The notes beneath the pieces were generated by a model. That model ran no database searches. It had not been told where the DNA came from and worked only from the letters and a program-made list of their open reading frames with translations. A stretch of 41,461 nt of DNA from a virus. The translations under genes and the position numbers were made by a program. Of the stretch, positions 1-41,461 are shown piece by piece (within the stretch, counting starts at the first letter, position 1; the number at the start of each line of letters is the position of its first letter). The stretch covers positions 1 to 41,461 of the IMG/VR virus record IMGVR_UViG_3300036846_000474. The stretch is one strand, 5' to 3'.

Positions 1-311
1 GGCGCGGGCTCCGGCTCGGCGCGATCGTCGTCGATAATTTCGCTCTCGAAGAATCCCTTCTTTGCGGCGTTGACGGTACTCATTAAGCCGAGTTTATGAA
101 GTGGCGACAGATGTTGAATTCCGGCCGTGATCGCTTTTCCTATACAGAAATCGCAACCCCAGTGATATTGGCCGCCGATTCCGGCGAGCTCTTCGCTGCC
201 TTCCGCATCGCCGCTAAATATCCAAGTGGCCCAGAGAGTATGAAGACCGTACTTATCGAAGACGGCGCAGAGATCGTCTCGGAGCGCGTTCGCAAGTTCG
301 CGTGAATCCAT
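1..311 (-). CDS. Hypothetical protein, N-terminal part; gene crosses the circle junction
   Basis: Minus-strand ATG at 311 lies behind a strong GGGAGGA box. The frame is open for 103 codons to the window edge. If the window ends are joined over their shared 8 bases, it continues in phase into 41453-41399 and stops after 18 more residues, giving 121 aa. The N-terminal half is Trp-rich. A CxxC pair (C53, C56) followed by H67 and H72 could bind zinc (inference). After an acidic and proline-rich linker, the tail is very basic (ends RRRKKT). It is the only minus-strand gene inside the tail operon and is convergent with the fibre gene ending at 41395, which suggests a separately expressed moron-like gene. 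I do not recognise the family. The forward ORF at 96-305 is its shadow. Confidence 0.8.
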   Translation of the reverse strand, partial: MDSRELANALRDDLCAVFDKYGLHTLWATWIFSGDAEGSEELAGIGGQYHWGCDFCIGKAITAGIQHLSPLHKLGLMSTVNAAKKGFFESEIIDDDRAEPEPA

Positions 312-371
312 ATCGATATTCCTCCCAACGAACCTGCGTAGTTTACCGCTGAACCTCCTGAGGAAAAACAG

Positions 372-1019
372 GTGACTTTACTCGCTCCGATCACGCTCGG
401 CGGTCTTTCGTATACGCCTGTCTCTATGCCGACGACGCCAGCGCCGGCATCGATCACGTTCGGGCTGCAGGATACTGTCGCGGTCGTCGAGTCGCCGTAC
501 GTTCCGTCGCAGAATCAATATCAGATATGGCCGGGAGCCGATCGCTGGAGCGTAACGGTAGAGCTCCCGCCGATGCGCCGAGTAACCGCGATGCCATGGC
601 TCGCTTTTCTCGCCGAGCTCAAAGGCATGTCCGGTTGCTTCCTGCTCGGCGATCCGCTCGGCAAACTTCCATCCGGAGAAGTGAGCGGCGCGCCGGTCGT
701 CAGCGGAACGAACCAAGTAACGACGAATACGCTCGCGACGCGCGGCTGGTCGCCGAACGTTTACCGGCTCTTGCTGCCCGGCGATTATCTAGGAATTCTC
801 AACCGGCTTTATCAGGTAACGGCCGACGTAAACGCCGACGGTTCCGGAAATGCTTCGATCTCGATTTGGCCGTCGCTCCGCGATACGCTTTCCGACGGAA
901 CGGCGATCAATTTCGTGAATACGTTCGGCGTCTTCCGGCTCTCGAGCAATAAGCGACAGTGGCACGCGTCGCCGAAGCAGTTAACGCAAATTAGCTTTTC
1001 CGCGATCGAGGTTCGTTGA
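372..1019 (+). CDS. Distal tail protein-like (tail tip assembly)
   Basis: 215 aa, GTG start with GAGGA about 7 bases upstream. It opens a tight tail-tip operon: the next gene starts on the base after its stop. The protein is beta-rich with no signal peptide or membrane segment. Its place (after the tape measure and fibres across the circle junction, before a hub-like protein, an NlpC/P60-like peptidase and a J-like tip protein) matches the distal-tail position of lambdoid siphophages and gene transfer agents. The function therefore comes mainly from synteny; there is no catalytic motif. It could be another tip component of similar size. Confidence 0.6.
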   Translation: MTLLAPITLGGLSYTPVSMPTTPAPASITFGLQDTVAVVESPYVPSQNQYQIWPGADRWSVTVELPPMRRVTAMPWLAFLAELKGMSGCFLLGDPLGKLPSGEVSGAPVVSGTNQVTTNTLATRGWSPNVYRLLLPGDYLGILNRLYQVTADVNADGSGNASISIWPSLRDTLSDGTAINFVNTFGVFRLSSNKRQWHASPKQLTQISFSAIEVR

Positions 1020-1574
1020 ATGGCACGCGATATCTCCGCGCCGATGCTCGCGTCGCTAGAGTCGAACGTGATCCGGCCGGCATTCATGGCCGCGATCACG
1101 TTTCGCTCCGCGGCCGAATATATCTGGACCGGCGTCGGCGATCTTATCTTTGAGGGAGCCACGTTTCGCGGCGTCGGATCGTTCGGAAGACTCGGAACGA
1201 TCTCGGAAGGCGTCGAAGTGAGAGCAGACGGAACCTCCGTCACTCTGAGCGGGATCGACCCGGCGCTGCTCTCCGAATGCCTGACGGATATTCAGATCGG
1301 CGCGCCTGCGCGTATCTGGCTCGCTCTTTTCGATGAACACGCGACGTTGCTCGGGACGCCGTATCAACTTTTTTTCGGGACGGTCGATCAGCCGGTTCTG
1401 AACGTCGGCACGGAAGAGATGGCGATCACACTGAAGCTCGAGAACAAGCTCGCGAATCTTCAGCGCGCATCAATGCGGCGTTATACCGCGGCCGATCAAA
1501 ATCTCTATTATCCCGGCGATACCGGGATGAACTGGGTCGAGCTAATGAACGATATCGCACTGAAATGGAGCTAA
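1020..1574 (+). CDS. Tail hub/tip-associated protein
   Basis: 184 aa, ATG directly after the previous stop. The N-terminus reads like a family common in siphophages, in which a short leader (MARDISAPML) precedes aromatic segments such as YIWTGVGDL and a glycine-rich turn GVGSFGRLG. The family sits just before the NlpC/P60-like tail peptidase and the host-specificity protein, as here, and is thought to be part of the tail-tip hub. No enzymatic residues are evident. Name resolution is limited: it could match the DUF2163-like neighbourhood of gene transfer agents, but I cannot confirm membership without a profile search. Confidence 0.6.
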   Translation: MARDISAPMLASLESNVIRPAFMAAITFRSAAEYIWTGVGDLIFEGATFRGVGSFGRLGTISEGVEVRADGTSVTLSGIDPALLSECLTDIQIGAPARIWLALFDEHATLLGTPYQLFFGTVDQPVLNVGTEEMAITLKLENKLANLQRASMRRYTAADQNLYYPGDTGMNWVELMNDIALKWS

Positions 1575-1577
1575 CGC

Positions 1578-2012
1578 GTGGAACGACTCGAGCACTGGGC
1601 AACGCGGAGTTACGACCGCTTTCTAATATCGCGCGCGTTTACTCCGTACAAGTGGGGAGAGAACGATTGCGCGCTGTTCGTCGCCGACGGGATCGAGGCG
1701 ATAACCGGCGTCGATATCGCCGCCGACTTTCGTGGAAAGTACGACGACCAAGCGAGCGCGATGAAAGCTATCAAGACGATCGCGAAGGGAAAGACGATCG
1801 CCGACGCGATCGCATTCTGCGCCGCGAAATATTCGATTCTCGAATGGCATCAACCGCTCTTCGCGCAGCGCGGCGATATAGCGACGTTCAATAACGAAGG
1901 AAGACTGATCTGCGGTCTGATCCATTTAAACGGCCGCGATATCGTCGCACCCGGCGATAGCGGGCTCCAGCGTTTTCCGATTACTCTCATCGATAGGGCA
2001 TGGCATGTCTAA
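1578..2012 (+). CDS. NlpC/P60-like tail-associated cysteine peptidase (DUF6950-like)
   Basis: 144 aa, GTG start with GGAG 7 bases upstream; its end overlaps the next gene by 8 bases. The segment KWGENDCALFVADGI (about residues 25-39) is the signature of small phage NlpC/P60-like proteins, with C31 as probable nucleophile. A downstream RGDIATF segment matches the usual second motif. Such proteins sit before the tip attachment protein and are believed to open the cell wall during DNA entry. No separate endolysin was recognised in the window, so this is the clearest wall-degrading candidate. The catalytic His is not certain from the sequence alone. Confidence 0.75.
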   Translation: MERLEHWATRSYDRFLISRAFTPYKWGENDCALFVADGIEAITGVDIAADFRGKYDDQASAMKAIKTIAKGKTIADAIAFCAAKYSILEWHQPLFAQRGDIATFNNEGRLICGLIHLNGRDIVAPGDSGLQRFPITLIDRAWHV

Positions 2013-5000
2013 AGCAATCGCCGGAGCCGCGTTACTGGCCGGAGCCGCGGTACTGGCGTTCGTTCCCGGCTTAAACGTTCTCGGCACGCCGCTGCTGCTT
2101 AATCTGATGTTCTCGCTCGCCGCGGGCGGCGTGGCGATGGAAGCCGGAGCGATCGCCGAAGCTCTTACGTCACAGCGCGGCCAGAACATCACGACCCGGA
2201 TGGCCGCGGGCCTGCGGCAAATCATCTACGGAACGCAGCGCGTCGGCGGCGTGATCCTTTATCAATCGACGACCGGCGCGGGCGGCGCGGGCGGCCACTA
2301 CGTCTATAACTTCGTGATCGCGGTCGCGACGCATGAGATCGACGCTTTCGTAAATGTCTTCCTCGACGGCCGACAAGTATTTTTCAAGCAAGACGGGAAT
2401 TTCGCGAATATCGGTTGCGGCTCCGTCGCGACGCCTCCGACGACGACCGTCTCCGTCTCGGGTGGATCCGTGACCGGCGTTACGGCGAGCGGTGGCTCCG
2501 GCTTTTCGCCGGTCAAGCCGACGCGTTACCGGGTCGTTTTCCGCGGAGGTGGGGGAAGCGGCGCGGCCGGTTACGCGCATAACTCCGGAACCGTCGCCGC
2601 GCCTGTTTGGAGTGTCACGGTGACCGCGGGAGGCTCCGCGTATACTTCCACCCCCACCGCGGAGATTCAAGGCGCATACACGTTCGGTGGCGTCGGAGCG
2701 GCCGACGAACAAGACCCAAGCAAGCCGGGTTACGGAACCGGGTACGGGCAGGGGCCGAGCGGCGAGCATTACAACTTCAGCGGGAAAGTTTTCTGTGACG
2801 TACGCTTCGGGGATCAGCCCGCGGGCGATTACATGGCGTCGCTGCGCACGAACGATTCTGTTTGGCCGACGACGGCGCGGCTCGGCGGGATCGCCTACAT
2901 CTACCTGAACGTTGGTTACGATACCGGACTCTTTCCATCGCTTCCGGAGATCAAATTTACGATCAACGGAAAAAATACGATCTTCGATCCGCGGTCCGGA
3001 AAATTGGGATTCTCGACGAATTGGGCGCTGCAGGTCGCGGACGTTCTGACGGATATAAACGTCGGGCTCGGCGACGACTCGGTGAACCAGGCCCAACTCA
3101 TCGCCGCGGCGAACGTCTGTGACGAGCTCGTCGCGCTCGACGCGCAGCCAGCCGAAAAACGATACAGCCAATCGATCCACTACGATACTTCGATCAGTCC
3201 CGGCGACGCGCTTCTGATGATGATGCCGAGCGCGGCCGGTCGCCTGAGTCGGATCGGCGGCGAGTGGTTCATCTGGCCCGCGTACTGGCAAGGCGCATCG
3301 TTCAGCTTCGATCAATCGGCGCTGATCGCGACGCCGACGTGGACGCCGAAGCGGAGCTTCAAAGATTTATTTAATCGAGTGAGCGGAACCTATATCGCGC
3401 CGAACTATCCGTACAACGTCGCCGGGAATTTGTATGACTCTAACGGCTGGTACTACGGGACGCGTGATAACATCTGGCCGTTCGCGTGGCAGCCGACGAA
3501 TTTTCCGCAGTACGCCGCGGATCGTCTCCACGGTTACGCGGCCGACGAATTCCTCGCAGAAGACGGAGGAATCCAACTGCCGAAAGAGATCGCGCTCCGC
3601 GGAGTGATCTCGATCGCGCAAGCGCAACGGCTCGCAAAAATCGAACTGATGCGGAACCGATATCAGGGCTCGGGATCGTTCCCGCTAAAGCTCGGCGCGT
3701 TCCAAATGCAGCCGATCGACGTGCTCGCGTTCGATTGGCCCGCGATGGAATGGACGCTGAAGACGCTCGAGGTAACTTCGGTTCAATTCGTCGCGGAGGA
3801 AGATCAGAGCGGCGAAGGGAACGCGATCCGGCTCTATGTTCGCGTGGGCGTGATCGAGACGGATTCTCTCGTGTACGAGTGGTCGATCGGCGAGGAGCTT
3901 TCTCCGTATGACGTTCCCGATCCGGCCGCGCAGATTCCGGCGACGCCAGCGCCGCCGACGCTCTTCACCGTGACGAGCTCGGCGGGAACTGCGGTCGTCG
4001 GCGCTGACGGTGTAGTAATACCGCGCGCTCTGCTCGAGTGGAATGCGCCGCTCGATATTTCGGTGACCGGAATTCAAATTCAGTACAAGCTCACGAGCTC
4101 CTCGACGTGGCTCGCGGCCGGCACCGTTGACGTGGCGCTCTTCGAGCAATACGTCGGCAGCGTCGTCGCCGGACAGATGTACGATTTTCAGATTCGGAGT
4201 GTTCGGCCGAACGGTCAGACTTCAGTCTGGGTTCAGGACTTGGGAGTCACGATCAGCATCACGCTCTCGATCTCTTCGACCGGAAATCCGGTCGCGCCAC
4301 CGGGAACGCTGACGGCGGTTGCGGTTGCGGGCGGAACGGCGAATATTATCGTATGGCCGTTTACCGCTCAAGTACATGCGGTTACCGCGCCGTGTCTTCC
4401 GAGCGGACCTTACACGATCACCGGTCTGAATTGCGCGCAGCATTATTACGTCTATTACATCGATCCGACTTTCGCGGGCGGCGCCATCACTCCGATCGCA
4501 ACATCGGACACCGCGGATTTCGTCGGCAAACTCGGATACTACTTGATCGGCGATATCGTTACGCCGAGCGCGCTCAGTGGGCCAACGAACCGGCCGAGCT
4601 CGTATACGATCGCAAGCGGCAGCGTCGGCGTTACTACTCCGGAGAAAGCATACGACTCGAATCCGACGACGTGGGCGGAGGTTCCGGCGTTCGGCACCGG
4701 TAGTACCGGGAATCCGATCGACCACGCTTTCGGCTCGACGATTACGTATGCGGGATTTCCATCGACGGTCCTAAGCGCCGCGGCGACGCTCTCGGTTCAA
4801 GCCGAGATTCTCGCCGGAGGAGCCGGAGCCGGTGCGGGATGTAACCAAACCATCGCCGTGAGTCTTGACGGTGGTACGACTTTTACAACTCTTATATCGA
4901 CCGGCACAGGTGCGGCGATGACGACCTATACGCTCACGGTCCCGAGCGGAACGAACCTCGCGAATATTCAGGTATACGCATCGGGCACCGGATCAACGCT

Positions 5001-5052
5001 TCCGGCGCAAGCGAATTTAACACTCCGGATTTATGAGATCAGCGTGGCATAA
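2005..5052 (+). CDS. Tip attachment / host specificity protein J-like
   Basis: 1015 aa. The N-terminus has two hydrophobic alanine/glycine-rich helices (about residues 3-55), then a segment with AAGLRQIIYGTQRVGG typical of siphophage tip proteins. A low-complexity Gly/Ser/Thr insertion follows at about 135-230. The middle forms the hub-like body. An Fn3-like domain is visible at about 645-750 (ALLEWNAP, IQYKL, YDFQIRSV). The C-terminal 150 residues resemble a carbohydrate-binding or jelly-roll domain and probably carry receptor specificity. In the known order this protein closes the tail tip and contacts the host surface. Start ATG at 2005 overlaps the peptidase gene by 8 bases. Confidence 0.85.
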   Translation: MSKAIAGAALLAGAAVLAFVPGLNVLGTPLLLNLMFSLAAGGVAMEAGAIAEALTSQRGQNITTRMAAGLRQIIYGTQRVGGVILYQSTTGAGGAGGHYVYNFVIAVATHEIDAFVNVFLDGRQVFFKQDGNFANIGCGSVATPPTTTVSVSGGSVTGVTASGGSGFSPVKPTRYRVVFRGGGGSGAAGYAHNSGTVAAPVWSVTVTAGGSAYTSTPTAEIQGAYTFGGVGAADEQDPSKPGYGTGYGQGPSGEHYNFSGKVFCDVRFGDQPAGDYMASLRTNDSVWPTTARLGGIAYIYLNVGYDTGLFPSLPEIKFTINGKNTIFDPRSGKLGFSTNWALQVADVLTDINVGLGDDSVNQAQLIAAANVCDELVALDAQPAEKRYSQSIHYDTSISPGDALLMMMPSAAGRLSRIGGEWFIWPAYWQGASFSFDQSALIATPTWTPKRSFKDLFNRVSGTYIAPNYPYNVAGNLYDSNGWYYGTRDNIWPFAWQPTNFPQYAADRLHGYAADEFLAEDGGIQLPKEIALRGVISIAQAQRLAKIELMRNRYQGSGSFPLKLGAFQMQPIDVLAFDWPAMEWTLKTLEVTSVQFVAEEDQSGEGNAIRLYVRVGVIETDSLVYEWSIGEELSPYDVPDPAAQIPATPAPPTLFTVTSSAGTAVVGADGVVIPRALLEWNAPLDISVTGIQIQYKLTSSSTWLAAGTVDVALFEQYVGSVVAGQMYDFQIRSVRPNGQTSVWVQDLGVTISITLSISSTGNPVAPPGTLTAVAVAGGTANIIVWPFTAQVHAVTAPCLPSGPYTITGLNCAQHYYVYYIDPTFAGGAITPIATSDTADFVGKLGYYLIGDIVTPSALSGPTNRPSSYTIASGSVGVTTPEKAYDSNPTTWAEVPAFGTGSTGNPIDHAFGSTITYAGFPSTVLSAAATLSVQAEILAGGAGAGAGCNQTIAVSLDGGTTFTTLISTGTGAAMTTYTLTVPSGTNLANIQVYASGTGSTLPAQANLTLRIYEISVA

Positions 5053-5331
5053 ATGACAGCATTTGATTTGATCGATTCCATCTTTTCGCGTGTACAGGAA
5101 TGGATGCCCGCGAACGAACGCCGGATTAGCGGCGATCAATATCACTATCTCGTCGATCTGATCGGCGGCGATCCGGAAGGAAGCGCGCTAAAGAACGACG
5201 GACCGAACGTAATGATCTGGAAGCCGAGCGGCCGACATAAATACATCATCCGGCGCGATCCGGAAGGCAAGCGGAATACGATCACGAAAATTTCAAATCT
5301 GACGGCGACAGAAACCGGCCGACTGTTCTAA
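5053..5331 (+). CDS. Hypothetical tail-operon protein
   Basis: 92 aa; ATG is the next base after the tip-protein stop, so it is probably translationally coupled. Charged and soluble, with a central stretch rich in Gly, Asp, Lys and Arg and a short beta hairpin-like segment (HKYIIRRDPEGKR). There is no signal peptide, membrane helix or known motif. Its position at the end of the tail operon suggests a structural or assembly accessory. I do not recognise it. Confidence 0.7.
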   Translation: MTAFDLIDSIFSRVQEWMPANERRISGDQYHYLVDLIGGDPEGSALKNDGPNVMIWKPSGRHKYIIRRDPEGKRNTITKISNLTATETGRLF

Positions 5332-5342
5332 GGGAGGGAATC

Positions 5343-5930
5343 GTGAAACAGCCGCGCGCGAAGCAGCAAACAAAAAAGCGGAAGGCGGAAGAGAAACACC
5401 AGACGACGATCCATATCGATCACCAACTTACTTTTACGAATCCATTGGTTCTCGGGTTTATCAAGCTCGATTCAGGCGTTCCCGAGTACCGCGCGATTTT
5501 CACTTTTAAACAAGGCGAATTCATCACCGAAGGAGAAAACCTTATGAATACGATGCAAGCCGGAACAGCCGCGCGGCTCTCCGTCAAATGGACCGATACG
5601 TACGGTAACGATGCAAAAGTGGATGGGCCGACTGAATGGCAATCCAGCGACAACCAAACGGCGAGCGTCGATGTCGCCGTCGATGATCCGAAAGCTCTCT
5701 CGGCTACAGTGCGGTCGAACGGGCCGATCGGACCCGTACAGATTCAAGCGACGGCCGACGCCGATCTAGGCTCGGGTATGCAGACGATTACGGCGACTTG
5801 CGATATCAACGTGATCGCAGGGGAAGCGTCAGGCGGCGAGATCGATTTCGAGTCAGGGAGTACGCCGCAGCCGATCCGGAAGAATGGCAAGAAAGCCGGG
5901 AAAGATACCGGGAAAGACGAAACGAAGTAA
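5343..5930 (+). CDS. Ig-like (Big2-type) domain protein, tail operon end
   Basis: 195 aa, GTG start behind a strong GGGAGGGA box. A very basic N-terminus (about 18 residues) and a short linker lead into a single beta-sandwich domain at about residues 65-160 (ARLSVKWTDTYGN, WQSSDNQTASVDV, ATADADLGSG). This resembles bacterial Ig-like group 2 domains, which decorate phage surfaces and bind weakly to cell glycans. The C-terminus is a basic low-complexity tail (KKAGKDTGKDETK). It is the last gene before the terminator at 5958. Probably a virion decoration or tail-tip accessory; the domain call is by eye. Confidence 0.65.
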   Translation: MKQPRAKQQTKKRKAEEKHQTTIHIDHQLTFTNPLVLGFIKLDSGVPEYRAIFTFKQGEFITEGENLMNTMQAGTAARLSVKWTDTYGNDAKVDGPTEWQSSDNQTASVDVAVDDPKALSATVRSNGPIGPVQIQATADADLGSGMQTITATCDINVIAGEASGGEIDFESGSTPQPIRKNGKKAGKDTGKDETK

Positions 5931-5957
5931 CCCGCGTTTATTGGGGTGAAAGAAAAT

Positions 5958-5990
5958 GCCCGTCGCTGATGAGGCGACGGGCGCTTTTTT
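5958..5990 (+). terminator. Rho-independent terminator of the tail operon
   Basis: A perfect 9-bp stem (GCCCGTCGC, loop TGATGAG, GCGACGGGC) is followed by GC and six T. It ends the plus-strand tail operon 28 bases after its last stop. On the minus strand the same stem is followed by ATTTTCT, so it may also stop the converging minus-strand operon. Confidence 0.92.
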
Positions 5991-6004
5991 ATTCGATCGA
6001 AGTT

Positions 6005-6172
6005 TTAGCGGTACGAATTCGCGACTCGCTCCGCGCAGCGGGCACAGGTCGGAACGTCGCCGAGCGTCGGATGATGAACTACCGTTGTCGCTTTATTCGG
6101 GCAGAGCAGGAACCAACGGCATTTCGCCGCGAGCGTCTCCGCGAGTGTCTTCGCTGTTACTTTTTGTTTCAT
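6005..6172 (-). CDS. Small zinc-ribbon-like protein (55 aa)
   Basis: Found by reading the minus strand; it is shorter than usual gene-calling limits. ATG at 6172 has the box AAAGGGAAAACCAA, nearly identical to that of the gene starting at 7841. Four cysteines form two pairs (a spaced pair near residues 18 and 24, and CxxC in TCARC near 43-46) with two adjacent His between them, consistent with a treble-clef or ribbon fold. It is the last gene of the minus operon and ends about 15 bases from the bidirectional terminator. The long upstream gap (6173-6506) is non-coding and highly structured. Function unknown. Confidence 0.65.
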   Translation of the reverse strand: MKQKVTAKTLAETLAAKCRWFLLCPNKATTVVHHPTLGDVPTCARCAERVANSYR

Positions 6173-6184
6173 TTGGTTTTCCCT

Positions 6185-6500
6185 TTCGGCCGTACGCTTT
6201 CGAGCGTACCGGGTTTACCGGCCACAATCGTCTAGCCAATCGGGTCAGATTTGGGTCCAAAAGTAACCCCGGCGATCCGGGCCGGAGCCGGTCGCCGGGT
6301 CTTGAGACCGGCTCTCTAATCCTGTCGTGGCGGGTGCTACGGGGCTCGTGGCGGCGTTGCCAGCGAGGGCCACGTGGGGTAGGGCTTGGGAATGCGCCGC
6401 AAACCCGCCACCTTCAGAACGGGCTATTCGCTCCGGAATAGGGCAGAGGGAGTCAGTTCACTTGCCTTGGCGTGTCGGAGCCACGCTTGCGGCGCATAGC
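6185..6500 (-). ncRNA. Candidate structured RNA region in the zinc-ribbon operon
   Basis: A 334-base gap without a credible gene holds at least six perfect or near-perfect stems: GTACGCT/AGCGTAC with a TTCG loop (6192-6209); CCCGGCGA/TCGCCGGG (6268-6299) with an inner CCGG/CCGG; GAGCCGGTC/GACCGGCTC (6285-6314), which excludes the previous stem; GTGGCGGGT/ACCCGCCAC (6327-6411) enclosing CTCGTGGC/GCCAgCGAG (6345-6367); CTATTC/GAATAG (6424-6441); and GCGTG/CACGC (6470-6486). The strand is inferred from the flanking minus genes. Overlapping forward reading frames are biased in composition and lack ribosome sites. RNA function is a hypothesis. Confidence 0.5.
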
Positions 6501-6506
6501 GGGATT

Positions 6507-6914
6507 CTACTTCTTCCGGAGTACCCGATCGACCGCGGCGTGGAGCCGCGTCTCGGCTTCGGGACCGGTGTCATATTCGATGATCTCGCTCGCGATTCGC
6601 CGGAGTACCGGGGAGACCGTCGCGCCGCGGCAGACGGCGACGATGATCGGTTTATCGAGGAGAACGGCCGCGCCGATTTCGAGACACATTTTCGCGTCGA
6701 TCTTTTCGCCGTGAAGCGCGATACAGATTGATGACCCTTTCATAGCCGGGATTACGCGACGCTCGAAGTCGTCGAAAAAATCTTGAGTCTCAGGCTCCAG
6801 ATATTTATGGCACCCGCTGCAATACTTTTCGCGAACGTCGTTCGGATTCCAAGACGTTCGGCCGCAGAGAAGACAGGTGATCGATGCGCCGAGATCAGAG
6901 ATGCGGTAATTCAT
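6507..6914 (-). CDS. Zinc ribbon fused to nucleoside deoxyribosyltransferase-like domain
   Basis: 135 aa; ATG at 6914 with GAGGAA upstream, overlapping the upstream gene by ATGA. Residues about 14-36 hold two CxxC pairs (CLLC and CSGC). The second part, about 40-130, has the alternating pattern of small Rossmann-like deoxyribosyltransferase/TIR-like domains: a beta strand SICIALHG, an acidic residue before MCLEIGAAVLLDKPIIV, then a Gly-Pro turn and an amphipathic helix. Related small proteins occur in actinophages, usually without the ribbon. Activity on nucleosides or NAD-like molecules is inference: the catalytic Glu would be in CLEIGAA, but the N-terminal substrate loop is not obvious. Confidence 0.6.
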   Translation of the reverse strand: MNYRISDLGASITCLLCGRTSWNPNDVREKYCSGCHKYLEPETQDFFDDFERRVIPAMKGSSICIALHGEKIDAKMCLEIGAAVLLDKPIIVAVCRGATVSPVLRRIASEIIEYDTGPEAETRLHAAVDRVLRKK

Positions 6915-7135
6915 TTACGATTCCTCACGCGTTCTATTCGAGCGTTTAGGCCGAATGATATCAAGTGATACATAGTCCAGAGCACGTCTTCCCATTCTTT
7001 GAAAAGCCGCGCTCTTTTGCGATCAGTCGATAGTCGTAGCGAAAGTTCATCAGCGGCTCGATACGTTTCAAGGAAAAGACGGAAGCGGCCGCGAGATGAT
7101 CTTGGCTTCAACGAGATTAGATAGCGCGGCGACAT
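6911..7135 (-). CDS. Hypothetical small basic protein
   Basis: 74 aa from ATG at 7135, preceded by GAGAGGATC; an upstream in-frame start at 7174 lacks such a box and would lie deep in the neighbouring gene. The protein is basic and helical, with many Arg and Leu and no cysteine. It overlaps the upstream zinc protein by 19 bases and the downstream gene by 4 (ATGA), so the three are probably translated as a block. No recognised domain. Confidence 0.6.
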   Translation of the reverse strand: MSPRYLISLKPRSSRGRFRLFLETYRAADELSLRLSTDRKRARLFKEWEDVLWTMYHLISFGLNARIERVRNRK

Positions 7136-7392
7136 GATCCTCTCTTTCCGAGAAAAGGCTGTAATGCAGTCCAAGCGGCGAGAGCGGCGCGCGCGGCTTC
7201 GCGCTGGGTCATCCCGGCCGGATCAGATTCCGAGGAGCCGCGAACGTAGCAGGAACAGCGCCGCTCGATATGAGCGACCGATCCGATCACGCCGCGGAGC
7301 CCGCACTCGCGGTGCATCGTTACCCGGCCGTCATTCATCGTCATAATCGCGTCGCCGCTTTCGATCGATTCAGTACAATAAGGACAGAGCAA
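7117..7392 (-). CDS. Small zinc-binding phage protein (CPYC / HREC type)
   Basis: 91 aa with a TTG start at 7392 behind GGAGG. The N-terminus has CPYC within the first six residues, then HREC at about 28-31 and a later CSC, matching a type of small zinc protein common in actinophages and other siphophages (CPYC... HREC... GSVAH... C). It probably binds nucleic acid or protein; no function is established. A 16-bp-stem hairpin (7418-7482) lies immediately upstream of its ribosome site and may control it. Confidence 0.7.
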   Translation of the reverse strand: MLCPYCTESIESGDAIMTMNDGRVTMHRECGLRGVIGSVAHIERRCSCYVRGSSESDPAGMTQREAARAALAAWTALQPFLGKRGSCRRAI

Positions 7393-7417
7393 TCAGGTTT
7401 CCTCCGTTTCAATTTTT

Positions 7418-7482
7418 CCGGCAGCGCGGGAGTCCTTCGACGGTGAGCCCATACCCGTACTCCCGCGCTTTGAATTTGCCGG
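7418..7482 (-). promoter_or_regulatory. Long stem-loop in leader of the 7392 gene
   Basis: Two nested perfect inverted repeats: CCGGCA (7418-7423) with TGCCGG (7477-7482), and GCGCGGGAGT (7424-7433) with ACTCCCGCGC (7459-7468). On the minus strand this is a 16-bp stem with one 8-base internal bulge and an inner ACGG/CCGT. It ends about 25 bases before the TTG start, next to the GGAGG box. There is no T-run, so it is not a standard terminator. Confidence 0.6.
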
Positions 7483-7487
7483 AATCT

Positions 7488-7841
7488 CTAGGCTCGCTTT
7501 TTCATAAACGCTGGTGGCTCGCCGCGATCCTTCCGCTCCTGAGCGATCCGGCGCGCTGACTGGGATCGACGCCGCGCGGTCAAGCTATCACGTTGAGCGG
7601 CGATCGCGTTCGAAACTTTCGGCGGAAGCGCGAGCCGCATTACGCCGGTCTCGTCAACACACTGAACAAAGATGAAGTCTCCACCTTTGTCCTCGAATCG
7701 GCAAGTCTGAACGATAAACGTCTCCGACTTTCCGGTTAAAGATTCGACATTCTGAATCGTTGACGGCTTGGTGAACATGGCAACATCGGCGAGACCTCCG
7801 CGGAGTCGATCGTATTTCGAAATCGTATTTTCGTCGGACAT
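7488..7841 (-). CDS. Hypothetical protein
   Basis: 117 aa from ATG at 7841, chosen because AAAGGGAAAACGAA lies directly upstream; a longer frame from 7901 has no ribosome site. The fold appears mainly beta in the middle (SETFIVQTCRFEDKGGDFIFVQC, read here as separate strands), followed by a basic helical tail ending in KKRA. One CxxxxC-like pair is not enough for a zinc site. It shares its unusual ribosome box with the gene at 6172. Function unknown. Confidence 0.7.
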   Translation of the reverse strand: MSDENTISKYDRLRGGLADVAMFTKPSTIQNVESLTGKSETFIVQTCRFEDKGGDFIFVQCVDETGVMRLALPPKVSNAIAAQRDSLTARRRSQSARRIAQERKDRGEPPAFMKKRA

Positions 7842-7986
7842 TTCGTTTTCCCTTTCTGTCTCTATTTTAATTTGCGTGATTTCGAAATCGCCTTTATCCA
7901 TAGGTGTTTTGCGCGTTTCGCGTCTCTATCTCTTTTCGATCAGCGCGAAAATATTCTGCTGGACAGACGCGCGACGATTTTTCGCG

Positions 7987-8295
7987 TTAGTTATTTTCGT
8001 GGCGCTCTTCGGCGCGTTTTCGACGAAGCTCGGCGACCGCTTTCGAAGCGGCGAGCAGCGCCGCTAATCCTTCCGGATTACGCTTTCCGAGTTGGAGAAT
8101 ATCTTCATCGGTGGCGAGTCGGAGCTCGGTCTCGGTGAAGCGATGAATCGCTCCGCACTTCGGGCAGATAGTGAAGCCGCTCTTCGCGCTCGGATGTAAA
8201 CCTGAAGCGACGAGCGCATTTTTTGACGGGAAGCCACACTCTGGACATACGAGCGGAGCGGGAAGATTATCGACGGATCGAATGCAGATGGTCAT
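7987..8295 (-). CDS. Zinc-ribbon protein with helical tail
   Basis: 102 aa. Two CxxC knuckles, CPECG at about 17-21 and CPKCG at about 44-48, form a classic zinc ribbon. A long charged amphipathic helix follows (about 60-100), which would suit dimerisation or nucleic-acid contact. It follows the gene ending at 8302 by six bases. The ribosome site is weak, so coupling to the upstream gene is likely. Unknown role; probably a small regulator or adaptor. Confidence 0.7.
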   Translation of the reverse strand: MTICIRSVDNLPAPLVCPECGFPSKNALVASGLHPSAKSGFTICPKCGAIHRFTETELRLATDEDILQLGKRNPEGLAALLAASKAVAELRRKRAEERHENN

Positions 8296-8301
8296 ATTCG
8301 T

Positions 8302-8514
8302 TTACACGTTTCCAACAAACGTTAGTACATCGTCAATCGTGATCTCCTCGTCAGTCCTGATATCTACCCACCGAAGAGGGCCATCCTGCAAAATACTTTC
8401 TCTCGCGGTGACGGCATACTCGATAACTATGCTCTGAAGCGCAACCATCATCAGCGGCGTTAGCCCATTGACGATACGGAGCACTTCATCATTCGTGAAT
8501 CGTCTCGGGTTCAT
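8302..8514 (-). CDS. Hypothetical small protein
   Basis: 70 aa from ATG at 8514, which overlaps the upstream stop as ATGA; a longer frame from 8541 would run far into that gene. It has two amphipathic helices with a hydrophobic run (LTPLMMVALQSIVIEYAV, about 18-35) and an acidic C-terminal half. The run is too interrupted by charge for a sure membrane helix. Not recognised. Confidence 0.6.
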   Translation of the reverse strand: MNPRRFTNDEVLRIVNGLTPLMMVALQSIVIEYAVTARESILQDGPLRWVDIRTDEEITIDDVLTFVGNV

Positions 8515-8732
8515 TTCGTTAAGATGACCTCGAATCCACACTCGAGCGCGTAGGACATTGCGCTGTCGTAATCGTTAAAGTTGGCTATCTGAATAAGGCC
8601 GGTTGGTATTCCGCGGTCGTGTCCGACGAAGCGCGCGCCACTCCAAGCGCGCGCGCGATCGGCGGCTAGCACGATAATGAAGCGACCGAAAATACTCGTC
8701 TCGATCTCGACGCGTTCATACATTTTTGTCAA
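8511..8732 (-). CDS. Hypothetical small alpha/beta protein
   Basis: 73 aa. A TTG start at 8732 overlaps the upstream stop (TTGA) and has GGAG 8 bases before it; an ATG three codons in is the alternative. Strands IFGRFIIVLAAD and TGLIQIANF and a helix YDSAMSYALECG suggest a compact alpha/beta fold resembling small phage proteins of unknown function. No motif was recognised. Confidence 0.6.
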   Translation of the reverse strand: MTKMYERVEIETSIFGRFIIVLAADRARAWSGARFVGHDRGIPTGLIQIANFNDYDSAMSYALECGFEVILTK

Positions 8733-9292
8733 GCGGCTGGCTCCGCGGTATGTTCCGGGGTGTGAATCTTCGCAGGCTTCGAACGGGGAGAAATAGCAAG
8801 CGCGCGGAGCTCGCGCTTTGCATCCCTGATCTCTTTCGGCGATGGTGGTTTGTATGGGCGTCCCATCCGTTTACCGGTTGAGAGCGAGATGAGTTGACGA
8901 CGATGCATCTCCAGCTTTCTTTCTTGGGGATCGGAAGGCCATCCACGTCCACTCTGCGCCGTCGGTCTTTTCTTTTTTACTCCACGATCGATCTGAGGTT
9001 TGGCTTTCCGTGTGGCGCCGCCATGTGAGCCGCTAGCCAGCGCCAGCGGCCGTGATACGGGATCGTCGGCGGAGGAGCGGCATCGCACGTTGGGCAGCGG
9101 ATCGAGAGACCCCAGTACCGTCCCGCGCGCCGGGGATGAAAGTAATGAGCCCATCCTCTCGGCAAGCTCGATCGTAGGTACACCGAGGGCGGTGGCAAAA
9201 ATTTCGATTTGGGCTTCGAGTCTCCCGTGGATGTAGGCGAGACCAACTTCAACTGAGCCTGGCTGGTATGAGTCATCGTGTTTTCGTCTCAC
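8729..9292 (-). CDS. First gene of the minus operon; frame signals disagree in its middle
   Basis: 187 aa from GTG at 9292, which has AGAGGA 8 bases upstream. Residues 1-50 look protein-like (LAYIHGRLEAQIEIF, IELAERMG) and so do about 105-187, a basic helical tail with a GRPYKPPSPKEI segment. The middle (about 55-100) is Ser/Arg-rich and non-protein-like. In exactly that stretch the overlapping frame at 8977-9276 looks authentic and holds a zinc finger. A programmed or accidental frameshift, or two overlapping genes, are both possible. The basic C-terminus suggests DNA binding. Confidence 0.5.
   Translation of the reverse strand: MRRKHDDSYQPGSVEVGLAYIHGRLEAQIEIFATALGVPTIELAERMGSLLSSPARGTVLGSLDPLPNVRCRSSADDPVSRPLALASGSHGGATRKAKPQIDRGVKKKRPTAQSGRGWPSDPQERKLEMHRRQLISLSTGKRMGRPYKPPSPKEIRDAKRELRALAISPRSKPAKIHTPEHTAEPAA
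8977..9276 (-). CDS. Overlapping zinc-finger frame (99 aa)
   Basis: This frame lies inside the 8729-9292 gene. Its last 60 residues (RGWAHYFHPRRAGRYWG, then CPTC, then GRWRWLAAHM and AAPHG) have aromatic and Cys/His spacing expected of a CCHH zinc finger, and normal codon use. Its first 40 residues (PTSTGDSKPKSK) look like an out-of-frame translation. The ATG at 9276 has only a weak ribosome site. It probably represents either the real middle of the gene reached by a frameshift, or a nested gene with a later start. Confidence 0.45.
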   Translation of the reverse strand: MTHTSQAQLKLVSPTSTGDSKPKSKFLPPPSVYLRSSLPRGWAHYFHPRRAGRYWGLSIRCPTCDAAPPPTIPYHGRWRWLAAHMAAPHGKPNLRSIVE

Positions 9293-9449
9293 TCTCTTGT
9301 TCCTCTCGTCATGGTTGGGCGGGAAACGATTTAAGGCGATTTCCGGACCGATCCCGGTCGATCAGGAGCCCGCGTATTGCTCTTCGATTGCTATGGTACG
9401 TACACGGAATTGCACGGAGGAGAATCGCTTTTTTGGGGAATTAATCGAA

Positions 9450-9488
9450 TTGACACAGAGAGTATATCGGCGGTATCGTAATGCGCAA
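9450..9488. promoter_or_regulatory. Overlapping, opposed promoter candidates
   Basis: Plus strand: TTGACA (9450-9455), then 18 bases, then TATCGT (9474-9479). Minus strand: TTGCGC (9488-9483), then 16 bases, then TATACT (9466-9461), firing into the zinc-ribbon operon. The two overlap, so they would exclude each other. Assigned by consensus only. Confidence 0.4.
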
Positions 9489-9634
9489 TTCACAAGGATT
9501 ACATTGTGAATCAAATCAGATGAATTCGAACCAAAATTTTTGCTCTCAGTTCCCATAGACGTTTTAAAAAAGCCTAGAAGATCCAAAATTCGGAGCCTAA
9601 AAAGATCGACAATTCCGGGCCTTGCAACTAGCCG

Positions 9635-9654
9635 GGTTTACTAGACAGTAAACC
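9635..9654. repeat. Perfect inverted repeat, operator or attP half-site candidate
   Basis: GGTTTAC, six bases TAGACA, then GTAAACC. It lies 94 bases before the start of the integrase operon. An operator is the simplest reading. Serine integrase attachment sites are also imperfect palindromes close to the integrase gene, so it could belong to attP. Nothing in the sequence decides between them. Confidence 0.45.
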
Positions 9655-9747
9655 GCTTATGGGTGTGATGGAAAAGTACGGGCCATTAGGATAGGCTTGT
9701 ACGTAACATTTTCCACCTTCAACCGCTTACCGAGAGACGAGGATCTG

Positions 9748-9969
9748 ATGAAGAAAGCGGAAAAAGGGACACTACTGGGAGTTGCGAAAGCCGCTCTCGA
9801 GAATGCCGAAGAAGACGCAATGGAATTGAACGCAATAAAACAAGACCTCGAAAAAGGCAATGACGAAAAAGCTCTCGAGGAAATGCGTGAATACTTCGGC
9901 GTGAAAAAACCACCCGTACGAGAGGAAAGACTTGATGAAAACGAAAACCAGCCAGCAGCAAGAGCGTGA
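9748..9969 (+). CDS. Small charged helical protein upstream of the integrase
   Basis: 73 aa from ATG at 9748, with GAGGATCTG directly upstream; a TTG at 9697 would extend it but lacks a ribosome box. It is almost wholly charged helix (KKAEKGTLLG, EKALEEMREYFGV), with no cysteine or membrane segment. It overlaps the integrase gene by 35 bases, so the two are co-translated. It may regulate the integrase or be a lysogeny factor; the sequence gives no direct hint. Confidence 0.65.
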   Translation: MKKAEKGTLLGVAKAALENAEEDAMELNAIKQDLEKGNDEKALEEMREYFGVKKPPVREERLDENENQPAARA

Positions 9970-11662
9970 CGCCGTCGCGGAACTAATCCGGGTATCGACG
10001 GTTGCCCAGACAGCAGAAGATAAAGCAGGGCTCCTCGCACAACGAGACGCCTGTAAGCGGATCGCGAAGACTCACGATCTCGACGTACGGTGGTCTTATC
10101 AACTCGACGCGATCAGCGGCGCGGCGGTTCAGAAATCCCCGAAGATGCAAGAGCTCCTGAAACTCATTCGGACCGGTACCTGTAAAGGGATCGTGATGAA
10201 AGAGGAATCGCGGCTGATGCGTCCTGACGCGTTCGGCGATCTGAAGATTCTCGAGGAGATCGAAAAAAATCAGGTGAGACTCTATCTCCTCGATACGGTG
10301 ATCGATTTCTCGACGCCGTCGGGGAAGCTCTTCGCGTTTATGAAATTCGGATTCGCCGGTTACGAGCGGTCGATTATTCGCGAGCGTCTCGTCGGCGGAA
10401 AGAATGCAAAGCGCGACCGCGGCGAATGGCACTGCGGGCGTAATACGGTTTCGATCGGCCTGAAGGTGGTACGGGAGGGAAACCGGAACGTGCTCCGGAT
10501 CGATCCGAAAACGATCGGCCGGGTGAAGCGGCTTTTCGAGATGTTTATCTCCGGTCAGACTTCATTCTCGGTTCTGAGCAAGGAGACGGGTATTCGGTAC
10601 ACGAGCGTTAAGGATGTTCTGACGAATCCGATCTATACCGGGTATCACGAGCCGAAGAAAAAAGTACGGCAAGATGGAACGGTCTACCGGGAGGATGGAA
10701 CGATTCGGTACCAGAAGCGGAAAGCGATCCCGGTCGGCGAGCGAATTCGGATCAAGATGCTCGAGGAGGAGCCACCGATTACCGAAGCGGTTTTCAGACA
10801 GGCGCAAAAACTCCTCACGCTGAAACGTTCGATGGCGGTTAGGTTTCGCCAGACGCCGGACAAAGATCCATTTTTATATCGCGGCTTTCTTCGCTGCGCC
10901 GAATGCGGCGAGCGGCTCATCACGGTTTCGTATTCGAATAAGCCGCAGAATTTTTTCGCCGAGTATTACGTCTGTCAGGCGGCGCACGGAGCGCGGAAGC
11001 CGAACGGGACTTGGAAGATTAAGAACGGGACTTGCAAGACTCGCCGGATGCGCCGCGAAATGCTCGAGCCGGTTCTCGATGATCTGATCGTTCAGCGGTT
11101 CGCGAATCCGAAATTCCTCGTCGATCTGGTCGCGGCTCAAGCTGACGAGTCGGAGGATGATGCCGCGGTTCAGGTCGAGCGGCTAAACCTCGAAATCGAG
11201 GAAGCGCGGCGGAGTCTTGAGCGTAATCAGGATTTGTATATCCGCGGCAAGATCGATATCGTGAAGTTCGATCGGATGAATTCGGAGCTCGAGACGGAGC
11301 TCCGCGCGTCGCAAATTGCGCTCGGAAAAATCCGGCCGAATCTGGATAAGATTTCGCCGGAAATGTGGAAGCCGCTCGCGCGCCAGTTCAAGATGTGGAA
11401 GACGTACAAACCGGCGCGGAAGCGCGCTCTACTCTCCGCGATCGCGCCGATTTTCCAAGCGGCCGGATATGCCGGAAAGAAGTACCACGAGACGATTGTA
11501 AAGGTGAAGGGATTCCGGTTGAACCTCACCGGCGCGACGGAAGAATCCAGCGATTTAATAGCGGGAGACGACGAAATCGCTATGTCGGGATTGGTTCATA
11601 GTACGGACCGCTCGTATTCGGTCCCAGATATAAACCAATCACCTATCTACGTGACTTTATAA
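9935..11662 (+). CDS. int: Large serine recombinase (phage integrase)
   Basis: 575 aa from ATG at 9935 (AGAGGA upstream; TTG at 9932 is possible). The resolvase domain spans about 10-155 with nucleophile S21 in IRVST and the arginines R93 and R96 in ESRLMRP. A recombinase domain at about 165-290 includes NPIYTGY. A zinc ribbon uses C321, C324, C347 and C367. A coiled coil at about 405-465 is the part that sets integration versus excision in this family. It catalyses attP x attB exchange through a covalent Ser-DNA link with a 2-bp core. Terminator-like DNA follows. The MerR-like gene at 16607 is a candidate directionality factor. Confidence 0.97.
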   Translation: MKTKTSQQQERDAVAELIRVSTVAQTAEDKAGLLAQRDACKRIAKTHDLDVRWSYQLDAISGAAVQKSPKMQELLKLIRTGTCKGIVMKEESRLMRPDAFGDLKILEEIEKNQVRLYLLDTVIDFSTPSGKLFAFMKFGFAGYERSIIRERLVGGKNAKRDRGEWHCGRNTVSIGLKVVREGNRNVLRIDPKTIGRVKRLFEMFISGQTSFSVLSKETGIRYTSVKDVLTNPIYTGYHEPKKKVRQDGTVYREDGTIRYQKRKAIPVGERIRIKMLEEEPPITEAVFRQAQKLLTLKRSMAVRFRQTPDKDPFLYRGFLRCAECGERLITVSYSNKPQNFFAEYYVCQAAHGARKPNGTWKIKNGTCKTRRMRREMLEPVLDDLIVQRFANPKFLVDLVAAQADESEDDAAVQVERLNLEIEEARRSLERNQDLYIRGKIDIVKFDRMNSELETELRASQIALGKIRPNLDKISPEMWKPLARQFKMWKTYKPARKRALLSAIAPIFQAAGYAGKKYHETIVKVKGFRLNLTGATEESSDLIAGDDEIAMSGLVHSTDRSYSVPDINQSPIYVTL

Positions 11663-11677
11663 CCGTTTAGCAAATCG

Positions 11678-11709
11678 GGCAAATCTGAAGTTCAAAGGTT
11701 TGCCTATTT
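11678..11709 (+). terminator. Weak terminator-like hairpin after the integrase
   Basis: GGCAAATC (11678-11685) pairs with GGTTTGCC (11697-11704) using one G-T pair; the loop is 11 bases and is followed by TATTTTT. It lies 16 bases after the integrase stop and would separate it from the next operon. Moderate stability only. Confidence 0.55.
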
Positions 11710-11729
11710 TTGCGTCTGGAGAATGCGAA

Positions 11730-12476
11730 ATGGAACCGATCAAGAAGCTCGATCTTCCCGGCGTGGGAACGGTCTCGTATATCGATGAAGCGAATCGGCC
11801 GAAAGCTCTGGAGATTGTCGAGGGCTGCGCTCAAGACGGATCGTTTGCCGGAGAGCGCATACGCTGTCTCTGCGTCGCCGGTTGTTCGGCGAATGGAGAG
11901 TGTCCGATTCACGGCGACGGCGGTCATCTGATCTCTCGCGAGGAGCTCTTCGCGCGACTCGAGGAGAGCTATGCGAACGATGCGCGCCGGGATCTGATAC
12001 AGCAACTCCTCTTCGCCGCATCCGATCTCGTGAGACACATGTTATCGGTCGAGGGCGGCGAGTTTCACTGCGCCGGTTGCGGCGGTAGGGCAGAGATCGG
12101 AGCTTTAATGCAACACGATCCGAAATGCCCCGTCGCTCATGTACGCGCGCTCATCGATACGGTAATCCTCGATTCGTTTCCGAAACACAAACCACAAAGA
12201 AGGGAGCAGTCAGCGACCAATGCGAAAAGCGGCGCGATCGCCGGGAATCGATCGCGCTCCGCTTTCGGTGAACCATGGCTAGTAGTTCCCGGCGATGCGG
12301 CTCACTTCGGTCACGAGCTCCTCGTCGATAGCGCCGGGTTCGTCCGCGCGGAAGTGTTCGGACCATATATGACCTCGAGAGGCGTCGCGACGAGAATCGC
12401 GGCTTGTGTGAATTTTTGTACCGACGAGCAGACGATCGATCTCCAACTAAAAAGCTCCAAGAGGATTACAGGATGA
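11730..12476 (+). CDS. Zinc-finger-containing hypothetical protein
   Basis: 248 aa from ATG at 11730, with GGAG 9 bases upstream; an earlier in-frame start at 11700 lies in the terminator. Two cysteine/histidine clusters are visible. The first (CLCVAGC, CPIHGDGGH, about 46-68) is a compact site. The second (FHCAGCGG, then HDPKCPVAH, about 112-138) is a CCCH-type finger common in small phage proteins. The last 80 residues are a separate alpha/beta domain without a recognised motif. First gene of the rightward accessory operon; it overlaps the next gene by ATGA. Confidence 0.65.
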   Translation: MEPIKKLDLPGVGTVSYIDEANRPKALEIVEGCAQDGSFAGERIRCLCVAGCSANGECPIHGDGGHLISREELFARLEESYANDARRDLIQQLLFAASDLVRHMLSVEGGEFHCAGCGGRAEIGALMQHDPKCPVAHVRALIDTVILDSFPKHKPQRREQSATNAKSGAIAGNRSRSAFGEPWLVVPGDAAHFGHELLVDSAGFVRAEVFGPYMTSRGVATRIAACVNFCTDEQTIDLQLKSSKRITG

Positions 12477-12721
12477 CGCGATCGCATCGCCACTGCCGTT
12501 ACTGCGATTGCTCGGACGAGAATCCTTGTCGTCTCGAGAACGGCGAGGATTGCACCGTCAATGAGGAAGACGGCGTATGTAATGCGCGCGCCTGTATCGT
12601 TCTCGCCGGGAAGGATAAGGATGAACGGATTCGCGCCGCGCGGCCGAAGCGCGTCAGTTCCGCGGACATTCATCTGTTAATCAAACGTGGGAATCGGAAA
12701 CCAAAAAAGAAAGTGGCGTAA
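12473..12721 (+). CDS. Cysteine-rich zinc protein
   Basis: 82 aa, ATGA overlap with the upstream gene. The first 45 residues hold eight cysteines (HCRYCDCSDENPC, then EDC, GVCNARAC), the pattern of a small phage zinc finger usually found in accessory clusters. The C-terminal half is strongly basic and ends KPKKKVA, suggesting nucleic-acid contact. Role unknown. Confidence 0.7.
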   Translation: MTRSHRHCRYCDCSDENPCRLENGEDCTVNEEDGVCNARACIVLAGKDKDERIRAARPKRVSSADIHLLIKRGNRKPKKKVA

Positions 12722-12892
12722 ATGTCTAGAGATCGAGATTCAGTTGTACTTTGCGAGTCGTGCGGCAAGGTGATTTATTGGCGTCTTGTTATCGGGTGGA
12801 TTCATCAGGATTCCGGTCTTCCGATGTGCAACCAGACGAGGGCTTGGCCGCAGAATGAGCCGCGAAAAGCCGTACCGATGGGGGAAGAATGA
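12722..12892 (+). CDS. Small zinc-knuckle protein (56 aa)
   Basis: Found by reading: ATG at 12722 is the base after the previous stop, and its own stop overlaps the lipoprotein start (ATGA). A CESCG knuckle at about 11-15 and a later MC/H suggest a partial zinc site. It keeps the tight spacing of the operon on both sides, which supports reality despite its size. Not recognised. Confidence 0.65.
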   Translation: MSRDRDSVVLCESCGKVIYWRLVIGWIHQDSGLPMCNQTRAWPQNEPRKAVPMGEE

Positions 12893-13737
12893 AAAAGCAA
12901 TACGCTCTAGTTGTCGCACTTCTATTAACCGGCTGCGGGCTCCGCCATCACGTTAAGACGGCGACCGCGCCGCGCGCGACCGCGCATCAGGTAACGCTGA
13001 CGTCGAAGAGTGCCGCTTGTAAAGCCGACACGTCATGTCAAAATCCGCCATATAACCAGACGGCGTTTACGAACTGCCTCTGTAACCTTCAGGTATGGAG
13101 AGCGCGCGGGAGTACGGGCGGGTGGGTTCAGCTTCAATCGGCCGGCAGCGCCGCGGTCGATTCGACCGGTACGGCGTGGACGTTCAAAGACAACGATCCG
13201 GGTCTCACTGACGGATCCACTTGGAACTATTACGAGACGGTTTCGTGGCAACAGGACACGACCGGTGCGGTGAGCCCGCCGACTAACACAGTTTTTGTAA
13301 CGGTTCCCACGTCGGCTCCGGCGCATCAGGCGACGCTCAATTACACGTCGTCCGCGTGTACGCTCTCGCAAGGTTGCTGGATTCAGCTTTACCGCGCGAC
13401 GTGCGCGAGCTCAGTCTCGTGTCCGGATTTCAAAACAAATCCCGGCGCGTATACGCAACTAGCGAACGTTCAGATTCCGATCTGGAATACCGACGCGAAC
13501 GGGACTACATGGCAACTGATCGACGCCGATCCCGCGCTCGCCGACGGAACGGCGTACGCGTGGGTTTCGACGCTCTGCTGGGCAAATACCTGTCCCGCGT
13601 ACAGTGACCCGTCTCCGGTGTGGATCGGACTAACGCCAGGTGCGCTCGGAGCTCCGACCGTCGGAGCCGGGAATACCGTTTCAATGATTGAGGTGAAAAA
13701 TGAGGATGCTTATAATCGCTCTCATAGCGATCGCTAG
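12889..13737 (+). CDS. Secreted lipoprotein with two Fn3-like domains
   Basis: 282 aa. The N-terminus is a lipoprotein signal: positive MKKQ, hydrophobic ALVVALLL, lipobox LTGC, so C16 would be acylated and the protein exported. Two copies of one beta-sandwich domain follow (about 34-145 and 150-255). Each begins HQ(V/A)TL, holds paired cysteines, and ends with DPxLxDG-T-W/AxxYxxV and a Ser-Pro strand. The gene product downstream has a third copy. These resemble Fn3 domains of bacterial surface proteins. In a prophage such a lipoprotein could alter the cell surface or block superinfection (inference). It overlaps the next gene by 38 bases. Confidence 0.75.
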   Translation: MKKQYALVVALLLTGCGLRHHVKTATAPRATAHQVTLTSKSAACKADTSCQNPPYNQTAFTNCLCNLQVWRARGSTGGWVQLQSAGSAAVDSTGTAWTFKDNDPGLTDGSTWNYYETVSWQQDTTGAVSPPTNTVFVTVPTSAPAHQATLNYTSSACTLSQGCWIQLYRATCASSVSCPDFKTNPGAYTQLANVQIPIWNTDANGTTWQLIDADPALADGTAYAWVSTLCWANTCPAYSDPSPVWIGLTPGALGAPTVGAGNTVSMIEVKNEDAYNRSHSDR

Positions 13738-14215
13738 TTATGGTCAGGCGCCACCGTCGGCCCCATCCAACCAAGCTCCGGTTTACTACAGCCACTCGAA
13801 GCAGGGTCGAGTCCAAACCCGAGACCCGCGCGCCCCGCGCGCCGGGGGGCATACGGCGACGCTGAACTGGTCGAACACCAGTTGTACGACGACGAAGCTC
13901 TGCTTAATTCAGGCGTACCGTAACGTCTGCGCCAGCCCTACATCGTGCCCGGCGTTCGCGGGTCCGACGGGATGGACGCTACTGCCCAGCGGAAACGTAA
14001 TAGCTACGCCGGGAACTAGCGGCACCACTTGGGTAGCGACCGACACCGACGTTGCGATGCAGGATGCGACGACCTACGTCTGGGTTGCGACGAATAGCTA
14101 TCAGGCGAGTCCTACCGTCTACAGCGCGCCGTCGCCGCCGTGGAGTGGAACCACTAGCGCCGCGCCGGCAGCGCCGCCACCGCCTGCTAATGGGCCGGGA
14201 AACACGATTCAATGA
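13700..14215 (+). CDS. Secreted protein with one Fn3-like domain
   Basis: 171 aa. A short signal peptide (MRMLIIALIAIASYGQ) ends in a likely cleavage site before APP. After a flexible linker it carries one domain (about 50-150) paralogous to the two in the upstream lipoprotein, with the same HTATLNW opening, CLIQAYRNVC pair and YVWVATNS ending. The last 20 residues are Pro/Ala-rich. It is probably soluble in the periplasm or secreted. It is coupled to the lipoprotein gene and may act with it. The ribosome site lies inside the upstream gene (TTGAGG). Confidence 0.7.
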   Translation: MRMLIIALIAIASYGQAPPSAPSNQAPVYYSHSKQGRVQTRDPRAPRAGGHTATLNWSNTSCTTTKLCLIQAYRNVCASPTSCPAFAGPTGWTLLPSGNVIATPGTSGTTWVATDTDVAMQDATTYVWVATNSYQASPTVYSAPSPPWSGTTSAAPAAPPPPANGPGNTIQ

Positions 14216-14296
14216 ACGATCGAGCGTACGTAGCGGAAGTCAATTCACAAAGAAGAGAGGTTTGGTTTTTTGGTTTCAACAGGAATAGGTACTTGG

Positions 14297-14369
14297 GGGG
14301 AAAACTCCAAGGCCAAGGCAAATAATCCTTGGGGCTCGTCTCAGGAAGATTAGCCCCAGATTTTTCCCC
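14297..14369 (+). ncRNA. Candidate three-way-junction RNA element
   Basis: In the 175-base gap before the 14391 gene, GGGGAAAA (14297-14304) pairs perfectly with TTTTCCCC (14362-14369). Inside are CCAAGG (14307-14312, duplicated at 14313-14318) with CCTTGG (14327-14332), and GGGGCT (14331-14336) with AGCCCC (14352-14357). The two inner stems share bases 14331-14332, so they compete or stack. The downstream start codon is 21 bases away. No ORF explains it. Confidence 0.5.
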
Positions 14370-14390
14370 TACGAAAAAGAAAGGTTTTGC

Positions 14391-14756
14391 ATGGACCCTG
14401 ATATCGAGCCCGATCGACTTTGTATATACGTTGGTTTCGGCTGCGTTACCGCAACTGCGCCGACTCAATTAGTTCTAGCGGACTGTCTGAATACCAAGCC
14501 GCTGTTTTCTTGGTGTCACCGTAAATGCTGGGTAAAGGCAAATGACCAAGCTCCGCTCTATGACGAAACCAGCGCGCTTAAAGTCCTTTTCGCAATGCGT
14601 AATAAACCATTCAGGGATTGGCCGCGACCGATCTTTCTTTTTTACTTCAAAGGAACAGGCTGCCGCGCTAGTGCGCACAAGTTAGTAGCGAGTCGGCTGC
14701 CTGCTGATAGCCAAACACTAGAAGACTTTCGACGGTTGTGGGAGTCCCGATTTTAA
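14391..14756 (+). CDS. Hypothetical protein, head of small exported-protein cluster
   Basis: 121 aa, ATG at 14391 with AAAGG upstream; it ends overlapping the next gene as TAATG. It contains about six cysteines without clear spacing and several aromatic strands (PIFLFYFKGTGC). There is no signal peptide. Codon use is a little less GC-rich than its neighbours, suggesting separate acquisition. It precedes the cluster of tiny exported proteins, so a link to lysis or the envelope is possible but unproven. Confidence 0.6.
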   Translation: MDPDIEPDRLCIYVGFGCVTATAPTQLVLADCLNTKPLFSWCHRKCWVKANDQAPLYDETSALKVLFAMRNKPFRDWPRPIFLFYFKGTGCRASAHKLVASRLPADSQTLEDFRRLWESRF

Positions 14757-14911
14757 TGATCAGCCGTCGCATATTCCTCGCGTATCTGCTGGCGCTGGCC
14801 GTGGGAGTCGCGCCACAGACGAAGCCTAAGCCGAAAGCGAAGCCGCGGAAACCGCGGCCGCCGAAGCCGAATCCACCTCAACCGATACCAGCCAAGAACA
14901 CGATTTCGTAA
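14756..14911 (+). CDS. Tiny exported Lys/Pro-rich protein (51 aa)
   Basis: Found by reading. ATG at 14756 overlaps the previous stop. It has a twin-Arg, hydrophobic N-terminal signal or anchor (ISRRIFLAYLLALAVGVA), then a repetitive Lys-Pro segment (KPKPKAKPRKPRPP) and a short polar end. Such cationic proline-rich tails span or bind the envelope, as in TonB-like or spanin linkers. It directly precedes a lipoprotein gene, hence a possible inner-membrane spanin partner, though no coiled coil is present. Confidence 0.6.
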   Translation: MISRRIFLAYLLALAVGVAPQTKPKPKAKPRKPRPPKPNPPQPIPAKNTIS

Positions 14912-15079
14912 ATGACGATTCAGAAGGAAGCCAGCTATACGGCGTTACTCGCGGTGCTCTTACTCGCCGGGTGTCACGTCGCGATAAATACGCGGAAAGA
15001 CGCTCCGCGCGCCGAATGTAAATGCACGACGACCGCGCCGCCACCGCAGCCACAATCGAAGGAGGAATATCAAAAATGA
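14912..15079 (+). CDS. Tiny lipoprotein, outer-spanin (Rz1-like) candidate
   Basis: 55 aa, found by reading; ATG is the base after the upstream stop. A hydrophobic run ends in lipobox LLLAGC (C21), so the mature peptide of about 35 residues would be a lipoprotein. It is Pro-rich near its end (APPPQPQ), as outer-membrane spanins such as Rz1 often are. Its stop overlaps the next start as ATGA, and GGAGG for the next gene lies inside it. Alternative: a small surface or exclusion lipoprotein. Confidence 0.6.
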   Translation: MTIQKEASYTALLAVLLLAGCHVAINTRKDAPRAECKCTTTAPPPQPQSKEEYQK

Positions 15080-15240
15080 AAACTGTTTCGTTCGTACTTC
15101 TGGTATTCGCGTTCGTATGCTTCGCGCTCTCGGCGATCGGAGTGGCGAGAGAGTATCCGCGTATCAATCTCGTCGCCGCAGGGCTCGCGTTCTGGGCTGC
15201 GTCCGAATTAGCCGGTCAATACATGGGGAAACCGCAATGA
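15076..15240 (+). CDS. Small membrane protein, holin candidate
   Basis: 54 aa from ATG at 15076, with GGAGG 10 bases upstream. Two hydrophobic helices (VSFVLLVFAFVCFALSA, about 4-20, and INLVAAGLAFWAA, about 30-43) are separated by a charged turn, and the C-terminus is short and basic. Size and topology fit small class II holins, and it sits beside a lipoprotein, but no endolysin gene follows. It overlaps the next gene by ATGA. Confidence 0.55.
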   Translation: MKTVSFVLLVFAFVCFALSAIGVAREYPRINLVAAGLAFWAASELAGQYMGKPQ

Positions 15241-15428
15241 CCGGGCTTACGGATGATGAGCGCATAACTGTTTTAATGGCGGCGTTCTGCGGTTACATCA
15301 TGAGCAGGGAAATGTGCAGTCACGAACAGGCGTTGATACGTGCAGCCCGGTTATGTACCTTGACGCAAATAACTTTAGGGTGGGCTGATAAAAAATTCGA
15401 GGCAACGGAAGGACAGAAACCGACATGA
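15237..15428 (+). CDS. Hypothetical small helical protein
   Basis: 63 aa, ATG at 15237 overlapping the upstream stop; its own end overlaps the next start (ATGA). Predominantly alpha-helical, with three cysteines and a hydrophobic first helix (ITVLMAAFCGYIM) that is too short for confident membrane insertion. Not recognised; it links the exported cluster to the conserved early genes. Confidence 0.55.
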   Translation: MTGLTDDERITVLMAAFCGYIMSREMCSHEQALIRAARLCTLTQITLGWADKKFEATEGQKPT

Positions 15429-15808
15429 AGACCGCAGGTGATCTTACGACTGTATCGATCGAGAACATCAATGACGGTGCGATGATCGATGGATTCGAGC
15501 TCGAGCTCCGCAAGGTACTAGCAAATATTGCGGACCTCAATACACCGGCGACCGCGCCGCGCGCGGTCACGCTCCAGTTAGTCCTGAAACCCCATTCGGA
15601 TCGCGTCGCGATCGATACGGAATTCAAATGCTCTTCGAAGCTCGCTCCGATCGAGACGCATCGCTCGAAAGTTTTTCTCGGGAAAGCGGAAGATGGCGGA
15701 CTCGTGGCCTATGGCTCCGATCCGCGCCAGATGCCGCTATGGGCTCCTCCCAAACCCGCGGAAGCTCCGAACACGATCGAGTTTCGCCAGACCAGCCAGC
15801 AGCAATAG
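15425..15808 (+). CDS. Conserved phage protein (often named replication terminator protein)
   Basis: 127 aa, ATGA overlap. The N-terminal half matches a conserved early phage pattern: ENINDGAMIDGFELELRKVL, NIADLNT, then AVTLQLVLKP and a strand with TEFKCSSKLAP. Related proteins are widespread in Firmicutes phages, where the automatic name replication terminator protein has no experimental basis I know of. It lies directly before the gene at 15848, and homologues of the two are often neighbours. The C-terminal 30 residues are Pro-rich and variable. Confidence 0.65.
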   Translation: MKTAGDLTTVSIENINDGAMIDGFELELRKVLANIADLNTPATAPRAVTLQLVLKPHSDRVAIDTEFKCSSKLAPIETHRSKVFLGKAEDGGLVAYGSDPRQMPLWAPPKPAEAPNTIEFRQTSQQQ

Positions 15809-15813
15809 GCGGC

Positions 15814-15831
15814 GCGGAGCCGGAGCTCCGC
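15814..15831 (+). promoter_or_regulatory. Perfect 7-bp hairpin before the 15848 gene
   Basis: GCGGAGC, loop CGGA, GCTCCGC; it fills most of the 39-base gap and ends 16 bases before the start codon. No T-run. It is similar in shape to the hairpin at 28765-28782 before the capsid gene. Confidence 0.5.
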
Positions 15832-15847
15832 AGACAAGAAGTAACCA

Positions 15848-16597
15848 ATGATCAAAGAAGCTCTTGAATTCTTGGCGAAGATCCAGACGCCGAAGAATCC
15901 GCTTTACGTAGAACTACACAATGGCGCGCCGTTCGCGGTTAAACCAGATGGGACGATCGGCGATTACATTCAAAAGCCAGATCCGACCTTCGATAAACCC
16001 ACCCTACAAACATCGAGCTTGAACGCGCTAGTCGGCGCATATCAAGCGAGTCTCGACGGGCTCGATCGTGCGAAAGTTATCGTCAATATCGTCGGACCGT
16101 TCCAAGTTCAGATCATCGATCTCGCCGCGGACGACTTCGGCAATCGGCACGTTTACGTAGACGCCGAGCATACGCCGGAGACATATTTCAAATTCGCCGA
16201 ATATCTCCTGCCGGAAGATTTTCTAATCAAGTTTCGATCGAGCTTTTATTTTAATGAGGAAGCGGTCAAAGTACAAAGGTTGTGCTCGACGATTGAGATG
16301 GGATCGGCCGTCGCGATCGCCGACGACGGTATGTCGCAGCAAGTCACGGCGACGAGCGGAACGATTTCAAAAGCGCAGGTTACGCTTCCGGTCGAAGGTG
16401 TCCCGTTGATACCCTGGCGCACGTTCCGCGAAGTATCACCGGTCGAGAGTCGATTTCTGCTCCGGATGAAAGGCGCGAAAGATCAGATGCCGCGGATCGC
16501 ACTTTTCGAGATCGATGATAAATGGAAGCTCGATACCGTCGAGAGTATTTGGAAGTATCTAGCGGCGAAGATTCCCGAAGCGAAAATTATCGGCTAA
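15848..16597 (+). CDS. Conserved early phage protein of unknown function
   Basis: 249 aa. Its architecture matches a family common in Firmicutes and other siphophages, found with single-strand DNA annealing or replication genes. The N-terminal helix is followed by TLQTSSLNALVGAYQ, a beta domain containing VNIVGPFQVQIIDL, a helical insert, then DDGMSQQVTATSG and WRTFREV(S)PVESRFLLRMK, ending with a strand and a helix. These last two motifs are the best conserved. No catalytic residues are evident. It follows its usual neighbour at 15425. DUF2303-like is my best family guess. Confidence 0.7.
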   Translation: MIKEALEFLAKIQTPKNPLYVELHNGAPFAVKPDGTIGDYIQKPDPTFDKPTLQTSSLNALVGAYQASLDGLDRAKVIVNIVGPFQVQIIDLAADDFGNRHVYVDAEHTPETYFKFAEYLLPEDFLIKFRSSFYFNEEAVKVQRLCSTIEMGSAVAIADDGMSQQVTATSGTISKAQVTLPVEGVPLIPWRTFREVSPVESRFLLRMKGAKDQMPRIALFEIDDKWKLDTVESIWKYLAAKIPEAKIIG

Positions 16598-16606
16598 AGG
16601 AGCGTT

Positions 16607-16828
16607 ATGTTACCGATCGTCGTAAAAGACGGCTCCTGTTTAGACACTCGAGGAGCCGCGGATTATCTGGCAGTAAAGATATCAACCATCCGACTTTGGC
16701 GAAGACTGGGGAAGGGTCCGAAGTATTTTATGGCCGGATCAAAACTGATACGGTATCGCCGCTCCGATTTAGATGATTGGATTCGGATTCAACTCGTCGA
16801 GACACCATCTCGAATTGCGCGCGTCTGA
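16607..16828 (+). CDS. MerR/AlpA-like HTH protein, candidate excisionase (RDF)
   Basis: 73 aa, ATG with AAAGGAG upstream. DTRGAADYLAVKISTIRLWRRLGKGP and YRRSDLDDWI (each read in pieces) are the helix-turn-helix and wing of the excisionase/AlpA type, where the protein bends DNA or represses early genes. With a serine integrase in the window and no other small HTH protein nearby, it is the best candidate for the recombination directionality factor or a repressor. It sits at the end of an operon, just before a large hairpin. Confidence 0.75.
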   Translation: MLPIVVKDGSCLDTRGAADYLAVKISTIRLWRRLGKGPKYFMAGSKLIRYRRSDLDDWIRIQLVETPSRIARV

Positions 16829-16842
16829 GGGAGGTGCGCGCG

Positions 16843-16884
16843 ATGAGCGATCCCGTTGCGATCGGTCCCACTTTTTGTTCATAA
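16843..16884 (+). CDS. Possible 13-codon leader peptide
   Basis: ATG at 16843 has GGGAGG 8 bases upstream, better than many real genes here. It encodes MSDPVAIGPTFCS and stops in the loop of the 14-bp hairpin at 16847-16910, whose 5' arm lies inside the ORF. A ribosome on it would unfold the hairpin. This is the geometry of translation-coupled control of the gene at 16932. It may also be chance. Confidence 0.35.
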   Translation: MSDPVAIGPTFCS

Positions 16885-16910
16885 CAAATCCGACAACGCA
16901 ACGGGATCGC
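16847..16910 (+). promoter_or_regulatory. 14-bp perfect stem-loop
   Basis: GCGATCCCGTTGCG (16847-16860) pairs with CGCAACGGGATCGC (16897-16910). The loop folds further: TCGG/CCGA, then TTTGTT/AACAAA around CAT. Total pairing is about 24 bp in 64 bases. There is no following T-run. It occupies most of the gap between 16828 and 16932. Confidence 0.7.
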
Positions 16911-16931
16911 GCTCAGTACGGAGGAAGAGCG

Positions 16932-17138
16932 TTGTCAAAAAATACGGTTCAAGAATTGAGGCTGCTCGGATATTTCCGAATGCTTCGAACGATCGACCGC
17001 GCCGCACTCATCGATATGGCGCGCCAATGGGTCGAGCTTCGGCCGGCAGTAAAGAGAGGAGAGATCAAACGTGTCAGCGGGAAACGTACCACTAAAAACC
17101 GCGCCGGTTCCGGCGCAGATGCTACACCTACCGATTGA
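16932..17138 (+). CDS. Hypothetical small basic protein
   Basis: 68 aa from a TTG at 16932 with GGAGGAAG directly upstream; the frame is open much further 5' (to 16773), but that part crosses the upstream gene and the hairpin. Two helices (VQELRLLGYFRMLR and AALIDMARQWVEL) precede a basic, disordered tail. It overlaps the next gene, in another frame, by 68 bases. Not recognised; perhaps a small DNA-binding or anti-host protein. Confidence 0.55.
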   Translation: MSKNTVQELRLLGYFRMLRTIDRAALIDMARQWVELRPAVKRGEIKRVSGKRTTKNRAGSGADATPTD

Positions 17139-17727
17139 TGACCGCGGGTACGTCGTACCGTGGTTCGTCGAGTGGGTAAACGGGAAGCCGGAATTCCGGT
17201 CGATGGACTGGCGGAAGTATCAGCGCGCGATCCACGATCAGCTCTGTTGGGTTTGTGGCCGGTCGCGTGGAACCAATTTCGCCTTCGTGGCGGGTCCGAT
17301 GTGCGGGGTGAATAGGACGAGCTCGGAACCACCATCGCACGTCGTCTGCGCGCGCTGGAGCGCGATTAATTGCCCGTTTCTGAGTAACCCGAATATGGTC
17401 CGGCGCGAAGACGCGGAGCTTAATAACGCGACGCTGCGCGCCGGGTCACCGGGGATCGCTCTCGCGAGGAATCCCGGCGTTATCGTCGTTTGGATTACGC
17501 GCGAATTCGAGCTCTTTCCGGCCGGTGAAGGAAAGATGCTGATTCACATGGGGCGGCCACACGGCGTCGAGTGGTATTACCGCGGCCGTCGCGCGACTCG
17601 CGCCGAAGTGATCGAGGCACTCGATAGCGGGATCTGTATCCTGCGCGACGTAGCGAAGCAGGAGACCGGAGGATTGGAACATCTCGCGAAACAGCGGCGC
17701 GCGCTCGAGAGGTATTTACCGTTATGA
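17071..17727 (+). CDS. Conserved phage zinc-binding protein of unknown function
   Basis: 218 aa from GTG at 17071. The N-terminal half carries a conserved block seen in many phages and prophages: a Gly-Lys-Pro-Glu-Phe lead, CWVCG at about 50-54, PMCGVNR, SEPPSH, VCA and CPFLSNP. The four to five Cys and the His probably bind zinc. The second half (VIVVWITREF, WYYRGRRATRAEVIEALDSG) is an alpha/beta domain. Function has not been assigned for the family to my knowledge. It overlaps the next gene by ATGA. Confidence 0.75.
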   Translation: MSAGNVPLKTAPVPAQMLHLPIDDRGYVVPWFVEWVNGKPEFRSMDWRKYQRAIHDQLCWVCGRSRGTNFAFVAGPMCGVNRTSSEPPSHVVCARWSAINCPFLSNPNMVRREDAELNNATLRAGSPGIALARNPGVIVVWITREFELFPAGEGKMLIHMGRPHGVEWYYRGRRATRAEVIEALDSGICILRDVAKQETGGLEHLAKQRRALERYLPL

Positions 17728-18104
17728 CAAGAGGTTCAAAGAAGAGAAGCTCAACTGTAGTTACGCTTTTAGATGCGCCGGAAGTCGAAGCCATGATCGA
17801 CTCTCGCCAGTGGTGGATGTTTGTCGGAACTGATCCGGTTTACGACGACATTCACGAACGGTTTTATCCGGATGAAGGTTTTGTAACCGTAATGGGGCCG
17901 CCGCCAAAGCAGTTCACTAATGCGTTTAAGTTTGAAAATGGTCCTCACATATTAATGACGCTTAATTTCGGGAAGAAAGACATGCTTTCAGCGGAACGTC
18001 TAGCGGTATTTCTGAATACACACCCAGATAATCCTCGCGGGAGCAGGGAATACGCCGCGTCGGATCTTGAACAGCGGGATATCGTGTTTCTATGGAGATG
18101 TTGA
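17724..18104 (+). CDS. Hypothetical protein
   Basis: 126 aa, ATGA overlap with the upstream gene. A basic N-terminus precedes an alpha/beta domain with Trp-Trp at about 30 and a PPPKQF loop. Composition is somewhat AT-richer than neighbours. No motif, signal or membrane helix. Not recognised. Confidence 0.6.
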   Translation: MTRGSKKRSSTVVTLLDAPEVEAMIDSRQWWMFVGTDPVYDDIHERFYPDEGFVTVMGPPPKQFTNAFKFENGPHILMTLNFGKKDMLSAERLAVFLNTHPDNPRGSREYAASDLEQRDIVFLWRC

Positions 18105-18114
18105 GGGATCGACA

Positions 18115-18321
18115 ATGGACCGTCCAATCGCCAAAATTTTCGCGGAATATATTCGGGAAGTGTATGAGGAAACACCAGCAAGAGATTCAGACCAGTACAA
18201 ACAACTCCGCGACGCGTTCTACGCTGGCGCGCTCGTCGCTCATACGGAAGATAGCGACGAGATCGGCGAGGAGCTCCGCGAGTACGGCGAGGAAGCACAA
18301 AAGCGCGCCGATCAAACTTGA
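18115..18321 (+). CDS. Hypothetical small acidic helical protein
   Basis: 68 aa from ATG at 18115, with GAGGGA 7 bases upstream; an open extension to 18067 lacks a ribosome site and would overlap the previous gene. Nearly all helix and strongly acidic (EDSDEIGEELREYGEE). Such small acidic early proteins often act as DNA mimics or protein adaptors, but no evidence here selects a role. Confidence 0.6.
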   Translation: MDRPIAKIFAEYIREVYEETPARDSDQYKQLRDAFYAGALVAHTEDSDEIGEELREYGEEAQKRADQT

Positions 18322-18352
18322 GCCGGTTAGCCGGTTGAATTTGAAGTATTTT

Positions 18353-18423
18353 TTCGCGCATTACGCGAAGTGAAACCAGCCAGAATTTGACGACTAACTC
18401 GCCGCGCGGATTATCGGCGCGGC
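18353..18423 (+). promoter_or_regulatory. Two palindromes in the leader of the initiator gene
   Basis: TTCGCG, loop CATTA, CGCGAA at 18353-18369, and GCCGCGC with GCGCGGC at 18401-18423. The direct repeat GCCGGTTA/GCCGGTTG lies just before. They are operator or hairpin candidates controlling the gene at 18444 and support that start over the upstream TTG at 18387. Confidence 0.4.
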
Positions 18424-18443
18424 GCGATCGGGAGAGTTGTACC

Positions 18444-19244
18444 GTGTCGTTCGAACTGATGAAACCGGCGCTTAATACACAACTGGGGAATAGCTCGGCG
18501 AAGTGGGTGCTATTTCTAATTGCTGACCAAGTAAACTCTCACGGCTACGGCTGGCCGTCGGTCGATTTTATAGTCCACGGAACGGAGATAAAGCGCCGAA
18601 CGGTTCAACGAATAATCGGAGTGTTTACCGAGATGAAGCTCCTCACGAAGATCAGTCGCGGCTATAGGCGAACGCCGGGATTACAACTCAACCTCGAGAA
18701 GCTCGGCGCGAATCTCGAGGAAGAATTTCTGAAACTGTATAACGACGCGCAGGGCAAGATTTCCACTGAGCGTCGCAGCGACACAGAGGAAAACGCGGAG
18801 CCGAGCGTCGTAGCGACACAGCAAAGCGTCGTAGCGACACAGCAAAGCGTCGCAGCGACGTTACCCCCAGACCCCCTTATAGGTAGACCCCTTATAAACC
18901 CCTTACAGACCCACCCCCTAGCATCCCCCACACTCCCGTTTGGAAATTCAGCCGCGCCGAGATCGCAAGAGCAAGAGCTCGGCTGCGAACGCGGGCTGGA
19001 AGCTGTAATGCAAGCGTGCGGCTTTACTTCAAAACGACTCAGGCCGATCGTGCGATCTCAACTCGAGCAGGAAGCCGACAAAGGGACCGAGCCAGCGTCA
19101 GCGGCTCTCGCGATGATCGCGGCGTGGAAGCGATACGCGGAGACCGGCGACCAGTTGCGATTCAAATGGGGTGCGGTTCGTTTTTTCGCCGAAGGATACT
19201 GGCGCGCGCCGACAAGCTGGCCGTGGGATTTCGCGACCAGATAA
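18444..19244 (+). CDS. HTH replication initiator-like protein
   Basis: 266 aa from GTG at 18444 (GGGAG 9 bases upstream); TTG at 18387 gives 285 aa. Residues about 1-85 are a winged HTH of the kind in phage replication proteins (AKWVLFLIADQVN, GYGWPSVDFI, KRRTVQRII). A variable linker (about 115-165) contains SVVATQQ repeats encoded by DNA iterons, followed by a Pro/Leu-rich stretch. The C-terminal 75 residues form a helical domain with WKRYAETGDQ, as in DnaD/DnaT-like loaders. It probably binds the iterons in its own gene and recruits the host helicase. Followed by two parS-like sites. Confidence 0.75.
   Translation: MSFELMKPALNTQLGNSSAKWVLFLIADQVNSHGYGWPSVDFIVHGTEIKRRTVQRIIGVFTEMKLLTKISRGYRRTPGLQLNLEKLGANLEEEFLKLYNDAQGKISTERRSDTEENAEPSVVATQQSVVATQQSVAATLPPDPLIGRPLINPLQTHPLASPTLPFGNSAAPRSQEQELGCERGLEAVMQACGFTSKRLRPIVRSQLEQEADKGTEPASAALAMIAAWKRYAETGDQLRFKWGAVRFFAEGYWRAPTSWPWDFATR
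18769..18935 (+). other. Candidate replication origin with iterons
   Basis: Four copies of AGCGTCGYAGCGAC start at 18769, 18804, 18825 and 18846; the last three are exactly 21 bp apart. Each contains the palindrome GTCGYAGCGAC. They are followed by a G-poor, C-rich strand-asymmetric stretch (18861-18935) with three ACCCC(C)TTAYA repeats at 18871, 18887 and 18898. Iterons within an initiator gene next to an easily melted tract match the lambda O-type origin. Confidence 0.65.
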
Positions 19245-19247
19245 ACG

Positions 19248-19283
19248 TGATCCACGTGGAACGAAAATGTTCCGCGTAGAACA
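19248..19283. promoter_or_regulatory. Two parS-like 16-bp palindromes
   Basis: TGATCCACGTGGAACG (19248-19263) and TGTTCCGCGTAGAACA (19268-19283), 20 bp apart. Their consensus is TGTTCCACGTGGAACA. Known chromosomal parS is TGTTTCACGTGAAACA with the fifth and twelfth bases variable, so the first copy differs from such a site at two positions and the second at two. They sit between the initiator gene and the next gene and could equally be operators of a phage repressor. Confidence 0.5.
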
Positions 19284-19299
19284 ACCCGGAAGGTGAGCG

Positions 19300-19866
19300 A
19301 TGGCATACCGGCCGATCTCGACGGAATGTAAATGCGGACGGCCGCGGCGACCGGGTCAGCGGGATTGTAGTGAATGTCACGCGGCCGGGATGCGCGTATA
19401 CCGGGCTCACTTTCGAAAACGGATAGAGCTCCTCGAAAGCAAAGTGAAGGGAATACCAGCCATGCAAAGAAGGAATGTTATTGTCGTTAGCGTTCGGCCG
19501 GAGTTTCGCTATATGTTGGGCGTCGTTCTACCGCGCGCGCGTATGTTTTTCGCTACCACGATTCCGGAGCTTACGAAACAACTCGCCGAAGTCGAAAATC
19601 CGGAGCTCGCGATTATCGACGCGCGCGACGCTCCGACGCTCGCACAACGAGCCGCGATTCTGATCCGCAAGACAACGAGCGGCCATCTCCAGCGGCTTTT
19701 AATCGCATCGAGCGATCCGCACGATAACACCGCGGAACATGAGCGGCTCGTACGCGCCAACGCGGAGCATTTTATCGGCGATGTTCTCGGCGCTGCTCAC
19801 GTCGCGCTGATTCGGAAAAAAGGCCCGCGCGTCGCCGCGACGCGAGAGAAAAAACTATCAGCCTAG
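19300..19866 (+). CDS. Zinc ribbon plus pseudo-receiver domain protein
   Basis: 188 aa, ATG at 19300 with AAGGTGAG upstream. The N-terminus (about 9-28) is a zinc ribbon CKCGRP...CSECH, a form known in phages and actinobacteria, followed by a basic helix. From about 58 the chain alternates strands and helices like a CheY-type receiver: NVIVVSV, helix, ARMFFAT, helix, ELAIIDARD (the phospho-acceptor position), helix, RLLIASS, helix, EHFIG. The first acidic pair and the conserved Lys are absent, so phosphorylation is unlikely. A phage regulator using a dead receiver is inferred. Confidence 0.6.
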   Translation: MAYRPISTECKCGRPRRPGQRDCSECHAAGMRVYRAHFRKRIELLESKVKGIPAMQRRNVIVVSVRPEFRYMLGVVLPRARMFFATTIPELTKQLAEVENPELAIIDARDAPTLAQRAAILIRKTTSGHLQRLLIASSDPHDNTAEHERLVRANAEHFIGDVLGAAHVALIRKKGPRVAATREKKLSA

Positions 19867-19900
19867 ATTGTTCACAGCCGATCGGATCGATAATCGCGAA

Positions 19901-20467
19901 ATGGCACTTGGAAAATTTGCAGGTATCGAATGCGCTCAATGCCGGAAAGCCGGTCACCGTTGTCAAGCTCAAACACGGATCGAAGACGTTCCGCTCTGTC
20001 TACGCTGTGCCGATGGTGAGCCGTGTTACTTCATAACCGCGGCGCGTAGCTTTCCGCGCCGGATCGACTTCGATATCGATGATCTCTGTACGATTCCGGC
20101 TCCGACGCGAGCCGATCGTGAGCTCGCATACAGAATGGCGATACCGCCAAGGCGCGATATGCCGTGGGTGCCGCCAAGCTCGCAGATCAACCGGCTACGA
20201 CTGACACGCGATCTACGCGCTTCGATTCTCGCAGAGCTCGAGGCGAAAACGCTCTCGATCGGCGAGCTCTCGATGAAGTTTGGAATATCGCGAAAAATGA
20301 TTTACGATCTCCAATTTCGCGAAATGACGAAACGCCAGATGCAACTGATCCGCGATAAGATGACACACCCGGAGCCGCGGACGATCGGCGGCGAAGCCGT
20401 GACTATCGCTCCGGCCGCAGTGATGGGAGCGGAGATGCTCGAGGCGCGATTTAAGGAAAAAAGATGA
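19901..20467 (+). CDS. Zinc-finger and HTH protein, regulator candidate
   Basis: 188 aa from ATG at 19901 (a TTG at 19868 would add 11 residues; neither has a good ribosome box). The N-terminus has seven cysteines within about 45 residues (CAQC, C, CLRC, C) suggesting a zinc module. The C-terminal half holds an HTH: ILAELEAKTLSIGELSMKFG then ISRKMIYDLQF, like resolvase or AsnC-type recognition helices. It is a likely DNA-binding regulator of late or early genes. Overlaps the next gene by ATGA. Confidence 0.6.
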   Translation: MALGKFAGIECAQCRKAGHRCQAQTRIEDVPLCLRCADGEPCYFITAARSFPRRIDFDIDDLCTIPAPTRADRELAYRMAIPPRRDMPWVPPSSQINRLRLTRDLRASILAELEAKTLSIGELSMKFGISRKMIYDLQFREMTKRQMQLIRDKMTHPEPRTIGGEAVTIAPAAVMGAEMLEARFKEKR

Positions 20468-20676
20468 GTCCGCAACACTATACGAAAAATACTGTACAGG
20501 CGGCGATTTGGTGTAATAGCTGCGGCAAGATAACTCCTTGGCGGATCGCCGACGGTCGTCGCCAATACTGTATTCCCTGCTACGAAACGAAGCCACGAGA
20601 CGCTAAAACGCCAACGCTGGCGGCAGAACAATCCAACTTATTTTTGGAAAATACTGGAAAAGCGAAAAACGTCTGA
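20464..20676 (+). CDS. Zinc-ribbon protein with a clamp-motif-like tail
   Basis: 70 aa. CNSCG and CIPCY (about 17-38) form a simple zinc ribbon of the kind often found in small phage proteins. Near the C-terminus the pentapeptide QSNLF (about 56-60) fits the pattern Q-x-x-L-F of beta sliding-clamp binders; this could be chance. It overlaps the upstream gene by ATGA and is followed by a structured non-coding gap. Confidence 0.65.
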   Translation: MSPQHYTKNTVQAAIWCNSCGKITPWRIADGRRQYCIPCYETKPRDAKTPTLAAEQSNLFLENTGKAKNV

Positions 20677-20703
20677 TCTAAATTGGTGAACGGAACGGAG
20701 CAA

Positions 20704-20819
20704 GTCTGGAGCTATCGAGGTTGACAGCTACAGAGCAAAGTCCGGACCCGTCTCCGACAAGCATCGGCGAGCACTACGACAGTGGGCAGTAGTTTAGGAG
20801 TTGGCACTCCCGTGCCGAT
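20704..20819 (+). ncRNA. Candidate structured RNA between zinc-ribbon gene and HNH module
   Basis: A 247-base gene gap. GTCTGGA (20704-20710) pairs with TCCGGAC (20741-20747) around an AGCTaTC/GAcAGCT hairpin. Next ATCGGC (20763-20768) pairs with GCCGAT (20814-20819) and encloses ACTAC/GTAGT (20773-20793) and GGAGT-TGGC-ACTCC (20797-20810), a three-way junction. An alternative hairpin TTGGCAC-TCCC-GTGCCGA (20801-20818) would destroy it, so two states are possible. Confidence 0.5.
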
Positions 20820-20880
20820 TTAAAGTTTCCGGTTATATCTCACCTCAAAAAGAATTCCCGCGATCGACTCTTTGAGTTGA

Positions 20881-20931
20881 ATGAATACCTGCGTCTTCGC
20901 GTTGGCCGCTGCGATTACAAACAATGGGTGA
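20881..20931 (+). CDS. Possible 16-codon leader ORF
   Basis: ATG at 20881 encodes MNTCVFALAAAITNNG and stops overlapping the start of the next gene (ATGGGTGA). It could couple translation of the gene at 20924, which has no clear ribosome site of its own. Weak evidence. Confidence 0.25.
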   Translation: MNTCVFALAAAITNNG

Positions 20932-21505
20932 ATCACGCGCGCGGCGTCGAATTTATGACGGATTTGTATACCTGTATGCGGCCGACACTTCGCAAGGTTG
21001 GGCCGTTCATCGCATGATCACAACCGAGCAAGGCTTAGGGCTCGTCGAGCGCGGCGTCGCCGACGTGTACGAGGATCAATACGGAATTTATTTTCAAATG
21101 AGAATGAATTACAAGCTCGAGGATGATATGCCGGAAGGCGAGCTCTCGAAGAGCTACATTCACGCGAGCGAATCGAAAATGAACGCCGGGTTATGTGGCG
21201 AGTCGAGAACGATCCGACTTAATGAAGCATTACGAATGAGTCAACCGCTACGGCCGGGTGGCCGTCGGCCGCCACCGGAGGATGACATTGAGAAAGCAAT
21301 CGAGAAAGTTAAACAGTGGCCGGAGCCAGCTTCACGAATCGACAACAACGATGGTACGAACGCCGCGCCGGTCTTCGGCGATCGCGCGCCGCGTATATAC
21401 CCGCGGGTCGCGCCGCCGTTGATCTCGAGGATTCCGATTCATGGCAATCAAAAAGCCGTGCGGCCAGCCGGGATGTTCCGAGCTCGTACTCCACGGATAT
21501 TGTGA
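20924..21505 (+). CDS. Hypothetical protein upstream of the HNH nuclease
   Basis: 193 aa. The first 110 residues look folded (IYDGFVYLYAADTSQGW, QYGIYFQMRMNY, SYIHASESKMNAG); the rest is Pro/Arg-rich and probably disordered, the last 22 residues being encoded over the HNH gene start. No motif or signal. The start lacks a good ribosome site and may be coupled to the short ORF at 20881. Position between replication and packaging modules hints at a late-gene regulator, without direct evidence. Confidence 0.55.
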   Translation: MGESRARRRIYDGFVYLYAADTSQGWAVHRMITTEQGLGLVERGVADVYEDQYGIYFQMRMNYKLEDDMPEGELSKSYIHASESKMNAGLCGESRTIRLNEALRMSQPLRPGGRRPPPEDDIEKAIEKVKQWPEPASRIDNNDGTNAAPVFGDRAPRIYPRVAPPLISRIPIHGNQKAVRPAGMFRARTPRIL

Positions 21506-21776
21506 CGCTCACAAGCGCGCGGCCGAAGCGCGTCGGAACGCGCGGCATGATCAATGGCGCGGCTCGTCGCGCAAGCGTGGCTACGATTCGAACTGGGAAC
21601 GGTTTCGCGGGTGGTTTCTTAAACGTCATCCGTTCTGCGAGGATTGCCGACGGCTGGCGGAGGAAGTTCATCACAAGAAGAAAGTCGCCGAGTATCCAGA
21701 GTTGAAGCTCGTCGAATCAAACTGCATGGCTCTCTGCCACTCTTGTCATAGTGTCCGAACTGCGCGCGGCGAATAA
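21441..21776 (+). CDS. HNH endonuclease
   Basis: 111 aa. An N-terminal zinc site (CGQPGCSELVLHGYCDAH) precedes the HNH fold: CEDC at about 66-69, EVHHKKKV (catalytic His at about 75), asparagine in ESNCMALCHSCH at about 93, with closing Cys pair. HNH proteins beside the terminase genes are required for cos cleavage and packaging in HK97-like phages, where they stimulate the large terminase. It overlaps the previous gene by 65 bases in another frame. Confidence 0.92.
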   Translation: MAIKKPCGQPGCSELVLHGYCDAHKRAAEARRNARHDQWRGSSRKRGYDSNWERFRGWFLKRHPFCEDCRRLAEEVHHKKKVAEYPELKLVESNCMALCHSCHSVRTARGE

Positions 21777-21996
21777 ATTGATCGACCTGGGGGTGGTCAA
21801 AATGCTCCAAGACCGGCCGACGCGAACCGACAGATCAAGCGGAAAAACGTATCCCCGAAAATAGCAAATTGCTGAATTGAGCTCTAAAACGGCGGCGATC
21901 CTGACCGGCGTCTAATTCCGTGCGCAAACTGCTGCGGCAGGCGCGCACAGCGTTGCGTTCTGGAGCTCCTGCCGATCATACTGCCGGAGAATTCCG
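21777..21996 (+). other. Non-coding gap between HNH and TerS; likely cos region
   Basis: 220 bases without a gene. It includes a strong hairpin GTGCGC (21920-21925) with GCGCAC (21943-21948) enclosing CTGC-TGCG-GCAG. A run CCTGGGGGTGG lies just after the HNH stop. In HNH-TerS-TerL phages this gap usually holds the cos cleavage and binding sites. That assignment is from position; no overhang can be read from sequence. Confidence 0.4.
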
Positions 21997-22476
21997 ATGC
22001 CACTCAGGGGAAGACCACCAACGCCGACCGAAGTTCTCGAGATCAACGGAGGCTTTACGCATAATCCGGCGCGCCGGAGAGCGCGACAAAACGAATTGAA
22101 ATCGCCGCGTGGTATCGGCGCGCCGCCGAAGCACTGGATGATTCCGGAGCCGGAGCTCGGTTGGATACGCGCTAAAAAATGGCGCGAGATGTGGGAAGAG
22201 ATTAAGACGGAAGACCCGGACATTCCGTGGTGCTGTCGCGGAACGGTCGAATCGCTCTGCTATATCAAAGTTGAAATCCGCGCGGTAACTTCGGCCGGTG
22301 CCGGAGCTAAGGTACTGAAAGGGCTCTGCGACACGGAAAGTAAATTGCGGTCCGATCTCGCTATCACGCGCGTTACAAGAGGGAAAACGAATGCGAGCCC
22401 CAACGCAGGAATCCACGCTCCCGACGACGGGCTCGCAGGGCTCGCGCGGGAAGCCGGAGGGAAGCGAAGAGCGTAA
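21997..22476 (+). CDS. terS: Small terminase subunit (P27-like)
   Basis: 159 aa; ATG at 21997. GRPPTPTEVLEINGG near the start is the P27-type small terminase opening, followed by a basic segment, a helical core with W-rich helices (WIRAKKWREMWEEI), and a C-terminal Ala/Gly-rich tail overlapping the large subunit gene. It recognises the packaging site and forms a ring that loads the large subunit. Flanked by HNH and TerL as expected. Confidence 0.88.
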   Translation: MPLRGRPPTPTEVLEINGGFTHNPARRRARQNELKSPRGIGAPPKHWMIPEPELGWIRAKKWREMWEEIKTEDPDIPWCCRGTVESLCYIKVEIRAVTSAGAGAKVLKGLCDTESKLRSDLAITRVTRGKTNASPNAGIHAPDDGLAGLAREAGGKRRA

Positions 22477-24178
22477 TATGCGCCACGCGCGGACCGCGCG
22501 CGAATATGCAGAGAGGGTGGCGAGTGGTTCGGAGATCGCTTGTAAGTGGGTGAGGCTGGCGTGCAAGCGGTTTCTCGACGACCTCGAGCGCGCGAATTCC
22601 GACTCTTTCGCGTATCGATTCGACGCGCGCGAAGCCGGGAAAGCCTGCCGCTTTATCGAGGAGCTCCCGCACGTACGCGGCGCGTGGGCGCGCGCGCCGA
22701 TCGGCGGCACAGATCGGATCGCGCTCGGACCGTGGCAGGTTTTCATCGTCGCGAATATCTTCGGTTGGATCGAAAAGCGGACCGGGCTCCGGCGCTTCCG
22801 CGAAGTGATCGTCATCGTTCCGCGGAAAAATGGAAAGTCGACACTCGCGGCCGGCATCGGTCTTTATATGCTCTGTATGGATGGCGAGTACGGCGCGGAG
22901 GTTTACAGCGGCGCGACGACGGAGCGACAGGCGATGGAAGTCTTTCGCTCGGCGTGGCAGATGGTACGCAAGACGCCGGGACTCGCGCAATACTTCGGCG
23001 TCAAAGCGGCGGTGAAGAGTCTCTACATCGAGGATGATGGGAGCCGGTTCCAGCCGCTCGTCGGCGATCCGGGGGACGGGAGCTCGCCGTCGTGCGCGCT
23101 CATCGACGAGTATCACGAACATCCGACGAGCGCGCTCGTCGATACGATGCAAACCGGAATGGGAGCTCGCGATCAGCCGCTCTTGTTTGTGATCAGTACC
23201 GCGGGCTCTAGCGTCGAGGGACCGTGTCACACGCTCCAGCGCGAGATGGAGCTTTTACTCGAGGGCCGGATCGAGAACGAGCGTCGATTCGGAATTCTCT
23301 ACACGATCGACAAGGAGGATGATTGGAAGTCCGAATCTGCTCTCCGAAAAGCAAATCCCAATTTTGGCGTATCCGTCTCCGCGAGCTTTCTAAAAGAAGC
23401 CCAGAGCGGCGCGATCCAGTCGAGCCACAAACAGAACGTGTTCAAAACGAAACATCTCGACGTGTGGGTGAACGCCGCGACGGGATGGATGAACATGGCG
23501 GCGTGGGACGCGTGCAGTGATCCCGCGTTAAACCTCGAGAGCTTCAAAAAACAGATCTGTTACGAGGGTGTCGATCTCGCCGCGAAGACCGATCTTGCTT
23601 CGCGCTGTAAAGTCTTTACGCGATCCGAAAACGGCGCGCTCCACTACTACGCGTTTGGGCGCCATTACGTTCCGCTCGATCGCGCGCAGGATGGCGAGCA
23701 CGAACATTACGAGAGGTGGATCGCCGACGGCGCGCTCGTCGGAGTGCCAGGTCCGGAGATCCAACTCGGGTTAATTCAGGAAGAGATCGAGAAAGAGCAC
23801 GGCGTCTATGATCGCCGCTGCGTCGCGTTCGATCCGTGGTCCGCGCTCCAGATGCAACAGGAGCTCGCGCGGAAGCTCGGCGACGACGCGGTGATTTCGA
23901 TTCCTCAAACGACGCAGTATCTTTCCGAGTCGATGAAGGAAGTCGAAGCCGCGGTCTTGTCGCGGCGCTTCCATCACAACGGTGATCCGGTTCTCACTTG
24001 GGCGATCGGTTGCGTCATCGCTCGCGCCGATTTCAACGACAACATTTTTCCGCGGAAAGAGAAAAACGGAATCGCCAAAATCGATCCGGCGTCGGCTCTC
24101 TTCAACGCGATGAATCGCGCGATCGTGAACAAGACGAAAGTCTCGATCTACACCCAGCGCGGGCTACTGATGGTCTGA
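22391..24178 (+). CDS. terL: Large terminase subunit
   Basis: 595 aa if started at 22391, where AGAGGG precedes ATG by 7 bases; the alternative ATG at 22478 gives 566 aa and removes an overlap of 86 bases. ATPase: Walker A RKNGKST (145-151) and Walker B CALIDE (E240), with the coupling motif near STAGSS. Nuclease: GVDLAAKTDLAS with the first acidic residue and FDPWSALQMQQEL further on. It is a Terminase_1/HK97-type motor that cuts concatemers and drives DNA into the capsid. TGATG overlap with the next gene. Confidence 0.96.
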   Translation: MRAPTQESTLPTTGSQGSRGKPEGSEERNMRHARTAREYAERVASGSEIACKWVRLACKRFLDDLERANSDSFAYRFDAREAGKACRFIEELPHVRGAWARAPIGGTDRIALGPWQVFIVANIFGWIEKRTGLRRFREVIVIVPRKNGKSTLAAGIGLYMLCMDGEYGAEVYSGATTERQAMEVFRSAWQMVRKTPGLAQYFGVKAAVKSLYIEDDGSRFQPLVGDPGDGSSPSCALIDEYHEHPTSALVDTMQTGMGARDQPLLFVISTAGSSVEGPCHTLQREMELLLEGRIENERRFGILYTIDKEDDWKSESALRKANPNFGVSVSASFLKEAQSGAIQSSHKQNVFKTKHLDVWVNAATGWMNMAAWDACSDPALNLESFKKQICYEGVDLAAKTDLASRCKVFTRSENGALHYYAFGRHYVPLDRAQDGEHEHYERWIADGALVGVPGPEIQLGLIQEEIEKEHGVYDRRCVAFDPWSALQMQQELARKLGDDAVISIPQTTQYLSESMKEVEAAVLSRRFHHNGDPVLTWAIGCVIARADFNDNIFPRKEKNGIAKIDPASALFNAMNRAIVNKTKVSIYTQRGLLMV

Positions 24179-24561
24179 TGCAACTTTCGCTATTCGAAGC
24201 CGCGGCGCGATCGTTCGACGAGGAGACGATCGAAGAGATAAAACCGCGCGATCCGGTTGATGATCCGACACCGATTCCGGATAAGCAAGTCTCGCTTTTC
24301 GATAAAGGCGAATGGTGGCAGGAATTCTGGAAGGGAATGCCGGAATTCATTCAGGAAGACCTGACGCCGGTTAAAACGATTTATGTCCACTTCGAGACGC
24401 GCGAAGACATGGAAGCGTTCGCGAAGCTCGTCGATCAACCACTGACGATGAACACTCGCTCGATCTGGTATCCCGAGGCAGAGATCGGCCGAATCGCGAA
24501 CAAGCGGTATATCGACGAGCTCCCGAAGGAACTTGACGACGACATAGAAGTGATGGAATGA
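24178..24561 (+). CDS. Conserved partner of TET-associated-type glycosyltransferase
   Basis: 127 aa from ATG at 24178 (TGATG with TerL). The first 45 residues are disordered and carry QLSLF at residues 2-6 and QVSLF at 37-41, both fitting beta-clamp motifs. The conserved block follows: WWQEFWKGMPEF, TIYVHFETREDMEAFAKLV and a NTRSIWYPEAEIG ending. This protein is often found directly before glycosyltransferases of the type encoded next, in phages and mobile elements. It may guide the enzyme to replicating DNA (inference). Overlaps the next gene by ATGA. Confidence 0.65.
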   Translation: MQLSLFEAAARSFDEETIEEIKPRDPVDDPTPIPDKQVSLFDKGEWWQEFWKGMPEFIQEDLTPVKTIYVHFETREDMEAFAKLVDQPLTMNTRSIWYPEAEIGRIANKRYIDELPKELDDDIEVME

Positions 24562-25418
24562 ATCCGAGCTATCCGGTTTACATCATCTCGAAGGGCCGTT
24601 GGGAATCGCGGCCGACGGCGCGCGCGCTCGAGCGCATGAGGATGCCGTACCGGATCGTCGTCGAGCCGCAAGAAGTCGAGCAGTACGCCGCGGTGATCGA
24701 CCCGTCGAAAATTCTCACGCTGCCGTTCTCGAATCTCGGACTCGGTTCGATCCCGGCGCGGAATTGGGTTTGGGAGCACGCGGCCGCGAGCGGCGCGTAT
24801 CGGCATTGGATTCTCGACGACAACATAGACGGGTTCTACCGGCTCCACCGGAATCTAAAAACGCCGGTCGCGAGCGGAACGATCTTCAAAGCCGCGGAGG
24901 ATTTCGTCGATCGATTCGAGAACGTCGCGATCGCCGGGTTTCATTACTTCATGTTCGCGGCGCGAAAAACCAAGATGCCGCCGTTTCAAAAAAACCGGCG
25001 TATCTACTCGTGCATTTTGATCCGGAACGATATCCCGTACCGCTGGCGCGGCCGCTACAACGAGGACACCGATTTATCGCTCCGCGTTCTGAAAGACGGC
25101 CATTGCACGATTCTCTTCAGCGCGTTTCTGGCGATGAAGCGGCCGACGATGACGATGAAAGGCGGTAATACGGACGAGCTCTACAAAGGCGATGGGCGCT
25201 TGAAGATGGCCCAATCGCTTCAGGAGCAACATCCGGACGTAGCCACGATTACTTGGAAGTGGGGAAGGTGGCAGCATCAGGTCGATTACAGCCCGTTTAA
25301 GCGGAACGAGCTCCGGCTCCGGCCGGGTCTAGTGATCCCTGACGGGCCGAACAATTACGGGATGGTCTTACAGGTCGATCCGGAGCCGGTCGTCGTCGAG
25401 GAGCTCGTCGAAGCGTGA
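24558..25418 (+). CDS. TET-associated-type (TAGT-like) glycosyltransferase
   Basis: 286 aa, ATGA overlap. It opens with YPVYIISKGRWESR, then VVEPQE, PFSNLGLGSIPARNWVWEH, WILDDNI (the nucleotide-sugar/metal acidic cluster, about 85-91) and RYNEDTDLSLRVLKDG (about 164-179). This is the TAGT family, a GT-A fold described beside TET/JBP dioxygenases and thought to glycosylate 5-hydroxymethylpyrimidine in phage DNA. No TET/JBP or hydroxymethylase was seen in the window, so its substrate here is open. It lies in the late operon between terminase and portal. Confidence 0.8.
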   Translation: MNPSYPVYIISKGRWESRPTARALERMRMPYRIVVEPQEVEQYAAVIDPSKILTLPFSNLGLGSIPARNWVWEHAAASGAYRHWILDDNIDGFYRLHRNLKTPVASGTIFKAAEDFVDRFENVAIAGFHYFMFAARKTKMPPFQKNRRIYSCILIRNDIPYRWRGRYNEDTDLSLRVLKDGHCTILFSAFLAMKRPTMTMKGGNTDELYKGDGRLKMAQSLQEQHPDVATITWKWGRWQHQVDYSPFKRNELRLRPGLVIPDGPNNYGMVLQVDPEPVVVEELVEA

Positions 25419-25663
25419 CGAATGTAACGCAAATTTCGAGCAGCGCGCCGCCGTCGCCGCCGATCTCGAAAGCGCGGAGCTTCCTGAAGTCGATCGATCT
25501 CGAAGATGTGTTTCTTGTTCTCGGCGTCGTTTTTATCGTGGCCGGCATTGCAGCGTGGAGCCGCGCGGCAGCGTCGATCGTGCTCGGCGTATTCTTCCTC
25601 GCTTGCGTTCGATCGATCGCTCTAACGCGGCGAAATACGGAGCTCCGGAAAGGCAGACTCTGA
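25415..25663 (+). CDS. Small membrane protein
   Basis: 82 aa from GTG at 25415, overlapping the upstream stop (GTGA), and itself overlapping the portal gene as TGATG. After 30 polar residues come two hydrophobic helices, VFLVLGVVFIVAGIAAW and ASIVLGVFFLACV, then a basic tail. Small two-helix proteins before the portal occur in some siphophages without known role; holin function is possible but its late-operon position and polar N-terminus do not favour it over the 15076 gene. Confidence 0.6.
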   Translation: MTNVTQISSSAPPSPPISKARSFLKSIDLEDVFLVLGVVFIVAGIAAWSRAAASIVLGVFFLACVRSIALTRRNTELRKGRL

Positions 25664-27318
25664 TGGGCGTCCTGACGCGGGCAATCGGAATTTATAACTA
25701 CACGCTGGAAGATCCAGCGCAGCCGCTTCTGCCTATGTCCGCGCTGATGGAATCGCTCGGAATCGGGAAGTCAGACGCCGGGATAAACGTCAACGAGAAA
25801 CAAGCGATGCGGATGACGACCGCATACGCGTGTATTAACAATATCGCCGCCGATCTTTCCGGCTTACCGCTTCCGGTTCTCCAGCGTATGCCTGACGGGT
25901 CGATACGCGAAGCGACCGAACACCGGATGTACCCGATCATTCAGACGACGCCGAACCGCAATATGACGAGTATGGTTTATCGCGGCTCGATGCTGGCCGC
26001 GGTGCTCGGGTGGGGAAATTCGTACAGCTACATCCGGCGCGACAACGCGGCGCGCGTGGTGGAGCTCCTGCCGCTGCCGTCTGAGTGTACGAGCCCGGTT
26101 CTGATCCCGGCGAAGCCGCAACAGGCAGCGAGCGCGACGCCGAGCGCGCTCCAACAGAGAAAGTTGATGTATGCGACGACGGCGACGCCTGACCAGTTGC
26201 CGAGCTATATCGACCCGGAAAATATTCTCCATATCTCCGGTCTGAGTTATGACGGCTATGTGGGCATGTCGCCGATTCAGACTTGTAAAAATGCATTCGG
26301 GATCGGGCTCGCCGCGGAGAGATTCGGCGCTCAGTTTTTCGGGAACGGCGCCAAGGCTTCCGGTGTTCTCTCTCATCCGGGTACGCTCGGAACCGAAGCA
26401 TTTGAGAATCTGAAAAAGTCGATTCGGGAAATCATTTCGGGAGAAAACGCGCTCCGGCCGCTCGTGCTCGAGGAAGGCATGAAGTGGGAGCAGACGACGA
26501 TTAATCCGAATGATGCTCAATTCCTCGAGACGCGGAATTTCCAACGCGAGGAAGTCGCCGCGCTTTACCGGATGCCGATGCACCTTCTGCAATCGCTCCA
26601 GCGCGCGACGAACAACAACATCGAACATCAATCGCTCGACTACATCCGGACCTGTCTCCGGATGTGGGCCGTCCGGATCGAGCAGGAGATCAATCGAAAG
26701 CTCCTCTCGGAGCCCTACTTCGTGGAGCATGATTTCAATGCGTTTCAACGCGGCGATTATCAGTCTCAGGTGAACGGGATCGTATCGCTTCGGAACGCGG
26801 GAATTTTCCACGCGAACGATGCGATGCGCCAGCTTCGATTGAATCCGATCCCCGTCGATGAGGGCGGCGACGTTCGTCTGGTACCGCTGAATATGGTTCC
26901 CCTGACGCAAGTCGCGCAAGAGTCGAACGCGGGCGGCGAAGCGAACGGAGCCGGAGACGGAGCAGAGAGCGAAGGTGAAAACGTGATTACGGACAGCCGC
27001 GGCGCGCGGGTCGTCAAGGCTTACCGGCGACTCTTCCGTGATGCTCTGGGAAGGATCGCGAACCGGACGAAGTTTGATGACGCTTTCGCGTATAAGGCAC
27101 TTCAGCCGGTCGTGGCTTCGATGGCAGAGGCGACGATGGCGATGTATTTCACCCCGGATGAGGAAATGAAAGATCGCGCCGAGACCGAAGCGACGCGGAT
27201 TACTCACGACTTAATCGCCAGCCTGAAAGTGAAATACGAAGGGAATCTCCTCGCGACGATCGCGGTCGCGATTACAGACGAAGCGTACGCCGCGCTTTAT
27301 AAAGCGTTGATCGGATAA
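25663..27318 (+). CDS. Portal protein, HK97 family
   Basis: 551 aa from ATG at 25663 (TGATG overlap); the longer open frame from 25555 lies inside the membrane-protein gene. Characteristic blocks are YACINNIAADLSGLPLPV (about 50-67), a YGNSYSYI-like segment (GWGNSYSYI), HISGLSYDGYVGMSPI, and FRREEVA-type FQREEVAALYRMP near the wing. The C-terminal 100 residues are an extra helical tail after an acidic Gly-rich linker. It forms the dodecameric DNA gate at the capsid vertex. Confidence 0.95.
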   Translation: MGVLTRAIGIYNYTLEDPAQPLLPMSALMESLGIGKSDAGINVNEKQAMRMTTAYACINNIAADLSGLPLPVLQRMPDGSIREATEHRMYPIIQTTPNRNMTSMVYRGSMLAAVLGWGNSYSYIRRDNAARVVELLPLPSECTSPVLIPAKPQQAASATPSALQQRKLMYATTATPDQLPSYIDPENILHISGLSYDGYVGMSPIQTCKNAFGIGLAAERFGAQFFGNGAKASGVLSHPGTLGTEAFENLKKSIREIISGENALRPLVLEEGMKWEQTTINPNDAQFLETRNFQREEVAALYRMPMHLLQSLQRATNNNIEHQSLDYIRTCLRMWAVRIEQEINRKLLSEPYFVEHDFNAFQRGDYQSQVNGIVSLRNAGIFHANDAMRQLRLNPIPVDEGGDVRLVPLNMVPLTQVAQESNAGGEANGAGDGAESEGENVITDSRGARVVKAYRRLFRDALGRIANRTKFDDAFAYKALQPVVASMAEATMAMYFTPDEEMKDRAETEATRITHDLIASLKVKYEGNLLATIAVAITDEAYAALYKALIG

Positions 27319-27329
27319 AGGAGACCGAG

Positions 27330-28175
27330 ATGAAACACAATCGCCTGAAGCCATTCTTTCGCGCCGCGGTTCAAACCGACGGTACGCTCGAGCTCCTCGT
27401 GTACGAAGAGATCGGCGAAAACTGGTGGAGCGGTGGCGGCGTGACCGCGAAGAGCGTCAAAGAACGGATCGATAGCGCAGGAGTATTTAACCGAATCGCG
27501 GTCCGGATTAATTCACCGGGTGGCGACGCGTTCGAAGGTGTAGCGGTCTTCAATCTATTGCGCGCGCAAGGGAAGCCGATCGACGTTTACGTGGACGGAA
27601 TCGCGGCGTCCGCGGCGAGTATCGTCGCGATGGCCGGAGATGTGCGCATGATGGGATCGAACGCGATGATGATGATCCATAACGCGTGGTCGAGTTGCGT
27701 CGGCTACGCCGAAGATATGCGGAAGATGGCGGATACGCTCGATAAGGTATCGCTGGCCGTCGCCCAGACGTATATCGATCGCGCGAAGCTCTCCGCGGAG
27801 GATGTTAAAGCGATGATGGACGCCGAGAGTTGGCTCGGCGCACAGGAGTGTTTCGATAAGGGACTAGCGACGGCGATCGTCGGTAATGAAGGCGACCCGG
27901 CCGCGGCCGAAGCGATGGCGCTAGCGCGGAGCTTCAAATCGCTTTCGCGGTTGAAGACCGTTCCCGAGGTTCTAAGAAATCAGGCGTGCGGTTGTCCGTG
28001 TGACTCGTGCGCGAACGGCGATTGCATGGATTGTAATTGCGGCGGTTGCGAGTCGGAGGACTGTGGCGCCGACGCGTGTAATTGCGCAAATAATTTGATG
28101 GACAAAGTGAAAGTTCCGGCCGATCTTTCGATCTTCGAAGCCGAGCTCGAGCTCGTCGAGATGAACCTCCGTTGA
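27330..28175 (+). CDS. Head maturation protease, ClpP-related, with Cys-rich insert
   Basis: 281 aa, AAAGGAG before ATG. ClpP-fold with RINSPGGDAFEG (59-70), nucleophile S94 in GIAASAAS, and H117 in MMIHNAW. Residues 220-252 hold 11 cysteines in 33 residues in the pattern CxCxCxxC...CxC, unlike the protease fold, followed by a short helical end. The protease processes the capsid scaffold or delta domain. The Cys cluster might bind metal or form disulphides after lysis; similar inserts may exist in some actinophage proteases, but I cannot verify this. Confidence 0.9.
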   Translation: MKHNRLKPFFRAAVQTDGTLELLVYEEIGENWWSGGGVTAKSVKERIDSAGVFNRIAVRINSPGGDAFEGVAVFNLLRAQGKPIDVYVDGIAASAASIVAMAGDVRMMGSNAMMMIHNAWSSCVGYAEDMRKMADTLDKVSLAVAQTYIDRAKLSAEDVKAMMDAESWLGAQECFDKGLATAIVGNEGDPAAAEAMALARSFKSLSRLKTVPEVLRNQACGCPCDSCANGDCMDCNCGGCESEDCGADACNCANNLMDKVKVPADLSIFEAELELVEMNLR

Positions 28176-28176
28176 T

Positions 28177-28611
28177 ATGAACGACGATGATCAGCTCAGT
28201 CTTTTCGACGACGGGGCGAAACGGCGCAAGTCGCGAAAATGGCAACCGGTCCCGATCGATGAACGGCCGACGAGCCCGGTGATTATCGAGGGCCAGGATG
28301 AGGCAGACGATCATATTCAAAAAAGGTTCCTGAAGTTTCACGCAGATAATCCGCATATCTACGCCGCTCTGGTTATTCTGGCGCGACAAGCGACGCGAAG
28401 AGGCAAGAGAAAATGGTCGATCGATGTTCTATTCGGAGCGTTGCGCTTTCAGATGGCAGTACAGGTTGAAAGCGACGAGCCGTTCAAATTGAACAACGAT
28501 TTCAGGAGCCGCTATGCGCGCTTATTAATGGATCAGGAGCCTGATCTCGCCGGGATGTTTGAGATACGCGTCCTGCGACGGTCGAAGGGAATTAAGAAAA
28601 AAACTGCCTAA
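28177..28611 (+). CDS. Conserved hypothetical phage protein with QLSLF motif
   Basis: 144 aa, ATG two bases after the protease stop. QLSLF at residues 6-10 fits a beta-clamp binding motif; a basic linker follows. The conserved part begins near 50: FHADNPHIYAALVILARQA, GKRKWSIDVLFGALRFQMA, FKLNNDFRSRYARLLMD. This family appears in many phages in varied positions with no known function; helix content suggests DNA or protein binding. It is the last gene before the structured capsid leader. Confidence 0.7.
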   Translation: MNDDDQLSLFDDGAKRRKSRKWQPVPIDERPTSPVIIEGQDEADDHIQKRFLKFHADNPHIYAALVILARQATRRGKRKWSIDVLFGALRFQMAVQVESDEPFKLNNDFRSRYARLLMDQEPDLAGMFEIRVLRRSKGIKKKTA

Positions 28612-28619
28612 AGTTTGTA

Positions 28620-28782
28620 CGCGGGTTTTGATCGGTATCGCGTTCCGATACCCCCTTGTCGGACACGAAGAGAACTCGACCAAAACCCGCGCGCCACAGT
28701 TCAAAAAACCAATCCTCGTACAACCGGCTCGCCGCGGGCCGACGAGGAAACGTGTGCGACGCAACCGGAGCTCGGGCTCCGG
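28620..28782 (+). ncRNA. Structured leader of the major capsid gene
   Basis: Within the 217-base gap before the capsid gene: an 11-bp perfect stem CGCGGGTTTTG (28620-28630) with CAAAACCCGCG (28681-28691), enclosing GGTATCG-CGTTC-CGATACC (28634-28652) and GTCG/CGAC (28658-28680); then TCCTCGT (28713-28719) with ACGAGGA (28742-28748) enclosing CGGCTC/GGGCCG; then CCGGAGC-TCGG-GCTCCGG (28765-28782). None is followed by a T-run. The capsid ribosome site lies 30 bases downstream. Confidence 0.65.
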
Positions 28783-28828
28783 CGGGCTCGCGTTCTGCGA
28801 AAGCAACTCACACGAAGGAGCACTATCA

Positions 28829-30133
28829 ATGGCCTACGCAAAGGAATTGCGTGAGAAGCAGCAGCGCATCGCAACACAGATGCGCGCTATCGTGGACGCG
28901 GCCAAGAAGGAAAGCCGCGGTCTGAGCACAGAGGAGCGTACCCGCTGGGATAACATGCTCACGGATTACAACCTCAACGAAGCATCGATCAAAGTCGAGG
29001 AGCAGATGGTCGAGATCGAGACCTCTCTCGGAAAAGTGAGCGAGCTCGAAATCATTCCCGCCTTCGCGGATGCCGGTCGCGATCGGAATACGGGCGGGAG
29101 ACGCCAGTCGAAGATCGTCGATAACACGCCGCACGGAAAAGCATTCGGGAAGTGGCTCCGGAAGGGTATGACGGGCCTGACAAGCGACGAGCAGGAATTA
29201 ATGCAAAGTCGATTCGTCGGCGATATCAACAACGCGCAGACGGTTACCGGCTCCGGTGGCGGTTACCTGATCCCGCAAGGCTTTTCCGACAAGCTCGAGG
29301 AAGCACTGAAATTCTTCGGCGGGATTATCGGAGAGGTGGATACGTTCGACACGGATACCGGCGCGCCGCTTCCTTGGCCGACAGTGAACGATACGACGAA
29401 CCGGGGCCGGATGCTCGCGATCAATACGCAACTCACCGAGACCGATCTCGTGTTCGGGCAAGTGACGTTTAACGCGTTTACCGGTACATCGGACTCGGTT
29501 CTGGTTCCGATTCAACTGATTCAGGATTCGTATTTCGATATGGATTCGTTCTTGGCGCGCGCGCTCGGGACGCGTCTCGGTCGTTTGATGAATCAGCAAT
29601 GCACGGTCGGAGTCGGTACGACCGCACCGATGGGTATCCAGACGGCAGCGGTCGCGGCCGGGAATACGATACAGGGCGCGGTGGGCTCGTCAACCTCGAT
29701 TACCTATCCGAGTCTGGTCGATCTGATGCACCTCGTCGATCCGGCGTATCGCGCGCGGCCGTCGGCGAAATTCATGTTCCATGACAACACGCTCAAGGTG
29801 CTCCGGAAGCTCGTTGATACCGCGGGTCGTCCGCTATGGCAACCGGGACTCACGGCGGGCTTCGGCCAACCATACCCGGAAACCATCTTGGATAAGCCGT
29901 ACGTGATCAATAACGATATGCCGGTGATGGCGGCGAGCGCGTACGCGCTTCTGTTCGGCGATCTCTCGCTCTATAAACTCCGCCGTGTCGCGGGAGGGAT
30001 CACGATCCTGCGGCTCGTCGAACGTTATGCCGATTACCTTCAGGTGGGCTTCCTTGGGTTCTGCCGCTTCGATGGAAATCTGATCGACGCCGGCACGCAC
30101 CCGATCGGAGTCTTTCAGAACTCCGCGACATAA
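28829..30133 (+). CDS. Major capsid protein, HK97 fold
   Basis: 434 aa from ATG at 28829 with GAAGGAG upstream; the open frame to 28559 runs through the structured leader and lacks a ribosome site. Residues 1-80 are a coiled coil (delta domain-like), probably removed by the upstream protease. The body matches HK97: GGGYLIPQGFSDKL (about 139-152), a strand with VPIQLIQDSYFDMDSFL (E-loop to spine helix), FMFHDN, and the C-terminal GDLSLYKLR. It forms the icosahedral shell. Confidence 0.95.
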   Translation: MAYAKELREKQQRIATQMRAIVDAAKKESRGLSTEERTRWDNMLTDYNLNEASIKVEEQMVEIETSLGKVSELEIIPAFADAGRDRNTGGRRQSKIVDNTPHGKAFGKWLRKGMTGLTSDEQELMQSRFVGDINNAQTVTGSGGGYLIPQGFSDKLEEALKFFGGIIGEVDTFDTDTGAPLPWPTVNDTTNRGRMLAINTQLTETDLVFGQVTFNAFTGTSDSVLVPIQLIQDSYFDMDSFLARALGTRLGRLMNQQCTVGVGTTAPMGIQTAAVAAGNTIQGAVGSSTSITYPSLVDLMHLVDPAYRARPSAKFMFHDNTLKVLRKLVDTAGRPLWQPGLTAGFGQPYPETILDKPYVINNDMPVMAASAYALLFGDLSLYKLRRVAGGITILRLVERYADYLQVGFLGFCRFDGNLIDAGTHPIGVFQNSAT

Positions 30134-30149
30134 AACAAACGCAGTAAAC

Positions 30150-30185
30150 CGCGCGCGAAGCCGGGTGATAAATCCGGCGCGCGCG
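30150..30185 (+). promoter_or_regulatory. GC-rich hairpin after the capsid gene
   Basis: CGCGCGC (30150-30156), bulge GAA, GCCGG, loop GTGATAAAT, CCGGC, GCGCGCG (30179-30185): 12 bp. No T-run, so it is more likely an mRNA-stabilising 3' structure or attenuator than a terminator. Confidence 0.55.
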
Positions 30186-30210
30186 CTTACGTTCCTATGG
30201 AGAAAAACCA

Positions 30211-30534
30211 ATGAAGATCGTTATTAGAACGCCGATCGCCGGTCACGCCGAAGAGATGTATTCACTGCCGGAGTTTAGCTTTCGACCCGGCGAGCTCGTC
30301 GAGATCGACGACGCGCTTGCGGGTCACTGGCTCGCTTCGGGGATCGCCGAAGCCGCGCCGGATATTCCGCAACCAGAGGAGAAGCCGGAAGAGGAGAAGC
30401 CACCTCACCACGGCGCGCCGACTCATCACGAGCCGCAATCGGAGCCGACTCACGAGATCCACGCGGAGCACTCGGCGAGACGTTCGGAGCCGACGACCCA
30501 GACGACGCATAAGAAGCCGCCAGCGCGCGCGTAG
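30211..30534 (+). CDS. Small head-module protein with Pro/His-rich tail
   Basis: 107 aa, ATG with GGAG upstream. Residues 1-50 form a compact beta domain (FSFRPGELVEIDDALAGHWLASGIAE) similar to small head-joining or decoration proteins found next to capsid genes. The remaining half is low-complexity Pro, Glu, His and Arg and probably disordered. Likely virion-associated. Confidence 0.65.
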   Translation: MKIVIRTPIAGHAEEMYSLPEFSFRPGELVEIDDALAGHWLASGIAEAAPDIPQPEEKPEEEKPPHHGAPTHHEPQSEPTHEIHAEHSARRSEPTTQTTHKKPPARA

Positions 30535-30550
30535 TCGAGGAAGGGAAGCA

Positions 30551-31402
30551 ATGGCATTTCTGACTATCGTTCCGCCGACTACGGAACCGGTCACCGTCGA
30601 TGACCTGATCAGCTATTCGCATATCGATCCGAATGAAGATCGGGTGTCGCTTCAAAGGCTGGTGACGGGTGCGCGCGAGTGGTGCGAGGCGTTCTGTGAG
30701 CGCGCGTTCGTATTCCAGACCAAGCGGCTCACGATGGATTTTTTCCCCGGCTATATCGATCAGAAGTTAGCCGGTCGAAAAGTCGCATCGCCATTCGTCG
30801 CCGGTTCGAATGCGGTTCTCGTCGGTATCCGTTACGCCATCATGCTTCCGTGGCCGAGCGCGCGCAAGGTCACCAATTTTACTTACATCGATCCGACGGG
30901 CGGAACACAAACGCTGGTCGATGGCGTGACGTATATCTCCGATCTCGATTCTCAACCGGCGCGGCTTACGCCGGATGCTCAAAGCGGGCAGATGTGGCCC
31001 GTCGCGCGCGTTCAAATTAGCGCGATCACGATCGACTATCTCGCGGGGTGGGCTGGCCTGATCCCGTTCTCGATGGCGAACGGCTCCGCGGTCGTGACGT
31101 CAACGTTCCCGTTTATGAAGCGCGATATCGGTACGCCGATCATCATCCCGAAGGGAGCCGATGGCACGTCGGACCTCCTGACGACGATTCTCTCCGTGGA
31201 TTCGAACGGCCAAGCGACGCTCGCGAAGCCAGCCGGTGCGGATATTCCTTCAGGGTTCACGAATTTCGGTACGATCCCGAGCTCGGTTCAGAACGCAATT
31301 CTGGAGCTCGCAGCGACGCGTTACGAGAAGCGGATCAACATCGAAAAAATAATGGACGGCATCAAAGACGCGCTTATGCCGTACAAGGATGCGAGGCTCT
31401 AA
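30551..31402 (+). CDS. Head-tail connector (gp6/gp15-like adaptor)
   Basis: 283 aa from ATG at 30551 with GAGGAAGGGA upstream; the open frame to 30317 shadows the previous gene. The N-terminus (VTVDDLISYSHIDPNED, LVTGAREWCEAFCERAFVFQT) is the HK97 gp6-type adaptor core. Most family members have 100-200 aa; this one has an extra domain at about 180-245 with Gly/Ser strands before the final helix. It binds the portal and passes DNA to the tail. Confidence 0.85.
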   Translation: MAFLTIVPPTTEPVTVDDLISYSHIDPNEDRVSLQRLVTGAREWCEAFCERAFVFQTKRLTMDFFPGYIDQKLAGRKVASPFVAGSNAVLVGIRYAIMLPWPSARKVTNFTYIDPTGGTQTLVDGVTYISDLDSQPARLTPDAQSGQMWPVARVQISAITIDYLAGWAGLIPFSMANGSAVVTSTFPFMKRDIGTPIIIPKGADGTSDLLTTILSVDSNGQATLAKPAGADIPSGFTNFGTIPSSVQNAILELAATRYEKRINIEKIMDGIKDALMPYKDARL

Positions 31403-31800
31403 TGCCCGGCCGTCCACCGATTTTTATCGATCCCGATTTTCTCGTGATCGATCCCGCGGAGCTTCATAACTTCATCACGATCGAAGCGGGAACCGGCTCG
31501 ACCGACGCGCTCGGCGGTTCCGTAACTCCGACTACATGGGAGACCGTTCTCTCTACTTGGGCGGCGATCTTCACACCAACCGGCCGCGAGTTTTCTCAGC
31601 CCGGTCAACTGGTTTCTCAGATCTCGCATATCGTCAAAATTCGTTTTCCGAAAGCCGTACCGATTCGGTCGAACTATCGCGTCGCGTATCGCTCGCGTCA
31701 CTTCCGGATTCAGTACGTCGAGAACGTGAAAGAGCGCGATTTCGTTTTACTCCTCTACTGTCTCGAGATCGACAGCGGTGGAGGCGGAGGGTGTCCGTAA
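31402..31800 (+). CDS. Head-closure / head-tail joining protein (SPP1 gp16-like)
   Basis: 132 aa, TAATG overlap. A small beta barrel with the pattern TWETVLSTWAAIFTPTGRE and FRIQYVENVKERDFVLLLYCLEI is the head-tail joining (stopper) family, which closes the capsid after packaging. Gene order (connector, closure, terminator, tube) supports the call. Confidence 0.85.
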   Translation: MPGRPPIFIDPDFLVIDPAELHNFITIEAGTGSTDALGGSVTPTTWETVLSTWAAIFTPTGREFSQPGQLVSQISHIVKIRFPKAVPIRSNYRVAYRSRHFRIQYVENVKERDFVLLLYCLEIDSGGGGGCP

Positions 31801-32190
31801 ATGCTCGAGCCCGGTCTCTATTCGATGCTCGCCGCCGATACCGGGCTCGCTGCGCTCGTCGGCAACGGAATTTATCTGATCCAAGCTCCGGAGTGCGCGT
31901 ATCCATGCGTGACATACAAACTCTTCGGCGGTCCATCTGATCCGACGCTCGAGACGATGGGAACGATCGAGCAACGCGCGGAGTTTAACGCGTTCGCGGA
32001 GACCGGGCTCGTCGCCGCTCAGATCCGCGATGCGGTAATCGCCGCGGTCGCGAACTGGCGCGGATTACTCGCCGACGGATCGACGGTCTTATCGACCCGG
32101 CTCGTCAATGCGGCGTCAGATTTCGAGCCGGGAGAAGATCGGATTTTTCGCATGATGACGGAGTTTTACATCCTCTATACCACCCCGTAA
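31801..32190 (+). CDS. Tail completion / tail terminator protein (DUF3168-like)
   Basis: 129 aa, ATG directly after the previous stop. GLYSMLAADTGLAALVGNGIYLIQAP and YPCVTYKLFGG followed by an Arg/Glu rich helix match DUF3168/gp17-type proteins, which cap the tail tube and dock it to the head. Placed directly before the tube gene as usual. Confidence 0.85.
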   Translation: MLEPGLYSMLAADTGLAALVGNGIYLIQAPECAYPCVTYKLFGGPSDPTLETMGTIEQRAEFNAFAETGLVAAQIRDAVIAAVANWRGLLADGSTVLSTRLVNAASDFEPGEDRIFRMMTEFYILYTTP

Positions 32191-32211
32191 CAAACACAAG
32201 GAGCGATAACA

Positions 32212-32679
32212 ATGGCTGACAAGGGAACAGCAACACCGATGGTGTATTCAGGCAGCAAAGCGCAGGCTGGACGCGGCTCCGTACTGGCGATCGGTTCGAC
32301 GCCGACGCCGATCGGAGAAGTGTCCGACGTTCCATTCAATCGACCAGAATGGGATGTAGTCGATACCACTAACTTTGATTCCGGCTCAGACGAAGAGCAA
32401 CTCGTCACAATTCGGAAAGCGGCGACGTTTAGCATTACCGGAAATCGAGTCGGTTCTGATGCTGGTCAGTCAGCAGCGGAAGCGGCGTATCAGGGCGGGA
32501 CGCTTACGCCGTTTACGATGACGCTTCCGAAGACAGCGTTGCAAACTACGGCGGGAGACAAATACTCATTTAGCGCGTTTGTGAAGGGCTCTACGTTCAA
32601 GGTACAGCCGACAGCGAAGATCGAATTTACCTTGAATCTTCTGACGAGCGGACCGGTGACAGTGACACCCGGCTCGTAA
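32212..32679 (+). CDS. Major tail tube protein
   Basis: 155 aa, ATG with AAGGAG upstream. Beta-rich, with AIGSTPTPIGEVSDV, VDTTNFDS and TAKIEFTLNLLTSGPV strands of the lambda gpV/HK97-type tube subunit. As expected, it lies between the tail terminator and the chaperone genes. A stable hairpin follows the gene. Confidence 0.85.
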   Translation: MADKGTATPMVYSGSKAQAGRGSVLAIGSTPTPIGEVSDVPFNRPEWDVVDTTNFDSGSDEEQLVTIRKAATFSITGNRVGSDAGQSAAEAAYQGGTLTPFTMTLPKTALQTTAGDKYSFSAFVKGSTFKVQPTAKIEFTLNLLTSGPVTVTPGS

Positions 32680-32723
32680 ATAGCCGCGCGTGATATTCGC
32701 TCCGAAAAAAGGGTTGTACTTGG

Positions 32724-32774
32724 GAGCCGCTCGATCGCCTTTGACCTGGCTGGTAAAACCCGGTCGAGCGGCTC
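32724..32774 (+). terminator. Large hairpin after the tail tube gene
   Basis: GAGCCGCTCGATCG (32724-32737) pairs with CGGTCGAGCGGCTC (32761-32774): 14 bp with one G-T. The loop contains ACC-TGGCT-GGT. It is followed by GATTTGTT, a poor T-tract. It may be a partial terminator or mRNA stabiliser that gives more tube protein than downstream tail proteins. Confidence 0.6.
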
Positions 32775-32796
32775 GATTTGTTAGAGGAGTTTTTCT

Positions 32797-33189
32797 ATGA
32801 GGCGAAATATTGCGGGCAGTGCCGCCGACGCGACACTCCCACGGACGCCGATTACGATCGGCGGTAAAGAATACAATCTTTGTTTCGATCTCGGCGCGTT
32901 AGCGGAAGCGGAGACGGCGATTAATGCTGAATACATTCGCGCGAAGCGGCCGGAGCGCGTCAACCTCTTGGTATCGCTCAGTGAGTTGAACCTCGAGAAT
33001 ACGCGGATCATGTTCGGCGCTTCGCTGCGTACGTTTCACCCGGAGCTCTCATTCGAGGAAGCGCGCGCCGTACTCGGGCTCGGCGACGTATTCCGGGTCG
33101 TAACGGCGATCGAGAGCGCATGGGCTGCGTCAACGGCCGATCCGGAGAATACGGCGCACCCTATCGCGGCCGCCGAAAGCGCCGCTTAG
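32797..33189 (+). CDS. Tail assembly chaperone, upstream frame (gpG-like)
   Basis: 130 aa, ATG with AGAGGAG upstream. TPITIGGKEYNLCFDLGALAEAE and MFGASLRTFHPELSFEEARAVLG are typical of gpG-like/GTA chaperones that bind the tape measure. The end overlaps a -1 frame that continues as the downstream chaperone half, so a minor longer product is expected by frameshifting. Confidence 0.85.
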   Translation: MRRNIAGSAADATLPRTPITIGGKEYNLCFDLGALAEAETAINAEYIRAKRPERVNLLVSLSELNLENTRIMFGASLRTFHPELSFEEARAVLGLGDVFRVVTAIESAWAASTADPENTAHPIAAAESAA

Positions 33190-33644
33190 ATCGCGAGCCG
33201 ACTTGGGCGGAGGAGTACGCTTTCGCGCGGATTAGGCTCGGGCTCACGAAAGAGGAATTCTTCGCGCTTACGCCGCGGCTCTTCGGCGAGCTCCGGAAGC
33301 AATGGCGTATAGGTGAACGCGAAGTTCATACGATGGTGTCGCTCCTCAGGCTCGACATTATCAACTTCAGTATGCGCGGACCGAAAGAGCGCATCAAGTT
33401 GAGCGATGTTCTCCCACCGGAAGAGAGCGCGAAGCCGATCCCGGCGAAGCGTATGACGGCCAAGCGGCGCGCGATGGTCGCCGACGGAATCCGAGCGATG
33501 TTCGCAGGGATGGAGATAGCGAAGAAAGAGGAGCCGAATGGACGAATTCACTTCGACGATCGTGGGGCTGAAGGAGCTCGACCAGAAATTAACAGAGCTC
33601 AAGACGACGACCGGACGCCGGATTTTAAAAAAAGCTCTTCTTGA
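33120..33644 (+). CDS. Tail assembly chaperone, -1 frame extension (gpT-like)
   Basis: The conserved part begins after about residue 24: TWAEEYAFARIRLGLTKEEFFALTPRLFGELRKQW (in pieces), the usual second half of the lambda gpG-T pair, followed by a basic linker. The ATG at 33120 has poor ribosome context and the first 23 residues duplicate the upstream coding DNA in another frame, so expression is expected by a -1 shift in 33120-33189 rather than from this start. It overlaps the next gene by 107 bases. Confidence 0.75.
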   Translation: MGCVNGRSGEYGAPYRGRRKRRLDREPTWAEEYAFARIRLGLTKEEFFALTPRLFGELRKQWRIGEREVHTMVSLLRLDIINFSMRGPKERIKLSDVLPPEESAKPIPAKRMTAKRRAMVADGIRAMFAGMEIAKKEEPNGRIHFDDRGAEGARPEINRAQDDDRTPDFKKSSS

Positions 33645-34038
33645 TGGCGGCAAAGTATTCCGGCTCGCGATCGCGGAGCGAGCTCCGGAGCGGCCGGATT
33701 TACCACACGGCGACGCGCTCACACCCGGCGCGTTGCGGCGCGATATCGAGCTCCGCTTCGGATTCGACCCGCAGGGGCTTCCCGCGGCGATCATCGAACC
33801 GGGTCGTTATACGCGCCACGTTGCGCGGTGGGTCGAGTACGGTCACCGGCTGGTGCGCGGCGGGTACAGCAAGATCGATCGCGGCGGGAACGTCCGCGGA
33901 CCCGGTAAGGTGCTGAACCGCGCAAACGTTCCGGCGTACCCGTTCATTCGGCCGGGATACGAGTCGGCGCGCGCCGCAGCGGTCGCGGCGTTCGTCGTAT
34001 CGCTTAGAGCAGGGATTGAGAAAGCGGCGAAAGGGTAA
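33538..34038 (+). CDS. HK97 gp10-like tail/neck protein
   Basis: 166 aa, ATG with AGAGGAG upstream. STIVGLKELDQKLTEL, ILKKALLDGGKVFRLAIAERAP and YGHRLVRGG, with the ending AYPFIRPGYESAR, match the HK97 gp10 family, a neck or tail-completion component. It overlaps the chaperone frame by 107 bases and is followed by the tape measure after two bases. Confidence 0.85.
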   Translation: MDEFTSTIVGLKELDQKLTELKTTTGRRILKKALLDGGKVFRLAIAERAPERPDLPHGDALTPGALRRDIELRFGFDPQGLPAAIIEPGRYTRHVARWVEYGHRLVRGGYSKIDRGGNVRGPGKVLNRANVPAYPFIRPGYESARAAAVAAFVVSLRAGIEKAAKG

Positions 34039-34040
34039 TC

Positions 34041-36428
34041 ATGGCGGAAAATGCTGGCGAAGTAAAAGTCATTCTCGCCGCCGATGGTACGTCGTGGTCG
34101 AGCGCGCTCGATAAGGCGCAACGCCAACTCGACAGCTTGAAAAAGAGCGCGCCGGGTCTCGGTCAGTCGATGCGCAAGGAGATGACGGAAGCGCGCGGCT
34201 CGATCGCTTTACTTGGTGAAGAGATCGGTATCCGTCTACCGCGTCACGTTCGCTCATTCCTCGCGGAGCTTCCCGGCGTCGCGAGCGCAATGTCGGCCGC
34301 GTTTACCGGCGTGGCTATCATCGCGATCGGCGTCGCGCTCTTCGAAGCCGGAAAGAAAGTCGCCGAGTTTGTCAAAAAGACGGAAGAGGCGGCGAAGAAA
34401 AACGAAGAGGCATGGCGAAACCTCTCGAGCGGGCTTCACATTACAAACGATCAGCTTCAGGTCTCGAATGACAAACTCGCGGAGACGATCGCGAAGCTCG
34501 GCGGGAAACCTCAGAACGGATTAAAGCTCGCGCTCGATGAAGCGATTCTCTCCGCCGACGAGCTCGGCAAGAAGATCGACGAAGACACGAAAAAATTAAC
34601 TGAGCAGTTGAACGTTAATCGGCCATCGCTGATGAAGCAACTTTTCGGTTCGGCCGATACCGACGATATCAAAGCGAAGTGGGATGATCTCGCCTCAAAG
34701 ATTACAGAGACGCGCGTCGCCGGAGTCGAATCGATTCGCGCGGCCGGCACGAATCCGGATGACGTTAAAAAAGCACAAGACAAGCTCGATCGCGATCTCC
34801 AGACGCTTTATGAAGAGGGATCGAAGTTTGCGTCTGCGGTATATAAAAGTGCGCGAACGGCGCAGGATGCGCAGTGGAAGCACGCGCAGGGGATACCGGT
34901 CGCGCAGGATTTGATCAGCGGCTTTAATAGCCAAGATATGACGGGACGCATCGCTGCGTCTGCCGGAATGATGGACTTTTTTGGAGTCCAATCAGATTAC
35001 CTGAGCGGAACGGCGACGGCGCGCGCGCTCGGAAAAACGAAAGACCAACTCGAGGCGGCGCGCGACGCGAACGAAGCTCTGAAGCGGCTTACCGCGGATC
35101 GTCTGCGCGCGATGGAAGATGAGCTCGCGCAAGAGAAGATGCTCCACTCTATGACGCTCGAGGAAGAGCGGAGCTTCTGGCAGAAACGATATATGGCCGG
35201 GTCGAATCTCGGCGATCCGATCAACGATCTGATCGCGCGCCGGATCGCTCCGCTTAATCAGGAGATTTTGAAACAGGACGCGGAGCAACTCAAAAAGTGG
35301 ACGGTAATGATCGAGCAGCTCGAGAAGACCAAGCCGGAGCGGTTTGATTTCGGCGAGGTGCCGGATGTATTTCGCATCCCGGCGAGCGGCGCGGAGAGCG
35401 CGCGCCAAGCGGCGCTACATGACCGGCCGGAACTGCTTCGCTCGATCGCCGCGGCTCAAGCCGAGTTGAACGTCGCGGAAGGAGTCGAGTCAGGGCTCCT
35501 CGATAAGAGCGCGACCGCGACGATTCGCCAGATGAACGCCGTCGCGAAGCTCCGCGCCGAGCTCGACGAGCTCTATGCGAAACAGGCCGCGGTCCGGTCT
35601 CTTTCGCCGCAGTCCTATACGGCGACGATGAATCCGGAGTTTCTTCAGAACGAGGTAATTCAGAAACAGGCTCAACTCGGCGCGGCGACGCAGGAGCTCC
35701 AGTATCAAACTGAAAAGGATACGTTCGGCGCGCAAATGAGCGTGATGTTTAACGATTGGATCCGACAGGCGACGGACCTCAAGGGCATTATGGGCGGATT
35801 GTTCCAAGAGACGATGAATTCCGTTAACGAAGGGATTATCAAAACGATTACGACGCGGAACAATCCCCACCTCTGGACCGATACCGGAAAACAGATCGCG
35901 ACCGGCGTCGCGCGGAAGGGACTCGAGTTTGGCGAGGGCTCGATCGCGAAAGCTCTCAAGTTACCCGGCGTCGGCAAGCTCGGCTCGAGCGCGGCTAACG
36001 CGATGTGGACGCGGAGCGCGGATACGTTTAAATCGGGCTCGACTACTCTTGGCGGGCTGATCAACTCGAGCTCGGCGGGCTCCGGCGCGAGCGGCTTCGG
36101 TAAGTCGATACTCGGGTCGCTTATGAATATGATTCCGTTTTTAGCTGGCGGCGGATATCTCGAGACGAATATGCCCGCGGTCGTCGGCGAGCACGGGCCG
36201 GAGCTCTTCATCCCGAGCGGCTCCGGCCGGATAGTTCCGAACGATGCGCCGATGCTCGGGACGAGCCATACGTGGAATATCGACGCGCGCGGCTCGAATG
36301 ATCCCGCCGCGGTTCGCGCCGCGGTTCAGCGCGGGATTATGGAAGCCGCGCCGCATATCGCGGTGAGCGCGATCGCGGCACAGAACGAGCTCCGTTCCCG
36401 AATGCCGTCTATGAGCACGATGCGTTAA
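34041..36428 (+). CDS. Tape measure protein
   Basis: 795 aa. A coiled-coil N-terminus (SALDKAQRQLDSLKK), a hydrophobic segment at about 75-110 (VASAMSAAFTGVAIIAIGVA), long charged helices, and the C-terminal GGGYLETNMPAVVGEHGPELFIPSGSG motif (in pieces) common to tape measures. Using the usual 1.5 angstrom per residue, the tail would be about 120 nm. It sets tail length and may help DNA entry. Confidence 0.93.
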   Translation: MAENAGEVKVILAADGTSWSSALDKAQRQLDSLKKSAPGLGQSMRKEMTEARGSIALLGEEIGIRLPRHVRSFLAELPGVASAMSAAFTGVAIIAIGVALFEAGKKVAEFVKKTEEAAKKNEEAWRNLSSGLHITNDQLQVSNDKLAETIAKLGGKPQNGLKLALDEAILSADELGKKIDEDTKKLTEQLNVNRPSLMKQLFGSADTDDIKAKWDDLASKITETRVAGVESIRAAGTNPDDVKKAQDKLDRDLQTLYEEGSKFASAVYKSARTAQDAQWKHAQGIPVAQDLISGFNSQDMTGRIAASAGMMDFFGVQSDYLSGTATARALGKTKDQLEAARDANEALKRLTADRLRAMEDELAQEKMLHSMTLEEERSFWQKRYMAGSNLGDPINDLIARRIAPLNQEILKQDAEQLKKWTVMIEQLEKTKPERFDFGEVPDVFRIPASGAESARQAALHDRPELLRSIAAAQAELNVAEGVESGLLDKSATATIRQMNAVAKLRAELDELYAKQAAVRSLSPQSYTATMNPEFLQNEVIQKQAQLGAATQELQYQTEKDTFGAQMSVMFNDWIRQATDLKGIMGGLFQETMNSVNEGIIKTITTRNNPHLWTDTGKQIATGVARKGLEFGEGSIAKALKLPGVGKLGSSAANAMWTRSADTFKSGSTTLGGLINSSSAGSGASGFGKSILGSLMNMIPFLAGGGYLETNMPAVVGEHGPELFIPSGSGRIVPNDAPMLGTSHTWNIDARGSNDPAAVRAAVQRGIMEAAPHIAVSAIAAQNELRSRMPSMSTMR

Positions 36429-36437
36429 ACCCGTTTT

Positions 36438-36455
36438 CCCGGCGCAATAGCCGGG
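36438..36455 (+). promoter_or_regulatory. Hairpin in leader of the fibre gene
   Basis: CCCGGC, loop GCAATA, GCCGGG, located in the 63-base gap between tape measure and fibre gene. No T-run follows; it might only be an mRNA boundary structure. Confidence 0.4.
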
Positions 36456-36491
36456 CACCACGACGATTACCAAATTTTCCGGGGGAAACCT

Positions 36492-39400
36492 ATGAAGACG
36501 CGCGCCAGAATCGCTCTCGCGGCCGTTATGGGGATAGCTGTATCGCTCATCGCTCAGGCGCCACCCGGATACGTCACTTTAAGCGGCGCGAATATCTCCG
36601 ACAGTTCAGGCGCGAAGCTGGTAAACGGGACGATCAAATTTGCGCCGGTCGATAACCACGGAAACCCGATCAGCTATCAACCCGGAGGAAGCGGTCAGGT
36701 TATTACGAAGCCGATCTCGACGCTCGTTACCAATGGCGCGTTTTCGATTCAGATCGCGGATTCCGGCGAGACGAAACCGGCGAATGTTTGTTTTTCGGTG
36801 ACGGTTACGGATAACGTGAGCGGCGCGAGCGTGCTCGGACCCGGCTATACCTGTATGCAGCCGATGGGGACGTTCTCGCTGCCGCCTGCGCCGTTCTGTA
36901 CCGCGGCCGGAGTCATCACGCAGGGCGGCGCGTGTAACTTCGATCTGTTCGTTCCGAATCTCGAAGGGAATATCATCGTGCAGACCGGGCCACCGGGACC
37001 AGCGGGGCCACCGGGACCGGCAGGGCCCACCGGTCCAGCGGGCGGGCTTCCGGTTAACAATCCCGCGTTCACCGGAACGATGGCGGGGCCAGCGGCTAAC
37101 TTCACCGCAGGGAATATCAATAACCTCTCTGGTGCTCCGCGGAATCCCGCTTATAGCAGCGTTTTTCAGGAGCGGGATGGCTGGCTCCAAAATTTCACCA
37201 ATGACACGACACAAGGCGAGAGTCTTGGCGGCAGCGGCACTCAGGTAGGTGGCACGGTAACAGGTTTAAACCTGTACGACCTCTTTAGTTCTCCCGGTAT
37301 TGATCTCGGGAATCCCCCGATAGGGCCGCAGGGATGGTCAGTTCAGAAGGGTCTCCAAATGACCCTACACGCTACTTCTCCCGGTATTACTGAGCCGATC
37401 AATATCATCAGCTATAAGAGCGGCATCGGCGACTATTCGAATTACTTCTACAGTTGGAGCTACGGCGGAGCGATCGCGCCATCCGACGAAGGCCACGAAA
37501 TTATGGCGTTGCAAGGTGGTGAAGCGGCGCAAACCTATACCGGCAATATAACGACGGGATCGACGGGCGCAACCAGTCTCGTTGCGAACTGTACCGGAGA
37601 CTGCGCCAATCTCGGTGATGGTCGCTATCTCATTCGCACTCAGGCTGCGGTCGCTACAGGATTTCTTACCGGCGGGACCGCGCCGGGATCTGCGCCGGGG
37701 AACTATACGATTTCATCCACCGTTCCGGTATCAACGTTCTGGGGAACGCTGAACAGCGATGTACAGACACCTGTCGCGGCTCAGGCGGGTAATAGTTATA
37801 CCGCGATGACGTTCGCCGTCACGAAGGTTGGCGGAGCCGGAGCTCCCGTTGCCGGAGACTTGATTTGCTTTAATGGTCAGTTTCACGAGCAAGCGAAGAT
37901 TACATCCGTTTCGGGTTCTAATCCGTACACGCTCGTCGTACCGCTCCGTCATGCCCACCAAGCGGGTAGCTGGATCATGGCGAATGGAGCTTGCGGAACT
38001 TTCCTCGAGATCGTTGCCAACGATCAGACGCCGAACGGTCAGCTATTACGTTTCCCTTACGACGTGATCGGTAGCACAACCGCCAACACGATCCAGTGGG
38101 TGGGTTTCGGTGGAGCGCAAGTAGGCAGCCCGTCATTTGCTGGTGTTTCAGTGTTCAACGTGGGCAACGTTGGCGGGATCGTCACCTTCAACTTCAATGG
38201 CGTTGCCCCTATTTTTAGCAGCGGTGCGGGTGTCTACTTTTCAGGTGCCAGCGATTCCGCATTCAACGGAGCCTGCACCAATCTCCATACCGTCAGTGCG
38301 CAACAACCAAACTACGGACCTTATGCCTGTACGCAAACATCTTCAAACGGACACGCCGGTCCTGCGACCGGAAGTATCACATGGAGCCCAACGCAATATG
38401 GGAATACTCAATTTAACCTCTGGGCTGGTGCCGAAGTTCTCGACGGGAATGATTACTCTACGACGCCACCAACAAACAACGGGACTCATATCACTCTCGA
38501 ACCGAATAAGGTTACGTGGACGGCGGGCGATGCTATCGAGGAACCTCATCACTACGCTCTGAAAACGCACATGATGTTCAACAACATGTGGGCCTATAAC
38601 CCGATGAACCTGAACACCAGCGGTGGCATGGATTTTGGTTTTGGAGGAGCCGGGTTCTCCGGTGCCCTCTACTACGACTCGACCAGCCGCAGCGCATATC
38701 ACATCACGAATTTCAACCCCGGAAGCATGTATGTGGGTCACGGCGGCGCTCTATCGACACCGCTGGGCTTCGCGTTTGATGGTCCGTTTCAAAGTTATTT
38801 CACCACTGCTACAGCTCCCGAAGCCGTGTTCGCATATCTTGGTGCTCCCGTTGGTGGAAAGACGGACCCCACGGCAAAATTCAATCTGTTTACCGTCGAT
38901 ACCTACAATGGACCGGCGTCAATCGGTACCTACTTCCCGTTTCAAAACGTACTGGCGCTGAACGGCGTGAATTTGCAGCCGGGTCCGATGGATGGTTTTA
39001 CGGAAACAGCGAGTATTTCCTTTGCTGGATTAGGAGCACCAACAGATAGCGGATCGTATGCAACCACGGGCGGTTCTCTTCCGGATAACACCACGTATTA
39101 CTACTACGTGATTTCGAATAATGCTTCTATCGGTGACGGTGGGCGCTCTCCCGAAATCGTTGTAACTACCGGAAGCACCGGAGGTAATAACCGGATCAGG
39201 TTGATGTGGCATTTCGTGAATGGTGCCAATGGCTACTACGTTTGCCGCGGATCAACGAGCGGGTCGGAGCAGGCGATATTTCAGTGGCCGGGAGGCTACG
39301 GCGGATATCAAACTTACTTCGACGACATGGGGAACTTGTCTCCTCTTGGTGCGTACTGTCCCGGTGGTGCTGGAACGACTCCTATCAGAGGCGGTATCGA

Positions 39401-40211
39401 ACAGGCCGGATGGCTCGGAGCGAATTCTCCCGGCACAGGGTTTGAAGGAAAGATTCAAGCACCCGCTGCGTTGTCGGGGAATCAGGCGTACACGCTTCCG
39501 CCTGTAGGTGGTGGTGTTTTCGCCATGCTGAATACTCCTAACAGTGATGGGTACGGAGGGCTGGGTGGGAACAAGATATTTTCACTCGGCAATTTCAACG
39601 TTCAGGACATCACCGCGACCAGAACAACTTTTTCTTATAACACGCACTGGACCGGAAGCCAGCAGGTATACGACCAGAACGGATTTGCGGGGCTATTAGA
39701 TTACGGCATTCCCGCTGACGGCGTACTGGCGTGGAGAGCTTATCCAAGTGGCACCGCAGGGGCTCCCGTAACTGGTGGCGGAATCATTTTTACACTCAAC
39801 CAAGACAGCGTCTCGTTGTATAACCCTACGACGACTTTTTATTCGAAGTTCGCATCCGCAGCGACCGCTAATCGAACGATCACTTTTCCGGACGCGAGCG
39901 GCGTAGTGGCTCTAGTTGGCAGTACTAGCGGCATTGCGAATATCCAGATCACTACCGGTACCACTACGATCAACGCCAATACTTGTACGGCTAACACAGC
40001 TGCCGCGATGACCGGTGTACTTACTACTTCGGCCATCGTTCCGCCGACTCCGACCTCGAGTACTACGGGTGTCACCGGTTGGGGATCGAGCGGAGGGCTG
40101 GGGTTCTCGTACTACGTCACCGCGGACACTTTTAATTGGTCCGTCTGTAACGCGACCGCGGCCGCGATCACGCCGGGAGCATCGCTGACTTGGAATGTAG
40201 GTGCGCGATGA
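36492..40211 (+). CDS. Large tail-fibre-like protein with signal peptide and collagen-like repeats
   Basis: 1239 aa, ATG at 36492 preceded by GGGGGAAACCT. Residues 1-22 form a clear Sec signal peptide (RIALAAVMGIAVSLIAQ) before APPGY. A beta domain follows to about 150, then collagen-like triplets (GPPGPAGPPGPAGPTGPAG, about 164-182), a long beta-rich shaft, and a C-terminal domain (FSYYVTADTFNWSVCNATAAAITPG) as in trimeric fibres. Position after the tape measure fits a receptor-binding fibre; a signal peptide does not fit cytoplasmic tail assembly. The middle has different codon use from the ends. It overlaps the next gene by ATGA. Confidence 0.8.
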   Translation: MKTRARIALAAVMGIAVSLIAQAPPGYVTLSGANISDSSGAKLVNGTIKFAPVDNHGNPISYQPGGSGQVITKPISTLVTNGAFSIQIADSGETKPANVCFSVTVTDNVSGASVLGPGYTCMQPMGTFSLPPAPFCTAAGVITQGGACNFDLFVPNLEGNIIVQTGPPGPAGPPGPAGPTGPAGGLPVNNPAFTGTMAGPAANFTAGNINNLSGAPRNPAYSSVFQERDGWLQNFTNDTTQGESLGGSGTQVGGTVTGLNLYDLFSSPGIDLGNPPIGPQGWSVQKGLQMTLHATSPGITEPINIISYKSGIGDYSNYFYSWSYGGAIAPSDEGHEIMALQGGEAAQTYTGNITTGSTGATSLVANCTGDCANLGDGRYLIRTQAAVATGFLTGGTAPGSAPGNYTISSTVPVSTFWGTLNSDVQTPVAAQAGNSYTAMTFAVTKVGGAGAPVAGDLICFNGQFHEQAKITSVSGSNPYTLVVPLRHAHQAGSWIMANGACGTFLEIVANDQTPNGQLLRFPYDVIGSTTANTIQWVGFGGAQVGSPSFAGVSVFNVGNVGGIVTFNFNGVAPIFSSGAGVYFSGASDSAFNGACTNLHTVSAQQPNYGPYACTQTSSNGHAGPATGSITWSPTQYGNTQFNLWAGAEVLDGNDYSTTPPTNNGTHITLEPNKVTWTAGDAIEEPHHYALKTHMMFNNMWAYNPMNLNTSGGMDFGFGGAGFSGALYYDSTSRSAYHITNFNPGSMYVGHGGALSTPLGFAFDGPFQSYFTTATAPEAVFAYLGAPVGGKTDPTAKFNLFTVDTYNGPASIGTYFPFQNVLALNGVNLQPGPMDGFTETASISFAGLGAPTDSGSYATTGGSLPDNTTYYYYVISNNASIGDGGRSPEIVVTTGSTGGNNRIRLMWHFVNGANGYYVCRGSTSGSEQAIFQWPGGYGGYQTYFDDMGNLSPLGAYCPGGAGTTPIRGGIEQAGWLGANSPGTGFEGKIQAPAALSGNQAYTLPPVGGGVFAMLNTPNSDGYGGLGGNKIFSLGNFNVQDITATRTTFSYNTHWTGSQQVYDQNGFAGLLDYGIPADGVLAWRAYPSGTAGAPVTGGGIIFTLNQDSVSLYNPTTTFYSKFASAATANRTITFPDASGVVALVGSTSGIANIQITTGTTTINANTCTANTAAAMTGVLTTSAIVPPTPTSSTTGVTGWGSSGGLGFSYYVTADTFNWSVCNATAAAITPGASLTWNVGAR

Positions 40212-41395
40212 GAAGCGCGATTCTTTTTCTGCTCTCGGCGGCGCAATGCTTCGCGCAGTACACCAGCTATGGACGATCGACCATACCTAAAACGGCGGTC
40301 GTCATTTTGACTAGTGTTTCCTCGTCGAACGCGAGCAGTACTGGTATCGCGGCCGCGCCGTCGAGAAAGCAATTAGGTAACTGGGGGACGGGCTGTACTG
40401 GCGGAGTAATCACCGCGAACGCGCTCGGTCGCAGTAGTCGCATGATGAAACCTTCGACTACGGCGGTGCCGGTCGGTCAGCTCTACGCGACGACCGCTAT
40501 TAAGACGAGCGCGGAAGCCGCGGGCTGCGCCGTTCAAGCCGTAGTAACGGCGACGAGCTCCGGCACCGGGATCGCCGCGCCGGACAATGGGCAAAATGCT
40601 GGCGGTACGGATAGCGCGACAGCTATCACGGATACCTATGGCGGAACGGGAGACGATTCTATCTGTACCGGCGATCCGCACCGCAACGATCCCACGCTCG
40701 TTGTAGGCTTACCAGCGCCGGGTTGCGCATCATCCTCGAGCGCGGTGTTCTCGGAGACGACGGCTCCGAGCTTCGGCAATGCCGACGTGTTGTTTCCTTC
40801 GCTCTACGCGAGCAACTCGACCACGCTCGATCAAGCCTGTTGCTATCTGCGCAGCATGTACTTCGAAGTTACGTCGTTAACAACGCTGTGGGATTTCGAA
40901 TTCGATCTGAATATTAACTCGAGCCCTACAGCGTACACCAACAGTACGGGCGGATATTCCGGCTGGGGAAATCACTGGAATAAATCCGCGAACATGATCC
41001 AGTATTGCCCGCAGGACTGTACCGGATGGAAGACGCTCAAGGGGATCGACGTTGCGGGCGTGGCGGCGAACCTTACCACTTATCCGCTGACTACGAATCA
41101 CTGGTATCACCTTCTGATCTACGGACACCGCGAGCCGAGTTGTACATTCGCGAGTGGATCGAATTGTTACTTTTACGACAAGCTGACGATCTATGACGTC
41201 ACCGCTGCGACGACGCCGGTCACCTATCACCTAGTCGATGCTTCGACGGGCGGACCCGCGGGTGGTATCCCGGTAAATCACAGCACATGGACCGCGGGCG
41301 TTACGCCGCAAGAGCAGATCGATATGACCACCGCGAACGCCAGTACTGGAGTACACATCAACTCAGATATCGTCGAGGTATACCGGCTCCAGTAA
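40208..41395 (+). CDS. Secreted LamG-like protein, fibre partner
   Basis: 395 aa from ATG at 40208 (ATGA overlap); a track-like earlier start at 40190 would disturb the signal peptide. RSAILFLLSAAQCFAQ is a signal peptide with cleavage after FAQ. The first half is Ser/Thr/Ala-rich. The second half (about 210-390) resembles a concanavalin/LamG lectin fold: LWDFEFDLNI, GNHWNKSANMIQY, NHWYHLLIYGHREPS, YDKLTIYDV, with several paired cysteines, consistent with an oxidising compartment. Likely a glycan-binding surface protein or fibre subunit. It converges on the minus gene 3 bases beyond its stop. Confidence 0.7.
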   Translation: MRSAILFLLSAAQCFAQYTSYGRSTIPKTAVVILTSVSSSNASSTGIAAAPSRKQLGNWGTGCTGGVITANALGRSSRMMKPSTTAVPVGQLYATTAIKTSAEAAGCAVQAVVTATSSGTGIAAPDNGQNAGGTDSATAITDTYGGTGDDSICTGDPHRNDPTLVVGLPAPGCASSSSAVFSETTAPSFGNADVLFPSLYASNSTTLDQACCYLRSMYFEVTSLTTLWDFEFDLNINSSPTAYTNSTGGYSGWGNHWNKSANMIQYCPQDCTGWKTLKGIDVAGVAANLTTYPLTTNHWYHLLIYGHREPSCTFASGSNCYFYDKLTIYDVTAATTPVTYHLVDASTGGPAGGIPVNHSTWTAGVTPQEQIDMTTANASTGVHINSDIVEVYRLQ

Positions 41396-41398
41396 CCG

Positions 41399-41461
41399 CT
41401 AAGTTTTTTTACGACGGCGCGCGCGCGGTCGATGGTCGCCGCGCGGCTCGACCGGCGCGGG
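41399..41461 (-). CDS. C-terminal end of the circle-junction hypothetical gene
   Basis: Read on the minus strand from the window end, bases 41453-41399 continue the frame that leaves the window at base 1, once the shared 8 bases are counted once. They encode 18 residues, Pro/Arg/Lys-rich, ending RRRKKT and a TAG stop at 41401-41399. The stop is 3 bases from that of the convergent secreted-protein gene. The seven T on the plus strand at 41404-41410 are its lysine codons, not necessarily a terminator. Confidence 0.75.
   Translation of the reverse strand, partial: PAPVEPRGDHRPRARRRKKT

Follow-up and report, generated by a model that had tools for sequence, protein, structure and literature searches.

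The DNA analyzed here (the window) is a virus record of 41,461 bases with no host genome attached, which encodes head genes (terminase, portal, protease, and HK97-type capsid), an integrase/invertase-type recombinase, and a siphovirus-type tail module. Between the terminase and portal genes, 24558-25418 matches phrog_842 (beta-glucosyl-HMC-alpha-glucosyltransferase, E 3e-42), an annotation unexpected at that place. The gene for the tape measure protein (34041..36428, + strand) was recognized by a match to phrog_1538 (tape measure, E 2e-4) and by relatives 45% identical at the same position. The gap behind it harbors a perfect hairpin, CCCGGC-GCAATA-GCCGGG (36438..36455, +), which is not followed by a T-run and was not called as a terminator. 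Next come two co-directional open reading frames of 1239 aa (36492..40211, +) and 395 aa (40208..41395, +), both with signal-type N-termini, as an earlier note on this sequence had reported.

The two ends of the record have eight bases in common (GGCGCGGG), and in three relatives (L094, L095, and L101) the exported gene sits between the tape measure gene and a homolog of window gene 372..1019 (+), a minor tail protein gene. Together these observations point to a circular or circularly permuted record, in which case both exported genes would lie within the tail module and 372..1019 would be the next gene after the pair. The label "DUF2460-like" proposed for that gene received no confirmation from Pfam and is not used here as a family claim. 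The rest of the tail tip (1020..5052, +) encodes a Gp84-hub-like protein (PF09931, E 5e-4, a weak match below the cut-off), a DUF6950 protein (PF22262, E 1e-31), and a large J-type tail protein (phrog_5616 tail fiber, E 3e-53). The J-type protein (2005-5052) and its relatives share a conserved long hydrophobic N-terminal segment (MSKAIxGAxxxxG...), which is possibly membrane-active.

The first protein opens with MKTRARIALAAVMGIAVSLIAQAPPGY and the second with MRSAILFLLSAAQCFAQYTSYG. Both N-termini display the n-, h-, and c-regions of a Sec/SPase-I signal, and neither has a lipobox. The predicted signal peptide of the first gene is MKTRARIALAAVMGIAVSLIA (36492..36554, +), likely cut before Gln22, and that of the second is MRSAILFLLSAAQCFA (40208..40255, +), also followed by Gln. 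Mis-called starts were considered and rejected: the second ATG overlaps the stop codon of the first gene (ATGA), so the second start is well placed, a ribosome-binding-like GGGGGA lies upstream of the first ATG, and the signals are conserved in relatives. Signals were called by a simple rule for Sec/SPase-I signals that gave about 15% false positives (7 of 48 head and tail controls), J-type proteins with hydrophobic N-termini among them; within the window, 6 of the 51 non-overlapping ORFs of at least 80 aa pass it, including both exported genes. Because the rule is weak when taken alone, the case for the signals rests on their conservation in relatives. Outside the tail module, two overlapping genes also look exported, 12889-13737 with a lipoprotein-type N-terminus (MKKQYALVVALLLTGCG) and 13700-14215 with a signal-like one (MRMLIIALIAIASYGQAPP).

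Behind the signal, the first protein carries a conserved beta domain (N-domain; 36564..36986, +) with two Cys pairs (NVC/GYTC and FCT/ACNFD), which was delimited by alignments and modeled as a compact domain (pLDDT 85). No family in Pfam, PHROGs, or NCBIfam corresponds to it. Its fold matches were weak, both among viral proteins, where they include phage tail fiber and minor tail proteins, and in the PDB (best E 0.03, mixed beta-sandwich proteins), and a sequence search found no relative of solved structure. The domain is followed by a collagen-like stretch (36987..37043, +; GPPGPAGPPGPAGPTGPAG) of six Gly-X-Y triplets starting at residue 166, in agreement with the collagen-like repeats of the earlier note. 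Many relatives have Gly-X-Y stretches too, with weak Pfam Collagen matches, below the cut-off, in L102 and L104 only. Among the relatives, one has the central and C-terminal region (37200..39515, +) at 40% identity; in the others it is largely exchanged for different sequence. Cys residues are numerous and even in number, 14 in the first mature protein and 10 in the second, which bears out the paired Cys of the earlier note.

Proteins of the family are generally built of a signal followed by a beta domain, in many cases a Gly-X-Y stretch, and finally a C-terminal part that varies and in relatives includes SGNH/GDSL hydrolases and a PQQ-type propeller. PHROG tail-fiber homology was absent from the first protein of the window; in relatives it arose mostly through the Gly-X-Y stretches, plus the C-terminus of the signal-less L146. 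Members of the first-gene family have no lipobox and, in a simple scan of the C-terminal 80 aa, no membrane segment, and no Pfam match pointed to a membrane barrel or other anchor. A simple scan also found no promoter of its own directly before the first gene, which is weak evidence.

Scans of viral sequences with the first protein or the tape measure protein as single queries returned nothing, and the first gene had no match in isolated phage records. Searching with the terminase, on the other hand, led to close kin, two of which have an N-domain 49-52% identical to that of the window and a third one 30% identical; over all relatives, identity in this domain is about 30-55%. An alignment of the N-domain retrieved 12 viral-contig loci, two of them among the terminase kin, and the domain was also present on two Acidobacteriaceae contigs, one of them from Granulicella sapmiensis. 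Matches were found in 28 of 300 sampled Acidobacteriaceae genomes. The 12-row alignment was too diverse for a scan of genome contigs; with an improved one, 31 of the 397 Terriglobales genomes sampled had matches, for the most part within tail modules of phages, as did 3 of 396 genomes sampled across the phylum, all three already among the Terriglobales matches. The core genes occupy several slots, mainly in tail modules: on either side of the tape measure gene, behind a hub-like protein, or behind J. Divergent members are found next to other types of tail and, as judged by eye, in apparent Mu-like prophages (L204 and L171).

Some relatives have further genes of note. In L094, a second exported-looking protein (6393-8291) adjoins the fiber gene; it combines a signal with a C-terminal membrane segment ending FKFLRKR and has no Pfam or NCBIfam match. 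The tail module of L094 also retains another spike-like gene, one that lacks a signal. In the Granulicella sapmiensis locus (L111, 14278-18604), three consecutive exported-looking proteins bearing fiber-type motifs such as GIGTSxPxxSLDIHG are encoded downstream of prophage tail genes. In relative G013, a phage protein (L098, 5136-6731) contains a very long repeat in which ARDALDA and ALAARDA alternate.

One outcome that the earlier note named as refuting, a signal poorly conserved among relatives, was not what we found. The signal directly precedes the N-domain in 23 of 29 non-redundant core members (two of them, L155 and L169, narrowly failed the rule and were assigned by eye) and in most divergent members, with signal sequences that themselves differ from member to member. 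In the six signal-less core members, a Met stands a few residues before the domain, at what corresponds to the mature N-terminus (MPTGYT, MTGFTT, MAAGYT), and no hidden signal was found upstream in any frame. These members mostly occupy the same gene slots as the signal-bearing ones, and tail-module slots occur in both states. Where a locus has two copies (L105, L160, and L162), both are in the same signal state, with one of the L162 calls made by eye.

The cysteines follow the signal. Each conserved pair was present in 22 of 23 signal-bearing versus none of six signal-less core members (Fisher 1.5e-5 each), and an even number of mature Cys was counted in 35 of 38 signal-bearing proteins (binomial 7e-8) versus 13 of 36 tail and head controls, p-values that are not those of independent trials because the members share ancestry. 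In the signal-less members neither pair is intact, one or both of its Cys being substituted or absent (e.g. NVG..GYGC..AWSFD); their Cys number was even in five and odd in one, too few to be informative. Cys density per 100 residues was 1.79 in signal-bearing proteins, 0.91 in signal-less ones, and 0.50 in controls. A gene for the oxidizing enzyme VKOR was present in all eight host genomes tested. In a tree of the domain built with the Cys columns left out, three switches of signal state were needed, one of them forced by well supported branches; the link between signal and cysteines thus appears strong and near complete, but it reflects few events (one to three switches on a poorly resolved tree). 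Since the signal is conserved and both the Cys pairs and the even Cys numbers go with it, the export predicted from these sequences is very probably real.

The second gene has a single relative in the 300 genomes of the family and 397 of the order that were sampled, 40% identical and corresponding to the C-terminal part of a secreted host protein with NHL-type repeats (an assignment made by eye), which is encoded in a chromosome region without adjacent phage genes. Given this single relative and its chromosomal setting, the second gene may be host-derived. The host origin proposed earlier for both genes is thus possible for the second and unlikely for the first, whose N-domain is found in many tail modules, of phages and prophages alike. 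The LamG-like domain ascribed to the second protein is conceivable but not supported: Pfam, PHROGs, and NCBIfam gave no match, and the model (pLDDT 36) was too poor for a fold search, with a C-terminal half predicted to be all-beta.

The best single reading of these data, which we propose tentatively and place just short of probable, is that the exported proteins are virion adhesins or fibers that would undergo maturation in the periplasm and be added to the tails at lysis. The first gene would encode a receptor-binding-type fiber or spike, translated from the late tail module as a precursor for Sec export. After export, signal peptidase I would cut just before the conserved N-domain, and disulphides would lock the fiber in the periplasm; of this scheme, the signal and the Cys pairs are seen in the sequences. 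The N-domain, as the common part, would probably serve for docking or oligomerization, and the C-terminal part as an exchangeable adhesin or glycan-modifying module, such as the SGNH hydrolase or beta-propeller of relatives; the second gene would supply an exported companion with a domain common to a secreted host protein. Once lysis breaches the inner membrane, finished tails would meet the fibers and the fibers would join them. P22 tailspikes and T4 fibers can join particles in vitro, which makes such late joining physically reasonable. Among the options listed in the earlier note, addition at lysis is favored because relatives without a signal have the same architecture and occupy the same slots. 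The signal-bearing L145 and the signal-less L148 have the N-domain and an SGNH hydrolase in common, suggesting that the two forms do the same work. On the simplest reading, one function would be reached by two routes, a minority of phages assembling the fibers in the cytoplasm and the majority exporting and oxidizing them before they join at lysis.

Display on the surface of the infected or lysogenic cell, the other option of that note, is also possible and belongs to the main rival explanation, in which the proteins would be exported accessory proteins made by that cell. They would stay in its envelope or be set free, would never be part of the virion, and would act in adhesion, in exclusion, or enzymatically on glycans. 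We consider this explanation a serious one, albeit somewhat doubtful. Its model is Lom of phage lambda, a signal-bearing outer-membrane beta-barrel made in lysogens and coded in the tail region, between J and the side fiber (PMC12309495), which, like our proteins, is exported and has its gene within the tail region of a temperate siphovirus. The membrane segment at the C-terminus of the L094 neighbor fits a role in the cell envelope and counts against a virion fiber, as do the signal-less spike-like gene of the same module and the secreted host relative of the second gene. However, Lom is a beta-barrel, whereas the proteins described here are large and modular and have no recognized membrane segment; the first-gene family lacks both a lipobox and, by the simple scan, a C-terminal anchor, no separate promoter was detected directly before the first gene (again weak evidence), and the same N-domain and C-terminal module recur in signal-less proteins encoded in those slots.

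That the proteins are secreted and act unattached in the medium at and after lysis, as lectins or as depolymerases that release progeny from the polysaccharide of the host, for example, would agree with the SGNH hydrolase and propeller modules of relatives and with the missing membrane anchor. We regard this as unlikely, as lysis releases the protein anyway, so that a signal would add little except disulphide formation, and a conserved N-domain with a variable C-terminal part is the usual plan of an attached fiber. Very improbable is that the hydrophobic N-terminus is an uncleaved virion segment for tail anchoring or membrane insertion rather than an export signal. Here the conserved hydrophobic N-terminus of the neighboring J-type protein, which also trips the signal rule, is the argument in favor, but relatives without a signal begin precisely at the mature N-terminus and no longer have the Cys pairs, and Cys numbers are even.

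Compared with known phage tail fibers and tailspikes, the virion fibers that we favor share the module order, the tail-operon position, the Gly-X-Y stretch, the SGNH hydrolase modules, and the mosaic C-termini, and differ in the cleavable-type Sec signal of most members, the paired Cys, and an N-domain outside Pfam and PHROGs. Filamentous phages make virion proteins with Sec signals, such as pIII and pVIII of M13; however, their virions are assembled in the membrane, and those of tailed phages in the cytoplasm. Tailed-phage proteins that work in the periplasm are exemplified by the T4 antiholin RI and Spackle (gp61.3) (PMC8385771, PMC7650644); neither is fiber-type, and RI is a lysis regulator (PMC8385771). 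No precedent for signal peptides on tail fibers, or for a tailed phage mounting a periplasmic fiber, appeared in the open-access literature searched, which is no proof of novelty.

Extended to the tailed phages of the Terriglobales, the proposal would be that receptor-binding fibers are routed through Sec, oxidized in the periplasm, and mounted on finished particles only at lysis, with virion assembly split over two compartments; we put this forward with more reserve, as a possibility suggested by the sequence comparisons. Signal peptides are commonly read as a sign that a gene is no structural gene of a phage, and in one study their absence from hypervariable phage proteins was taken to favor a phage origin (PMC6199706). 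Because naturally paired forms exist, one bearing the signal and one lacking it, the question is open to direct test. If fibers across the phages of a host group carry signals, the signal-peptide rule fails there, receptor-binding proteins would be misannotated as host proteins, and the assembly of tailed phages would include a periplasmic, disulphide-dependent step.
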